NCBI RefSeq assembly: GCF_964031045.1
Contig: NZ_OZ034994.1
Coordinates: 1,116,001 to 1,180,000, forward strand
Reading direction: 5' to 3'
From: Spiroplasma endosymbiont of Aspidapion aeneum
GTDB taxonomy: Bacteria > Bacillota_I > Bacilli_A > Mycoplasmatales > Mycoplasmataceae
DNA: 64,000 nt
Below the pieces are notes generated by a model. The model had not been told where the DNA came from and did not search any database. It was given only the letters and a program-made list of their open reading frames with translations. This document shows, piece after piece, positions 1 to 64,000 of the stretch (the first letter of the stretch is position 1; each line of letters begins with the position of its first letter). The translations under genes were made by a program, and so were the position numbers.

Positions 1-923
1 ATGAATTATTTCTGGTTTACTATTATCGTGATATTGTTAGGCCGCCTTTCATGTATCCATATAAAGTTTGTTATCATTTATTTCAGATACTTTATCCAAC
101 AATAAATTTAGTTTTTACATCCTTTAAAATACTCAAGTATGCAAATTTATTACTATATTTTATATGGTGACATCAGTTACTCACAATTCATTTTTTTGAT
201 AAAGATCTCATGTCTATTAACAATATTAGTATAACCGCTATTACATTTTTTAATCTCAACTGGTTTTTTAAATCTTTTTTTGACTCTTATCCTTGATTTT
301 AGGCCTAAAATTCTCATATATCTTGCTATTTTAGACTGACTAATTTGCATTGTTCTATTTAAAATGAATTTTATTCGTGGAGAACCATACAAACCATCGT
401 GATAATTAAAAATAATCTGTATTTTTTTAGCCAAGCTTAAATCAAAATCTATTTGATGCTTTTTTTCCATTTTTAATCCAGCGATTATAAGAAGCTCTTG
501 TTATTATTACGATTTTGCAGAATTATAAATTTTATGTATATTTTTATATTTTTAAATAAATTCATATTTATTAAAAAATATTTTTTTGGTGTAAGTTTCC
601 CATCATCTCATCAAACTTTTTTAAAATTCAAGTTCGAACTCTTTCTTTTTACGTTGTTTATTTAATCTAGCGATTTCAATGTCTTTTAGATCTTTAATAG
701 TTGTTAATTTTATCCCCTTGTTTTTAAATTTACCGGTATTATTTTCTAATGCTTTTTTCCATAAATTTCATAATCCAAACCATCTTCTCACAGCGTTATA
801 TGAGACATCATTTTTCTCAGCTAAAATTCTAAATTTTAAACCCTAGTCAAAGTGCTGCTTGACAATTATTAATTTTTGTTCCTTTTTTAGAATATTTGAC
901 TTGTTTCCTTTTAAATTTGCCAT
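1..923 (-). pseudogene. IS-A transposase, broken copy 1
   Basis: The start at 923 (ATG, MANLKG...) has an AGGAGA ribosome-binding site upstream. Compared with copy 3 the reading frame is dead. A Gln codon has become TAG near 845, one base is missing in an A-run near 757, and one base is missing near 215, which gives a false end at 'MNCE'. Without that last deletion the frame would continue into the catalytic 'WVTDVTYI' segment. Only the piece at 177-470 is open over any length. Confidence 0.75.
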
Positions 924-1021
924 AATAAAAATCTCCTACATATACAATAATTTTATCTCAAAACTAAACCAATTTTTAGAAATTGCTTTTTGTTTTTTTA
1001 TTATTGTATACATAAGAGATT
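1..1021 (-). mobile_element. IS-A copy 1 (IS3/IS150-type), cut by window edge
   Basis: Insertion sequence read on the minus strand. It closely matches two other copies here (30532-31891 and 35347-36708), which are about 1360 bp, so roughly 340 bp are missing beyond the left edge. Its transposase-start end, at 1021, has the same terminal sequence as the other copies (reads AATCTCTTATGTATACAA inward). The family call rests on an N-terminal HTH, a coiled-coil region, an OrfB HTH_21-like segment and, in copy 3, a DDE core. The element sits 58 bp from the end of atpC. Confidence 0.85.
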
Positions 1022-1079
1022 ATATTTAGTTTTCTATAACTAATTTTTATTGATTATTAATTTGTTCTTTTATAATATA

Positions 1080-3623
<2,544 letters not shown>

Positions 3624-5195
3624 TTATAATTTCTTATATTCTTCGATTGAACCATACTGTTCCGGTTTATATCCGCTAATTTTCATAATTTCTTTTTTTA
3701 GGACAATAATAATTTCTTTTTTTATTAATTTGTCTAATTCTTCGGTATATGATTTCTCTAAAGTTAATTGCTTTAACAATGACTGGGCAGTGCCATCATT
3801 GTTAAAATGGTTTAATAATGCCTCTTTGAAATTACCCATCAATTCATGTGGCAATCATTTGGTAACCTTTAGTTGAATTGCATACAATATTATAGACATT
3901 GTAATCTGATTTATTGGTGTATATTGTTTTTGCTTTAATAATTCAACAATTCTTTTACCGTTTTCTAAAATAGATTTTGTATTCTCATCCAAATCACTTC
4001 CAAACTTCGAAAAAGCTGCAAGTTCATAATATTGAGCTAATTCTAACTTTAAAGATCCAGATTTTTGTTTAACAGCTCTTATTTGTGCAGTTGAACCAAC
4101 CCTTGAAACCGATAGACCAGTATCTAAAGCCGGTCTTATTCCAGAATTAAATAATGACTCAGTTAAAAATATTTGGCCATCAGTAATTGAAATAACATTG
4201 GTGGGAATATATGCTGAAATATCTCCGGCCTGAGTTTCAACAATTGGTAGAGCGGTAATTGAACCCCCTCCATATTGTTGATTAACTCTAGCCGCTCTTT
4301 CAAGGAGTCTTGAATGAAGATAAAACACATCACCTGGATATGCCTCACGTCCCGGAGACCTTCTTAATAGTAATGATAATTCACGATATGCCACAGCGTG
4401 TTTTGATAAATCATCATAAACAATTAATACATCTTCACCATTTTCCATTCAATATTCCGCTATAGCTACACCAGCATATGGTGAAATATATTGAATTGGT
4501 GCGGGTTCTGAGGAACAAGCACTTACAACAACAGTGTATGACATGCAACCAAGGCTTGTTAAACGTTCTACTATTTGAGCAACTGTTGATTCTTTTTGCC
4601 CAATTGCCACATATACACATTTTACCTTTTTACCTTTTTGATTTATAATTGCATCGATTGCTATAGCGGTTTTTCCTGTTTGTCTATCTCCGATAATCAA
4701 TTCACGTTGACCTTTACCTATTGGAACAATGGCATCTATTGAAAGAATTCCTGTTTCCATTGGTTGATCAACAGATTTTCTAGACATAACACCGGGTGCA
4801 ACTCTTTCAACTGGGTAATGTTTTTTAGATTTGATATCCCCTTTACCATCGATTGGAATACCCATACCATTAACAACTCTGCCTAATAGTTCATCACCAA
4901 CTGCAACCTGTATAACCTGTCCAGTTCTTTTTACAGGATCTCCTTGCTTTATATCCTTTGAATCACCTAAAACAGCAATACCAACAGAACCCAATTCTAG
5001 GTTCATAACAATACCATAAATATCATTTGAGAATAGGACAAGTTCATTCATAACCACTTTATCCATTCCAAAAACAACAGCAACTCCATCACCAACGGTT
5101 CCTACAGTTCCTTGTTCAGATTGTATTATTTTACTGCCATATTGCTCTATATTCTTTTTGATCACTTCTGCAATTTCAGAAATTTTTATTGCCAT
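3624..5195 (-). CDS. atpA: F1Fo ATP synthase subunit alpha
   Basis: Regulatory alpha subunit of F1, 523 residues. The P-loop 'GDRQTGKT' lies near residues 169-176, and '[20 protein letters not shown]' is the highly conserved alpha segment. Two TGA codons, near 4447 and 3853, encode Trp ('AEYWMENGEDV' and 'VTKWLPHEL'). The ATG at 5195 has AGGGG seven to eight bases upstream. The gene follows atpH by 13 bp and touches atpG. Confidence 0.98.
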
Positions 5196-5208
5196 AGAAT
5201 AACCCCTA

Positions 5209-5772
5209 TTACTTTCTATCTAAAATTGTTCTAACACTTTTTTTAAGGTCGTGAGAAATTCCCTTTATACTTCCATCAATAAAATAGTTTTGCACTTTAA
5301 CTGCTACACCACCAATTAATGATTTATCAATTACATTTATTAACTTTACATCAAGATTGATCTTTTTAGAAATCTTATCCTCTATTTTCTTTATATCCAC
5401 CTTTGAAAGTTCGTAAGTTGAGAATACGGTTCCCTCAACTCTATTTTGTAGCAATAACAAATCTTTTAAAACAGACTTAAATATCACTTTTATAAAATGT
5501 ATTAAGTTATTGTCAATTATAAGTTTTAATGCATTAACAAGTTTTTTTTCTTTAATATACTTACCAAACGATGAGTCAATAAATTTAATTGTCATCTCAT
5601 CAATATGACTTTTTCTTTTTACCAATATTCGTTCTAAATCATTTCCATAATTTCTAAATATAGTTAATATCACTTCTGAATACTCAATGTATTCTTTCTC
5701 TTTTTTATCTTCAATAGCTATTAAACATATAGCTTCGGCCCAGTTTTTAATAGCATAACTTAATTCATACAT
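5209..5772 (-). CDS. atpH: F1Fo ATP synthase subunit delta
   Basis: Peripheral-stalk delta subunit (OSCP-like), 187 residues, close to the family length. The C-terminal 'DKSLIGGVAVKVQNYFIDGSI' motif is the family signature; the rest is an all-helical N-terminal domain. It links b to the top of the alpha-beta hexamer. Its start is one base from the atpF stop, so the two are almost certainly coupled. No TGA codon is needed. Confidence 0.93.
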   Translation of the reverse strand: MYELSYAIKNWAEAICLIAIEDKKEKEYIEYSEVILTIFRNYGNDLERILVKRKSHIDEMTIKFIDSSFGKYIKEKKLVNALKLIIDNNLIHFIKVIFKSVLKDLLLLQNRVEGTVFSTYELSKVDIKKIEDKISKKINLDVKLINVIDKSLIGGVAVKVQNYFIDGSIKGISHDLKKSVRTILDRK

Positions 5773-5773
5773 A

Positions 5774-6313
5774 TTAACTTAAGTTATCTATAAATTGTTT
5801 TACCAATTTTTCATTTTCTTGTTTAGTTAGTTTATCACCTATTATTTTTCTGGACGCATCAAACGCTACTTGAATAATTTCTTTTTCAATATCTTGCTTT
5901 AATTTTTCTCTTTCCATTTCAATACTTTTTCCAGCATTTTCATGTAGAATCGCTATTGCCGCCTTTGCCTTTTCCATCTCAACGCTTTTATGTTTTTCAG
6001 ATGCTTGAGATGCTTCAATCATTAATTCTTGTGATTTGATCTTAGCCTCTTCCAAAACTAGTTTTGCATCCATTTTTGCTTTATTAGCATCAATGTTTTT
6101 CATGGTGGCTTGATTAAGCAATTTGTTTATTTCATCAGCTTGATTTTGATTATATTGTTTAAAAGGTTTGTAAACTTTTTTTGCTATAAATAATACAATA
6201 ACAGCTGAAGCAACTATATGAGCGATAAAATTAGGAAAATTAGGAAATAAATCCTTTTTAATTTCAATTATGCTTTTTATCCCCGATAGTATATTTATTA
6301 TTAAAAAATTCAT
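5774..6313 (-). CDS. atpF: F1Fo ATP synthase subunit b
   Basis: Peripheral-stalk b subunit, 179 residues. One N-terminal membrane segment (about residues 24-42, 'FIAHIVASAVIVLFIAKKVY') is followed by a long, charged, heptad-rich helix that dimerises and ends in a delta-binding region. The ATG at 6313 is chosen because AGGTG, overlapping the atpE stop codon, lies about 7 nt upstream. A GTG at 6322 in the same frame would add three residues. Unlike b subunits of several mycoplasmas, no lipobox cysteine is seen. Confidence 0.92.
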   Translation of the reverse strand: MNFLIINILSGIKSIIEIKKDLFPNFPNFIAHIVASAVIVLFIAKKVYKPFKQYNQNQADEINKLLNQATMKNIDANKAKMDAKLVLEEAKIKSQELMIEASQASEKHKSVEMEKAKAAIAILHENAGKSIEMEREKLKQDIEKEIIQVAFDASRKIIGDKLTKQENEKLVKQFIDNLS

Positions 6314-6322
6314 TGCAAACAC

Positions 6323-6646
6323 CTACGAAAGCACGAACATTAAAAGTATTCCGATTAGTAGGGCATAAATAGCACCGGATTCAGCAAACCCAGCCATAAT
6401 ATACATAACCTGTGTTATTTTTTTTGATGCTTCGGGGTTACGACCAATGGCAATACATGCACCTGCACCAACTACTCCTTGACCAATACTTGCCCCAACC
6501 ATACCAACACCAGTTATCCCAGCTCCTAATAGGGCAAGCCCCGAATCAGTCATAGTAGTTTTACTTGCCATTACTGGAAGCAAATTATTTAATTCTCCTG
6601 CAAAGTTTGCATAGAATATAGCTGACATTGTTATAATATCTAACAT
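6323..6646 (-). CDS. atpE: F1Fo ATP synthase subunit c
   Basis: Proteolipid subunit of the rotor ring, 107 residues, with two membrane helices. The polar loop 'GRNPEA' separates them. The ion-binding carboxylate is the Glu in 'AGFAESGAIYALLIGI' of helix 2. A proton ring is expected, since no sodium-type residue pattern is obvious to me. The first 35 residues are longer than in most bacteria, as is common in mollicutes. The ATG at 6646 is preceded by AAGGAGA. Confidence 0.95.
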   Translation of the reverse strand: MLDIITMSAIFYANFAGELNNLLPVMASKTTMTDSGLALLGAGITGVGMVGASIGQGVVGAGACIAIGRNPEASKKITQVMYIMAGFAESGAIYALLIGILLMFVLS

Positions 6647-6665
6647 ATAATTAATCTCCTTGTTT

Positions 6666-7526
6666 CTAATTTGCTGCTACTGCAGCGCTTTTATTTTTTA
6701 TTTTTTTTGTAGTTTGTTTTTGTTTTCCATACTCATTATATAATGGTTCAGCATCTTCTGTTTCGTGAACTTCTTCACCTCAATATGCAAGTGTCAGATT
6801 TGCAAAAACAAGTGATTGAAGATATCCATCAAATAAATCAAAATACATATGCAGAAATGGAAAAACAATTATACTACCTAAATCAAATCCGCTCCAGAAG
6901 TACTTATACTCTGCATATGGATTATTTCCATCTGTATTTCAAATCTCATCAATAACTCCCGAGATCCCTTTTCCTGTTGCTACATTTCCATTAATACCAA
7001 TTGTAAAAGAATAAATCAAGAGTAAGATTACAGAACCGGCTACCATATTTCCAAAAAGACGAAATGATAATGATATCAAGGGAATAAATTGGGTTATTAA
7101 TTCAACGGGATTAATATACTTTTTAAAAAATACAAGTTTTTGAATTTTTATTCCATAGAAGTAAATCATTAGAAATGTTACCATTGCCATTGAAAGAGTA
7201 ACGGTATAGGATGTTGCAAGTGATTCAAATCCTAATATTGAAATTAAACTCGCCGTAAATATATAGGCATATATGTATAAAATATATGGAGTTAAATATA
7301 ATCTCTTACGACCTACAGAAGTAATTATCGTATCTTCTACAAATCTTATTATTAAATTAACTAGAACTAACCAACCAGCTATTGGGTGGTTACTTTTTAG
7401 TCTTCTAATTTTTATGTCATATGCAACACATATGCTACAAACTATTATAGTTGTTAATATAATCGATGTTAACTGTGGTAATATATCTCAAAGACTTTCG
7501 GTAACATCGACACTAAGTACTTTCAT
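6666..7526 (-). CDS. atpB: F1Fo ATP synthase subunit a
   Basis: Stator subunit a with the proton half-channels, 286 residues. Reading TGA as Trp joins 'MKVLSVDVTESLWDILPQL' to the core. The essential arginine lies in 'SLSFRLFGNMVAGS' near residues 150-163. 'HPIAGWLVLVNLIIRFVED' earlier is also typical of the family. The C-terminal 45 residues are charged and rich in Lys/Ala, extending past the last helix. The ATG at 7526 has AAAGG upstream. The gene is 4 bp after the atpI-like gene and 19 bp before atpE. Confidence 0.93.
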
Positions 7527-7530
7527 AATT

Positions 7531-7905
7531 TTAGCCTTTCTTTGTAAGAGCAAATGTTGAACTTGATATTAAAAAAACAACTATTGTTGCCATTCCAATC
7601 AATTCTCCATATATAACATTATCTTCGTGAAAAACAAAGAAAATAATAATTATAAAAAAAAATAATACACCGGTTTTTAAAACTGCAAATCCTATTTGTA
7701 AAAATGGGTTCTCGGTTTTAAAAATCAATTTTGTTGAATACAAATGTATAAGAGCATATATTCAACTTGCAAGTATACCAAATAAACACCCAATTAGTAG
7801 GTATTTATTTATTACATTAACAATGTATAGACAAGAAGTAATTGAAAATATTATAATACAACTAAATGCCAAAATAACAATCAATATTTTATTAATCTTT
7901 TCCAT
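7531..7905 (-). CDS. atpI: AtpI-like small membrane protein heading the atp operon
   Basis: Hydrophobic protein of 124 residues with about four predicted membrane segments and one TGA-coded Trp ('ILASWIYALIHLY'). I recognise it by position, as the first gene of the atp operon where atpI stands in many bacteria, and by size, not by a strong motif. AtpI-type proteins are proposed to help assemble the c-ring. The start (ATG, MEKINKI...) has a poor ribosome-binding site. The 126 bp between upp and this gene show no convincing promoter, so transcription from upp is possible. Confidence 0.6.
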
Positions 7906-8031
7906 ACGCAATTGCTCTTACTAATAATATAGTACTCTTTTTTAAATCTATTTATATTCTATTTAGAGATATTATTTAATTTTTTTATATTAATTAGATA
8001 ATTTTTAATTGTTGTGTTTAAAATATAAAAA

Positions 8032-8655
8032 TTATTTTGTACCGTAAATTCTATCACCGGCATCTCCAAGTCCTGGAACAATATATCCCTTTTCATTCAA
8101 TTTTTCATCTAGGGCACCGACATAGACATCTATTTCAGGGTGATTATTAGCGAGTAGTTTTACACCCTCAGGAACAGCCACTAGACAAACGAATTTAATA
8201 TCCTTGACACCTCATTCTTTTACGATATCTATTGCAGCTGAAGCGCTTCCACCAGTTGCCAACATTGGATCTACAACGACAACTGTACATCTTGCAATGT
8301 CGTCTGGAGCTTTTGCATAGTATTTAACCGGTTGTAGAGTTTCTTCATTGCGATAAAGACCTATATGTGCAATTTTACAGCTGGGCAATAGACTAACAAT
8401 ACCATGTATCATTCCTAAACCAGCTCTAATGATTGGAACTAAGACAACTGGTTTTTTAATTTTTTTTCCAACTGTTTTTCCAACTGGAGTTTTGATTTTT
8501 ATATCAATTGTTTCTACATCTCTAAAGATTTCATACACCATTAATTGACTTATTTCATTTAAATTCTCCCTAAAATCTTTAGAATTTGTCTCCACTTTTC
8601 TCATTCTGGTTAATTTATCCGTAATAAGCGGATGATCTAAAATAATTAATCCCAT
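8032..8655 (-). CDS. upp: Uracil phosphoribosyltransferase
   Basis: Salvage enzyme converting uracil plus PRPP to UMP in the cytoplasm, 207 residues. The PRPP loop '[13 protein letters not shown]' lies near residues 127-139, and the C-terminal uracil-binding '[16 protein letters not shown]' is intact. One TGA (Trp) sits at about residue 148. The true start is the ATG at 8655, with GAGGGGT upstream; a longer reading to 8781 is not supported. upp directly precedes the atp operon, as in other mollicutes. A leader with two hairpins separates it from its promoter. Confidence 0.96.
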
Positions 8656-8790
8656 TCTACACCCCTCTTTAATAATAATTTGCAAAAAAAATAAAAGATG
8701 TAAATATCTTTTATTATAAAAAATTAAACTTATCCTAGTCTTTATAAGCTCAAGACTTTTAAAAACATAATTTTTTAACAATTACTTACA
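8656..8790 (-). promoter_or_regulatory. upp 5' leader with terminator-like hairpin (candidate attenuator)
   Basis: Between the promoter at 8796-8825 and the upp start lie about 135 transcribed bases holding two hairpins. The first pairs AGTCTT with AAGACT. The second is a 10-bp perfect stem (forward arms 8690-8699 and 8706-8715, loop of six), followed on the minus strand by eight T residues, the form of an intrinsic terminator. It ends about 28 nt before the ribosome-binding site, leaving no room for a further promoter. Conditional read-through would regulate upp. The signal sensed is unknown. Confidence 0.5.
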
Positions 8791-8795
8791 ATTTA

Positions 8796-8825
8796 ATTAT
8801 ACCAAAATTAGAGTAAGAATACCAA
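8796..8825 (-). promoter_or_regulatory. Promoter for upp (and probably atp)
   Basis: On the minus strand, TTGGTA (8820-8825) and TATAAT (8796-8801) are separated by 18 bp. The -10 is preceded by TGG, giving an extended -10. The predicted transcript starts near 8789. Confidence 0.6.
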
Positions 8826-8944
8826 CATTGGTGACAATAATTTCCATTATTATTGGGAATTTATTTATAAAATGGATAATATATGATTATAAGTAAATAA
8901 AATAGGGTATTATTTTTATAGAAGTTTATAATATCCTTTCTCTC

Positions 8945-9440
8945 ACTAAAATATGGTTAATATTGAAACTATAAAATCATTTTTAGATAATTTGTGATTA
9001 AGTTGAAATTTGCTACATATAAATATATTCGGAAACAAAAGTAACTTTATAAATTTTTGATTTTTGTATATTAATTTTTTCTTTTTTAACCACACTTTTT
9101 AAATTCATCATCGTGTGGCTTTAAGGAGTTTTGAACCTTTCTAATACTTAACATTTTACTTTTAATAATAATATTTAATCACAATTTATCAACTTGTATT
9201 TTTACATTTCAAATTCAAATTGTAATTATTTTATTCTTCTATTTTGTAATTTTAATTGTTTTAATTGAAAAAGTCTTCTAATCTTTTTACCATAATTTTT
9301 TTCTTCTTAAAATTTATCTTTCTTTGCTCAGATATATACACCAATTTAGATATAGAATATAATTTAGTTGATCTTTTATTTTTCATTTTCATCATTTTTT
9401 TAATATTTTGTGATAATGTTCTCTTATTATTTTCTTCACT
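8945..9440 (-). mobile_element. Decayed IS-B relic
   Basis: Aligns by eye with the transposase N-terminal half of IS-B copy 1 (about 11490-12040), for example the shared stretch 'gaaatttgctacatataaatat' in shortened form and the 'ttgatttttgtatattaattt' region. Substitutions and indels are everywhere and no ORF survives. Neither end is preserved. It explains the 800-bp gap between upp and the transporter gene. Confidence 0.7.
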
Positions 9441-9481
9441 ATAAAAGCTAAGTTTTAAGCATTCCTGCCAATTAGTCTATT

Positions 9482-10429
9482 TTATTCTTTAGCGTTTTTG
9501 AGAGTTACAATAAATTCCTTTCATTTTTCTCTATTTATAGATATTAGCATTTCCCCCATCAAAGACGCACCAACTAAATTACCCAGAAAGCAAGGAATTA
9601 TATTAAAAACAATCATTAGCATTGATAGAGATAACGATACATCAACCCCTGCTGTTGTGTGGAAGTGGAATAGTCACATCATCATAATATAGCCTATTAT
9701 TGCTCAGTTAGCAACACTGTGTTGATATCCTACAGTAACAAATGTAAATATTAAAATGAACCACATCATCATCATAGGCCAGACACTACCTTTAGTTGAC
9801 TTACCACCAATTATTGTTAAAGAAACTAATGAATTACATAATATTCCTGAAAAGAAACAAATAGCTATTGTTTTTAATATTGAGCTACTAGTAAGCCCAT
9901 TTCAAACACCTACCCCTTTTAAGTTCTCATTTATAATTCCGATGTAATATATTTTTTTTACACCTGTATTGTAAATAAATTGACCAGTAGCATTTAGCCC
10001 CAAACCATCTCCAGTAATATTTGTGAGGCAAGCAGCAAGAGCAAATATAAAAGAAAAAATAATACTTCCTAGAACATTTCCAACATAAACACACATAAGA
10101 CCAACCAACGCCTCTCTTTTATTTAAAATCCCTCTATAGAGGTATGGTAGTATTGCAGTATAAGCTGTAAAAAATTGTCCACCTATAAAAAATATCAATC
10201 AAATAACAGTTGGAAAAATCATACCTAATACCAAACTTTGAAGGCTTGGATTTTCTATAGTAGATGATGCTACAAGTGCAACAGAATATGAGAAACCTAT
10301 TCAAACACCAGAAATTAAGCCAAAAAAGAAATGTCTTGTACCTTTATTTTGTAAAAGGTCTGCAATTGTCTTAATTCCAGAAAAATATCCATACTCTTGA
10401 TAACTTAGATCTTTTGTATTTATATCCAT
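9482..10429 (-). CDS. Formate/nitrite transporter family (FocA-like) channel
   Basis: Integral membrane channel for a small monovalent anion such as formate, nitrite or lactate, 315 residues with six expected helices. Seven TGA codons are read as Trp. Recognisable FNT features are the repeated 'GGQFFTAYTA' segment in the first half and 'NIIPCFLGNLVGASLMG' near the end, with 'SVANWAIIGY' between. The start is ATG at 10429 (MDINTKDLSYQEYGYF), with AAGGAAA upstream. It stands alone between IS-B relics. The substrate cannot be read from sequence; no pyruvate-formate lyase gene is in the window. Confidence 0.88.
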
Positions 10430-10544
10430 AATAATTTCCTTTCATTTTTTCGCCAAAAATATTACAAGTAATTAATTTTTTAATATAATAATTTTAGCAA
10501 GCTAAAGAATAATGGAGGTTATGTGTGTTAAATTCTAACCAAAT

Positions 10545-10628
10545 TTCATTCTTTTAATTAATAATATTATAATTTATTTTCCTCGAGAAATTTCAATGTT
10601 TTATAAATTTTTCAACTTCATTTATTAA
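10545..10628 (-). mobile_element. Older IS-B relic, left piece of a nested pair
   Basis: The 84 bp before the intact end of IS-B copy 1 match that element's own transposase 3' end (compare 10675-10745), including 'gaaatttcaatgttttat'. The other half of the same old element continues at 12096. IS-B copy 1 therefore sits inside an older relative, with about 420 bp of the old element missing between the two pieces. Confidence 0.65.
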
Positions 10629-12095
10629 AGCATAAGGGAAGCTAAGTGTACTGAATTACACCTAGTTTTTTTCTTTTTACTAATTATATTATAATTTATT
10701 TCTTTCATGAAATTTCAATGTTTTATGAACTTTTCAAATGTATTTAAGAAATGATTAAGATTTTTAAATTTGTCTCCAAATGATTTTATGAATTTTTGTT
10801 TTATTCAACCATTTAAGCTTTCTGTTGGAAAATTGTGTTTAAACCCTTTTTCAGACATTGAATATGTAGTTTGTTTGTTAGACTTTACAAAGTTAAAAAT
10901 ATTTTCATTTGCAAAAGCGCTGCCGCGATCTGATTGAATTATTAATTTTTTATTATTATTTGCGAATGTTAATATATTTTCAAAAACATTAATTACACTA
11001 TTACTATTTTCATTCTTATCAAATTTATAAGCAAGAACTTTTTTGTTTTCCCATATATAAGATATTAAACAATTTAATTTTTTATATGAGTTTTTATCTT
11101 CTAAGAAAATCTTCATGTTTGTTCCATCAACACCAATTACATTTGGTGTTTTATAATTCATTTTTACTAAATCATCATTAACAAATTTGTTATGTTTTTT
11201 TGATAAATTATGTTTCTTTCTTTTTCTTAAAGCGGTTTTAAAGACATTTGGGTTTTCATTGGCAATTTTTCTAATCATTTTAATAGAAACATTTTCTTGT
11301 TTATAAACATTAATTCAATTAGAAATACCATTATAACTAATACAAAAATCCTTATATTCTCTAATAAATTCGTTAAAATAACTCTTTGTCGCAAATATTT
11401 CTTGCTAAAATATAATGGTAATGCTGGAATTGGAAAATTTTTCTTAAATATACCTACAGGGGAAAGAAGATTAAATTTTGATTTAAATCTGTAGTAGTTT
11501 GTTCTACTAATATTGAAATATTTAATCAAATAATTTGTGTTTAAATTAAAATTTGCTACATATAAATATATTTGTGAACATGAGTAATGTTTATAAATTC
11601 TTGATTTTTGTATATTAATTTTATCCTTCTTACTCATCCTCATCAAATTCATCATCACCGTGGTTGTGAAGAAGGCATGGACTTTTCCAATACTTCATAT
11701 TTTCCTTTTAATAATAAGTTATCTAGTCATGCTTTGTCTGCTTGTTTTTTTAGTCTTTCATTTTCCTTTTTTAATTCTTTTATTTCTTTATTCTTTAATT
11801 TTAATTGTCCTTGATCAACAACATCTTTTAATTTTTTTGCCATAATTTTATTCTCCTTACAATTTACCTTATCTTTAGGATAACAAAATTTTTCTTTTTT
11901 TGCTCAAATATATACCAGCTGAGGACCAGAATATATATTTAGTTCATCTGCTAACATTTTTGCACTTTCACCATTTTTAAATCTTTCTACCACAATTTTT
12001 TTAATATTTTTATCATAATGCTTATTTTTCATTATTTTCTCCTTTATAAAAAACTGGAGGTTTTATCCTCCAGTACACTTAGCTTCCCTTATGCT
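10629..12095 (-). mobile_element. IS-B copy 1, both terminal repeats intact
   Basis: Element of 1467 bp with terminal inverted repeats of about 25 bp: the left end begins AGCATAAGGGAAGCTAAGTG and the right end is its complement. Inside the transposase-start end, a hairpin (CTGGAGG at 12054-12060, CCTCCAG at 12067-12073) is followed on the minus strand by a T-run. It ends just before the transposase start and would stop transcription entering from outside. Copies lie at 36719-38166 and 40379-41850. No clear target duplication is seen here. Confidence 0.88.
10640..12032 (-). pseudogene. IS-B transposase, frameshifted copy
   Basis: Starts at 12032 (ATG, MKNKHYDKNIKK) with GGAGA upstream. An HTH segment and a coiled-coil are followed by a DDE integrase core with 'IGVDGTNMKIF', 'IIQSDRGSAFAN' and 'FPTESLNGWIKQKF' as the D, D and E blocks. 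One base is missing near 11672 (fusion to the second half) and another indel lies near 11385. One T is lost from the run near 10667, so the C-terminus reads through the terminal repeat. Confidence 0.75.
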
Positions 12096-12840
12096 CTCGT
12101 CCTTAATATATTTTTGTTTTTTTGATAAAAATATTTTTTTCTTTTCTTACTTTATATTTAAAAATATTTAGATTTACTCTTGTAATTTTTCTTATTTGTT
12201 CTAAAACATTTTCTTATTCAAAAACATTGATTTAAATAGAAATATATTATAATTAGCAAGAGTACTTATTTTTAATAAAAACGTCAAAAAAAATATCTCA
12301 TTGCTTATAAATATTTTCCGATAATATAAAATCCAAATAATATTAAAACAAAAAATTATTTTTAGATAGGCTATCTTTAAAATGAAATTTCTTACATATG
12401 TACATATTTGTAAACTCTAGTAATATTATAAATTTATGATTTTGTCACCATTTTATTCTTTATATCATAAAATTATTATCACAATAATTTTTAGGGGGTT
12501 GAAATTTATCACACTTAATGTTTTTTATAATAATAAGCTATCTATTTATAGTTTTTTTTGTCTTTTTAAGCCTTGTTTTTTGCTTCCTAATTATTTACTC
12601 TGTGATTTTAATTTTTGTTATTTAACAATAATTTTTAATTTTTTTACAATAAAATTATCCTTTCCAAAGATGCCTTATTATAGAATATTAAATTTTATCT
12701 TTTATTTCTTACATCTCAAATTGATGTTTGTAGCACATATTTAGTTCCTCTATTATTTATTTCTTTTTAACCTTTAAAATTTTTTATCATTATCTTATTT
12801 ATAAAAACCGGAGATTTGAATCCTCCGGTATACTTAAATT
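12096..12840 (-). mobile_element. Older IS-B relic, right piece of a nested pair
   Basis: Continuation of the old element interrupted by IS-B copy 1. Stretches near 12110-12250 match the transposase middle (compare 11170-11330), and 12360-12420 matches the region around 11540-11600. The terminal hairpin is kept at 12808-12828, but the outer repeat has decayed to 'ggtatactta'. An ORF-like run at 12436-12744 on the plus strand is a by-product of this AT-rich relic. Confidence 0.65.
12803..12828 (-). terminator. IS-derived hairpin, probable terminator of fruK-fruA
   Basis: On the minus strand CCGGAG pairs with CTCCGG and is followed by TTTTT. It lies 79 bp after the fruA stop. It descends from the IS-B end hairpin (CTGGAGG...CCTCCAG); the second pair has changed from T-A to C-G on both arms together. 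Confidence 0.6.
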
Positions 12841-12906
12841 ATTTTAATCTTAGTAAAAATCTGAGATAAGTCACATTAATCTATACAAAAATTTATGTAA
12901 TAGTTA

Positions 12907-15054
12907 TTATTTATTTAATTTTCTTATTTCTTCATTATTATCAATTTTAATTTTTAATTTTGGAGTTTTATCTTTTAATTCTAAGCCTGGTACAATTAAT
13001 TTTCCATTTTTAATATCAATTTTTCGTCAAATCCCTAAAATTGTTCCACTAATAGTTGCCATTCCGAACAAGATTAACAATGATAAGGCAATTCCAACAC
13101 CCAGTTGGACTCCAGATCCTGTTATACCAAGGTCTACTACTCCAGATTTTCCTAATGAAATAAGTGCAAACACAAGTATTCCTCCATGGGGGGCTCCAAC
13201 TTTAATTCCAAAAAAACCTACAAATATGCCTATGAAAAGTCCTCCAATCATAGAACATATTCCAACCCTTTTGGCGTCATTAATCATGAATGGAATTGCC
13301 CCCTCTGTGATAAAACAACAACCCATTATTCAATTTGCTTTGGCAGCGTCACGTTCTTTTGTAGACCAAACATTTGGAAATATTAATGTGCTTATTGCAA
13401 TCATGAGTGGAGGCATCATTCCCGCGAATAATGACGCTGCCATTATAATGGTTTGATCTTCATAAATACCAGATGACTGGTCTGTTATTAGCGTTTTTCC
13501 AACAGATAGAGTTCCTAAAGTATATGCTATTTTGTTAATTGGACCACCCATGTCAAAACACATCATTAATCCAATAATAGCAGCTACTATAGGTAATAGT
13601 TTTTTATTTGCCATTCATTGAAGACCTTTTGAAATAGACCCCATTAAATATCCTAAAGGAATATTAATAATAAACATTGTTACAGATATAGCTAATAATG
13701 ATACAACAGGAATAAAGACAATGTCTCTAGCACCTGTAAAAGCCTTTGAAAAATTGGAGAATCATCGAGTTAATAGCATTACATATAATCCAGCTATGTA
13801 ACCACCGAATATTCCACCAACAAATCCAGATTCTACATGAGTAACTCCAGGGATTATATCCCACATATTAGACCATCCCCCAGGAGAACCATATGCAAAT
13901 GGCATAATTGAAGATGAAAATAAACCAGCTATCATTCCAGGCATTAATCCTTGTATTCCAACCAAAGCATAAGCGATAAAACCAGCCAATATTGGTACCA
14001 TCATACTTAAGCCAGTTTTACCAATTGCAGCAAATCAAGCAGACACTTGTCTATGAGTACCAAATGTGCCATCTCCAGTTGTTCCCATATCACATAAAAA
14101 TGCAATACCTAGGATTATACCACCCCCAACAACAAATGGCAACATTCTAGATACACCGGCTAATAAATTACCCTTAATATCTTTAAATTTTTTAAATGAA
14201 AATTCAACATCGTCCTCATTATCTGAGGCTCTAGATTTATAGGTTATTTTTTTTGGATGATTATTAAAATTCATAATAAGATCCTTACCCTTATAAATTG
14301 CCTCTTGAGAAGTTGTATCAATTAACTCCTTACCAGAAAATCTCCCACTATTAGATATTGACTTTTCATGGGCAAGAATTATTATTTTTGCATTATCTAT
14401 ATCATCTTGATTTAATCTGTTTTCTGTTCCACGTCTTCCTTGAGTTTCTATTTTGACTGTTAATCCCAATTCTTTTGCATATTCTTCCAATTTTTCCTGG
14501 GCTAGATATGTGTGAGCTATCCCGGTTGCACATGCGGTTACACCAACAACATCATAAAATCCATTATTAGAAATTATTTTTTCATTATTTTTTTTAGATT
14601 TGCTTGCCAAAACTTTAATAAGACCTTCATAGTTTTTTGATAATCTTATTTTATCAACATTTTCCTTTTTTATTAATACGGATGATAATGAGGACAAAGC
14701 CTTTAAGTGTTCTTCTCCACCATTTTCACCATTTGTTGCAATCATAAATACTAAATCCACAGGTTTATCATCCGCTACTGTTCTCCATGAATTTATTGGT
14801 TTCTTTAGTGATGCAAATGCTATCACAGTCTCCTTAACAGTTTTAGATAATGCGTGTGGCATGGCAATTCCCATTTCCATCGCAGTTGATCCGCTTTCTT
14901 CTCTTTTTTTAATAGCTTTTAAAAATTCTTTTTCAGATTCAATATAATTATTATCCAAAAGTTTTTTTGATAAATAGTAAAATAATTCTTCCTTTGTTTC
15001 GAATATTTGATCAAAAACACATATACCATTTTTAAATAAATCTTTTAATTCCAT
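12907..15054 (-). CDS. fruA: Fructose-specific PTS enzyme IIABC
   Basis: Membrane transporter that takes up fructose as fructose-1-phosphate, 715 residues. Domain order is IIA (about 1-150, active His in 'MGIAMPHALS'), IIB (about 168-265, active Cys in 'GVTACATGIAHTYLA'), then a IIC membrane domain (about 290-690) with 'MGGPINKIAY' and 'ITEGAIPFMI'. Several TGA codons are read as Trp, e.g. 'QVSAWFAAIG', 'GLQWMANK' and 'AKANWIMGCC'. The ATG at 15054 follows the fruK stop by one base, with GAGGCAG upstream. Fructose rather than mannose specificity is inferred from the fruK partner. Confidence 0.95.
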
Positions 15055-15055
15055 A

Positions 15056-15997
15056 TTATTCTGCCTCTTTTATTTCTATAGTGTTCAAATATTTTATTAT
15101 ATCTTTTTTGTAAGCCAACCATTCCGAAAATGCAGTGGCTCCCCCACATGCCGATGCATACATGAGCCTTTCTTTAATGCTCATTCCTTTGTATAACCCA
15201 TAAGCAAAGCCAGCAACCATGCTATCGCCAGAGCCCACAGAATTAATCAAATCTCCTTTAGCTATGCCTGTTTTATAAATTTTATTATCTTCTGTAAAAA
15301 ATATCGATCCCTTGGCCCCCATACTTAACAGTATATTCCGAGCGCCAAGTTTTTTTAAATCTTCAACTAGTAATTTAACTTCATTAAGTGAATACTCTCT
15401 GTTTTCAAATTTTTTTCCAAGTATCTCACATATCTCTTGTATATTGGGTTTTATTAAATATGGTTTAGCTTTTAGGGCTTTAATCATTTGAATATGTGAA
15501 GTATCTAGTATAAATACCACTTCTTTTTGTAGACATAAATCTCCTATCCTTTGGTAAATAGAGGTATCTGTATTTCTTGGCAAAGAGCCAGCGGCTATTA
15601 AAATATCCCCCTTTAAAAGTTTATTTGATAATTGTAAAATTATTTCATTAATATTGTTTTTATTAACAATAAAGCCAAGACCATTCAATTCAGTTTCTTC
15701 TTTTCTTGATAAATTCTTTATTTTAAAATTTGTTCTTGTCAAACCGTCAATTATAATAAAATTGTTATTGATATTAAATTCTTTAAACTTATTCACAAAA
15801 AAATCACTGTTGTCTTTGCCTAAAAAACCTGTGGCATAAACTTCAGCTTCTAGTTGGTTTAAAATAAATGCAACATTTATTCCCTTTCCCCCAATAAATG
15901 AATATGAATTTGTATAATAATTTGTTTCATTAATTGAAAAACCATTTGTCTCAATGGTAACATCAATTGCTGGGTTAAGTGTAATAGTGTAAATCAT
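15056..15997 (-). CDS. fruK: 1-phosphofructokinase
   Basis: PfkB-family kinase converting fructose-1-phosphate to fructose-1,6-bisphosphate, 313 residues. The N-terminal 'TLNPAIDVTIE', the sugar-binding 'GGKGINVA' (near 38-45) and the C-terminal signature 'NSVGSGDSMVAGFAYG' with the catalytic Asp are all present. The ATG at 15997 has GAGGTAACT directly upstream. First gene of a two-gene operon with fruA. No fruR-type regulator lies next to it. Confidence 0.95.
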   Translation of the reverse strand: MIYTITLNPAIDVTIETNGFSINETNYYTNSYSFIGGKGINVAFILNQLEAEVYATGFLGKDNSDFFVNKFKEFNINNNFIIIDGLTRTNFKIKNLSRKEETELNGLGFIVNKNNINEIILQLSNKLLKGDILIAAGSLPRNTDTSIYQRIGDLCLQKEVVFILDTSHIQMIKALKAKPYLIKPNIQEICEILGKKFENREYSLNEVKLLVEDLKKLGARNILLSMGAKGSIFFTEDNKIYKTGIAKGDLINSVGSGDSMVAGFAYGLYKGMSIKERLMYASACGGATAFSEWLAYKKDIIKYLNTIEIKEAE

Positions 15998-16012
15998 AGT
16001 TACCTCAAATTA

Positions 16013-16018
16013 AGTATA
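16013..16018 (-). promoter_or_regulatory. Possible extended -10 for fruK-fruA
   Basis: TGGTATACT on the minus strand (-10 TATACT) lies 15 nt from the fruK ATG. No clear -35 is seen, and the implied leader would be only about 8-9 nt. Just upstream is an AT-only near-palindrome (16023-16041, ATTAATTAATAATTAATTT) that could be an operator. Confidence 0.35.
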
Positions 16019-16111
16019 CCATATTAATTAATAATTAATTTTGAATATTTTTCTTTTTATTTTCAATTCCATTACTTTAAGGTATATTATTTTTTTTAAT
16101 AGTAGAAAAAA

Positions 16112-17517
16112 GACTCTAAGTAGACTAGTTAATCTAATAACTATTCTACTTTCTTTTTGAATTATAATTTATTTCCTTTATTAAATTTCAATTTTTAACA
16201 ATTTTTTGGAAACAATTGTAAAAATGTTTCATATTTCTAAATATTCTACCGAATGATTTGAAAAACTTTTGTTTAACCAAACCATTTAAGCTCTCTGTCG
16301 GAAAATTGTGTTTAAAACCACTATTAGACATTGAGTGAAATATATTGTCTGAGCTATCAACATAATCATAAATAGATTTATTTGCAAACGCAGTTCCACG
16401 ATCTGATTGAATAATTATTTTTTTATTTTCATTCTTAGCAGAATTGTTAATTTTTTTTATAACTTTTAAAACATTAGCAGAATTTTCTGTTGGCTAAAAC
16501 GAACATGAAATAATATTCTTTTTACCTTTTAAATAGAATCTAAAATATGTACCATCAATCCCGACAACATTTGGGGTTTTATAGTTATTCTTGACATGGT
16601 CATCTCTGACATATTGATTGTGATTTGATGAAAAATAATTTCGTTTTTTTGATCTGGATACTGTTTTAAAAATATTGGGATTTTCTTTAGCAACTCTTCT
16701 TATCATTTTAATTGATACATTTTCACCTTTTTCAAGTAATATTCAGTTATGAATATCTTGAGCACTGGTTACAATCCCCTTGTTTATTGCCTTAAATTCA
16801 AAAATATAGTCTAGAGCCTTTGAATAACTAATATTAACATAATTTGGTATAGAAGGAATATCCAAACATTTTTTATAGATCTCAATTGGCGATTTAAGAT
16901 TTCATTTTACCTTAAATTTTTTGTATGTGTTTTTTGTAATGGTAAAATATTTAATCAATTTATTTGTACCAATGCCATACATTGCCTCAAACATATAAAT
17001 TTGAGAACTAGCATAATGTTTATATATTTTGGTTTTAATACTTCTAATTTATCATTCTTACCATCCTCATCAAATTGATTATCATTGTTGCTGCGCAAGA
17101 AAGAAGAGACTTTTTTAGAACTTCAATTTCTCCTTGAATAAGTAATTTTTCAATCAAATCATTTTCATGTTGTTTTTGCAATAATGCGTTTTTTTTCTTA
17201 AGTTCCTTAATTTCTTTTAGATTTGTCTTCAATTCAGTTGTCATATATTCTTTTGTTATTTTTTTTGACATCTCATTCATTGCTTTACACTTATCAATAC
17301 TTTTAGAATAACAAAATTTTTCATTTTTTTCTCAAATATATATTAATTGTGAACCTGAAACAATATTTAGTTCATTGGCTATTTTTCTAACATTTTCTCC
17401 TTTTTTAAATCTTTGTAATGCCATCTTTTTTACATTTACACTATATCTCTTACCCATTGTAGTTCTCCTCTAATTAAAGAAAAATTATTTTTTTTAATTA
17501 TCGGTTTACTTAGAGTC
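16112..17517 (-). mobile_element. IS-C, relative of IS-B
   Basis: Element of about 1.4 kb. Its ends read inward as GACTCTAAGTAGACTAG (left) and GACTCTAAGTAAACCG (right), matching over about 11 bp. The transposase is related to IS-B ('TESLNG.VKQKFFKSFG' near the end), but the ends and nucleotide sequence differ, so it is a separate family member. A second, truncated copy is at 38172-38764 on the opposite strand. Confidence 0.8.
16146..17457 (-). pseudogene. IS-C transposase, broken
   Basis: The first part starts at 17457 (ATG, MGKRYSVNVKKMALQRF, GAGGAGA upstream) and runs to 17044 as an HTH plus coiled-coil OrfA-like protein of 137 residues. The second part continues in another frame with 'KIYKHYASSQIYMFEAMYG' and the DDE core ('VVGIDGTYF', 'IIQSDRGTAFAN', 'FPTESLNGL'). 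A 48-nt deletion and a TAG at 16494-16496 interrupt the core. Whether the first frame change was a programmed frameshift cannot be told from one copy. Confidence 0.7.
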
Positions 17518-17648
17518 ACTCATTCTTAGCATTAGTTTTTATGATTCTTTATAGTATAAAATCATAAAAACAAATAATAATAAAACAATTACATCTCTAA
17601 AAATATGTGAATTTGCTCATTTTATCACTATTACAATAACTCCCTGTA

Positions 17649-18773
17649 CTACTCTATTAACCCATCTACTTGGCATGAATTATCTGGTGATTTGCCCACA
17701 TTTATCGCTTTATAAAAAGCAAATAATTGTGTTAGTACAATATAATTTATTTGAATAAAATCTTCATATTCACTCTCTAATGAAAAATACTCATCACAGA
17801 ATGATTCTATTTTTTTTTCATTTATACAATCCAAAACTATTATTTTATCACATTTTTTTTGTGTGTAAAGTTCCTTTAATAAATCAATATCATATTTTCT
17901 TTTATTTGGTTCAACACTTAAATAAACAAACACCATTGTTCCCTCATTCAATATATATTTTGCCATGCGACGGAATCCTAATGGTGAATTATAAAAAGTT
18001 TCTATATTACCACCGGTCAATTCTAAAATCATTAAATGTGATTTTTGTGCTATTCCTTTTAAATTAGAAGCACCTAAATACACAATTCTCTCGATTGATA
18101 AATTTGCTAGATATTTTATCCTCTCGTAATTTTCCCTAATATTATTATTAACACATTTTGCCAAATCGGTAACAATTTTTCTATACTCTTCAGGTTCATC
18201 AACCCTAAAAAATAACAATGCAGATAATATCATACCGGTAAAACTCGATGTCTTTACAAAAGATTTATCATCAGATCTGCTGGGAAGCGTAAATACAAAT
18301 GTATTTTTATTCTTACGACCTTCAATTCACAGTTTTCCTTTTGAATTACATGTAAATATTAGATGTCTACAATCTAAAACAAAATTATTTACAATATTAT
18401 ATGTTTCTATAATTTCGGGCGAATTTCCACTTTTTGAAAATGATATTAATAACAATTTCTCTTTTGGATCAATGTATTCTTCAATATACGGAATAATATC
18501 TGTGCTCGATATGCTCCGGGCGTTATAACCTTGCTGAATAAGTGTGTTAACAATAGAATTACCTATAAATTCAGAAGAACCAACTCCTGTAAATATTATC
18601 TTAAAACTTTTCTTATTGGCTCATATTTTCTTCATAAACTTATTTATCTTGTATTTAATCTTATCAAATAACCTTACTATTTCTATAAAGACTATCCCTT
18701 GTTGGCAAATTTCATTCAATGTGTCAAAACCTTTTATTTCTTCTAAATATTTATTTTCAAAATCTAATAACAT
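17649..18773 (-). CDS. agaS: SIS-domain sugar-phosphate isomerase/deaminase, AgaS-like
   Basis: Cytoplasmic protein of 374 residues with two SIS domains. 'TGVGSSEFIGNS' and 'ISFSKSGNSPEIIETY' mark the first sugar-phosphate site, and 'YLGASNLKGIAQKSHLMILE' the second. 'FYNSPLGFRRMAKYIL' and 'YDIDLLKELY' are typical of AgaS proteins, which deaminate or isomerise amino-sugar phosphates such as galactosamine-6-phosphate. Three TGA codons encode Trp or are tolerated as such. The ATG at 18773 is chosen for the AAGGAAGAG just before it; an in-frame ATG at 18788 lacks one. No amino-sugar PTS is adjacent, so the substrate is open; an N-acetylglucosamine pathway role is another possibility. Confidence 0.75.
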
Positions 18774-18929
18774 TTCTCTTCCTTTCATAAATATAATACA
18801 CTTTTTTAAAAAAATATGTTGGTTATGAATAATAAATGATGCAATTTTACTTTTTTTATGAGGTTATATAGAATATATCACTAAGAAGTCTAGAATACAA
18901 ATAGCTAAATGTAATAAAAGTCAAAATCC

Positions 18930-20145
18930 TTAGTTTATTATAAAAAAATATAAAACTACATTCTGATAAGAATATTAAAATTTCTTGCAAAAAGATTTAA
19001 AAATATAGAAAGTGTAGAAAAAATAGCAAAAGAGCTGAATATATCTTCCAAACCACAATTGGTATATATAATGAAGAAATGACAGTGTTGTTATTCTAAA
19101 GATTAGGTAAATGTGACGAGAATAAAATTATAAAAATAAATAAAAAACGTTATTGATTTAAAAGAATTAAAAACAAAATAAAGGCTAAAAAATAATTATA
19201 TATAGCATATCTAAATAACTTATTATTAAAAAAATAAAGTATTTGAAAAATGAAATTAATATACAAAATTAAAAATTTATAAAAATTACTTTTGTTCCCA
19301 AATATATTTGTATAAAGTTTCAATTTAAATACAGATTTTTTAATTAAAATTTTGAAATTAGTAGAATAACATATTATTAATTTAAAGTAAAATTTAATCT
19401 TCTATTTCCTATATAAATATTTAATAACCATCATTTATTTTCAATTTTTCCATTATATATATTAGTAAGAAATTTTTTGCAATCAAAAGAAATTTACAAA
19501 TTTATTAAAAAATATGAGATTTGTATAAGTTGTGGTAATATTTCCGATTGAAGTAATAATTTTCAACAAGAAAAACTTATCCTTTAAACTGATTAAAAAG
19601 CTGAAGTAATAAACAGAAACTTTCTATCAAAAAAACAACTAATTTGTTAAAGATGATTTAGCAAAAATGAATTATAAAATAACAAATCTAATTGAGCTTA
19701 ATTTAACTATTTATAATTTTTTCAGAACATAAAAAATTATAAGGAAAAATTTAATTGTCTAATATCTTATATATAGAAAAAAAAGATTTTTTGTATGTTT
19801 GATAAGAATTAAAATATCTTAGTGTAATTAAGGTTCTTAAAATATATTAATATCTGCAAGAAACATAAATTAATAATTAAATTAGATCACAATGACATTT
19901 TCTGAGCATAATTATTTTTAATTTTGCAAGGTATAGTGGACAAATTACATATTCAAAGTCTACAAATACTTCGGCATAATAATATAATAAATATTTAAAA
20001 GCGTAATTGAGTCAAATTGAAAAGTTTTAATTATTTATTAAATAGAGTAAAAAGTTAATAAAACATTGAAATTTAATTAAGAAAGAATATAATATATTAT
20101 TAAAAAAAACTAAGTGTATTCAGCGCACTTAGCTTTCCTTATTCC
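18930..20145 (+). mobile_element. Highly decayed IS-B relic
   Basis: The longest gene-free stretch next to rpoC is a worn-out IS-B in plus orientation. The OrfA start is recognisable at 18960-19090 ('RFKNIESVEKIAKELNIS' in translation) and the middle at 19600-19720. The end near 20110-20140 reads 'aagtgtattcagcgcactta gctttccttat', a mutated terminal repeat. No frame stays open. It is the oldest of the IS-B copies by visual divergence. Confidence 0.65.
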
Positions 20146-20369
20146 TAATAAACTTGCAAAAAAACACATTGCATAGCTAACAAAATACATTTAGGTGAAA
20201 CACACTATATTACTCATTGGTAATTAATTAAAATATTTGAGACTTAATATAGTAATTAATATTTTTATGCTATAACAACATATGTAATAGAAATTAATTA
20301 TTAATGTATAATAAGCATTTATAATTATTTTATCATCTTATAAATATTACACTATTTTAAATAAATATA
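20146..20369. other. Non-coding stretch downstream of rpoC
   Basis: AT-rich sequence without an ORF. An inverted repeat ATTTATAA...TTATAAAT (about 20319-20345) follows the rpoC stop on the minus strand but lacks a T-run, so I do not call it a terminator. Confidence 0.5.
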
Positions 20370-24158
<3,789 letters not shown>

Positions 24159-24167
24159 TCATTCCTA

Positions 24168-27100
24168 TTAATCATTATTATCATCGTCATCATCAATATA
24201 TGATATATCCATTTCATCAGTATTGATTAATAATGATAAATCATCTAAATAATCATCTGAAATATCACTTGGAGTTGACTCACCAAATACTTCTGATTCA
24301 TCTCCTTCAAAATATTCAAAATCTACAAATTCGTCACTATCTTCATATCTTTTTATAGGCATTTTTGTTCCATCATTGTAAATCATATTAACGTCAAACC
24401 CAAGGCCCATTATTTCTCTTGTAAGAACTTTAAATGATTCTGGAATTCCTGGCTTAGGTATTGGTTTAGACCTAACTATTGATTCATATGTTTTAATTCT
24501 ACCTTTGATATCGTCTGATTTTATTGTTAATATCTCTCTCAAAGTGTATGCTGCACCATATGCTTCCAATGCTCAAACTTCCATTTCACCAAATCTTTGA
24601 CCCCCATTTTGAGCCTTACCACCTAATGGTTGTTGAGTAATTAATGAATATGGACCAACATTTCTCGCATGTATTTTGTCATCAACCATATGAGAAAGTT
24701 TAAGCATGTACATCACACCAACGGCAATAGGTTTGTCAAATGACTCACCTGTTTGTCCGTCTATTAATTCAACTTTACCATAATCAGACATTCCAGCTTC
24801 GCTCATAATATCTAACAATTCTTGCTCATCCACACCCTCAAAAACAGGAGTTGATACCTTAATACCCAATTTTTTAGCAGCCATACCTAAGTGGATTTCT
24901 AAAACTTGACCAATATTCATACGTGAAGGTACACCTTGTGGATTTAATAATATGTCAACCGGTGTTCCATCTTTTGTATGTGGCATATCTTCAATTGGGA
25001 GTATTTTAGATATGACACCCTTATTTCCATGGCGTCCAGCCATTTTATCTCCTTCTTGAATTTTTCTTTTTTGAACAACATAAACTTTTATTATTTCTAA
25101 AATATCAGAGGGCAAATCAAATCCATCTTTTTTGGCAAATCTTTTAATTGATTGAACAATACCATCACCACCGTTAGGAACACGCAAAGAATTGTCCTTT
25201 AAGTTTTTAGATTTTTCACCAAAAATAGCTTGTAATAGTTTATCTTCAGCGGATTTTTGAGTTTGTGATTTTGGCGTTACCTTTCCTATTAATATGTCTC
25301 CAACTTTAACCTCACTACCGATAGCGACAATTCCTTGTTCATCTAAATTCTTTTTAACAGTTTCTGAAACATTTGGAACTTCACGAGTCACTTCCTCAAC
25401 ACCTTGTTTTGTTTGCCTAACCTCTAATGTATATTCATCAATATTAATTGAAGTAAATACATCTTCAACAACTATTCTTTCAGAAACAATAATTGCATCC
25501 TCATAGTTGTACCCATTTCAAGTTGTAAAAGCTACTACAACATTTTGACCAAGAGCCAATTCACCTTTGTCCATTGAAGGACCATCTGCAAGAATTTGTC
25601 CCTTTTTGACGCTGTCACCTATTTTAACAATCGGTATATGAGTTAAACTTGTACCACTATTTGATCTTTCAAAAATATTTAAATGTTCTGTTTTTTTACC
25701 ATCTTTTTTAGTATTTATAACTATTTTTTTTGCATCTACATATTCGATTGTTCCGTCTCATCCTGAAATTATTGCTTGTCCAGAATCTCTTGCAGCCTCA
25801 TATTCTACCCCTGTTCCAACAATTGGTGAATCAGGGTTTATTAACGGCACAGCTTGTCGTTGCATATTTGCACCCATTAACGCTCTATTTGCGTCGTCGT
25901 TTTCTAAAAATGGGATACAAGAGGTTGCTATAGAAACGATTTGTTTTGGAGAAACGTCAACATAGTCAACTTCTTCCGGAGAGACAATAATGTCTCCGCC
26001 TTTAAAACGAGCTACAATATTTTTGTCTAGTATTGTACCATCCTCAGCAATATTAATATTTGCCTGCGCAACAACAAAATATTTTTCTTGGTCTGCAGTT
26101 AATTTCTCATACTCGTTTTCTATAACTCTACCTTTTTTAACCTTACGATAAGGAGTGACTATAAAACCATATTCATTAACTTCAGCATATGTAGAAAGAT
26201 TGGAAATTAGACCAATGTTAGGTCCCTCCGGTGTCTCAATTGGACAAATTCTACCATAGTGACTCGGATGGACGTCACGGACGTCAAGAGCCGCTCTATC
26301 TCTACTTAATCCCCCAGGACCAAGAGCTGTGATACGTCTTTTATTTGTTAATTCAGCTAATGGATTTGTTTGGTCCATAAATTGTGATAATTGTGAAAGG
26401 TTAAAAAATTCACCAATTACAGCTGTTAGTGGTTTATTATTAATTATATTTGATAACCTCATTTTGAAAGGGGAAGAGGTAGTTAATTTTTCTTTAGCAT
26501 TTTTTTCAATTCTAATCATTCCAATTCGCAATTGATTTTGCAATAATTCTCCCACAGTTCTAACACGTCTATTTCCAAGGTGATCTATATCGTCTTCTTC
26601 ACCAATCCCATCAACTAAATTCATAGCATAAGATATGGTTGCAAAAATATCGCTATTAGTAAGGTGTTGTTCTGTTATACCGTGGCAAATTGATATAATT
26701 GGAATTATGCTTTCATCAGTTTTGTTTAAATTATCAGAGTAGACTAAAATTTTATGAACTTTGGTCTCTTCACCTGGGTAATCTTTATCTAAGATAGTTA
26801 CACTATTGCTTATTTTATGAACCATTGCTCCAGCTTTTAATGCTTCATCTAAAATGGGAAAATTATCTTTTGTAATTTCTGAACCTTTCTTAAATAATAC
26901 CTTTCCGTTGACATCCTTAATAGTTTCAGCCAATATTCTTCCAATAATTCTGTCTCTCATGGCAAGTTTTTGATTTAATTTAAATCTACCAGCATTTGTC
27001 AAGTCATATTTTCTTTTATCAAAAAATAAGGCAGCAATATAGCGATACGCCCCTTCAGCTGTGGCTGTTTCATCTTGTCTAATTTTTTTATATAGATCTG

Positions 27101-28055
27101 TTATTGTAGATGAAAAATCTTTATCAAAATCCCCTGATAAATTATCTTGTGTGTATGAGTCAATAACGTTCTTATTATTATTGAATAATTTTATTACATC
27201 ACCGCTTTTAAATCCGAGAGCTGTTAAAAATTTTGTGAAGTTAACTTTTTTGGATTTATCTATTTTAACTCCAAATCATGTAGATGGTTTTGTTTCAGAT
27301 ATTTTCTTAACATCTATCTCAAATTCTAACCATGTTCCTCTTGATGGAATTATGTCAGCATGGTATTTATTTTCTCTTGTTTTTCTATCAATTTCATGTT
27401 TAAAATAACTCCCTGGTGATCTAACCAATTGAGAAACAACAACTTTTTCACTTCCATTTATAATAAAGGTCCCTCGTTTTGTCATCATGGGTATGTCACC
27501 AAAAAAAACTTCACCTTGTTTATGAAGATAGGCGCTTACATTAATATATTCAGCAGTCTCATCAATAATTTTAATTTCAATTAATTCAGGTTTTGCTCCT
27601 GTAATTTTACTAGTATATTCATATCTCAACGAATTTTTATCCTCAGATTTAAATTTAACCTCATCTCCAACTTGTTCAACCAAATAAGCCTTTACAATTT
27701 TCTTTGAATCTGTAATACCTTCAAAATTTTCCTTAAATATTTGGTGGTTTTCCAAATTTATAGACAATGATATATTTGAATATATTGGAGCATCAAAAAC
27801 CTTAGATTCAGTTTTTGCCTTTTCAGCAGATATTCTTGGTTCCCTGAACTCTCAGTCATCAAGGCTTAGAATTAAATTTTCATCATTTGTAGCAATTGGA
27901 AATATCTCATCAAACACTTCTTGAATCCCTTTTTTCTTAAATCAATCAAATGTGTTTAATTGTATGTCAATTAAATTGGGAAGCCTCAGGTCACTTGAAA
28001 CCTTTGCATAATCATGACGTATAACCTTATTATGCCCAATTTTTTTTATTTTCAT
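24168..28055 (-). CDS. rpoB: RNA polymerase subunit beta
   Basis: Second large RNA polymerase subunit, 1295 residues. Conserved blocks include '[18 protein letters not shown]' (rifampicin region), '[19 protein letters not shown]' and '[19 protein letters not shown]'. In '[16 protein letters not shown]' the residue after MDQ is Thr where many bacteria have Asn/Ala; Spiroplasma and other mollicutes are naturally rifampicin resistant. I only note the region. The last 35 residues form a very acidic tail (DDYLDDL...DDDDDNND). The ATG at 28055 has GAGGGGG upstream, and a strong promoter lies 40 bp further. Confidence 0.98.
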
Positions 28056-28399
28056 TTATTTTCCCCCTCAAAATACAAAGCAATATGTATATAGATTTTA
28101 GACAAAAATAATGACTAAGTCAAGCACTTTTGCCTATTTTTTAATAAAAATTTCAAATAGTTTCTATTCATACTATATATAACGCATATATTACAATATT
28201 GTTGTGGTTTTAATGTAATAATATCGCACTACAACATGTTTTTACAATATAATATTCTTAATGGGAATCTTCTATTATAAAAAATAATAAAATACAATTA
28301 AAACCAAATACTTTAAATAATATTATAATAATTTATCAAAAAATAATTATTTTAAAGATAATAGATGTTTCCCATGTTTCTAATAAAAACGGAGGATAA
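28056..28399. other. Divergent intergenic region rpoB / pepO
   Basis: Holds the rpoB promoter (28095-28123). Toward pepO there are TATAAT-like boxes (for example near 28244), but none has a convincing -35. An imperfect inverted repeat, GTTGTGGT...CACTACAAC (about 28203-28234), lies between them. Confidence 0.5.
28095..28123 (-). promoter_or_regulatory. Promoter of rpoB-rpoC
   Basis: Minus strand: TTGACT (28118-28123), 17-bp spacer, TAAAAT (28095-28100). This is close to the sigma-70 consensus with ideal spacing. It implies that rpoBC is now transcribed on its own and no longer from a ribosomal-protein promoter. Confidence 0.75.
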
Positions 28400-30301
28400 A
28401 TGAATAAAATAAAACCTAATATGTTGGATGATTTTTATAATCATGTAAATTATAATTATTTCAAGAAGGCAAAAATACCAAAGGGTCATTCACGATGAGC
28501 AAGTTATTATCAATTGAGCGATGAAAATAAAAAAAAGTTAAAGAAATTAATATTTAGCAAAGATAGGATCTATAGTGATGTTGAATTTAATAAAGTATAT
28601 AATTTTTTCGATTTGGTTCTGAAGAGTAAACCAAAAAAAAATAAAATAGTTAATAGTGTTATGTTAGATTTAAGTAAAATTCTTGATTTAAAAAGCATGG
28701 AAGAACTAACAGATGTATATATTCACTACTTTAAAAACCTTTACCAAGGGTTCTTGATATCATTTGGAGTATACCCAGATGCAAAAGATAGTAATAAAAA
28801 TATTGTTTATCTTGAATCTGATGGTTTATTAATGTCAAACAGAGATTACTATTTTGATGATGATGAACAAACAAAAAAAATACGAACTGCATATTTTAAA
28901 TACTTAAAAGATATGTTGTCTGTATTTGGGTTATACACTCCTGAAAGGGTTTCAGATACACATGCGATTGAAAAAGCCTTGGCGGAAAATATATTAAAAA
29001 ACGAAGAATATCGAGATCCCTATGTTACATATAACGTTGTAAAAACTAAGGATATAAAAAATATATCCTCTATTTTTGAGTGAAATAAAATATTTAAAAC
29101 TTTGGGTATTGATAATCAAAAAGTTGTTTCTATTGCAGAAATTAAATATTTTAATAACTTAGATAAAACATTGAAAAATTTTTCCTTTAAACAAATTAAA
29201 AACTATTTAATATCAATGCTTCTTGTTGATATTGCCGGTATGTACGGGTTGCATAAGGTTGGAAAAATTAATTTTGAGTTTTCTAAAGTTTTTACTGGCA
29301 TTAAAAAACCTAAAAAGAAAAGAGATTCAGCTTATGATATTACAGAATCGCTACTAGGTGATGTGATTGGAAAGATCTTTGTAAAAGAATGATTTTCACA
29401 AGAAAAAAAAGATGAAGTATTAAAGATGACAAATCTTATTATCGAAGACTATAAGGAAATGATGAATAATAATAATTGAATGAGCTCAAAGGCAAAGGAA
29501 AAAGCAAATACTAAATTAGATAAATTGACAATTAAAATCGGTTTCCCAGATGTTTGAAAAGATTACTCTGAATTAGAAATAAAATCAATTAAGGATGGTG
29601 GAACAATATTTAATACTATTTTGTCAGTTTCTAAATGACAATTTGATAAAGCAATTAAGGATTTAAATAAACCCGTTGATAAAGCAAAATGGTTTATGAA
29701 TGCTCAGACTGTAAATGCGTATTACAATCCAAGTTCTAACGAAATTTGTTTCCCAGCTGGCATACTGCAGCCTCCATTCTATTCTGATGAATTTGATATA
29801 GAAAAAAAATATGCCGCTATTGGTTCTGTTATTGGTCATGAAATATCTCATGCATTCGATGACCAAGGGTGTGAATATGATGAAAAAGGCAATCTTTCAA
29901 AATGGTGAGATAAAAATGATTATAAAAAATATGCTGAACTTTCAGAAAAGTTAGTACAGCAATTTTCAAATTATGAGATACACGGTTCAAAAGTAAATGG
30001 AAGATTAACACTTGGTGAAAATATAGCAGATTTAGTTGGTTTAACCGCTGCGCTTCGTGTTGCTAAGAAACAAAAGAATAATCTAAATTATAAAATGTTT
30101 TTTGAATATTTTGCGGAGGCAGAAAGAGTTATCTCTAAAAAGGATGCTCTTTTATCACAAATTAAATCTGATCCTCATTCACCTAGTCAGTTTAGAGTTA
30201 ATGGTGTTTTGACCAATATACGCGAGTTTCAAGAAACTTATGAAATAACCGAGGAATTTAGTATGTATAGGAAAGCTGAAGATTTAATAAAAATCTTTTA
30301 A
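28400..30301 (+). CDS. pepO: M13-family zinc endopeptidase (PepO)
   Basis: Neprilysin-type oligopeptidase, 633 residues. The zinc site is 'IGHEISHAFDDQG' near residues 477-489 (HExxH), with the third ligand Glu in 'GENIADLVGL' near 539. The substrate-binding 'NAYYNPSSNEICFPAGILQ' motif precedes it. No signal peptide or membrane anchor is visible, so it should act on peptides in the cytoplasm, supplying amino acids to a host-dependent cell. The ATG at 28400 follows GGAGGATAA. At least nine TGA codons are read as Trp. It is plus-strand, opposite to the adjacent rpoB. Confidence 0.95.
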
Positions 30302-30307
30302 AAATAA

Positions 30308-30499
30308 ATGTGAAACATATTAATTATTTTTTTGGCAGTATTAATTCTAATTCCTTTTATTATATGATTTTGTTTCAAACTATCTAATTCAATAAACGGG
30401 TATAAACCAGAGTTTAAAAATAAAATAATAGCATTTAGTTTTTTAATATGCTATACAATTTTTATTATTACCATAATTATTAAGTTAATATTTTTTTAA
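30308..30499 (+). CDS. Small two-helix membrane protein, function unknown
   Basis: ORF of 63 residues (MWNILIIFLAVL...), open only with TGA as Trp at codons 2 and 23. Two hydrophobic segments (about 3-22 and 42-61) flank a short charged loop. It starts 6 bp after pepO and would be co-transcribed. No good ribosome-binding site is seen, so coupling to pepO would be needed. I recognise no family. Confidence 0.5.
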
Positions 30500-30565
30500 T
30501 AAAGAAGCATAGATTATACTTTTGAATAAGCTTGTCAAGTATACAAAAAGTTTTTTTATAAATTT

Positions 30566-30599
30566 AATGTCATTTCCTTTCAAAAATGGCATTTTTTTT
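30566..30599 (+). terminator. Terminator inside the IS-A end, after pepO
   Basis: Plus-strand stem AATGTCATTT / AAATGGCATT (30566-30575 with 30584-30593, one G-U pair), followed by TTTTTTTT. It faces transcription entering the element from the pepO side and would end that transcript. Confidence 0.7.
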
Positions 30600-31792
30600 G
30601 TAATTATAAAGGTATACTTGGTATTTAATTACTTTTGATGCTTATTCTTTCACGATTATAATAATATATATTCATCAACAAACACAAAGTCCAAAAATGT
30701 TTTTTTATATAATACTTGTTTAGCTCAGTTTTTGATTGAGAAAAAATGTTCTTGAATTAGCTTAATCAATAAAGTTGCCTAGTCTTGATAATAAGATAAA
30801 TAGGTTTTTTAAAAAAATATCCCAATCTAAATTGAAGTATATTAATAACCATTATCACTATGAATTATTTTTGGTTTACTATTATCGTGATATGTTGAGC
30901 TGCCTTTCATGTATCCATATAAAGTTTGTTATCATTTCTTTCAAATCCTTTGTATCCAACAATAAATCCAGTTTTTACACCCTTTAAAATACTAAGGTAT
31001 ACAAATTTATTACTATATTTTATATAAGTAACATCAGTTACTCACAATTCATTTTTTTGGTAAAGATCTCATTGGCTATTAACAATCTTAGTATAACCAC
31101 TATTACGTTTTTTAATCTCAATTGGTTTTTCAAATCTTTTTTTGACTCTTATCTTTGATTTTAGGCCTAGAATTCTCATATATCTTGCTATTTTAGACTG
31201 ACTAATTTGCATTGTTCTATTTAAAATTAATTTTATTTGTGGAGAACCATACAAACCATTGTGATAATTAAAAATAATCTGTATTTTTTTAGCCAAGCTT
31301 AAATCAAAATCTATTTGACACTCTCTTTTTCCATTTTTAATCCAGCGATAATAAGAAGCTCTTGTTATTTTTACAATTTTGCACAATTCATAAATTTTAT
31401 GTATATTTTTATATTTTTCAATAAATTTATATTTATTGAAAAATATTTTTTTTGGTGTAAGTTTCTCATCATCTCATCAAACTTTTTTAATATCTCAAGC
31501 TTCAACTCTTTCTTTTTAAGTTGTTTATTTAATCTAGCAATTTCAATGTCTTTTGGACCTTTAATAGTTGTTAATTTTATCCTCATGTTTTTAAATTTAC
31601 CAGTATTATTTTCTAATGCTTTTTCTCCATAAATTTCATAATCCAAACACCATCTTCTCACAGCGTGATATGAGACATCATTTTTCTCAGCTAAAACTCT
31701 AAATGTTAAACCCTGATCAAAGTGTTGCTTGACAATTATTAATTTTTGTTCCTTTTTTATAATATTTGCTTGTTCCCTTTTAAATTTGCCAT
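30570..31792 (-). pseudogene. IS-A transposase, broken copy 2
   Basis: The start at 31792 is followed by a one-base deletion within ten codons (AAGCAAAT against AAGTCAAAT in copy 3). The HTH/coiled-coil part is then open at 31371-31661 and the OrfB part at 31069-31386. The DDE part toward 30600 is in another frame. It cannot make a complete transposase. Confidence 0.75.
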
Positions 31793-31923
31793 AATAAAAA
31801 ATCTCCTACACATACAATAATTTTATCTCAAAACTAAACCAATTTTTAGAAATTGCTTTTTGTTTTTTTATTATTGTATACATAAGAGATTGTATTCAAA
31901 AAGCCTATACATTGCTTTTTTTA

Positions 31924-34050
31924 TTACCGGTGGGGGTTGTCAGAGTCGGTGGTAATTTCTAACCCTTCTTCTTTTATGGTAACGGATGACCTTGCTTTCT
32001 TAATAAAACGCTTGTGTTCTTGTTTATTTTTCTTCATTCTTTGCCGAAATTTTACTCTTTCCTTGTCTTGTCTTGCTTTCTCTTTTTCAAGTAATTGTTG
32101 TAACAACTTTTCTTCATAAAATTGTTGTCTATATTCATAGTCGTTCATTAATCTCATCATTTGATTATATTCTTCTGGGTTTGTTTCCTTTAAATTTTCT
32201 AAATAAAGTTTATTGTCTAACAGAACAAATGGCAATCATATAAAAATGGCAATTATAAATATTACTATGCTTAAAATAATTGAGCGGTAATCACCCGTTA
32301 CAACAAAAGCTTGAAGTAATCAAGGCATTGATCAAGGTGCTGAAGTATATGCAACATTTACAAGATGAAGGGGCCCAACTACAACATAACCCACTATCAT
32401 AGCAAATATTGGGGCAGTTATAAACGGTATAAAGAATACCCCATTTAAAACGATTGGGACCCCAAAAACTACTGTTTCATTAATGTTAAAAGCGGATGGA
32501 ACAATGCTATATTTAGATATCCGCTTAACATCTTTTCTTTTTGAAAATGCTAGGAGACAAATAAGCAAACATAATGTGCAACCCACACCCCCAATGTTTA
32601 CATATGAATCAAAAAATGGTTTTGTAAATATCTTTAAATTATTATTGTCTTTAGTATTTAATGAGTTTCCAATATTTCCTTGATTAGTATTATTTATTAA
32701 ACTATTCCATCATATTGTTTCAAAAATTGAAGCAGTGACATTAGAGCCGTGTATTCCAAAAAATCAAAACAATGAGATTAATATAATATAAGTAAATGCC
32801 AAACCAAAATTTCCATTAAATTCACTAATAAAAGATAATGAATGGTTGAAAACATAAAATATTGAAGCTGATAAACCAAAACACGAAGGTGGGATAGAAG
32901 TTATTGTGTTAGTAATAGATATGTATAATTCATCATTGCCTGACTTAATATTTGTAAAAATATTATAAATTATACTTATATTATTTATATCTATATTTAA
33001 CAACGAAAGGTCACCCGAACCCAATAACTCTGGTTTTTTTTGATCAAATATATAAAGGGCAAATATTTTCTTACCGGTAGGTGTGGAAAATTTATCAAAG
33101 TCATTTAATCACGCAGAGATTGATTCATTGTTAGTTCCAAAATTATTTATAATATTTTTTCATGCTTGAGAATTGTTCTTTGGCAATATAGTTAGGTCCT
33201 CAAGTTGTAAATTGTATTTATTTGCTGCATAGTCCAAAAAATTATCTACATCTATTTTTTTATCATAATAATCTCATATATCAAATTTATTACTTCCATA
33301 TGATGAACTACGTATTTGAAATGTCTCTGGTCATGCCATAGCTATACCTAAAAAAATCAAATTGATTCCGGAAATAATCAATAATGTTATCGCCATTGGG
33401 ATAAGATATGATAGATATTTAAATAATAGATTGTCATTATCTGTAGAATTAAATGTAAAAATTTGTTTAGAGGTTAGGTAGCCAAATAATTCAACACTAA
33501 TAACTCCGGTTATTAGTGCCGAAAATAATCCGTTTACACCCATAAAAAAATTAAGCCGTCCCATGATTGAAATAACAAAACTTGATAATGATACAAACCC
33601 TATCATAACTGTATTAGTAGTTTTGTGTTTACCTTTTAGTTCTGATATATAATACCCATATAAAAAAACAAAATAAATTGAAATTATACCTATTGTTGCT
33701 GTGTTTATAATGCTAAACACCGACGTTAGTATATGCTGTATTTTATATCATTTTGTATTTTGGTTGGATATAAGCAAATCAACATCATCTCACGAATTAC
33801 CACATATTCTGCATATTAATCCAATTAATGAAAATCTTTCTTTTGGCGAAGAACCAAATAACAATTGCGAAAGTAACGTTGAAATACTACCAATTATTAA
33901 AATTGGCACTAATGTTGTGAATGTTAAGCGCATTGCTTTAAAATGTCTCTTATTCCCTAATTTTTCTAGAGATGTAAAAAATCTTTGGGCCACATGCCAA
34001 GTTCTATTTGAATTATTGTAATTTACTTCTTTTTTCTCAATATTTTTCAT
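31924..34050 (-). CDS. PTS lactose/cellobiose-type IIC with large insertion and charged tail
   Basis: Membrane IIC component of 708 residues, against about 430-450 for ordinary CelB-type proteins. 'LVPILIIGSISTLL' (N-terminal), 'FFGIHGSNVTASIFE', 'VPSAFNINETVVFGVPIVLN' and the following helices identify the family. Extra parts are about 140 mostly hydrophilic residues between about 240 and 385, and a 100-residue Glu/Lys/Arg-rich tail after about 608, probably coiled-coil and cytoplasmic. Many TGA codons encode Trp, and all pieces share one frame. IIA and IIB partners are not in the window, so sugar specificity and activity are open. The IS-A copy starts 33 bp after the stop. Confidence 0.82.
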
Positions 34051-34122
34051 AAACTCTAAAATTAATTATACTATATTTTATTACAATAAAAATTTATTAT
34101 CAAATTATTTTACATTTATTTA

Positions 34123-34151
34123 TTGCATTTTAAATTTAAAGCGGGTATAAT
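34123..34151 (+). promoter_or_regulatory. Promoter of rplJ-rplL
   Basis: TTGCAT (34123-34128), 17-bp spacer, perfect TATAAT (34146-34151). It drives the L10 leader and the two ribosomal-protein genes. Confidence 0.7.
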
Positions 34152-34157
34152 AATAAT

Positions 34158-34300
34158 GCTATCATACTTAAGAAAGCAACAGGAAATACCTTAATTTGTT
34201 GCCGAGGGATGAATATTTATAGATTATATTTTATTGTAATTTATTTTTGATCTAAACCTTGGTTAAACACCCAAGGTTTTATTTGTTTTTGCACTTATTA
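34158..34300 (+). ncRNA. Ribosomal protein L10 leader of rplJ-rplL
   Basis: The leader contains the conserved core of the L10 autoregulatory element. 'AAGAAAGCAACAGGAAATACC' is split by pairing, and 'GTTGCCGAGGGATG' at 34198-34211 matches the kink-turn strand that binds L10(L12)4. A hairpin at 34254-34280 follows. Excess L10 binding would repress the operon. The call is from remembered motif and position; I could not run a covariance model. Confidence 0.7.
34254..34280 (+). terminator. Attenuator hairpin in the rplJ leader
   Basis: AAACCTTGG and CCAAGGTTT pair perfectly over nine bases with an eight-base loop, followed by TTTTATTTG. It ends 37 bp before the rplJ start and fits the terminator arm of an L10 leader. 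Confidence 0.7.
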
Positions 34301-34317
34301 TTAAAAGGAGGAAATAG

Positions 34318-34818
34318 ATGACCAATACAAGACCTTCTCATGCTAAAAAAGCAGAGATTGTAAAAGATATTAGAAATAGAATAGAAAAAAGTCAGGGAGT
34401 TGTTATAGCTAAATATACCAATCTTTCTGTACAACAAATAGATAGTTTAAGAAATTATGCTCGTGAGAAAAATGTTTATATTAAGGTTTATAAAGATTCA
34501 TTATTTGAAAGGGCAATAAATGAACTAAAAATTGAGGGGCTTCATGACTATTTAACAGATCAGAACATATTCTTATTTTCAGAGGAAGATGGGATAACTG
34601 CACCAAAATTAGTTGCAGATTTTGCCAAAAAAAATCCAGATCTATTATTAAAAGCGGGAATTTTTGAGGGTCGTATAATGGGAACGGATGAAATAAATGA
34701 AATCGCCAATCTTCCTGGAAGAGATGAATTGTACTCAATGTTTGCATCGGCTCTCGTTTACCCATTACGTCAGCTAATGCTTGTAATGAAGGAAGTTGCA
34801 AAATCAAAAACAGACTAA
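34318..34818 (+). CDS. rplJ: Ribosomal protein L10 (uL10)
   Basis: 166 residues, normal length. It forms the base of the L7/L12 stalk on the 50S subunit and is the likely repressor of its own leader. Conserved parts are 'KYTNLSVQQIDSLRNYAR' and 'LPGRDELYSMFASAL'. The ATG follows GGAGGAAATAG. Co-transcribed with rplL 54 bp downstream. Confidence 0.97.
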   Translation: MTNTRPSHAKKAEIVKDIRNRIEKSQGVVIAKYTNLSVQQIDSLRNYAREKNVYIKVYKDSLFERAINELKIEGLHDYLTDQNIFLFSEEDGITAPKLVADFAKKNPDLLLKAGIFEGRIMGTDEINEIANLPGRDELYSMFASALVYPLRQLMLVMKEVAKSKTD

Positions 34819-34872
34819 TGTAAAACAATAAGTATGAAGGGCACACAATAAAAATAAAGAAGGAGATATACT

Positions 34873-35241
34873 ATGGCATTATCAAAAGATGATATTATCA
34901 AGGCATTAGAGGAAATGAAATTAACAGAACTAAATGATTTGGTTAAAGCGATAGAGGACCATTTTGGAGTTGTTGCTGTCGCAGCTGTCGCAGCACAAAC
35001 AGGAGTTGCAGATGCTGCTGCCGGACCATCAGAGGTTAGTGTTTTATTAACAAACCCTGGAGGGAATAAGGTAGCGGTTATTAAGGCTGTAAAAGAAATT
35101 ACTGGATTAGGATTAATGGATGCTAAAAAATTAGTTGATGGAACATTGCCAGCTACATTAAAAGAAAATGTAAAAGTAGAAGAAGCTGAAACGATGAAAA
35201 AATCACTGATGGATTTAGGCGCTTCAATTGATTTAAAATAA
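34873..35241 (+). CDS. rplL: Ribosomal protein L7/L12 (bL12)
   Basis: 122 residues: an N-terminal dimerisation domain, an Ala-rich hinge (about 38-52) and the factor-binding C-terminal domain with 'NKVAVIKAVKEITGLGLMDA' and 'KKLVDGTLP'. It recruits translation GTPases to the ribosome. The ATG follows AAGGAGATATACT. Last gene of the unit, with a terminator 13 bp later. Confidence 0.97.
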   Translation: MALSKDDIIKALEEMKLTELNDLVKAIEDHFGVVAVAAVAAQTGVADAAAGPSEVSVLLTNPGGNKVAVIKAVKEITGLGLMDAKKLVDGTLPATLKENVKVEEAETMKKSLMDLGASIDLK

Positions 35242-35253
35242 TATAATTTTATG

Positions 35254-35306
35254 AAAATTCTATTGGTTGGACAAAAAATAAATTTTGTTCATAAATAGAA
35301 TTTTTT
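35254..35306 (+). terminator. Terminator after rplL
   Basis: AAAATTCTAT and ATAGAATTTT arms separated by a 30-base loop region, then TTTTTT. Position and T-run fit the end of the rplJ-rplL transcript; the large loop lowers certainty. Confidence 0.6.
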
Positions 35307-35346
35307 ATTATTTAAAAGAAAAATAAATTTTTTTAAATGTGAATAT

Positions 35347-36708
35347 AATCTCTTATGTATACAATAATAAAAAAACAAAAAGCAATTTCTAAAAATTGGT
35401 TTAGTTTTGAGATAAAATTATTGTATATGTAGGAGATTTTTATTATGGCAAATTTAAAAGAAAACAAGTCAAATATTCTAAAAAAGGAACAAAAATTAAT
35501 AATTGTCAAGCAGCACTTTGATCAGGGTTTAACATTTAGAGTTTTAGCTGAGAAAAATGATGTCTCATATCACACTGTGAGAAGATGGTGTTTGAATTAT
35601 GAAATTTATGGAGAAAAAGCATTAGAAAATAATACTGGTAAATTTAAAAACATGGGGATAAAATTAACAACTATTAAAGATCCAAAAGACATTGAAATTG
35701 CTAGATTAAATAAACAACTTAAAAAGAAAGAGTTGGAGCTTGAGATATTAAAAAAGTTTGATGAGATGATGAGAAACTTACACCAAAAAAAAATATTTTT
35801 CAATAAATATGAATTTATTGAAAAATATAAAACTATACATAAAATTTATGAATTGTGCAAAATCGTAAAAATAACAATAGCTTCTTATTATCGCTGGATC
35901 AAAAATGGAAAAAGAAAGTATCAAATAGATTTTGATTTAAGCTTGGCTAAAAAAATACAGATTATTTTTAATTATCACAATGGTTTGTATGGTTCTCCAC
36001 GAATAAAATTCATTTTAAATAGAACAATTCAAATTAGTCAGTCTAAAATAGCAAGATATATGAGAATTCTAGGCCTAAAATCAAAGATAAGAATTAAAAA
36101 AGATTTAAAAAATCAATTGAGATTAAAAAACGTAATAGTGGCTATACTAATATTGTTAATAGTCAATGAGACCTTTACCAAAAAAATGAATTGTGAGTAA
36201 CTGATGTTACCTATATAAAATATAGTAATAAATTTGCATACTTGAGTATTTTAAAGGGTGTAAAAACTGGATTTATTGTTGGATACAAAGTATCTGAAAG
36301 AAACGATAACAAACTTTATATGGATACGTGAAAAGAAGCTCAACAATATCACGATAAAAGTAAACCAAAAATCATTCATAGTGATAATGGTTATCAATAT
36401 ACTTCAATTTGAATTAGACGATTTTCTAAAAGAGAAAACTTATTTATCTCATTATCAAGACCGGGTAACTCTATTGATAAGGCTGCAGCAGAAACATTTT
36501 TTTCTCAATTAAAAACTGAGTATAAACATGTTTTATATCAAAAAACATTTTCAGATGTTTGTATGATTGTTGATGAATATATACGTTAAAGAATAACTAT
36601 CAAAAGCAATGGACATACCCCAGCAGATATTTACCTTTCCAAAATAAAATGCCATTTCCAAGAAGAAATGACATTAAATTTATAAAAAACATTTTGTATA
36701 CTTGACAA
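35347..36708 (+). mobile_element. IS-A copy 3
   Basis: Full-length copy of 1362 bp on the plus strand, opposite to copies 1 and 2. It has the same ends as copy 2. The right end carries the inward-facing hairpin (ATGCCATTTC at about 36651-36660 with GAAATGACAT). Its right end abuts the broken end of IS-B copy 2 (36719), whose outer 18-20 bp are lost. Confidence 0.9.
35445..36684 (+). pseudogene. IS-A transposase, best-preserved copy
   Basis: Open from ATG 35445 to 36200 (251 codons): N-terminal HTH ('VLAEKNDVSYHTVRRW'), coiled-coil 'IEIARLNKQLKKKELELEIL', then the OrfB HTH_21 segment. An indel near 36100 shifts the frame. The DDE core follows in another frame, from about 36188: 'LWVTDVTYIKYS', 'IIHSDNGYQYTS' and 'AAAETFFSQLKTEY'. 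A TAA near 36587 breaks it again. OrfA and OrfB appear fused in one frame in this family. Not functional as it stands. Confidence 0.8.
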
Positions 36709-36718
36709 AGTATATTCA

Positions 36719-38166
36719 GTGTACTGAATTACACCTGTTTTTTTTATTTTTACTACTTATATTATAATTTATTTCTTTCATGAAATTTCAATGTTTTATG
36801 GACTTTTCAAATCTATTTAAGAAACGATTAAGGTTTTTAAATTTATCTCCAAATAATGATTTTATGAATTTTTGTTTTATTCAACCATATAACTTTTTGC
36901 TGGAGAATTGTGTTTGAACCCCTTTTTAGACATTAAATGTGTGATTTGTTTATTACACTTTACAAAGTTAAAAATATTTTCATTTGCAAAATCGCTAACG
37001 CGATCTGGTTGAATTATTAATTTTTTATTATTGTTTTTGCGAATGTTGATATATTTTCAAAAACCTTAATTACATTATTACTATTTTCATTCTTATCAAA
37101 TTTAGAAGCAAGAACTTTCTGGTTTTTTCATATATAAGATATTAAACAATTTAATTTTTTAGATGAGTTTTTATCCTTTAAGAAAATCTTTATGTTTGTT
37201 CCATCAAAACTAATTACATTTGGTGTGTTATAAATCATTTTTACTAAATCGTCATTAACAAATTTGTTATGTTTTTTTGATAAATTATGTTTTTTTCTTA
37301 TTCTGAATGTGGTTTTAAAAACATTTGGGCTTTCATTGGCAATTTTTCTAATTATTTTAATAGAAACATTTTCTTAGAAACCTTAATTCAATTAGAAATA
37401 CCACTATAACTAATACAAAAATCCTTATATTTTCTAATAAATTCGCTAAAATACCTCTTTGCCCGCAAATATTTCTTACTAAAATATAATGGTAATGTTA
37501 GAATCGGAAGATTATTCTTAAATATATCTACAAGGGAAAGAAGATTAAATTTTGCTTTAAATTGTAGTAGGTTGTTCTACTAATATTGAAGTATTTAATT
37601 AAATAATTTGTGTTTAAATTAAAATTTGAAAATGCAATATATTTGTGAACATAAGTAATACTTATAAATTTTTTATTTTTGTATGTTAATTTTATCCTTC
37701 TTACTCATTTTTATCAAATTCATCATCACCATAATTGTGCAAGAAAGCGTTGACTTTCCAATACTTCATATTTTCCTTTTAATAATAGGTTATCCAGTTA
37801 TGCTTTGTCTACCCCTTTTTTTAGCCTTTCATTTTCCTTTTTTAATTCTTTTATTTTCTTATTCTGTAATTTTAATTGTCCTTGATCGGCAACATCTTTT
37901 AATTCTCTTGCCATGTGTTTATTTTCCTTACAATTTATCTTATCTTTAGAATAACAAAATTTATCTTTCTTTGCTCAAATATATACCAGCTGAGGACCAG
38001 ACTCTATATTTAGTTCATCTGTTAATTTTTTTGCACTTTCACCATTTTTAAATCTTTCTACCACAATTTTTTTAATATTTTTATCATAATGCTGATTTTT
38101 CATTATTTTCTCCTTTATAAAAAACTGGAGGTTTTATTCTCCAGAACACTTAGATTCCCTTACGCT
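36719..38166 (-). mobile_element. IS-B copy 2, degenerate
   Basis: Minus-strand copy about 1.45 kb long. The left terminal repeat is truncated to 'GTGTACTGAATTACACCTG', while the right end is nearly complete (AACACTTAGATTCCCTTACGCT). Frameshifts and substitutions break the transposase throughout, and no ORF above about 90 codons is in the right frame. The end hairpin (CTGGAG...CTCCAG) is kept near 38127-38146. Confidence 0.8.
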
Positions 38167-38171
38167 CAGTA

Positions 38172-38764
38172 TATGGGCCAAAAAAACGAAATTATTTTTC
38201 ATCAAATCACAATCAATATGTTAGGGATGCCATGTCAAGAATAACTATAAAACCCCAAATGTTGTCGAAATTTATGGTACATATTTTAGATTCTATTTAA
38301 AAGGCAAAAAGAATATAACAAAAACATGTGCAATAATTTCATATTGTTGAGATAAAAAGAATATTATTTCATGTTCGTTTCAGCCAACAGAAAATTTTGC
38401 TAATGTTTTAAAAGTATAAAAAAAGTTAATAATTATGCTAAGAATGAAAATAAAAAAATAATTATTCAATCAGATCGTGGAACTGCGTTTGCAAATAAAT
38501 CTATTTATGATTATGTTAATAGTTCAAAAAATATATTCCGCTCAATGTCTAATAGTGGTTTTAAACACAACTCTCCGACAGAGAGCTTAAATGGTTGGGT
38601 TAAACAAAAGTTTTTTAAATCATTCGGTAGAACATTTAGAGATATGAAACATTTTTCCAATTGTTTCCAAAAATTTGTTAAAAATTGAAATTGAATAAAG
38701 GAAATAAATTATAATTTAGAAAGAAAGTAGAACAGTTATTAGATTAACTGGTCTACTTAGAGTC
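38172..38764 (+). mobile_element. IS-C fragment, transposase 3' half
   Basis: Plus-strand piece matching IS-C from about 16656 to its left end, finishing with the terminal 'GGTCTACTTAGAGTC'. Its 5' half is missing at the junction with IS-B copy 2. It keeps 48 nt (between repeats at 38306-38316 and 38354-38364) that the other IS-C copy has lost, and a CAG where that copy has TAG. Confidence 0.8.
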
Positions 38765-38856
38765 ATTTTTTTGTATTAGTAAATATATTAATAATAAAAA
38801 TTATAAAACTTCACTATAAAAAAATAAGAGTATTTATTTTGTGAGTGTTATCCCAG

Positions 38857-38894
38857 AAAAAAATAAAATGCCATTTCGTAAAAGAAATAGCATT
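38857..38894 (-). terminator. Terminator of rplK-rplA, derived from an IS-A end
   Basis: On the minus strand AATGCTATTTC pairs with GAAATGGCATT (one G-U pair), followed by TTATTTTTTT. It lies 64 bp after the rplA stop. The flanking 'attaaatttataaaaaac' (38892-38909) and the hairpin itself match the right end of IS-A copies 2 and 3, so this is a relic of a third element end now serving rplA. Confidence 0.65.
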
Positions 38895-38957
38895 AAATTT
38901 ATAAAAAACCTACGTAAGCTTGTCAAACGCTATTCTAAATGTTTTTAAAAGCAACTT

Positions 38958-39644
38958 TTAGTTTTCCAGAGAGACCTTTATTCCAGGCCCCATAGTAGTT
39001 GATACGGTTATATTTTTTATGTAAGTTCCCTTGGCTGATGCTGGCTTAGATTTCTTAATTATATCCAATACAGCTTTATAATTTTCTAATATAGATTCAT
39101 CTTTAAAGGATACCTTTCCTAAGATTAAGTGAACATTTCCCTCTTTATCAGTTCTATATTCAACTTTTCCTTTTTTTATTTCATCTATTGCCTTTCCAAC
39201 TTCCATTGTAACAGTTCCAGTTTTAGGATTCGGCATTAAACCTTTTGGTCCTAATATTTTTCCAATCTTACCAAGGCTAGCCATCATTTCAGGTGTTGCA
39301 ACAATAACATCATAGTCAAACCAGTTTTCATTTTCTATTTTACTAATCATATCTTCCGCTCCAACAAAGTCTGCCCCCGCGTTTTGTGCTTCGGTAGCCT
39401 TTGTTTTAGTTAAAACTAATATTTTTTGAGATTTTCCAGTTCCAGCCGGCAACAGGATTGCCCCTCTTAATTGTTGATCTGCATGTCTTGGATCTAGATT
39501 TAAATTAAAAGCTATTTCTATCGTTGAATCAAATTTTGTTAATGATGTTTTTTTAATTAGTTCTATGGCATCGGTGATTTGGTATGATTTTTTCTTATCT
39601 ACAAGCTCATTAGCTTGTTTTAATTTTTTGCTCATTTTTGCCAT
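38958..39644 (-). CDS. rplA: Ribosomal protein L1 (uL1)
   Basis: 228 residues, normal length. It forms the L1 stalk at the 50S exit site and in many bacteria represses its own operon. Typical blocks are '[24 protein letters not shown]', here cited to its first half, and '[16 protein letters not shown]'. The ATG overlaps the rplK stop by one base (TAATG) and has AAGGAAAA upstream, so the pair is translationally coupled. Confidence 0.97.
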
Positions 39645-40078
39645 TATTTATTTTCCTTTTCTGGCATTCCATCAACCTTTATTCCCATATTTCTAGCAGA
39701 ACCTTCCACTATTCTTATTGCTGCATCAATATTATAAGCATTCAAGTCTTTCATTTTGTACTCTGCAATTTCACGAACCTTATCAACTGATAAGGTTGCC
39801 ACAAATTCTTTTCCAGGCAGTTTAGCACCCTTTTCAATTCCTGCGGCTTTTTTAAGTAAAAATGCAACTGGGCTTGTCTTCAGTTCAAAATCAAAACTTT
39901 TGTCATCATATGCAGTAATTATAACAGGCACCACATCACCAACTCTGTCCTTAGTTGCGTCATTAAATTGTTGTGTGAATTGGGGCATATTTATACCTAG
40001 CGAAGCTAATTCTGCCCCAGGTTTTGCTTGCATTGCCATAAACTCTAATTTTGCGATACGTTTAATTTTTTTTGCCAC
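39644..40078 (-). CDS. rplK: Ribosomal protein L11 (uL11)
   Basis: 144 residues, binding the GTPase-associated region of 23S rRNA. '[17 protein letters not shown]' is the N-terminal signature; '[21 protein letters not shown]' (in part) and the C-terminal '[13 protein letters not shown]' are typical. The start is taken as GTG at 40078 (giving [10 protein letters not shown]), because AAGGAGG lies eight bases before it. A GTG at 40087 would overlap that site. Confidence 0.95.
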
Positions 40079-40153
40079 GAAAAACACCTCCTTGTTTCCG
40101 TTGTGGTCCTATCGATTTTATAAATCTTCCACAATTAAATTATCTAATAAGAT

Positions 40154-40182
40154 TATATAGTATTCGAAATAATAAATGTTAA
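40154..40182 (-). promoter_or_regulatory. Promoter of rplK-rplA
   Basis: Minus strand: TTAACA (40177-40182), 17 bp, TATATA (40154-40159). An overlapping TATAAT (40152-40157) would give 19 bp. The position suits a leader of about 65-75 nt. Confidence 0.55.
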
Positions 40183-40378
40183 ATAATTTTAATTATAGAT
40201 AAATATCCCTCATTTAATGTAGATTAAAAGCATTTGGGATAACTATTTTCTATTGATATTTATATTTCCATATTAAAAATTACACTAAAATACATATTAA
40301 TAATGTTTGCTTTGCGAATTTTAATTCAGAGAAATTATATATATAATAATTTTATTGGTAATAACTAGAAAATAATTT
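40183..40378. other. Short gene-free region before IS-B copy 3
   Basis: AT-rich sequence between the rplK promoter and IS-B copy 3. I see no ORF, RNA gene or IS homology in it. Confidence 0.5.
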
Positions 40379-41850
40379 AGCATAAGGGAAGCTAAGTGTA
40401 CTGAATTACACTTAGTTTTTTTTCTTTTTACTAATTATATTATAATTTATTTCCTTCATGAAATTTCAGTGTTTTATGAACTTTTCAAATGTATTTAAGA
40501 AATGATTAAGATTTTTAAATTTGTCTCCAAATGATTTTATAAATTTTTGTTTAATTCAACCATTTAAGCTTTCTGTTGGAGAGTTGTGTTTGAACCCTTT
40601 TTCAGACATTGAATGTGTAATTTTTTTGTTACCCTTTACAAAGTTAAAAATATTTTCATTTGCAAAAGCGCTACCGAGATCTGATTGAATTATTAATTTT
40701 TTATTATTGTTGTTTGCGAATGTTGATATATTTTCAAAAACCTTAATTACACTATTACTATTTTCATTCTTATCAAATTTATAAGCAAGAACTTTCTGGC
40801 ATTCCCAAATATAAGATATTAAACAATTTAATTTTTTGTATGAGTTTTTATCTTCTAAGAAAATCTTCATGTTTGTTCCATCAACACCAATTACATTTGG
40901 TGTTTTATAATTCATTTTTACTAAATCATCATTAACAAATTTGTTATGTTTTTTTGATAAATTATGTTTTTTTCTTTTTCTTAATGCGGTTTTAAAAACA
41001 TTCGGGTTTTCATTGGCAATTTTTCTAATCATTTTAATTGATACATTTTCTTGTTTAGAAACCTTAATTCAATTAGAAATACCACTATAACTAATGCAAA
41101 AATCCTTATATTTTCTAATAAATTCGTTAAAATACCTCTTTGCCTGCAAATATTTCTTACTAAAATATAATGGTAATGTTGGAATTGGAAGATTATTCTT
41201 AAATATATCTACAGGGGAAAGAAGATTAAATTTTGATTTAAATCTGTAGTAGGTTGTTCTACTAATATTGAAATATTTAATCAAATAATTTGTGTTTAAA
41301 TTAAAATTTGCTACATATAAATATATTTGTGAACATGAGTAATGTTTATATATTTTTGATTTTTGTATATTAATTTTATCCTTCTTACTCATCCTCATCA
41401 AATTCATCATCACCATGGTTGTGCAAGAAGGCATGGACTTTTACAATACTTCATATTTTCCTTTTAATAATAAGTTATCTAGTCATGCTTTGTCTGCTTG
41501 TTTTTTAGTCTTTCATTTTCCTTTTTTAATTCTCTTATTTCTTTATTCTGTAATTTTAATCGTCCTTGATCAACAACATCTTTTAATTTTTTTGCCATAA
41601 TTTTATTCTCCTTACAATTTACCTTATCTTTAGGATAACAAAATTTTTCCTTCTTTGCTCAAATATATACCAGCTGAGGACCAGAATATATATTTAGTTC
41701 ATCTGCTAACATTTTTGCACTTTCACCATTTTTAAATCTTTCTACCACAATTTTTTTAATATTTTTATCATAATGCTTATTTTTCATTATTATCTCCTTT
41801 ATAAAAAACTGGAGGTTTTATCCTCCAGTACACTTAGCTTCCCTTATGCT
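40379..41850 (-). mobile_element. IS-B copy 3, best-preserved
   Basis: Complete element of 1472 bp with near-perfect 25-bp terminal inverted repeats (AGCATAAGGGAAGCTAAGTG... at both ends) and the end hairpin with T-run before the transposase start. Separated by 26 bases in the right flank, the 12-mer AGAAAATAATTT also occurs directly before the left end, a possible remnant of a long target duplication. This is the reference copy for the family in the window. Confidence 0.9.
40412..41434 (-). CDS. IS-B transposase, DDE part intact (340 codons)
   Basis: Open frame from about 41434 (an internal ATG) to TAA at 40412, using two TGA-Trp codons. It contains 'KIYKHYSCSQIYLYVANFN', then the integrase core with 'IGVDGTNMKIF', 'IIQSDLGSAFAN' and 'SPTESLNGWIKQKF' as D, D, E blocks. 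In the second block Arg has become Leu next to the catalytic Asp. Upstream, the N-terminal HTH/coiled-coil part (start ATG 41787) is joined in frame once one lost A near 41495 is restored. A TAA at codon-position near 41450 also interrupts it. The ancestral protein would be one chain of about 458 residues. Confidence 0.75.
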
Positions 41851-43211
41851 TTTTTATTTGAACTAAAATTTTTACAGAAAATAATTTTTATATTATATCC
41901 CAACAAGATTAAAATTTGAAGGGGGGAGTTGAACAAATAACTCTCCACATGTTTATAAATATTTATTATTAATAAAATTTGTTATTAATAAATATTTTAA
42001 AATCTTTGTAGAAATCTAAAAGTGAATTAAAGCGATTTTGAAAATGACAAATAAGATTGTTTATTTAACACTCACATTTAGAAGTAAAATTGTGCATTGT
42101 AATAAAATTATTTTCTGAATCTTATAATTTAGAGTTCGTGCAAGAGATTATTAAATTTGTATACAATTAAAATATACAATTAAAAAAATAATTTTTTGTA
42201 AGAGACTTAGATATGAAGTTTAATGTTGAAGCAACCACTTAAGTTTTTCATAAAAAAACCAATTATATATAAAACAACTTTTATAGTAAATCAAAATATG
42301 AAATACCAGAACCAATTTAGTTTTTTCTTAATTTATAAACATATTTTAAAATAAAGTATAATAAATCCCAATTTTTGAAAAAATTATTTGTGCATTTGTG
42401 GTTTGCATAAAAAAAATTCTATTTTTTATTAAATTCTATCTGTGTGATTTTTTAAGTCAAATGAATATCTAAAAAAATCAATTAGATATTTTAATTGATA
42501 ATCACAAATATTATTTTAACTTACTTTTTAGTTAAAATAATATTAATATACTTATTTATTGTAAGAACACTCAAAAAGGATTAAAAATTATATAAAGTGT
42601 ACGTAATTATATCATTGCATTTTGATTAGATTTTAATTCAAAAGGAGTTATCAATAGTAATCATTCCGGATTTCAATTTGGATTTTTTAATAAATTAAAT
42701 GTTTTTAAAGCGTTTATCACTTACTGTCGATATACACACATCAAACCTTTTTTAAACTGATTAAGTTTATCAAATTCATATATATTATACAAAATGAAAG
42801 GTGTTTGTATTACATAGTTATTGCCGTTACTTGATAACTAATTTCTGACATGATGAATTAATAAGCCTTTTTAGAACAATGCTTTTTATTCTAAGTTTTA
42901 TTTTTTATTTTTTTGCAAACTTATTTTAATTGTTTATCATTGAGTTTAATTTTTGCAATGTATTCTTCCTAATTCAAGAAGACAATTTTAATTATTCTAT
43001 ATTATTATATTAAAAAATTATATTTGAAATAAGTTTCCATCAGAAATTATGTTATGTTTTTTTATAATTTTGTGAATCTTCATTGTATTTGTGTAATCTG
43101 ATAATGATTGGTATTTCATATTTTAATTATATTTATTAATAAAAAAACCTTCTACCTATAATGTAAATGTTATTTTCCTGCCCAAGATTATTTTTACTGA
43201 ATATTTATAAT
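41851..43211. other. 1.36-kb region without genes
   Basis: AT-rich sequence between IS-B copy 3 and ppiB with no credible ORF on either strand. It holds a perfect 15-bp inverted repeat (42507-42544). A short stretch translates in the plus direction as a decayed transposase-like motif ('GVINSNHSGFQFGFF', 42641-42685), resembling the second Asp block of IS3-type enzymes. The rest shows nothing I recognise and is probably old IS debris. Confidence 0.5.
42507..42544. repeat. Perfect 15-bp inverted repeat
   Basis: AATATTATTTTAACT (42507-42521) and AGTTAAAATAATATT (42530-42544) are exact complements around the loop TACTTTTT. No gene ends next to it and there is no terminal T-run, so it does not look like a functional terminator of a known gene. 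Confidence 0.7.
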
Positions 43212-43706
43212 TTATGCCTCTTTTATTGTTTTTATAATAATTGGGTTAAGCGGTTTATCATTTGAGTCTTTTTTTTCAGAGGCGATCTTCAAGGCTATAT
43301 CAATACTATCTTTGTCAATTAACCTACCAAAGCTTGCATATTGGCCATCAAGAAAAGATGCATCACCAACACAAATAAAAAATTGACTTGTTGCGCTATC
43401 ATATGCAGGTGTTCTCGCCATAGATAAAACTCCACTCACGTGAGAAAGATTTTTGTTTTTATCCCACCCATTTGCTTCAAATTCGCCTTTAATTGTTTTT
43501 AATTTTTCTTTTTCTTCCATGTTTTCATACATTCCTCCACCTTGAATTACAAAACCTTCTATTATTCTATGGAATATTAGATTATCAAAAAAATTATTTT
43601 TTATTAGATCAATAAAATTTGAAACAGATATTGGGGCTAATTCTGGATAAAGTTCAGCATTCATCACTCTACCATCGGTTAATTCAATTACTATATTCTT
43701 TGCCAC
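43212..43706 (-). CDS. ppiB: Peptidyl-prolyl cis-trans isomerase, cyclophilin type
   Basis: Cytoplasmic proline isomerase of 164 residues. The core motifs 'IFHRIIEGFVIQGGGMYEN', 'GVLSMARTPAYDSATSQFFI' (in part) and 'LDGQYASFGRLI' carry the catalytic Arg and the QFF pocket. The start is GTG at 43706 with GAGGGGA upstream, inside the end of nusG, two bases beyond whose stop it begins. It replaces rplK-rplA as the gene after nusG. Confidence 0.93.
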   Translation of the reverse strand: MAKNIVIELTDGRVMNAELYPELAPISVSNFIDLIKNNFFDNLIFHRIIEGFVIQGGGMYENMEEKEKLKTIKGEFEANGWDKNKNLSHVSGVLSMARTPAYDSATSQFFICVGDASFLDGQYASFGRLIDKDSIDIALKIASEKKDSNDKPLNPIIIKTIKEA

Positions 43707-43708
43707 TG

Positions 43709-44290
43709 TTATGAGTTCCCCTCAATATTTTCAAATGGGAGCTCTGTTGGTGTTATTCTTCCTAAAAATTCTATCCCGATAGTAGCTACACCTTTTGTTT
43801 CATCAATCTTAATAACTTTTCCAGACGAACCTATAAATGAACCCGCAATTATATTTACAAAATCACCAACGGAAAACTCTGCCTTTTTAATAGATTTACT
43901 TGCATTAAGCTTCGTATTCAAAATCATTTTTGAAACTTCCTCTGTTGTTAGAGGAAAGGGCTTGGTACCTTTTCCAGACGAACCTATAAAACCCGTTACT
44001 CCAGGAGTGTTCCTTACCATAAATCATGTTTCATCAGTCATAACCATGTTTATAAATAAATATCCCGGGAATTTATTAGCGTTTTTTTTCTTTTTATCTT
44101 TTGATGTTACTGTTGTACTACTAACTTTGATATCAAATATTTGGTCTGTTAGATTATTTGTTATAACCTTTTGAGACAAATCGTCTCTAACTTTTTCTTC
44201 TAATCCAGTTATACAGTTAACAACAAATCATTGCCCCTTGAAATCTGATAATTTTTCTATTAATTCGCTTTGTTCTAATTGATTAGACAT
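43709..44290 (-). CDS. nusG: Transcription antitermination factor NusG
   Basis: 193 residues: NGN domain (with 'FPGYLFINMVMTDETWFMVRNT', cited in part) and C-terminal KOW domain ('FSVGDFVNIIAGSFIGSSGKVIKID' in part). It binds RNA polymerase and couples it to the ribosome through S10. The ATG at 44290 has AGAGGAAAAAC upstream. Two TGA codons encode Trp ('KGQWFVVNCI' and 'DETWFMV'). The 'GFIGSSGKGTKPFPLT' hinge is typical of mollicutes. Confidence 0.95.
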
Positions 44291-44306
44291 GTTTTTCCTC
44301 TTTTCC

Positions 44307-44819
44307 TTAAATTATTTTTATGTACAAAAATAAAGTTGATATTCCCCAATCTGCAAAATAAAAAATAGCACCAAATATAAGTATAAATACAATAACCCAA
44401 AAAAATTTAATTGCAACATCTCTTCTTGAGGCTCATCTTATCTTTTGGACTTCTTTTACCATTTTAATTGGTCATTCCCTAAAATACAATGATGCATTTC
44501 TTTTTTTCTTTTCAGTTTTAAACTTTTCATCCTTGATAAGCTTTTCTCTTAGTTTTTTTGACTCGGGATTGTCATCTTTTAGAGAGTTTAACAACTCTTG
44601 ACCTTTCTTTTGATTTTGATGCTTTCTAATAATTTTTTCTTCTTTTTTACTTTTTATATATGACTCTTTAGCCTTGAGTTTTTCAAATTTAGATCTAAGT
44701 TTTTCTTCTCTCGATAATTTAACTTTGGTTTTTATTGTTCTTGCTTTTCGAACCTTTTTTTTCCTTGTTTTTTCATTATCTGGTTTATCATTTATAACAT
44801 CATCAATAAAATCTGCCAT
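44307..44819 (-). CDS. secE: Preprotein translocase subunit SecE with long charged N-terminus
   Basis: 170 residues, whereas minimal SecE is about 60. The last 55 residues are the real SecE: an amphipathic 'MVKEVQKIRWASRRD' segment followed by one membrane helix ('FFWVIVFILIFGAIFYFA'). The first 115 residues are highly charged and Lys-rich, probably cytoplasmic. TGA is read as Trp at the junction 'YFREWPIKMVKE', which would otherwise remove the functional part. It lies between rpmG and nusG as usual. The ATG overlaps the rpmG stop. Confidence 0.92.
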
Positions 44820-44983
44820 TATCTCGACTCCTTATGTTGTGTATGTTTTTCACAAGTTTTACAAAACTTATTTAAAATAAGTCTCTCCTTATGAGCTAAA
44901 GAACTTTTTGTTTTTTTATAGTTTCGTGAGAAACAAATAGAACAAATTAACAGTACTTTAGAATTTTGTTTTGTTTTATCCAC
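44819..44983 (-). CDS. rpmG: Ribosomal protein L33 (bL33)
   Basis: 54 residues, too short for routine ORF lists. It has the zinc-ribbon form with two Cys pairs, 'CSIC' and 'CKTC', and '[15 protein letters not shown]' near the end. The start is GTG at 44983 with AAGGAAA upstream; the stop TAA overlaps the secE ATG (TAATG). It lies only 24 bp after a terminator hairpin that closes the sigma-factor gene. Confidence 0.9.
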
Positions 44984-45008
44984 GTGTTTCCTTGCAAATT
45001 TTTCAATT

Positions 45009-45031
45009 AAAAAGTAGGCAAAAGCCTACTT
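45009..45031 (-). terminator. Hairpin between sigma-factor gene and rpmG
   Basis: AAGTAGGC and GCCTACTT (45012-45019 and 45024-45031) form an 8-bp stem with an AAAA/TTTT loop, followed on the minus strand by TTTTT. It would end the cysS-rlmB-sigma transcript, or act as an attenuator before rpmG. A TATAAT-like box (45038-45043) lies upstream of it and none lies between it and rpmG. Confidence 0.65.
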
Positions 45032-45055
45032 AATTATTATATATTATTTTATCTA

Positions 45056-45622
45056 TTAAATTAAATTATTTTTTAGAAAAAGTGTTAATTTTTCTCAACA
45101 ATTATAGACATTTTTTCTAGTACTAATTTTTGATTCATATATCTCTTTTCTTGTAAAGCCTTTAATGATTTTTCTATATACAATTTTATCACGCTCTTCT
45201 TGCGAATTAATAAATTGATTAATGTAAGAATTTTTGTATATTTCTGATTCATTTGCTCATATACATTGATCTTCAAGAATATCATAATAACGCTCACTAA
45301 ATTTATTTTTGTATTTATTAATAATTTCTCTATTATATTTTCTATAAATGTTAAGAATGTTATTTTGTAAAATTTTAGATACATATGTAGATATATGGCA
45401 TTTTCCCGGCTTTCAAGATTTTTGTGCCTTGATTATTGATTCATATAAAGTTAATAAAATATCACTTTTTTCAAAAGGGAAACCTCTTGTTTTACAAGTA
45501 AATTCAAATTTATCTGCATGATATTTTGAAATTTTAAATAGTTTTTCTTTTTCATCTTCATTTATATTATGGCTATATGCCTCTGATATGAGTATTTTTA
45601 ATGTGTCATTAAATGTGTTCAT
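45056..45622 (-). CDS. Divergent sigma-70-family factor (SigH position)
   Basis: 188 residues with two TGA-Trp codons. The middle, 'TYVSKILQNNILNIYRKYNR', resembles the sigma region-2 helix that contacts core and the -10. The end 'FINSQEERDKIVYRKIIKGFTRKEIYESKISTRKNVYN' (shown here in part) looks like a region-4 HTH. Its place between rlmB and rpmG-secE-nusG is that of sigH in Firmicutes, which supports the call. It starts inside the end of rlmB (14-nt overlap) without a clear ribosome-binding site. Its promoters and target genes are unknown; similar genes in mollicutes are often annotated as hypothetical. Confidence 0.65.
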
Positions 45623-46337
45623 TTTGCTTTTTATTTAAATTATAAAATATGATACCAGCTGCCACTGATGCGTTTAGAGAGTCAATACCATTCTTTTTGG
45701 TATTGATTGTAAACAAAATATCGCTTATCTTTGCAATATTATTTGAGACGCCATCACCTTCATTTCCGATGACAACAACTGATTTGTTGTCTCAACTTAT
45801 GGATTCCAAATCTTGCGAATTGTTTCCTAAATATGAACAATATATTCAGTATCCATTTTTTTTTAATTGGTTGATTGCATTTTTAATATTTGAAACTCTG
45901 TATATGTCTATTAAAAAAGCTGCTCCGGATGAAGAATTTATTACAACCTCTGATATTGGTGCCTGATTTCGATTTAATACAATTATTCCATCAAAATTAA
46001 ATAGGTATGCACTCCTAATTATGGCACCAAAGTTGTGTGGGTCTTGGATTTTGTCTAAAATAAGTAACTTGGATTTTTTTGAATTAAGTTTTACTATATC
46101 GCTAAAATCTGAATATGATACTTCAGATATCTCAGCAGCAATTTTTGCCTTGCCATTTTTTATTAAATTTAAAAAATCCTTTCTTTCTATATTTTCAACT
46201 ATAATATTATTGCTTTTAATTGCTTTATAAATTTTATCATCAAAAATAAATTTATCACATAAGAAAATTCGCTTAATTAAAAAGGGTTTATTTAGAATGA
46301 GAACTTCTATTGCATTTTTACTTTTTAGCAAAAACAT
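45609..46337 (-). CDS. rlmB: 23S rRNA 2'-O-methyltransferase, RlmB/TrmH family
   Basis: SpoU-type SAM-dependent methyltransferase of 242 residues, predicted to methylate a guanosine in the 23S rRNA P-loop region. All three knot motifs are seen: 'LDKIQDPHNFGAIIRSA', 'VVIGNEGDGVS' and 'SLNASVAAGIIFYNL'. The substrate-binding N-terminal domain (about 1-80) is present. A Trp TGA joins the C-terminal motifs. It overlaps the sigma gene and starts one base after the cysS stop. Confidence 0.93.
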
Positions 46338-46338
46338 G

Positions 46339-47667
46339 TTAAAATATCCCTTTATCTATTAGAATATTCCTTATTCTATCTGCTTCACTATAGTTTTTAT
46401 CTTTTAAAGCTTGTTTTCAAATACTTAGAAGATTTTTATCTTCCTTAACAAGCTCTTTTATTTTACTACAAAATCCAAGTTTTTTCAATATATTTTTATA
46501 AAAATTTAAAACATTTTTATTTATTTTTCCAATCTTTAAATTATAATTTATACTTTTGTAAACTTCATCAATAATGGTAACTATCATTGGCAAATTGAGG
46601 TCATCCTCAAAATAATTTATAATTTTTGAATTTCATAAACCTATTTTGTCACTTGTGCAACCTTCACTAACCACTTCCTCTAAATATACTTTTCAATTCA
46701 ACGTTTTAATTAACTTTTCATGTTTCTCAATTCATTTTTTCGATGCATCAATAACATCCTTAGAAATATTTAAAGGGCTCTTATAATTTGTGTTAAAAAA
46801 TAAAAATCTAAGGGTTTCAACCCCATATTCCAAAATAAAATCTTGTATTGTTAATGTGTTATTAAGAGATTTTGACATTTTAAATCCGTTAACTGATAGA
46901 TGTCCATTATAAACTCATATCCTTGACAATTCGATATTATTTTTAGCATAAAATTGAATTCTTTCATTTTCATTATGAGGAAATTTGAGGTCTATTCCAC
47001 CTATATGAATATCAATTGTATCATTAAAATATAAATCATTAAAAACTGAACATTCAGTGTGTCATCCTGGCCTCCCATACCCTCATGGTGATTTATATTT
47101 TATACCTTCTTTAGTATTCTTTCATAATGCAAAATCTAATATGTTAGTTTTCTGATTTAAACCTTCATTTTTATTACCGGGTATTAACATATTTAATGTT
47201 TGATTTGATAGCCTTCCATATTCTTTTTCAAAATTTTTAATATTGAAATAAACATTACCATCATTGGTATATGCTGCACCTTTATTAATTAGTTGTTGGA
47301 TAAATTCAATTATTTCTGGTACATGATCAGTTACCTTTATTATATTATTTGGCTTAATAACTTTTAACGAATTCAAATCATTGATAAAATATTTTGTAAA
47401 TTTTTCACTAATTATATTCTCACTTACGTTTTCGTCTAGAGCTCTTTTAATTATTTTGTCATCTATATCTGTGACATTAATTAAAAAATTATATTTAATA
47501 TCAACTAATTCCAGATATCTCAAAATAAAGTCGGCGAGAAATATTGGCCTTGCATTGCCAATGTGAATATAATCATAAACAGTTGGACCACACATATAAA
47601 TATTAATATTTTTTTTATCTATAAGTTTTATATTTTTTTTAGATAAAGCATCAAACAATTGTAACAT
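46339..47667 (-). CDS. cysS: Cysteinyl-tRNA synthetase
   Basis: Class I synthetase of 442 residues. '[18 protein letters not shown]' holds the first zinc Cys and the HIGH-type motif; 'PGWHTECS' and '[13 protein letters not shown]' give further zinc ligands. '[10 protein letters not shown]' is the KMSKS loop. Many TGA codons are read as Trp, so it looks broken in the standard code beyond residue 181. The ATG at 47667 is 10 bp from the upstream transporter gene's stop. First of the conserved cysS-rlmB-sigma set. Confidence 0.96.
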
Positions 47668-47677
47668 TAATTAACTC

Positions 47678-48574
47678 TTATCAATCTCTTTTTACAAGAG
47701 GGTTAACTATATCATATGTGGTTTTTAAGATTGCAACATTTAAAATCACTTTAATTGGCACTTGAATTAATCTAGCAATAACTATAGAAATATAACCAAC
47801 TTCTCCTATACCAAAATTGGCAGCATCGCCTCACGGTGTAATAATAACAACAACTAAAAATTCTTCAACACTTGCAAACAAAATAATTGGGAGGAGAGTG
47901 TTGAGTTGAGTTTTTTTGCCCTTTGTTAAATAATATATAGCCCATGACCATATAATAAAAACACAAATAGATACTACCAACAAGAATATAGAGGAATAAG
48001 TATTTGAGGACATTTTTATACCAAAAACACTAACATCCTTATTATACACCTTGATTAAGTATCACATAAAAAATGCAAAAACAAAAAGAAACAAATTTAT
48101 AAGTACAAAAATTATTAGGTTACTACCTTTTGATATCTTAATAAAACTAGAACCCAATCCTGAAATAAATCCGAATGCAATTATTGTTACTAAGAAGGCC
48201 GGGTGAAGATATGATGGCACAAAAAGAACCATAAAAAATTCAGTTACAAGTCCACATAAAAAACCAACTATAGGGCCAAAAATAAATCCAGTTATTTTTA
48301 CCATCAAACCTTCAAAAATAATGCGAATAGAGGGAATAACAGTTAGAGGTACTATTTGAGAAACAAGAATAGTAACACTGACACTGACAGCTATCATCAT
48401 CGTAATATATGTAATATTTTTTGTGGTGAATCTAATACCGTGATATCTCTCTCTTAAAATATAAAAACTTAAGGTGTTGTATAAAATATAACATGATAAT
48501 GCTGCACCTATGATAAATGAAGCAGCATATGCAAGATTATTTCCAACTAACATACTTTTTAGTAAGTGTTCCAT
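47678..48574 (-). CDS. ECF transporter substrate-binding (S) component
   Basis: Integral membrane protein of 298 residues with about eight hydrophobic segments. 'RIIFEGLMVKITGFIFGPIV' and 'GFLCGLVTEFFMVLFVP' are typical of vitamin S components of energy-coupling-factor transporters in mollicutes, often assigned to folate (FolT-like). The core resembles a 170-190-residue S component extended by extra C-terminal helices. Two TGA-Trp codons are used. EcfA/EcfT are not in the window, and substrate identity is inference. The ATG at 48574 has GAGGAAAA upstream. Confidence 0.7.
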
Positions 48575-48627
48575 TTATTTTTCCTCGTAATTAATATAAC
48601 TATATTTTACCTTGTTTATAATTAACA

Positions 48628-49749
48628 TTATATTTTTTTACCTTTTTTTTGTTCTTTTCTAAGTCGTTTATCCTCTTTTTTTTGTTCCTTAGGAGAGAGA
48701 ATTTTTAATTTACCAGATAAAATTGCTTTCTCAATATCTGCATCTTCTATTGCATCCGCTCTAGGTGTGGAAAAAATGTCATCCTCTTCTTTTATAGGGC
48801 CCAAGTCTATAACATCTCCCCTATCTTGAGTTTGAACAATATTTTGCTCACTTAGAAAAGATTTTGTAACTTCAGACGTGTTATTAGACTCATCATTATT
48901 ATCAGATTTACCATCTTTATCTAAAAAATCCTTATAAATATTTGATAAATCAACGCTATTACTTTCGGAAGAATCGATTGTAGCATTATCTAAAATAAAT
49001 TTTGGTTTATTAGGATCGGTGGAGGGCGCAACTACCGTCACCATTTCTGAATTATTAAATGAGTTAATCCCCTCTTCTTGTATTTTATCCAAATATATAG
49101 ACTCACTTGTCTCTTCTATTTTCTTTTGATAATTATTTGATATGCTACCAATTTCCTTAGTAAAGGTAAGATCTTTTACAAGTTCGGTTTTACCATCAAA
49201 TTTATCATAGCTTGCCGCTTCTCCAAGACTATTATCATCATAGTTATTAATTAGTGAGGGTTTTTCAATTATATTTCAATATTCAGGTTTAGGTGAACTA
49301 AATTTTTTCATTGTTAATTCCATAAAATCATCATCAACAGGCTTTGAGTCAAGTGTTTTACTATCTCATTTGCCAGACTCAAAATCGCTTTCTGGTATTA
49401 CATCGTCAAAATAGTTTGTTGTACTTGAATCACTACTCTCAAAATCTTCATCAAAATCTTCGCCTGAATTTAGATCTTGATCATTTTCGAAATCTTCATC
49501 AAAATCTTCATCTTTATTGTCGAAATTTTTTGTTCCTAAAATTGCCCTATTTATAAAGTCTTCTCCCTTTTGGCTTAAAAATAATTTATTACTTATTATT
49601 TCCTTTTGCTCCTGGAACATTTTTGCATAAAGAGTTTGTATAAAAGTTTGTGCATCATTTTCAGAAATAAACGTTGCAATTATTCTTTCTGTATTGATGT
49701 CAACAACTTGATATAACCTATTGTTGACTGTTATTGTATAAGTTGACAT
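48628..49749 (-). CDS. Acidic repeat-containing protein, function unknown
   Basis: 373 residues with two TGA-Trp codons. Residues 1-65 look folded ('MSTYTITVNNRLYQVVDINT', 'ISENDAQTFIQTLYAKMF'). A very acidic low-complexity stretch follows (about 78-125) with repeated FDEDFE units, then a long Ser/Asp/Asn-rich disordered region. It ends in a basic 'KKEDKRLRKEQKKGKKI'. No signal peptide or membrane helix is seen. The ATG at 49749 has GGGGGTG upstream; a GTG at 49764 is a less likely start. I recognise no family. Its neighbours are a lipoprotein and the replication genes. Confidence 0.75.
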
Positions 49750-49786
49750 CCTATACACCCCCACGTGACATGATTAACTAAATTTT

Positions 49787-50806
49787 CTATTTATTTTCTT
49801 GTATAACACTATCAACTGAAATTTTAATATTTTTTAATACACCCGCATTATTATCGTAAGCATCATTTTCACCATCAAATGTATATGATGTAGGAATTAA
49901 AAGTAAATTTTTTGCTGACGTAAATACCCCAAATTTTTCTAATAAATTACTTATTAAAAATGTCGCAGTGTAGGTTTTTTTCTCGTTTGTAATTGTAACC
50001 TCAAATCTATAGGTTGGGGACGGTTTATAGTATATTACAGTATCATCTAGACTTGTTTTATCACCTTTTTTAGTATAAAAGATAAGCTTGCTTGTGTCTA
50101 TATTTTCATACATAATATTATTAGTGTTCTCAATAATTTGATATTTCTGAGGTGTATCTTTTCAAGACCCAATTAGCATCATATTTTTGTTAAAATTAGT
50201 TTTTCACGTTGCAATATCTGGATCTTTATCACTTTTAGTGTCTAGGTTTGCAAAGTCATCAATTTTTCCTGAGTCTGGGATAATAATATTATTATCTTTA
50301 TCTTTATCTATAGCAAAAGTCTTAAATTTGTTTACGTATGATCCTTTTGGGTCCGAGGGTTTATATGTGTTATAATAGGAATAGTTACTATCTGCTAAAT
50401 TATAGTTAACGGCGGATATAAAAGTGTTTGAATTTTCACTGCCATTTAGTAAATTATAAAAATCATTTCAATTTTCAGTATTTGTTGAATTTTTTAGACC
50501 TTCCACACTGTATTGGTATAGTGCACTTTCTCCAAAATAGTTTAATGCATTGTCATTATCTTTTTTTGATGTATATTTATCCTTTGTATATGTTAGAAGT
50601 TCCAGAACTTCCTGTGTAAGCGATGGTAATGTTGTTCCGGTTGTTGAAAAATTTTCAACATCATCTTCGATTTTACCTCTATCATTATTAATTTGTGTAT
50701 AAATTTTTAATTGATTAGACTGAGGAACTATTCTACATGAAAATACATTAGACGCAGATGCACCCAATGTTGCTGATAACATTAAACCAAGTATTTTTTT
50801 CTTCAC
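49787..50806 (-). CDS. Surface lipoprotein, function unknown
   Basis: 339 residues. 'MKKKILGLMLSATLGASA' is a signal peptide, and the lipobox 'NVFSC' places the lipidated Cys at residue 24. The mature part is polar, Asn/Asp/Lys-rich, with no repeats that I can see. It should be anchored to the outer face of the single membrane. The start is GTG at 50806 with GAGG upstream. At least three TGA codons encode Trp. It lies between dnaB and the acidic protein in the same direction, so it may be transcribed with them. Confidence 0.8.
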
Positions 50807-50867
50807 ATAAACCTCATTATCTTATAAAATTATAACATATTTGAAATGAAAATTCATAATTATCAAA

Positions 50868-52232
50868 TTACTCATTCTTTTGTTTCTCGGCAAATTTTCC
50901 ATTATTCTTTGAAAATACATAATTAATATCACACGTTGCACCGTTACGGTGCTTTGAAATAATCAAAAGTGTGTCATCCTCATATAATTTCTTTTCTTCT
51001 TCTGATAGTTGACTAAAATTATAATAACTCTCACGGTATAAAAACATTATCAAATCCGCATCCTGTTCTATTGCTCCCGAATCCCTTAGGTCAGACATCA
51101 TCGGTCTTTTATCTTCCCTTTTTTCAACACTCCTTGATAGTTGGCTTAAACATACAATAGGAATATTAAGTTCACGAGCTATTTTTTTAAGTCCTTGTGA
51201 AATCTTTGATATTTCATTTTGTCGATTTTCAAATGATCTATTGTTGTCAGCACTATAAAGAGTTATAAGTTGTAAATAATCAATAAAACAAATTTCAATA
51301 TCTTTTTCTCGTCTTGCTTTTCTTAATCTTGTTTGTATATCCAACAATGATAATCCCGGTGTGTCATCGATATATAAATCTGAATTTAAAATATGTTTTT
51401 GAGCATAAACTAATTTCTCAAAATTATTAATTATTTCTTCACCATATCCCGATTTTATTATATCCATTTTAACTGTTGATGCAGAACTTAGTAGACGTTG
51501 TGTTATTTGATCCTCAGGCATTTCTAATGAAAAAAATAATGCAGGGGATGATACCGAGGCGTTTAAAGCAAGGTTTAGTGCAAATGCTGTTTTACCCATA
51601 CTTGGTCGGGCTGCAAGGATGATAAGATCACCTTTTTGAAATCCATTTGTGTTCTCATCGAGCACTCTAAACCCACTAGTGACCCCTGATAAACTCCCAG
51701 ATGTTTTTGACCTTGACACAATTTTATCAATCAACCGTTCAATTGCAGAGTCAATTCTAACTATCTTTTCATCACGAAGTGATGTTCTTAATCCCAATAT
51801 TTTTTGCTGTGCAAAACTCACCAGTTCCTCTGCAGATTCATATGACATTTTTTTAGTCTGTATTTCTTTTAATGTTAGATCTAATTTTTTCAACATAGAA
51901 TTTTTAAAAATAAATTCCACTATATTAAGGTATGTATCATCACCAGAGTATGAATTATTAATTTCATTTATTTCCTTTAGAATTTTTTCAGAATTTTGTT
52001 CAACACTTAAAATATAATCAACAAGATTCTTAAAGGATATTTCAATATTTTTTATGTGCATAGTAAAAATATATTTATATATTTTTTTTGTGTCGCTAGA
52101 ATAAAAATCATCTGTTCCCAATTTAGAGATTATTTCAGACTGAATATTTACTGAATTTAAAATAATCGATATTATTTCTCTCTCGGCTTCTGCATATAAA
52201 TCAAACTGAATTGATTCATTATTATTTTTCAT
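50868..52232 (-). CDS. dnaB: Replicative DNA helicase DnaB
   Basis: Hexameric helicase at the replication fork, 454 residues. The N-terminal primase-interacting domain (about 1-160) is followed by the RecA-like motor with 'LIILAARPSMGKTAFALN' (P-loop near 210), 'DIEICFIDYLQLI' (Walker B) and 'IVCLSQLSRSVEKR'. 'SDLRDSGAIEQDADLIMFLY' completes the motor. It starts 11 bp inside the end of rplI, as in many Firmicutes. No TGA is needed within the gene. Confidence 0.97.
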   Translation of the reverse strand: MKNNNESIQFDLYAEAEREIISIILNSVNIQSEIISKLGTDDFYSSDTKKIYKYIFTMHIKNIEISFKNLVDYILSVEQNSEKILKEINEINNSYSGDDTYLNIVEFIFKNSMLKKLDLTLKEIQTKKMSYESAEELVSFAQQKILGLRTSLRDEKIVRIDSAIERLIDKIVSRSKTSGSLSGVTSGFRVLDENTNGFQKGDLIILAARPSMGKTAFALNLALNASVSSPALFFSLEMPEDQITQRLLSSASTVKMDIIKSGYGEEIINNFEKLVYAQKHILNSDLYIDDTPGLSLLDIQTRLRKARREKDIEICFIDYLQLITLYSADNNRSFENRQNEISKISQGLKKIARELNIPIVCLSQLSRSVEKREDKRPMMSDLRDSGAIEQDADLIMFLYRESYYNFSQLSEEEKKLYEDDTLLIISKHRNGATCDINYVFSKNNGKFAEKQKNE

Positions 52233-52665
52233 TTATATTTACCCTTAAAATAGTTTCAATATTATGCTCTAATTTTATTTTCAATTCATGGGTTCCTATA
52301 TCTCTAATATTCTCGTGTTTAACAAACTTGCGCTTATCTATTTTTATATTGTATTCTTTTTCAAGTGTTTCACAAATCTGTGATAAACTAATGCTCCCTT
52401 GTGCTCTACCATTATGAAATTCTAATTTAAAAGATAGTTCAATAGATTCTATTTCCAAAGCAATTTTTCTAAAATTAGCAAACATTTCCTCCTTTTCAGC
52501 GATCTCTTCGCCTATAACATGTTTGAGATGTGCTATATTATCCTTGGTTGCTAAAATTGCAAATTTTTTAGGAATTAAATAATTTTTTGCATAACCATTC
52601 TCTACCTCAATAATGTCATTTTTTAGCCCATAATTTTTAATATCTTTAAGTAAAATAACTTTCAT
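52222..52665 (-). CDS. rplI: Ribosomal protein L9 (bL9)
   Basis: 147 residues with the N-terminal 'MKVILLKDIKNYGLKNDIIEV' signature (in part) and 'GYAKNYLIPKKFAI'; the long connecting helix and C-terminal domain follow. It binds the base of the L1 stalk. The ATG at 52665 has TAGGTG upstream. In-frame GTG/ATG at 52674/52671 overlap that site and are rejected. Confidence 0.95.
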   Translation of the reverse strand: MKVILLKDIKNYGLKNDIIEVENGYAKNYLIPKKFAILATKDNIAHLKHVIGEEIAEKEEMFANFRKIALEIESIELSFKLEFHNGRAQGSISLSQICETLEKEYNIKIDKRKFVKHENIRDIGTHELKIKLEHNIETILRVNINEK

Positions 52666-52681
52666 ATTCATCACCTATTAA

Positions 52682-52712
52682 ATTATACAATAAACAGATG
52701 AATAAATATCAA
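52682..52712 (-). promoter_or_regulatory. Possible promoter of rplI-dnaB
   Basis: Minus strand: TTGATA (52707-52712), 19-bp spacer, TATAAT (52682-52687). It lies just after the terminator that closes rpsF-ssb-rpsR. The leader would be about 10 nt. Confidence 0.45.
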
Positions 52713-52751
52713 TAACTTAAAATATTTATTTACTTTTCCTTTATTTTATAT

Positions 52752-52777
52752 AAAAAAATGTATAAATACATTTTTTT
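52752..52777 (-). terminator. Terminator after rpsR
   Basis: AAAAAAATGTAT and ATACATTTTTTT face each other with two bases between (the real loop is larger). The minus strand continues with a T-rich tail. The arms are symmetric, so it could work in either direction. Confidence 0.6.
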
Positions 52778-52781
52778 ATTA

Positions 52782-53018
52782 CTACAGTGATTGGTGGTCT
52801 TTGTCAACAAATGGCAACAAAGCCATATTTCTCGCTCTTTTAATAGCAAGAGATAACATTCTTTGATGTTTTGGTGATGTACCAGTTGCTCTTCTTGGTA
52901 GTATTTGCCCATTTGTTGAAATAAATTTTCTAAGTAATTCAACATCTTTATAATCAATGTAATCTATTTTATTTTCAGCAAAAAAGTTTGGTTTTTTTCT
53001 TTTAACATATTTTTTCAT
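52782..53018 (-). CDS. rpsR: Ribosomal protein S18 (bS18)
   Basis: 78 residues with the family signature '[19 protein letters not shown]' and '[20 protein letters not shown]'. It pairs with S6 on the 30S platform. The ATG at 53018 has AAAAAGGAGAAATA upstream, overlapping the end of ssb. Genes rpsF-ssb-rpsR have the standard order. Confidence 0.97.
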
Positions 53019-53030
53019 TATTTCTCCTTT

Positions 53031-53456
53031 TTAATAATCTCATAAAATAGAGTCTTCATCTATTATTTTTGAAGATTCACTATCTTTTTTGTTTGTTTGT
53101 TGTTCATTAATAAAATCCTGACCTTCTTTTATATCCGATGAAGATTCACCAGGTCTTGATAAAAATTCAACTCTCTGGGCACTAACATTTACATTTGTAA
53201 TGTATGTACCATCATCCTTTTTGTCATTTCTAATATTAATTGCCCCCTCAACAGATACTAACGACCCTTTAGAAACATACTTAGAAATATTTTCAGCAAC
53301 ATTATTCCATGCAACACAGGGAATAAATTGTGATTGTTTTTCACCATTGAAAAAACTATTTACAGCAACTGTAAAAAAAACATAATTTTTACCATTTGTA
53401 GTTTTCTTTAATTCAAGGTTCTTTGTCACTCTTCCAATTAAATTAACGCAATTCAT
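53031..53456 (-). CDS. ssb: Single-stranded DNA-binding protein
   Basis: 141 residues. OB-fold with 'NLIGRVTKNLELKKT', 'FFTVAVNSFF' and 'WNNVAENISKYVSKGSLV'. A flexible region leads to an acidic, aromatic C-terminus, 'DEDSILWDY'. The last three residues appear only when TGA at 53040-53042 is read as Trp; that tail is the usual docking peptide for replication and repair proteins. The ATG at 53456 is 21 bp after rpsF. Confidence 0.95.
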
Positions 53457-53476
53457 AATTGTACCTACAATCTATA

Positions 53477-54007
53477 TTATTCATTACTTGTTGGTTTAGT
53501 TTGTTTTGTTTCTAATGGTTTGGAATTAATTTTTTTTAATTCACCATCTTTAGAACTTTTTTCGTTGGTTCCAGATTTCAAATCATTTTCAAAATTTATT
53601 TCAAACCTTCTTGCTCCATCATAAGGTCTTCTAGGTTTAAAATTTTTGTTTTGGCGATCACGTTTTTCATCTCTAAATTTTGACATATCTGTTTTTGATA
53701 ATTTTGTTGTTTGAATATATCTTTTTTCAGACTCTGTATTAATAACCATATTTCTAACAACATTTTTATCAATTCTACTTATACGTTCAAACTCTAAAAT
53801 ATTCTCCGGGTTTGTTTCAACAATATAAATATAGTAATAACCTTGTTTTTTGTGATTTATAACATAACTAAAATCCCTTAGACCTCAATCTGCACTTTCA
53901 ATAATTTTTCCACCATTTAGTGTTAGCGGACTTTCAAGTTTGTTTATAATATCTTTTGTATTTTTTGTATCCTTATCCAGGATTATCATAATTTCGTATT
54001 TTCGCAT
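53477..54007 (-). CDS. rpsF: Ribosomal protein S6 (bS6) with extended C-terminus
   Basis: 176 residues; the S6 domain is the first 95 or so ('MRKYEIMIILDKD', 'WGLRDFSYVINHKKQGYYY'). The remaining 80 residues are a Lys/Arg- then Glu/Ser/Thr-rich disordered tail, longer than in Bacillus but seen in mollicutes. The ATG at 54007 has AGAGGAGAATA upstream. One TGA-Trp is used ('SADWGLRD'). Confidence 0.93.
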
Positions 54008-54043
54008 TATTCTCCTCTTGGTCTTACGGCTCTACTGAGCAAG
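54008..54043 (-). promoter_or_regulatory. Candidate S6:S18-binding leader of rpsF
   Basis: Directly before the ribosome-binding site the minus strand reads CTTG-CTCAGTAGAG-CCG-TAAGAC-CAAG. The outer CTTG/CAAG and inner CTC/GAG helices enclose an unpaired CCG. That CCG-containing bulged hairpin is the published hallmark of the S6:S18 autoregulatory leader. The call is from memory of the motif, without a covariance search. Confidence 0.5.
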
Positions 54044-54197
54044 GAATTAATAATATTTATTATTAATTCATAAAAATATTATAAACTATTTTTAACATAT
54101 ATACCACCAAAAATAATTATATTGTGATGAAAGTTTACTTATAACCACAAATAAAATATTTTATTAAGAATTTTATCCCTTATTTGCAAATTGTAGA
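54044..54197. other. Intergenic region upstream of rpsF
   Basis: AT-rich. Two TATAAT boxes on the minus strand (near 54080 and 54118) lack a clear -35 at the right distance, so I do not commit to one promoter. No ORF. Confidence 0.4.
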
Positions 54198-54224
54198 ATA
54201 AAAAATCGACATTAAAAGTCGATT
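54198..54224 (-). terminator. Terminator closing the metG-to-54248 cluster
   Basis: AATCGAC and GTCGATT (54204-54210 and 54218-54224), followed on the minus strand by TTTTTTATTC. It lies 24 bp after the stop of the hypothetical membrane-anchored protein. Confidence 0.8.
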
Positions 54225-54247
54225 ATATTTATTTATACTTATTACTA

Positions 54248-54922
54248 TTAAGATTGTGAAATCTCATCTGATTTAACAAAATTTAGGTCATAAATTTTAT
54301 TAACATAAATAGAATAATTATTTGGTGGGTCATCCTGATCGGTCTCGTGGTTTAATCTATCTATAGAAATATCATAAATATGAAATATACCATTATCAAA
54401 GGTGGGGATATAAAAAGTATGTCAATAAAGATCAATAAGACCATCTCTTGTTAAATTAAGGTCAAGATCACTTAATAAAGTATCTTTCTTATAACCATAA
54501 CGAATTAAAGCGCGTCCAATTGCATCGTGATATGGACAGAAATTATCTTCATCTTCATCTACAATATTAAAAAAATAATTTAGGGCTTTAATATAATCAC
54601 CAATATTATATGAGGAGAATTTTTGTACTTTTTGTTCCTTAAAAAGATTATTTGAATATTCATAAATATCTCATGAATTAATAATTGTTTTTTCTTCTCC
54701 TTTGGTATTGCCATATGTATTTCCGACAGCTTCACATACATTGTCAAGAGTATACTCTTTTCCGTGTAAATTAAGGTCTAATTTTTCATTTTCATATGAT
54801 ATACTCTTTTTGTTTTGATCAATTAATGATCTTTTTGCAACCTCCATCCCTATTCAAATACCACCTCCAAGTACAAAACCAAATGTGACAATTGATATAA
54901 GTATTCAGATGTGCTTATCCAT
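54248..54922 (-). CDS. Membrane-anchored hypothetical protein
   Basis: 224 residues with four TGA-Trp codons. One N-terminal hydrophobic segment (about 5-26, 'IWILISIVTFGFVLGGGIWI') anchors a soluble domain that is acidic and rich in Tyr, Asn and Asp. No Cys at a lipobox. The ATG at 54922 has AAAGGAAT upstream. It is the last gene of the cluster, 10 bp after ispD. I recognise no family, and two Cys residues in the soluble part show no pattern. Confidence 0.75.
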
Positions 54923-54932
54923 ATATTCCTTT

Positions 54933-55574
54933 CTATTTTAAATCTTTGGGAAAGGTTAATTTTAAGTTATCTTTTTCACCTTCTATTAAACAAATTTTGC
55001 TAGATGAATAATATTTTGTATATAGTTCTAATTCATCTTGCCAGTCAAACATTTTTTGAATATCTATTATTTTTCTAAAAACACTAACATTTATAAGTTG
55101 GGGTGTTTGAGTGATAAAATAATTATCTCTATTTATTGTTGAAATAGTATTATTATTTATCATTTTCAAACTATCACTAATTTTTAAATGTGGCACCACT
55201 ATATCTCATATTGAAGAAGTTTTTTTCAGTAATCTAATAATTAAATCATCTGTAAAAAATGGTCGCGCAGCGTCGTGAATGAGCACAAAATCTGTATTGC
55301 TCATTTTAATTCCATTTGCCACAGACTCTCCTCTAGTTTTACCTCCAAGACAAAAAATAAGGCGTTTATCTTTTAACCTCTCCGCGTGAATTAAATTTAT
55401 ATTTTCTTTTGAGCATACTAAAATAATTTCATGTATGCATTTAAAATTTAAAAACTTTTTGATAACAGTCTCTAAAACTGTTAGGTTATTATCGAGTTTG
55501 ACCAGTAATTTATTTTTTGTAAATCTAGTGGCCATTCCCGCTGCAACAACTATTACTCCTATACTATTTTCCAT
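54933..55574 (-). CDS. ispD: 2-C-methyl-D-erythritol 4-phosphate cytidylyltransferase
   Basis: MEP-pathway enzyme joining CTP to methylerythritol phosphate, 213 residues (typical 220-235). The nucleotide-binding N-terminus 'VIVVAAGMATRFTKNK' and 'VLIHDAARPFFTDD' (metal/product site) are clear, as is 'GGKTRGESVANGI'. The C-terminal 'TQTPQLINVSVF' corresponds to the TPQ motif. The start ATG at 55574 is two bases after the AsnA-like gene's stop; a TTG at 55607 in frame is less likely. One TGA encodes Trp. Confidence 0.9.
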
Positions 55575-55576
55575 AA

Positions 55577-56584
55577 TTAAAAAATATCCACATTGTTTTT
55601 TTTGCAAAAATCAGTAAATTTTTTTGATCAAACTGAATAATGAACTTCAGCAATATGTTGCTTTTCACAGATTAACATCAAAAATCTATTAACATCAAAT
55701 CCAATGGAAATTGTAAGTGGTAACAAATTAGACTTTATTAAATAATTATATTCTGTGCTACTCTTTCAATTTTCCTTTAGCATCCTATTTTGTTCTTTCA
55801 GTTTTTCTGTCATAACTTGATAAGAGGAATAGGCGATGTCTACGGATTTCTCAATTGCCCAATTATAAACATACAATGTAGAATAGGATTCAAAATCAAA
55901 TATATCTTCCGAAAATATTTGTGATCCATATTTACTGTTTATAAGTGGTACTATATGATTATACACTACAAAGTTACCATTTTCTCTACCAAAAAGGTTA
56001 ATTCTTTCCTGAAATGTTGCAAGTGGGTACATTATTTTTAATTTTCTATGCGAAATAAAAATTAATTGCTGCGATAGATGGTTATTTTGAAGTTCATTAT
56101 AATCATTTGAAAGTTTCATATCTATTTCATATAAAACAGAATAAAGCATTGTTAGAGTATCTAAATTTTTATCTTTTTCATATTTATCGGCAAATAATTC
56201 AATTCCTATTTCATCATAAACAACACTTGTAATATTATCAACTTCAACGTCACGTCGGATTGATTTAGAGTTAGTTAAAATTCCTTTGTTAACTTCATTA
56301 AACCCACCTTTCATAATAGATTCTCGACGTCATTTGTTATCTCTTTGCAAAACTTCGCCAAATATCTTCAGGCTCGGGATATCAAAATCAATAGGCCGGT
56401 AGCTATTATTAAAGTCGTCATTAAGTCATTTATTTTTTTCAGTAATCAATGGAGAGTGTATAAACTTAAGATCTCATTTATTCTTCAGCAAAACAAAAAT
56501 TTCGCTATAAAACTTATCAATTAAATCATAGGTTTCTGCTAACGATAATTTTGATACATAACCAAGTTCAATTCCGTATTTCAT
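55577..56584 (-). CDS. AsnA (aspartate-ammonia ligase) homologue with altered active site
   Basis: 335 residues, the same length as E. coli AsnA (330). Family resemblance runs end to end: 'FIHSPLITE', 'KWRRESIMKGGFNEVNKGI' (84-102), 'TNSKSIRRDVEVDNI' (103-117), and near the end 'LPLTISIGFDVNRFLMLI' and 'QHIAEVHYSVW'. AsnA has GGGIGQSR where this protein has SIGFDVNR, and RAPDYDDW where it has 'SEDIFDFESY'. Key ATP/aspartate-binding residues are therefore replaced. It sits between lysS and ispD, with the ATG at 56584 and GAGGATAG upstream. It may be a catalytically altered or non-enzymatic paralogue, also recalling class II synthetase cores. Confidence 0.65.
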
Positions 56585-56588
56585 ATTT

Positions 56589-58088
<1,500 letters not shown>

Positions 58089-58098
58089 TAATTAAATC

Positions 58099-59082
58099 CT
58101 ACTTTCTAATATTAATTTCTAATAATTTAATAATATCATTTTTTGTTGAAACTTCCACAGCCTTTTGATTAATATCCTGTGATTTTAATTCTTTAGGAAT
58201 ATTCTTAAGGTACCAAACAATCTGTTTTCTCATTTCACGAACTCCTCGAAGCTCACCTTTTTCCTTTATTAATATACCTACATGTTTAACAATTATATCA
58301 ATAACCTCTTTCGGAGTTGGTTTTTTAGTGTATTTTCCAGTTAATAAAAAAGTATCTATTTCTTGAAAAATTCATGGATTTCCTTGAGCTGCTCTAGCAA
58401 TCATTATGGCATCGCAGTTTGTTTTCTCAAACATATCTTTTGCAGTTATCTCGTTGATAATATCACCATTACCAATGACAGGGATCTTGACACTATCCTT
58501 AACCTTTGATATTCAACTTCAATCGCTTTTTCCAGAAAAATATTGGCTTCGTGTTCTACCATGAATTGTTAGTGCGCTTGCTCCATTTTGCTCACATATT
58601 TTTGCAACCTCAACCACATTAATATTATTTACATCTCAACCAATTCTTAATTTAACGGTGACAGGTTTTGATGTGTTAATAACAACGCTTCGCACTATCT
58701 CTCCTATTTTGTTAGGGTCTTTTAATAATGATGCGCCAGCTTGGCTCCTTTCCGCCACTTTAGGGGCCGGACAACCCATATTAATATCTATAATATCACA
58801 CTCACAATTTTGCTCAACATACTGCGTTGCTTTTACATATGATGATAAATTATTACCAAATATTTGCATTGAAAGGGGTCTTTCATATTTATCAACTTTT
58901 AACATATTTAATGATTTTTCATTTTTATGAACTATTCCATCTATGCTAACCATTTCAGCACAAACAAGCCCAACGCCAAAATCCTTGCAAATTCTTCTGA
59001 ATGCAAGGTCTGTAACACCAGCCATTGGCGCTAGGATAAGATTGTTAGAAATTTCGATGTGTCCTATTTTAAATTTTTTCAT
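58099..59082 (-). CDS. dusB: tRNA-dihydrouridine synthase
   Basis: FMN enzyme reducing uridine in tRNA, 327 residues. 'LAPMAGVTDLAFRRIC' (FMN site), 'DINMGCPAPKV' with the catalytic Cys, 'LTIHGRTRSQYFSGKSDW' and 'VIGNGDI' are all present. The helical C-terminal domain is complete. Several TGA-Trp codons. The dusB-lysS neighbourhood is the usual one in Firmicutes and mollicutes. The dusB symbol is by similarity; a DusC-type specificity is not excluded. Confidence 0.94.
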
Positions 59083-59109
59083 TTATATTATATTATACAA
59101 AATATTTAA

Positions 59110-60093
59110 TTATGCTCAATCAATCTCTGAAGGTCTTTTAGGGTTTGGATTTTCTTTAATAAAATCAATTAAACCATTTTTAACGTGTATAACAGTATCT
59201 GCAACCTCAGCTATGTTAGAGTTATGTGTTACAACAATTACAGTTGTTTTAAATTTTTTATTCACATCAATTAAAATTTCTAAAACTTTTCTGCCCATTT
59301 CTTCATCAAGAGCACCTGTTGGTTCATCTCCAAATAAAATTTCAGGATTTTTTGCAAGGGCTCTAGCAATAGACACACGTTGCTGCTGTCCACCAGACAT
59401 TTGATGGGGATATTTGTTTATTTGTTCTGACATTCCAATTGTCTCAAATATTTCCTCGATTGATAATCTGTTTTCTTTATTTGAACATAGATTTTCCCCT
59501 ACCTCTGCGTTTTCTCTTGAGGTAAGATTAGATAATAAATTATATTGTTGAAAAATGAAACCAATATTATTTCGTCTAAATAATGTGAGGTGAGAATCCT
59601 TTAAAAGTGATAAATTATGTCCTACTACATATACATCTCCATCACTAACTTCATCTAAACCAGATATTGTGTTAAGCAAAGTTGTTTTACCACTCCCTGA
59701 TGGTCCCAAAATTACAACAAATTTTGATCTTTTAATTTTTAAGTCAATGCCCTTTAAAACTGGTGTAACAATATTCCCTGTTAGGTATATTTTTTTAACA
59801 TCTACAAGTTCAATTGCGTATTCATCGGTATTGGGAAAAACATTTTTTGTAGATATAATATCACCATCTAAAATTTGTTTTGAATATTTAGATCTTAACT
59901 TCTTTTTTTCCCTAAGATTTATTTTAAAGGATTTTGCATTCTCAATATTAATGTTTTTAGACTCGATTGTAAAAATATTTTTCTCATGAACTTCCTCATC
60001 AATTTCTCTATTTACATGCACTTTTTTTTCTCTAACTTTATTGACTTTAATTGTATCGTTCAAATTTTTATTATTTGTTTTTATATCTTTCAT
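59110..60093 (-). CDS. ABC transporter ATP-binding protein with N-terminal extension
   Basis: 327 residues. The first 90 or so are charged, Lys/Asn/Glu-rich and unlike any transporter domain I know. The rest is a complete LolD/MacB-type ATPase: 'GPSGSGKTTLLNTI' (Walker A), 'FIFQQYNLL' (Q-loop), 'MSGGQQQRVSIARAL' (signature), 'ILFGDEPTGALD' (Walker B) and 'VVTHN' (H-loop). The start is taken at ATG 60093 because GATAGGATT precedes it; in-frame ATGs at 60114 and 60132 overlap hslO. TGA-Trp just before the end. No permease gene is adjacent. Confidence 0.82.
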
Positions 60094-60115
60094 AATCCTA
60101 TCTTTTCCCTTCATT

Positions 60116-60982
60116 TTAGCTGCTCTTTTCATCTATAATTTCTTTTACAGTAACAATATATTTTTTCATACAAAAGTCACACAATATTTCCAAATCCTCA
60201 TTTTTATTTTTTATATCTTCTATTTGGTCTTCACCAAGCAAGAATATAGCATTTTTTGCATTTTCTTTTGAACAAGAACAAGAAAATCTGATTCCTCCTA
60301 TCTCTAAAATTTTTGCATCTTCAATAAGTAATTTGATAATTTCTTTGACATCCCCACTGGATATCTTTTTTTGAAGTTTTTCAATAGATCCAAACTTATC
60401 CTCAAGTTCTTCAATAGTTTCTTCAGCGATTAATGGAAGTATTTGAATCGCTATACCTCTTGCCGACGCGATGATATTGTTACTATTAATATCCACATTA
60501 GAACAAAGAAATGTTTTTATTTGGTCACTCTTTGACATTGTATACATAAAATTAACATCTATTGAGTTTGAAATTATTTCCACATTGGATGTAAAAGGGG
60601 ATTGTTTTTTTCTTTTCCTCGTTACTTGTAATATCCCAGAAACCCCGATAGCTTGACTATCTTTATCTAATTCACTTTTTAAATCAAATTGTTCTATTTT
60701 AAAATCTGGGTTTTGACAATATCCACGTATAAAATCATCATTATATTCACCAATAACATGCCCCATTAAACCATCACCCTTATATGACGTTGCTATTTTT
60801 GTATCTTTATCCTTTAAATTCAAACCAAGCAAGCAAGTGTCAATCACGACCTTAGATAATTGCTTAGTTGCATAAACATTAGTTTTTTGGAGCCTACATA
60901 TCTCGGATAAACTCTCAGTGATATCTACAAAAGAAATTTTAACGTTGTACTTGTCACTAATAGCCCTATATTTTCTATCCAT
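60116..60982 (-). CDS. hslO: Redox-regulated chaperone Hsp33
   Basis: 288 residues. The C-terminal redox switch has all four cysteines, 'FSCSCSKENA' (near 237-246) and 'LCDFCMKKY' (near 270-278), which bind zinc when reduced and open on oxidative stress. The N-terminal chaperone domain has 'SYKGDGLMGHVIGEY', where most Hsp33 have the 'G.GP.G' loop, and 'VSGILQVTR'. The ATG at 60982 has AAGGAATTG upstream. It precedes the ABC ATPase with a small overlap or gap. Confidence 0.92.
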   Translation of the reverse strand: MDRKYRAISDKYNVKISFVDITESLSEICRLQKTNVYATKQLSKVVIDTCLLGLNLKDKDTKIATSYKGDGLMGHVIGEYNDDFIRGYCQNPDFKIEQFDLKSELDKDSQAIGVSGILQVTRKRKKQSPFTSNVEIISNSIDVNFMYTMSKSDQIKTFLCSNVDINSNNIIASARGIAIQILPLIAEETIEELEDKFGSIEKLQKKISSGDVKEIIKLLIEDAKILEIGGIRFSCSCSKENAKNAIFLLGEDQIEDIKNKNEDLEILCDFCMKKYIVTVKEIIDEKSS

Positions 60983-61035
60983 AAAACAATTCCTTACTTA
61001 TTTATTATCCATATAATTTTACTTTATTTTTGGAG

Positions 61036-62916
61036 TTATTTTATTTTTTTAGTTGGATTATACTTATTTTTAAGATAAAAAAGTAACATTTGTATGTCGG
61101 GAGGGTTTACACCCCTTACTCGCGCTGCTTGTGCTATTGATATTGGTCTTACCTTAGAGAGGTATATTTTTGCTTCATTTGCAATGTTATCAACATGCTC
61201 ATAGTCAATATCATGTGGAATTAATTTAGACTCTTGTTTTAACATTTTATTGATATTATTTTGTTCTTGTTTAAGATAACCTTCAAATCTAACAATTATA
61301 TATAATTCAATTTTTTGTTTTTCCGAAAGTTTTGATAGCTCCTTATAAAAATTAAAAACTAAATCTTTATCAATCCTTGGTTGTTTTAACAAATCATAAA
61401 GGGACACAGAGGACAAAAGCACTATATCGCTATTATTCTTAAGATAATTATAAAAAATTGAATTTATTAACACTTTTGTGTTTTTTAGGAATAGAATAGC
61501 TTTTTCTATTTCATTTTCATAATCTTTATATGAAATAAAATCTCTTTCATTTATAAGGCCTATTTCGTAACCATATTTTTTTAATCTTTTTTCAGCATTA
61601 TCATTTCTCAAGTGTAATCTGTATTCTGCCCTACTAGTTAAGAGTCTGTAAGGTTCATCAACACCTTTATTGACTAAATCATCAATCATAAGACCGATAT
61701 ATGATTCGCTACGTTTTAATATCAATGGTTCTTTATTTTTAATAAGAAGGCTTGCATTAATCCCTGCCATTAGTCCTTGTCCAGCTGCCTCTTCATATCC
61801 ACTAGTTCCATTAATTTGTCCAGCAAAAAAAAGGTTCCTTATTTTTTTCAATGAGAGTGAAAGATCTAATTGCATAGGATCTATACAGTCATATTCAATT
61901 GCATAAGCTCATTTATCAATAATAACGGATTCAAATCCTGGTAATGATTTTAACATTTTTTCTTGAATATTTATTGGCATTGAGGTTGATAAACCCTGAA
62001 CATAAAAGGTATCTAATTCTAATGATTCTGGCTCTAGAAAAATTTGATGAGAATCTTTATCTTTAAATCTTACAATTTTATCCTCAAAGCTAGGACAATA
62101 TCTTGGTCCAATTGATGATATTTTTCCAGAATACATAGCTGATTTATTTAAATTATTCTCTATTATTTTTTTTGTTTCCAATGTTGAGCGAATTAAATAG
62201 CAAGGTTGTTGCTGACCAAAGGGGATAGATTTTTTTGTTTTAGACGAAAACGCAAGCTCCATATCAGTTCCAGGCTCTAATGTAGCCTTAGAAAGATCTA
62301 TTGAATTTTTTTTAACTCTTGGGGGTGTCCCGGTTTTAAACCTTAATGTTTTAATATTATTGTTGTCTAAAAACAATTTTACACGATCAGATGTAATTTC
62401 ATTACTGGGGCCTTCGTTCTTTTTTATATCTCCCATTAACACAACACTGGATGAGTATGTCCCAATTGTAAATATTACAGCTTTTGTTTTTAGTATTTTT
62501 CCAGATACAAGTAATACCGATGTTACTTCCATATTGCTAATTTGACAATCAAAAAAACCATCAACAATAAAATCAATGTTTTTTTGATTAATGATCACAT
62601 CTTTCATATATTTAGAATACATTAACTTATCAATTTGTGCCCTTATTGCTCATACGCCCGGACCTTTTGAAGAGTTTAATAATTTTAATTGGATTGCACA
62701 CGCATCTGCACTTACTCCCATTTGGCCACCCAAGGCATCAATTTCACGAACAACTATTCCTTTTGCGGGGCCTCCAATACTTGGATTACACGGCATTGTA
62801 GAAACTTTATCGTGATAGAAATTAACTAAGGCAATTTTTAAACCAAGTCTCGCGGAAGCTAGCGCTGCTTCAACTCCCGCGTGTCCGGCACCAATTACAA
62901 CGACATCATATTCCAT
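61036..62916 (-). CDS. mnmG: tRNA uridine-5-carboxymethylaminomethyl modification enzyme MnmG
   Basis: FAD enzyme that with MnmE modifies the wobble uridine of tRNAs, 626 residues. '[20 protein letters not shown]' is the dinucleotide fold; '[14 protein letters not shown]' and '[11 protein letters not shown]' are MnmG signatures, as is '[18 protein letters not shown]'. '[19 protein letters not shown]' and the C-terminal '[17 protein letters not shown]' complete it. Two TGA-Trp codons ('PGVWAIRAQ' and 'IIDKWAYAIEYD'). The start ATG 62916 has GAGGT upstream, 9 bp after metG. Confidence 0.97.
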
Positions 62917-62925
62917 TTAATACCT

Positions 62926-64000
62926 CTATTTGATTCTATTAAAAATAATAAATTTTTCCTTAATTTTATTAAATGTTACATCTTGATTAAAAATATTTTC
63001 AATTGTCACATCCTCATTTACGCCCATTTGTTCAGAAATAATAACAGATGATTTAACAAGAATTGGCCTAAGCATGATATTTAAAGCTATTATTCCATAT
63101 TGTAGTTCATATAAAAAATTATTTAATTCATCTAATTTATTTTGTTTTTTTAATATTCATGGTTGAACTTCCTCAATATATTTATTACATATATTTCCAA
63201 GTTCTAGGGCTGTTTTTGTAGCATTTGCTATTTCATATTCATTCATTTGTTCTACATACTTTTCATAGATTTTCTTTATTGTATTAAAAATGAAAAAGTT
63301 GGATATGTCAACTTTATTCAATATTCCACCAAAATTTATTATAATCATATTAGATACCCTTGAAATCAAATTACCAAAATTATTTGCTAAATTTAAATTA
63401 TAGGACTCAATTATTGCTTCAGTTGTAATATCCCCATCAATATTATAAGGTAAGTTGTGAACAACATAGAATCTAATAGTATCAGAGCTAAATTCATTTA
63501 ATAACTCAATTGGGTCAATAACATTTCCGATTGATTTTGACATTTTTAACCCTTTTGAAAGAATCCAACTATGTGATAATATTTTTGTTGGCATTCTTAA
63601 ACCACAACCCTTTAAAATTACTGGTCAGTAAATTGTAAAAAAACGTGTTATTTCCTTGCCAACAATATGCAATATTTCTGTGTCATCTCCCCAAAATTTA
63701 TTCATTAGTTTATTATTTTTTTGTAAATAGCCTAGTGCAGAAATATAATTAGATAAAGCATCAATTCAAACATAAATAATATGTTCTGGATTTTCAATTG
63801 TTTTAACGCCTCAAGTAAAACTAACTCTTGTTATAGACAAATCCTCTAGATTATTGTCAACAAAACTATTGATCATCTCATTTCTTCTGGAAATAGGAAT
63901 TATAAAATCAGATGAAATTAATTCCTTTAGAAATTTTTTGAATTGTGAAACCTTTAACATATATGTTTCTTCTTCGGTGATTGTAGGTATATTCTTACAA
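62926..64000 (-). CDS. metG: Methionyl-tRNA synthetase, 5' end outside window
   Basis: Partial; the visible part is the C-terminal two-thirds. 'ISRRNEMINSFV' and '[24 protein letters not shown]' (in part) belong to the class I core, and 'GLKMSKSIGNVIDP' is the KMSKS loop, followed by the helical anticodon-binding domain. It stops at TAG 62926 and has no C-terminal tRNA-binding EMAP domain. Several TGA codons are read as Trp. The frame stays open to the window edge. Confidence 0.95.

Follow-up and report, generated by a model that had tools for sequence, protein, structure and literature searches.

What does a complete asparagine synthetase A (AsnA) homologue do once the residues of its ATP and substrate sites have been replaced? 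The question is raised by a gene in a Spiroplasma endosymbiont of Aspidapion aeneum, situated in the 64,000-nucleotide stretch of DNA analysed here (the window). A preliminary description had located this gene between lysS and ispD without giving a strand; the location is correct, and the gene lies on the minus strand (Table 1). Mycoplasma-type bacteria have the smallest and best-studied translation machineries. We coined the name AsnAL for the lysS-linked AsnA-like proteins to which the product belongs, and we examine below their fold, distribution, active site, selection and possible function.

AsnAL is an AsnA homologue encoded behind lysS

The AsnAL open reading frame comprises 335 codons, with UGA read as tryptophan at five of them. 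A 4-nt spacer separates the lysS stop codon (TAG, 56589-56591) from the AsnAL ATG (56582-56584), and a ribosome-binding-like site lies within the final lysS codons, an arrangement that suggests translational coupling of the two genes. On the other side, only 2 nt lie between the AsnAL stop codon (TAA) and the ispD ATG (55572-55574). The surroundings are of translation type, with lysS, dus, rpsF and ssb. Between ispD and rpsF, the minus strand at 54248-54922 encodes a 224-aa protein that has no Pfam match and seems to carry a membrane segment at its N-terminus; in the other neighbourhoods of the family that were compared, no open reading frame of at least 100 aa occupies this site.

Table 1. 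Positions of AsnAL, its neighbours and its sequence features in the window
Feature	Coordinates	Strand	Remarks
AsnAL, AsnA-like pseudo-synthetase gene	55577..56584	-	335 aa, code 4 (ORF, Pfam, Foldseek)
lysS (LysRS, 499 aa)	56589..58088	-	Adjacency to AsnAL conserved
AGAGGA, ribosome-binding-like site for AsnAL, within final lysS codons	56592..56597	-	Direct sequence reading
ispD	54933..55574	-	Neighbour in operon; not beside AsnAL in several genomes
SIGFDVNR, residues 293-300	55685..55708	-	Replaces GGGIGQSR (E. coli 292-299; ATP-site motif, motif 3)
FSEDIFDF, residues 224-231	55892..55915	-	Replaces RAPDYDDW (E. coli 214-221); D217 kept, D219 lost
E125-I-G127	56204..56212	-	Stands where AsnA has Q116-W-D118; all 40 family orthologues have E and G
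RPIDFD, residues 63-68	56381..56398	-	R63, F67 and D68 each in at least 84/85 AsnAL
R111-D112, motif-2 region	56249..56254	-	R111 in 85/85, D112 in 83/85 AsnAL

AsnA (PF03590) is the sole Pfam domain of the product (E = 1.8e-23). In a phmmer search of the PDB, AsnAL matched 9v83 (6.8e-21) and 11as (5.1e-6) over nearly its full length, and solved AsnA structures were the only credible sequence matches. The NCBIfam asnA equivalog (TIGR00669) aligned with residues 45-324 but, at 49.1 bits, missed its cut-off of 292.8 bits. An AlphaFold model based on 17 sequences (mean pLDDT 87.9) was matched by Foldseek to the AsnAs of T. brucei (4lns) and E. coli (11as_A, TM 0.86), followed by archaeal AsnA (TM 0.69), AspRS, AsnRS and LysRS. 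The whole-length alignment with AsnA claimed in the preliminary description was thus confirmed by the sequence searches, and the AsnA fold was recovered in the model. That AsnAL is a full-length AsnA homologue with a complete class II fold is well supported by sequence and predicted structure.

AsnAL forms a single clade linked to lysS

While a single-protein query returned no match among the genome contigs, an alignment query succeeded. A Pfam AsnA search of the order gave two score classes: many Mycoplasma-type genomes contain canonical AsnAs (E below ~1e-75 for complete sequences), and others gave weak matches. As judged by profile searches and by reading the loci, many of these weaker hits represent AsnA-like proteins encoded directly after lysS in families f3, f8, f11 and f1. 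In the window's family, AsnAL is present in 42 of 60 genomes as a single gene each, the two matches in G025 being pieces of one broken gene. Intact family orthologues number 40, all of them with an altered site, and the AsnAL clade holds 45 more divergent relatives beyond this family, extending it outside Spiroplasma.

In a PMSF tree, all 57 AsnAL proteins tested grouped as a single clade inside the Bacilli AsnA sequences (SH-aLRT 100, stem 0.68); the tree has long branches, so that the order within AsnAL is uncertain. The common position after lysS lends independent support to a single origin. No AsnAL was found outside the order among the loci read, a non-exhaustive set from 395 genomes spanning the whole class; the canonical motif was seen there except in some fragments and in L278, which has neither the canonical AsnA nor the AsnAL motif.

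AsnAL directly follows lysS in 19/19 window-family genomes with a full neighbourhood and in 44/46 other genomes, and its start mostly overlaps the lysS stop codon or falls no more than 20 nt after it. The unlinked exceptions are G251 (L203) and G068 (L206, ~13 kb from lysS). The other genes flanking lysS and AsnAL fall into 28 clusters over 42 loci; the lysS linkage has been kept across the order though most other neighbours differ, a feature that had escaped the preliminary description. This linkage could in part be an inherited operon.

A functional tie between AsnAL and ispD was considered and dismissed, as AsnAL is kept without an adjacent ispD in L106-L108, in f11 and in much of f3; in the genera of L106, L107 and L108, ispD is missing from between AsnAL and rpsF. 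The genomes examined in f7 have other genes after lysS and lack AsnAL there, except that G251 carries it elsewhere. In many f7 genomes (L241, L248, L250, L251, L252, L253) the place downstream of lysS that AsnAL occupies in other families is taken by a HAD-type hydrolase, recognized by its DxDGT motif on reading the sequence.

The AsnA active site is replaced throughout the clade

The GGGIG cluster builds the ATP cavity of AsnA (PMC2865477), and the β-carboxylate of the substrate is expected to be anchored by an Asp-Gln pair corresponding to D219-Q116 (PMC3532385). Alignment with E. coli AsnA (L079), which serves as the reference for active-site numbering, reproduced both changes previously noted, the replacement of GGGIGQSR by SIGFDVNR and the altered RAPDYDDW region, and revealed further altered catalytic positions that had been missed (K77R, Q116E, D118G, D235, E248 and S251Y). 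The altered site is common to the entire AsnAL clade, with GGGIGQSR found in 0/85 AsnAL as opposed to 47/47 canonical AsnAs. Among the 40 intact family orthologues, K77 is replaced by Arg, Q116 by Glu and D118 by Gly in every protein and S251 by Tyr in 39. None of them retains D219 or D235, E248 has been substituted in 38, and R299 persists in only 23.

We compared the 85 AsnAL proteins with 66 canonical AsnAs, in which 61 columns are at least 97% conserved. Nearly all of the catalytic columns among these have been given up: no AsnAL protein retains Q116, D235, K77, G296 or Q297, and retention is low at D118 (2%), D219 (13%), E248 (16%), R100 (21%) and R299 (33%). The position of the ATP-site residue R100 corresponds to R110 in the window's AsnAL and differs among relatives. 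Judged by sequence, loss of AsnA function in AsnAL is well supported.

Evolution has often turned class II cores into enzymes, such as AsnA and PoxA, and the same fold might have taken on a new substrate or adenylation mode, an option favoured in part by R300, the R299 equivalent, which is an arginine in 23 of the 40 family orthologues, and by the invariant arginine R111 at motif 2. However, the R299 equivalent is Q, K or A in the remaining 17 of the 40 family members and mostly N elsewhere, and D235, G296, Q297 and, largely, E248 are gone. As the ATP-site residues R100 and R299 and most substrate residues vary among members, the new substrate proposed in the preliminary description is less likely, and we regard a neo-functionalised enzyme as quite improbable.

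Members of the window's family share a coherently conserved pocket (E125, G127, R86, Y252), a pattern that is also compatible with AsnAL binding a ligand or acting as an enzyme. AsnAL could, for instance, be a small-molecule sensor, whose remodelled pocket still recognizes an amino acid or a nucleotide; in the manner of an allosteric subunit such as HisZ, it would then regulate another enzyme or the expression of lysS, with no need of a stable complex with LysRS. The fold appears intact in the model, the family keeps D46, and its substitutions at K77, Q116, D118 and S251 are fixed or nearly so, as would be expected of a specific new pocket; yet outside the family D46, K77, Q116 and D118 all vary among AsnAL proteins, leaving no pocket conserved across the clade. 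We consider such a sensor unlikely.

Constraint has instead moved to other positions. R63 is present in 99% of AsnAL and 20% of the canonical AsnAs, D68 in 100% and 15%, R111 in 100% and 35%, and D112 in 98% and 55%, while F67, L306, K308 and E313 are conserved in both groups alike. Given their occurrence in some canonical AsnAs, R63 and D68 mark a shift of constraint rather than a new motif. Likewise, R-x-I-x-F-D had to be abandoned as a signature unique to AsnAL: it is absent from the 47 canonical AsnAs, yet RPVxFDI occurs in four other Bacilli loci with canonical AsnA. On sequence grounds, the constraint pattern would be unexpected from random decay and is what a new non-catalytic function would be expected to give.

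One such function could be an accessory role on tRNA or DNA. The mitochondrial polymerase gamma accessory subunit is a dead class II core that acts on nucleic acid, and AsnAL combines two near-invariant arginines with a translation-type neighbourhood. The predicted pI of ~5-9, in contrast, reveals no consistent basic trend, and the gene with which AsnAL stays linked is lysS, whereas ssb and rpsF both drop away in f3. Nucleic-acid binding by AsnAL thus appears very improbable.

AsnAL is under selection, though dispensable

The preliminary description had allowed that orthologues might carry GGGIGQSR and that the present copy might simply be decaying. The absence of this motif from all 85 relatives and dN/dS values of ~0.05-0.16 for most close AsnAL pairs reject this idea (the nearly identical pairs L030-L093 and L094-L095 are uninformative for dN/dS), and together with the 40 intact orthologues the dN/dS values rule out decay of the window's copy. 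More broadly, AsnAL could be a decaying AsnA, or a non-functional remnant held in place by operon inertia, and both the fast sequence divergence between families and the true pseudogenes in G024 and G025 might be read in this way. Apart from the selection test, which already contradicts decay, the single clade and the near-invariance of four AsnA-variable positions in AsnAL speak against it, and we give this explanation scarcely any credence.

The two pseudogenes, L101 (G025, 3178-4190) and L102 (G024, 2974-3216), are broken AsnAL remnants directly behind lysS and show that two genomes of the same genus lost the gene recently. In addition, five genera of the window's family have no AsnAL. AsnAL is dispensable, having been lost in several lineages.

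AsnAL coexists with canonical AsnA

Twelve f3 genomes encode both AsnAL and an AsnA with GGGIGQSR, and G151 probably does so as well; this coexistence identifies AsnAL and AsnA as paralogues. In G146, an AsnA gene (C7, 11434-12110) has several internal stops and matches overlapping in two frames, and is apparently a pseudogene.

In the window's genome, a search for a second, canonical asnA, which the preliminary description had recommended, turned up no further AsnA-type gene; AsnB was also looked for and not found. Three class IIb synthetase genes are present, with lengths fitting AspRS, LysRS and AsnRS. AsnAL might still make asparagine with a divergent site, since the genome has no other asnA and no asnB, and a gene matching AsnRS in length and family implies a need for asparagine. 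Against this stand the replacement of most key residues of the 66 canonical AsnAs, the presence of canonical AsnA alongside AsnAL in the twelve genomes, and the existence of family relatives without any AsnA-type gene, for which free asparagine is presumably importable. Residual asparagine synthesis by AsnAL therefore seems highly improbable.

AsnAL as a candidate partner of LysRS

Fold, catalytic loss, single clade, selection, lysS linkage, coexistence with AsnA, moved constraint and the precedents of SLIMP and HisZ (see below) together lead us to suggest, with a probability of roughly one half, that AsnAL is an AsnA-derived, catalytically retired class II core that assists or regulates LysRS as its partner, the partnership being suggested by gene linkage. 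In an ancestor of Mycoplasmatales, a copy of AsnA would have come to lie behind lysS and, as sequence and model support well, would have lost ATP/aspartate catalysis while retaining the class II fold. Encoded immediately after LysRS, probably in the same operon, AsnAL may be made in step with it, and most likely works as a protein. It might form a hetero-complex with LysRS, or control its activity, stability or tRNA-Lys handling; R63, F67 and D68, together with R111-D112 and the C-terminal K308 and E313, are the putative working site. A stricter version, in which AsnAL is a dedicated non-catalytic LysRS subunit, forming a complex with it across Mycoplasmatales as a bacterial equivalent of SLIMP that arose from another synthetase family, is possible, but we propose it only tentatively.

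Several observations weigh against a LysRS partnership, namely the positions of AsnAL away from lysS in G251 and G068, its repeated loss, and the lack of a clear signature among LysRS residues tracking AsnAL presence (the best column, M281, is weak and is not used as support). If the LysRS-partner reading is true, AsnAL would represent a new type of aminoacyl-tRNA synthetase partner. Database entries presumably label AsnAL asparagine synthetase A or hypothetical; if it is mislabelled as asparagine synthetase, asparagine prototrophy would be mis-stated for many genomes.

Comparison with known systems

In the open-access literature, we found no account of an AsnA-like protein that partners lysS, and a term search of the published minimal mollicute translation apparatus (PMC4014445) yielded no AsnAL-type protein. 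That work reports no PoxA homologues in mollicutes. PoxA/EpmA (GenX) resembles AsnAL as a stand-alone class II core that has no anticodon domain and is tied in function to the LysRS branch. However, PoxA is LysRS-derived, has motifs 2 and 3 intact and is an active, adenylate-forming enzyme that modifies EF-P, whereas AsnAL is AsnA-derived and conserves no ATP site, the motif 3 arginine and the motif 2 R100 position both varying; the kinship to PoxA suggested earlier is thus disfavoured. Archaeal AS-AR (Pyrococcus AsnA) likewise folds as a class II-like asparagine synthetase (TM 0.69 to the AsnAL model), but has its own origin from AspRS/AsnRS and is an active enzyme. Bacterial AsnA (E. coli 11as, 12as) has the same class II fold, AsnAL having derived from within Bacilli AsnA; it differs from AsnAL, which lacks the ATP/aspartate site residues, scores below the equivalog cut-off, coexists with true AsnA and is linked to lysS.

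HisZ, a HisRS paralogue, has a class II core devoid of adenylation activity and regulates HisG (PMC9437257); AsnAL, too, has a class II core, in which no catalytic site is conserved, and is under selection. The idea of a HisZ-like regulatory paralogue holds with respect to the fold, the lost site, selection, the spread over several families and the real AsnA in twelve genomes; it fails with respect to derivation, which is from AsnA rather than HisRS, and to the hisG link, the neighbours being lysS, ispD and rpsF and the proposed partner LysRS. SLIMP, a dead class II synthetase-like protein that forms a heterodimer with active SerRS (PMC9437257), offers a precedent for the partnering of an active synthetase, as we propose for AsnAL, but SLIMP and SerRS are paralogues of each other, whereas AsnAL comes from AsnA. 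AsnAL is thus a previously undescribed family: synthetase-like pseudoenzymes as such are known, while the AsnA parentage and the proposed LysRS partner are new.
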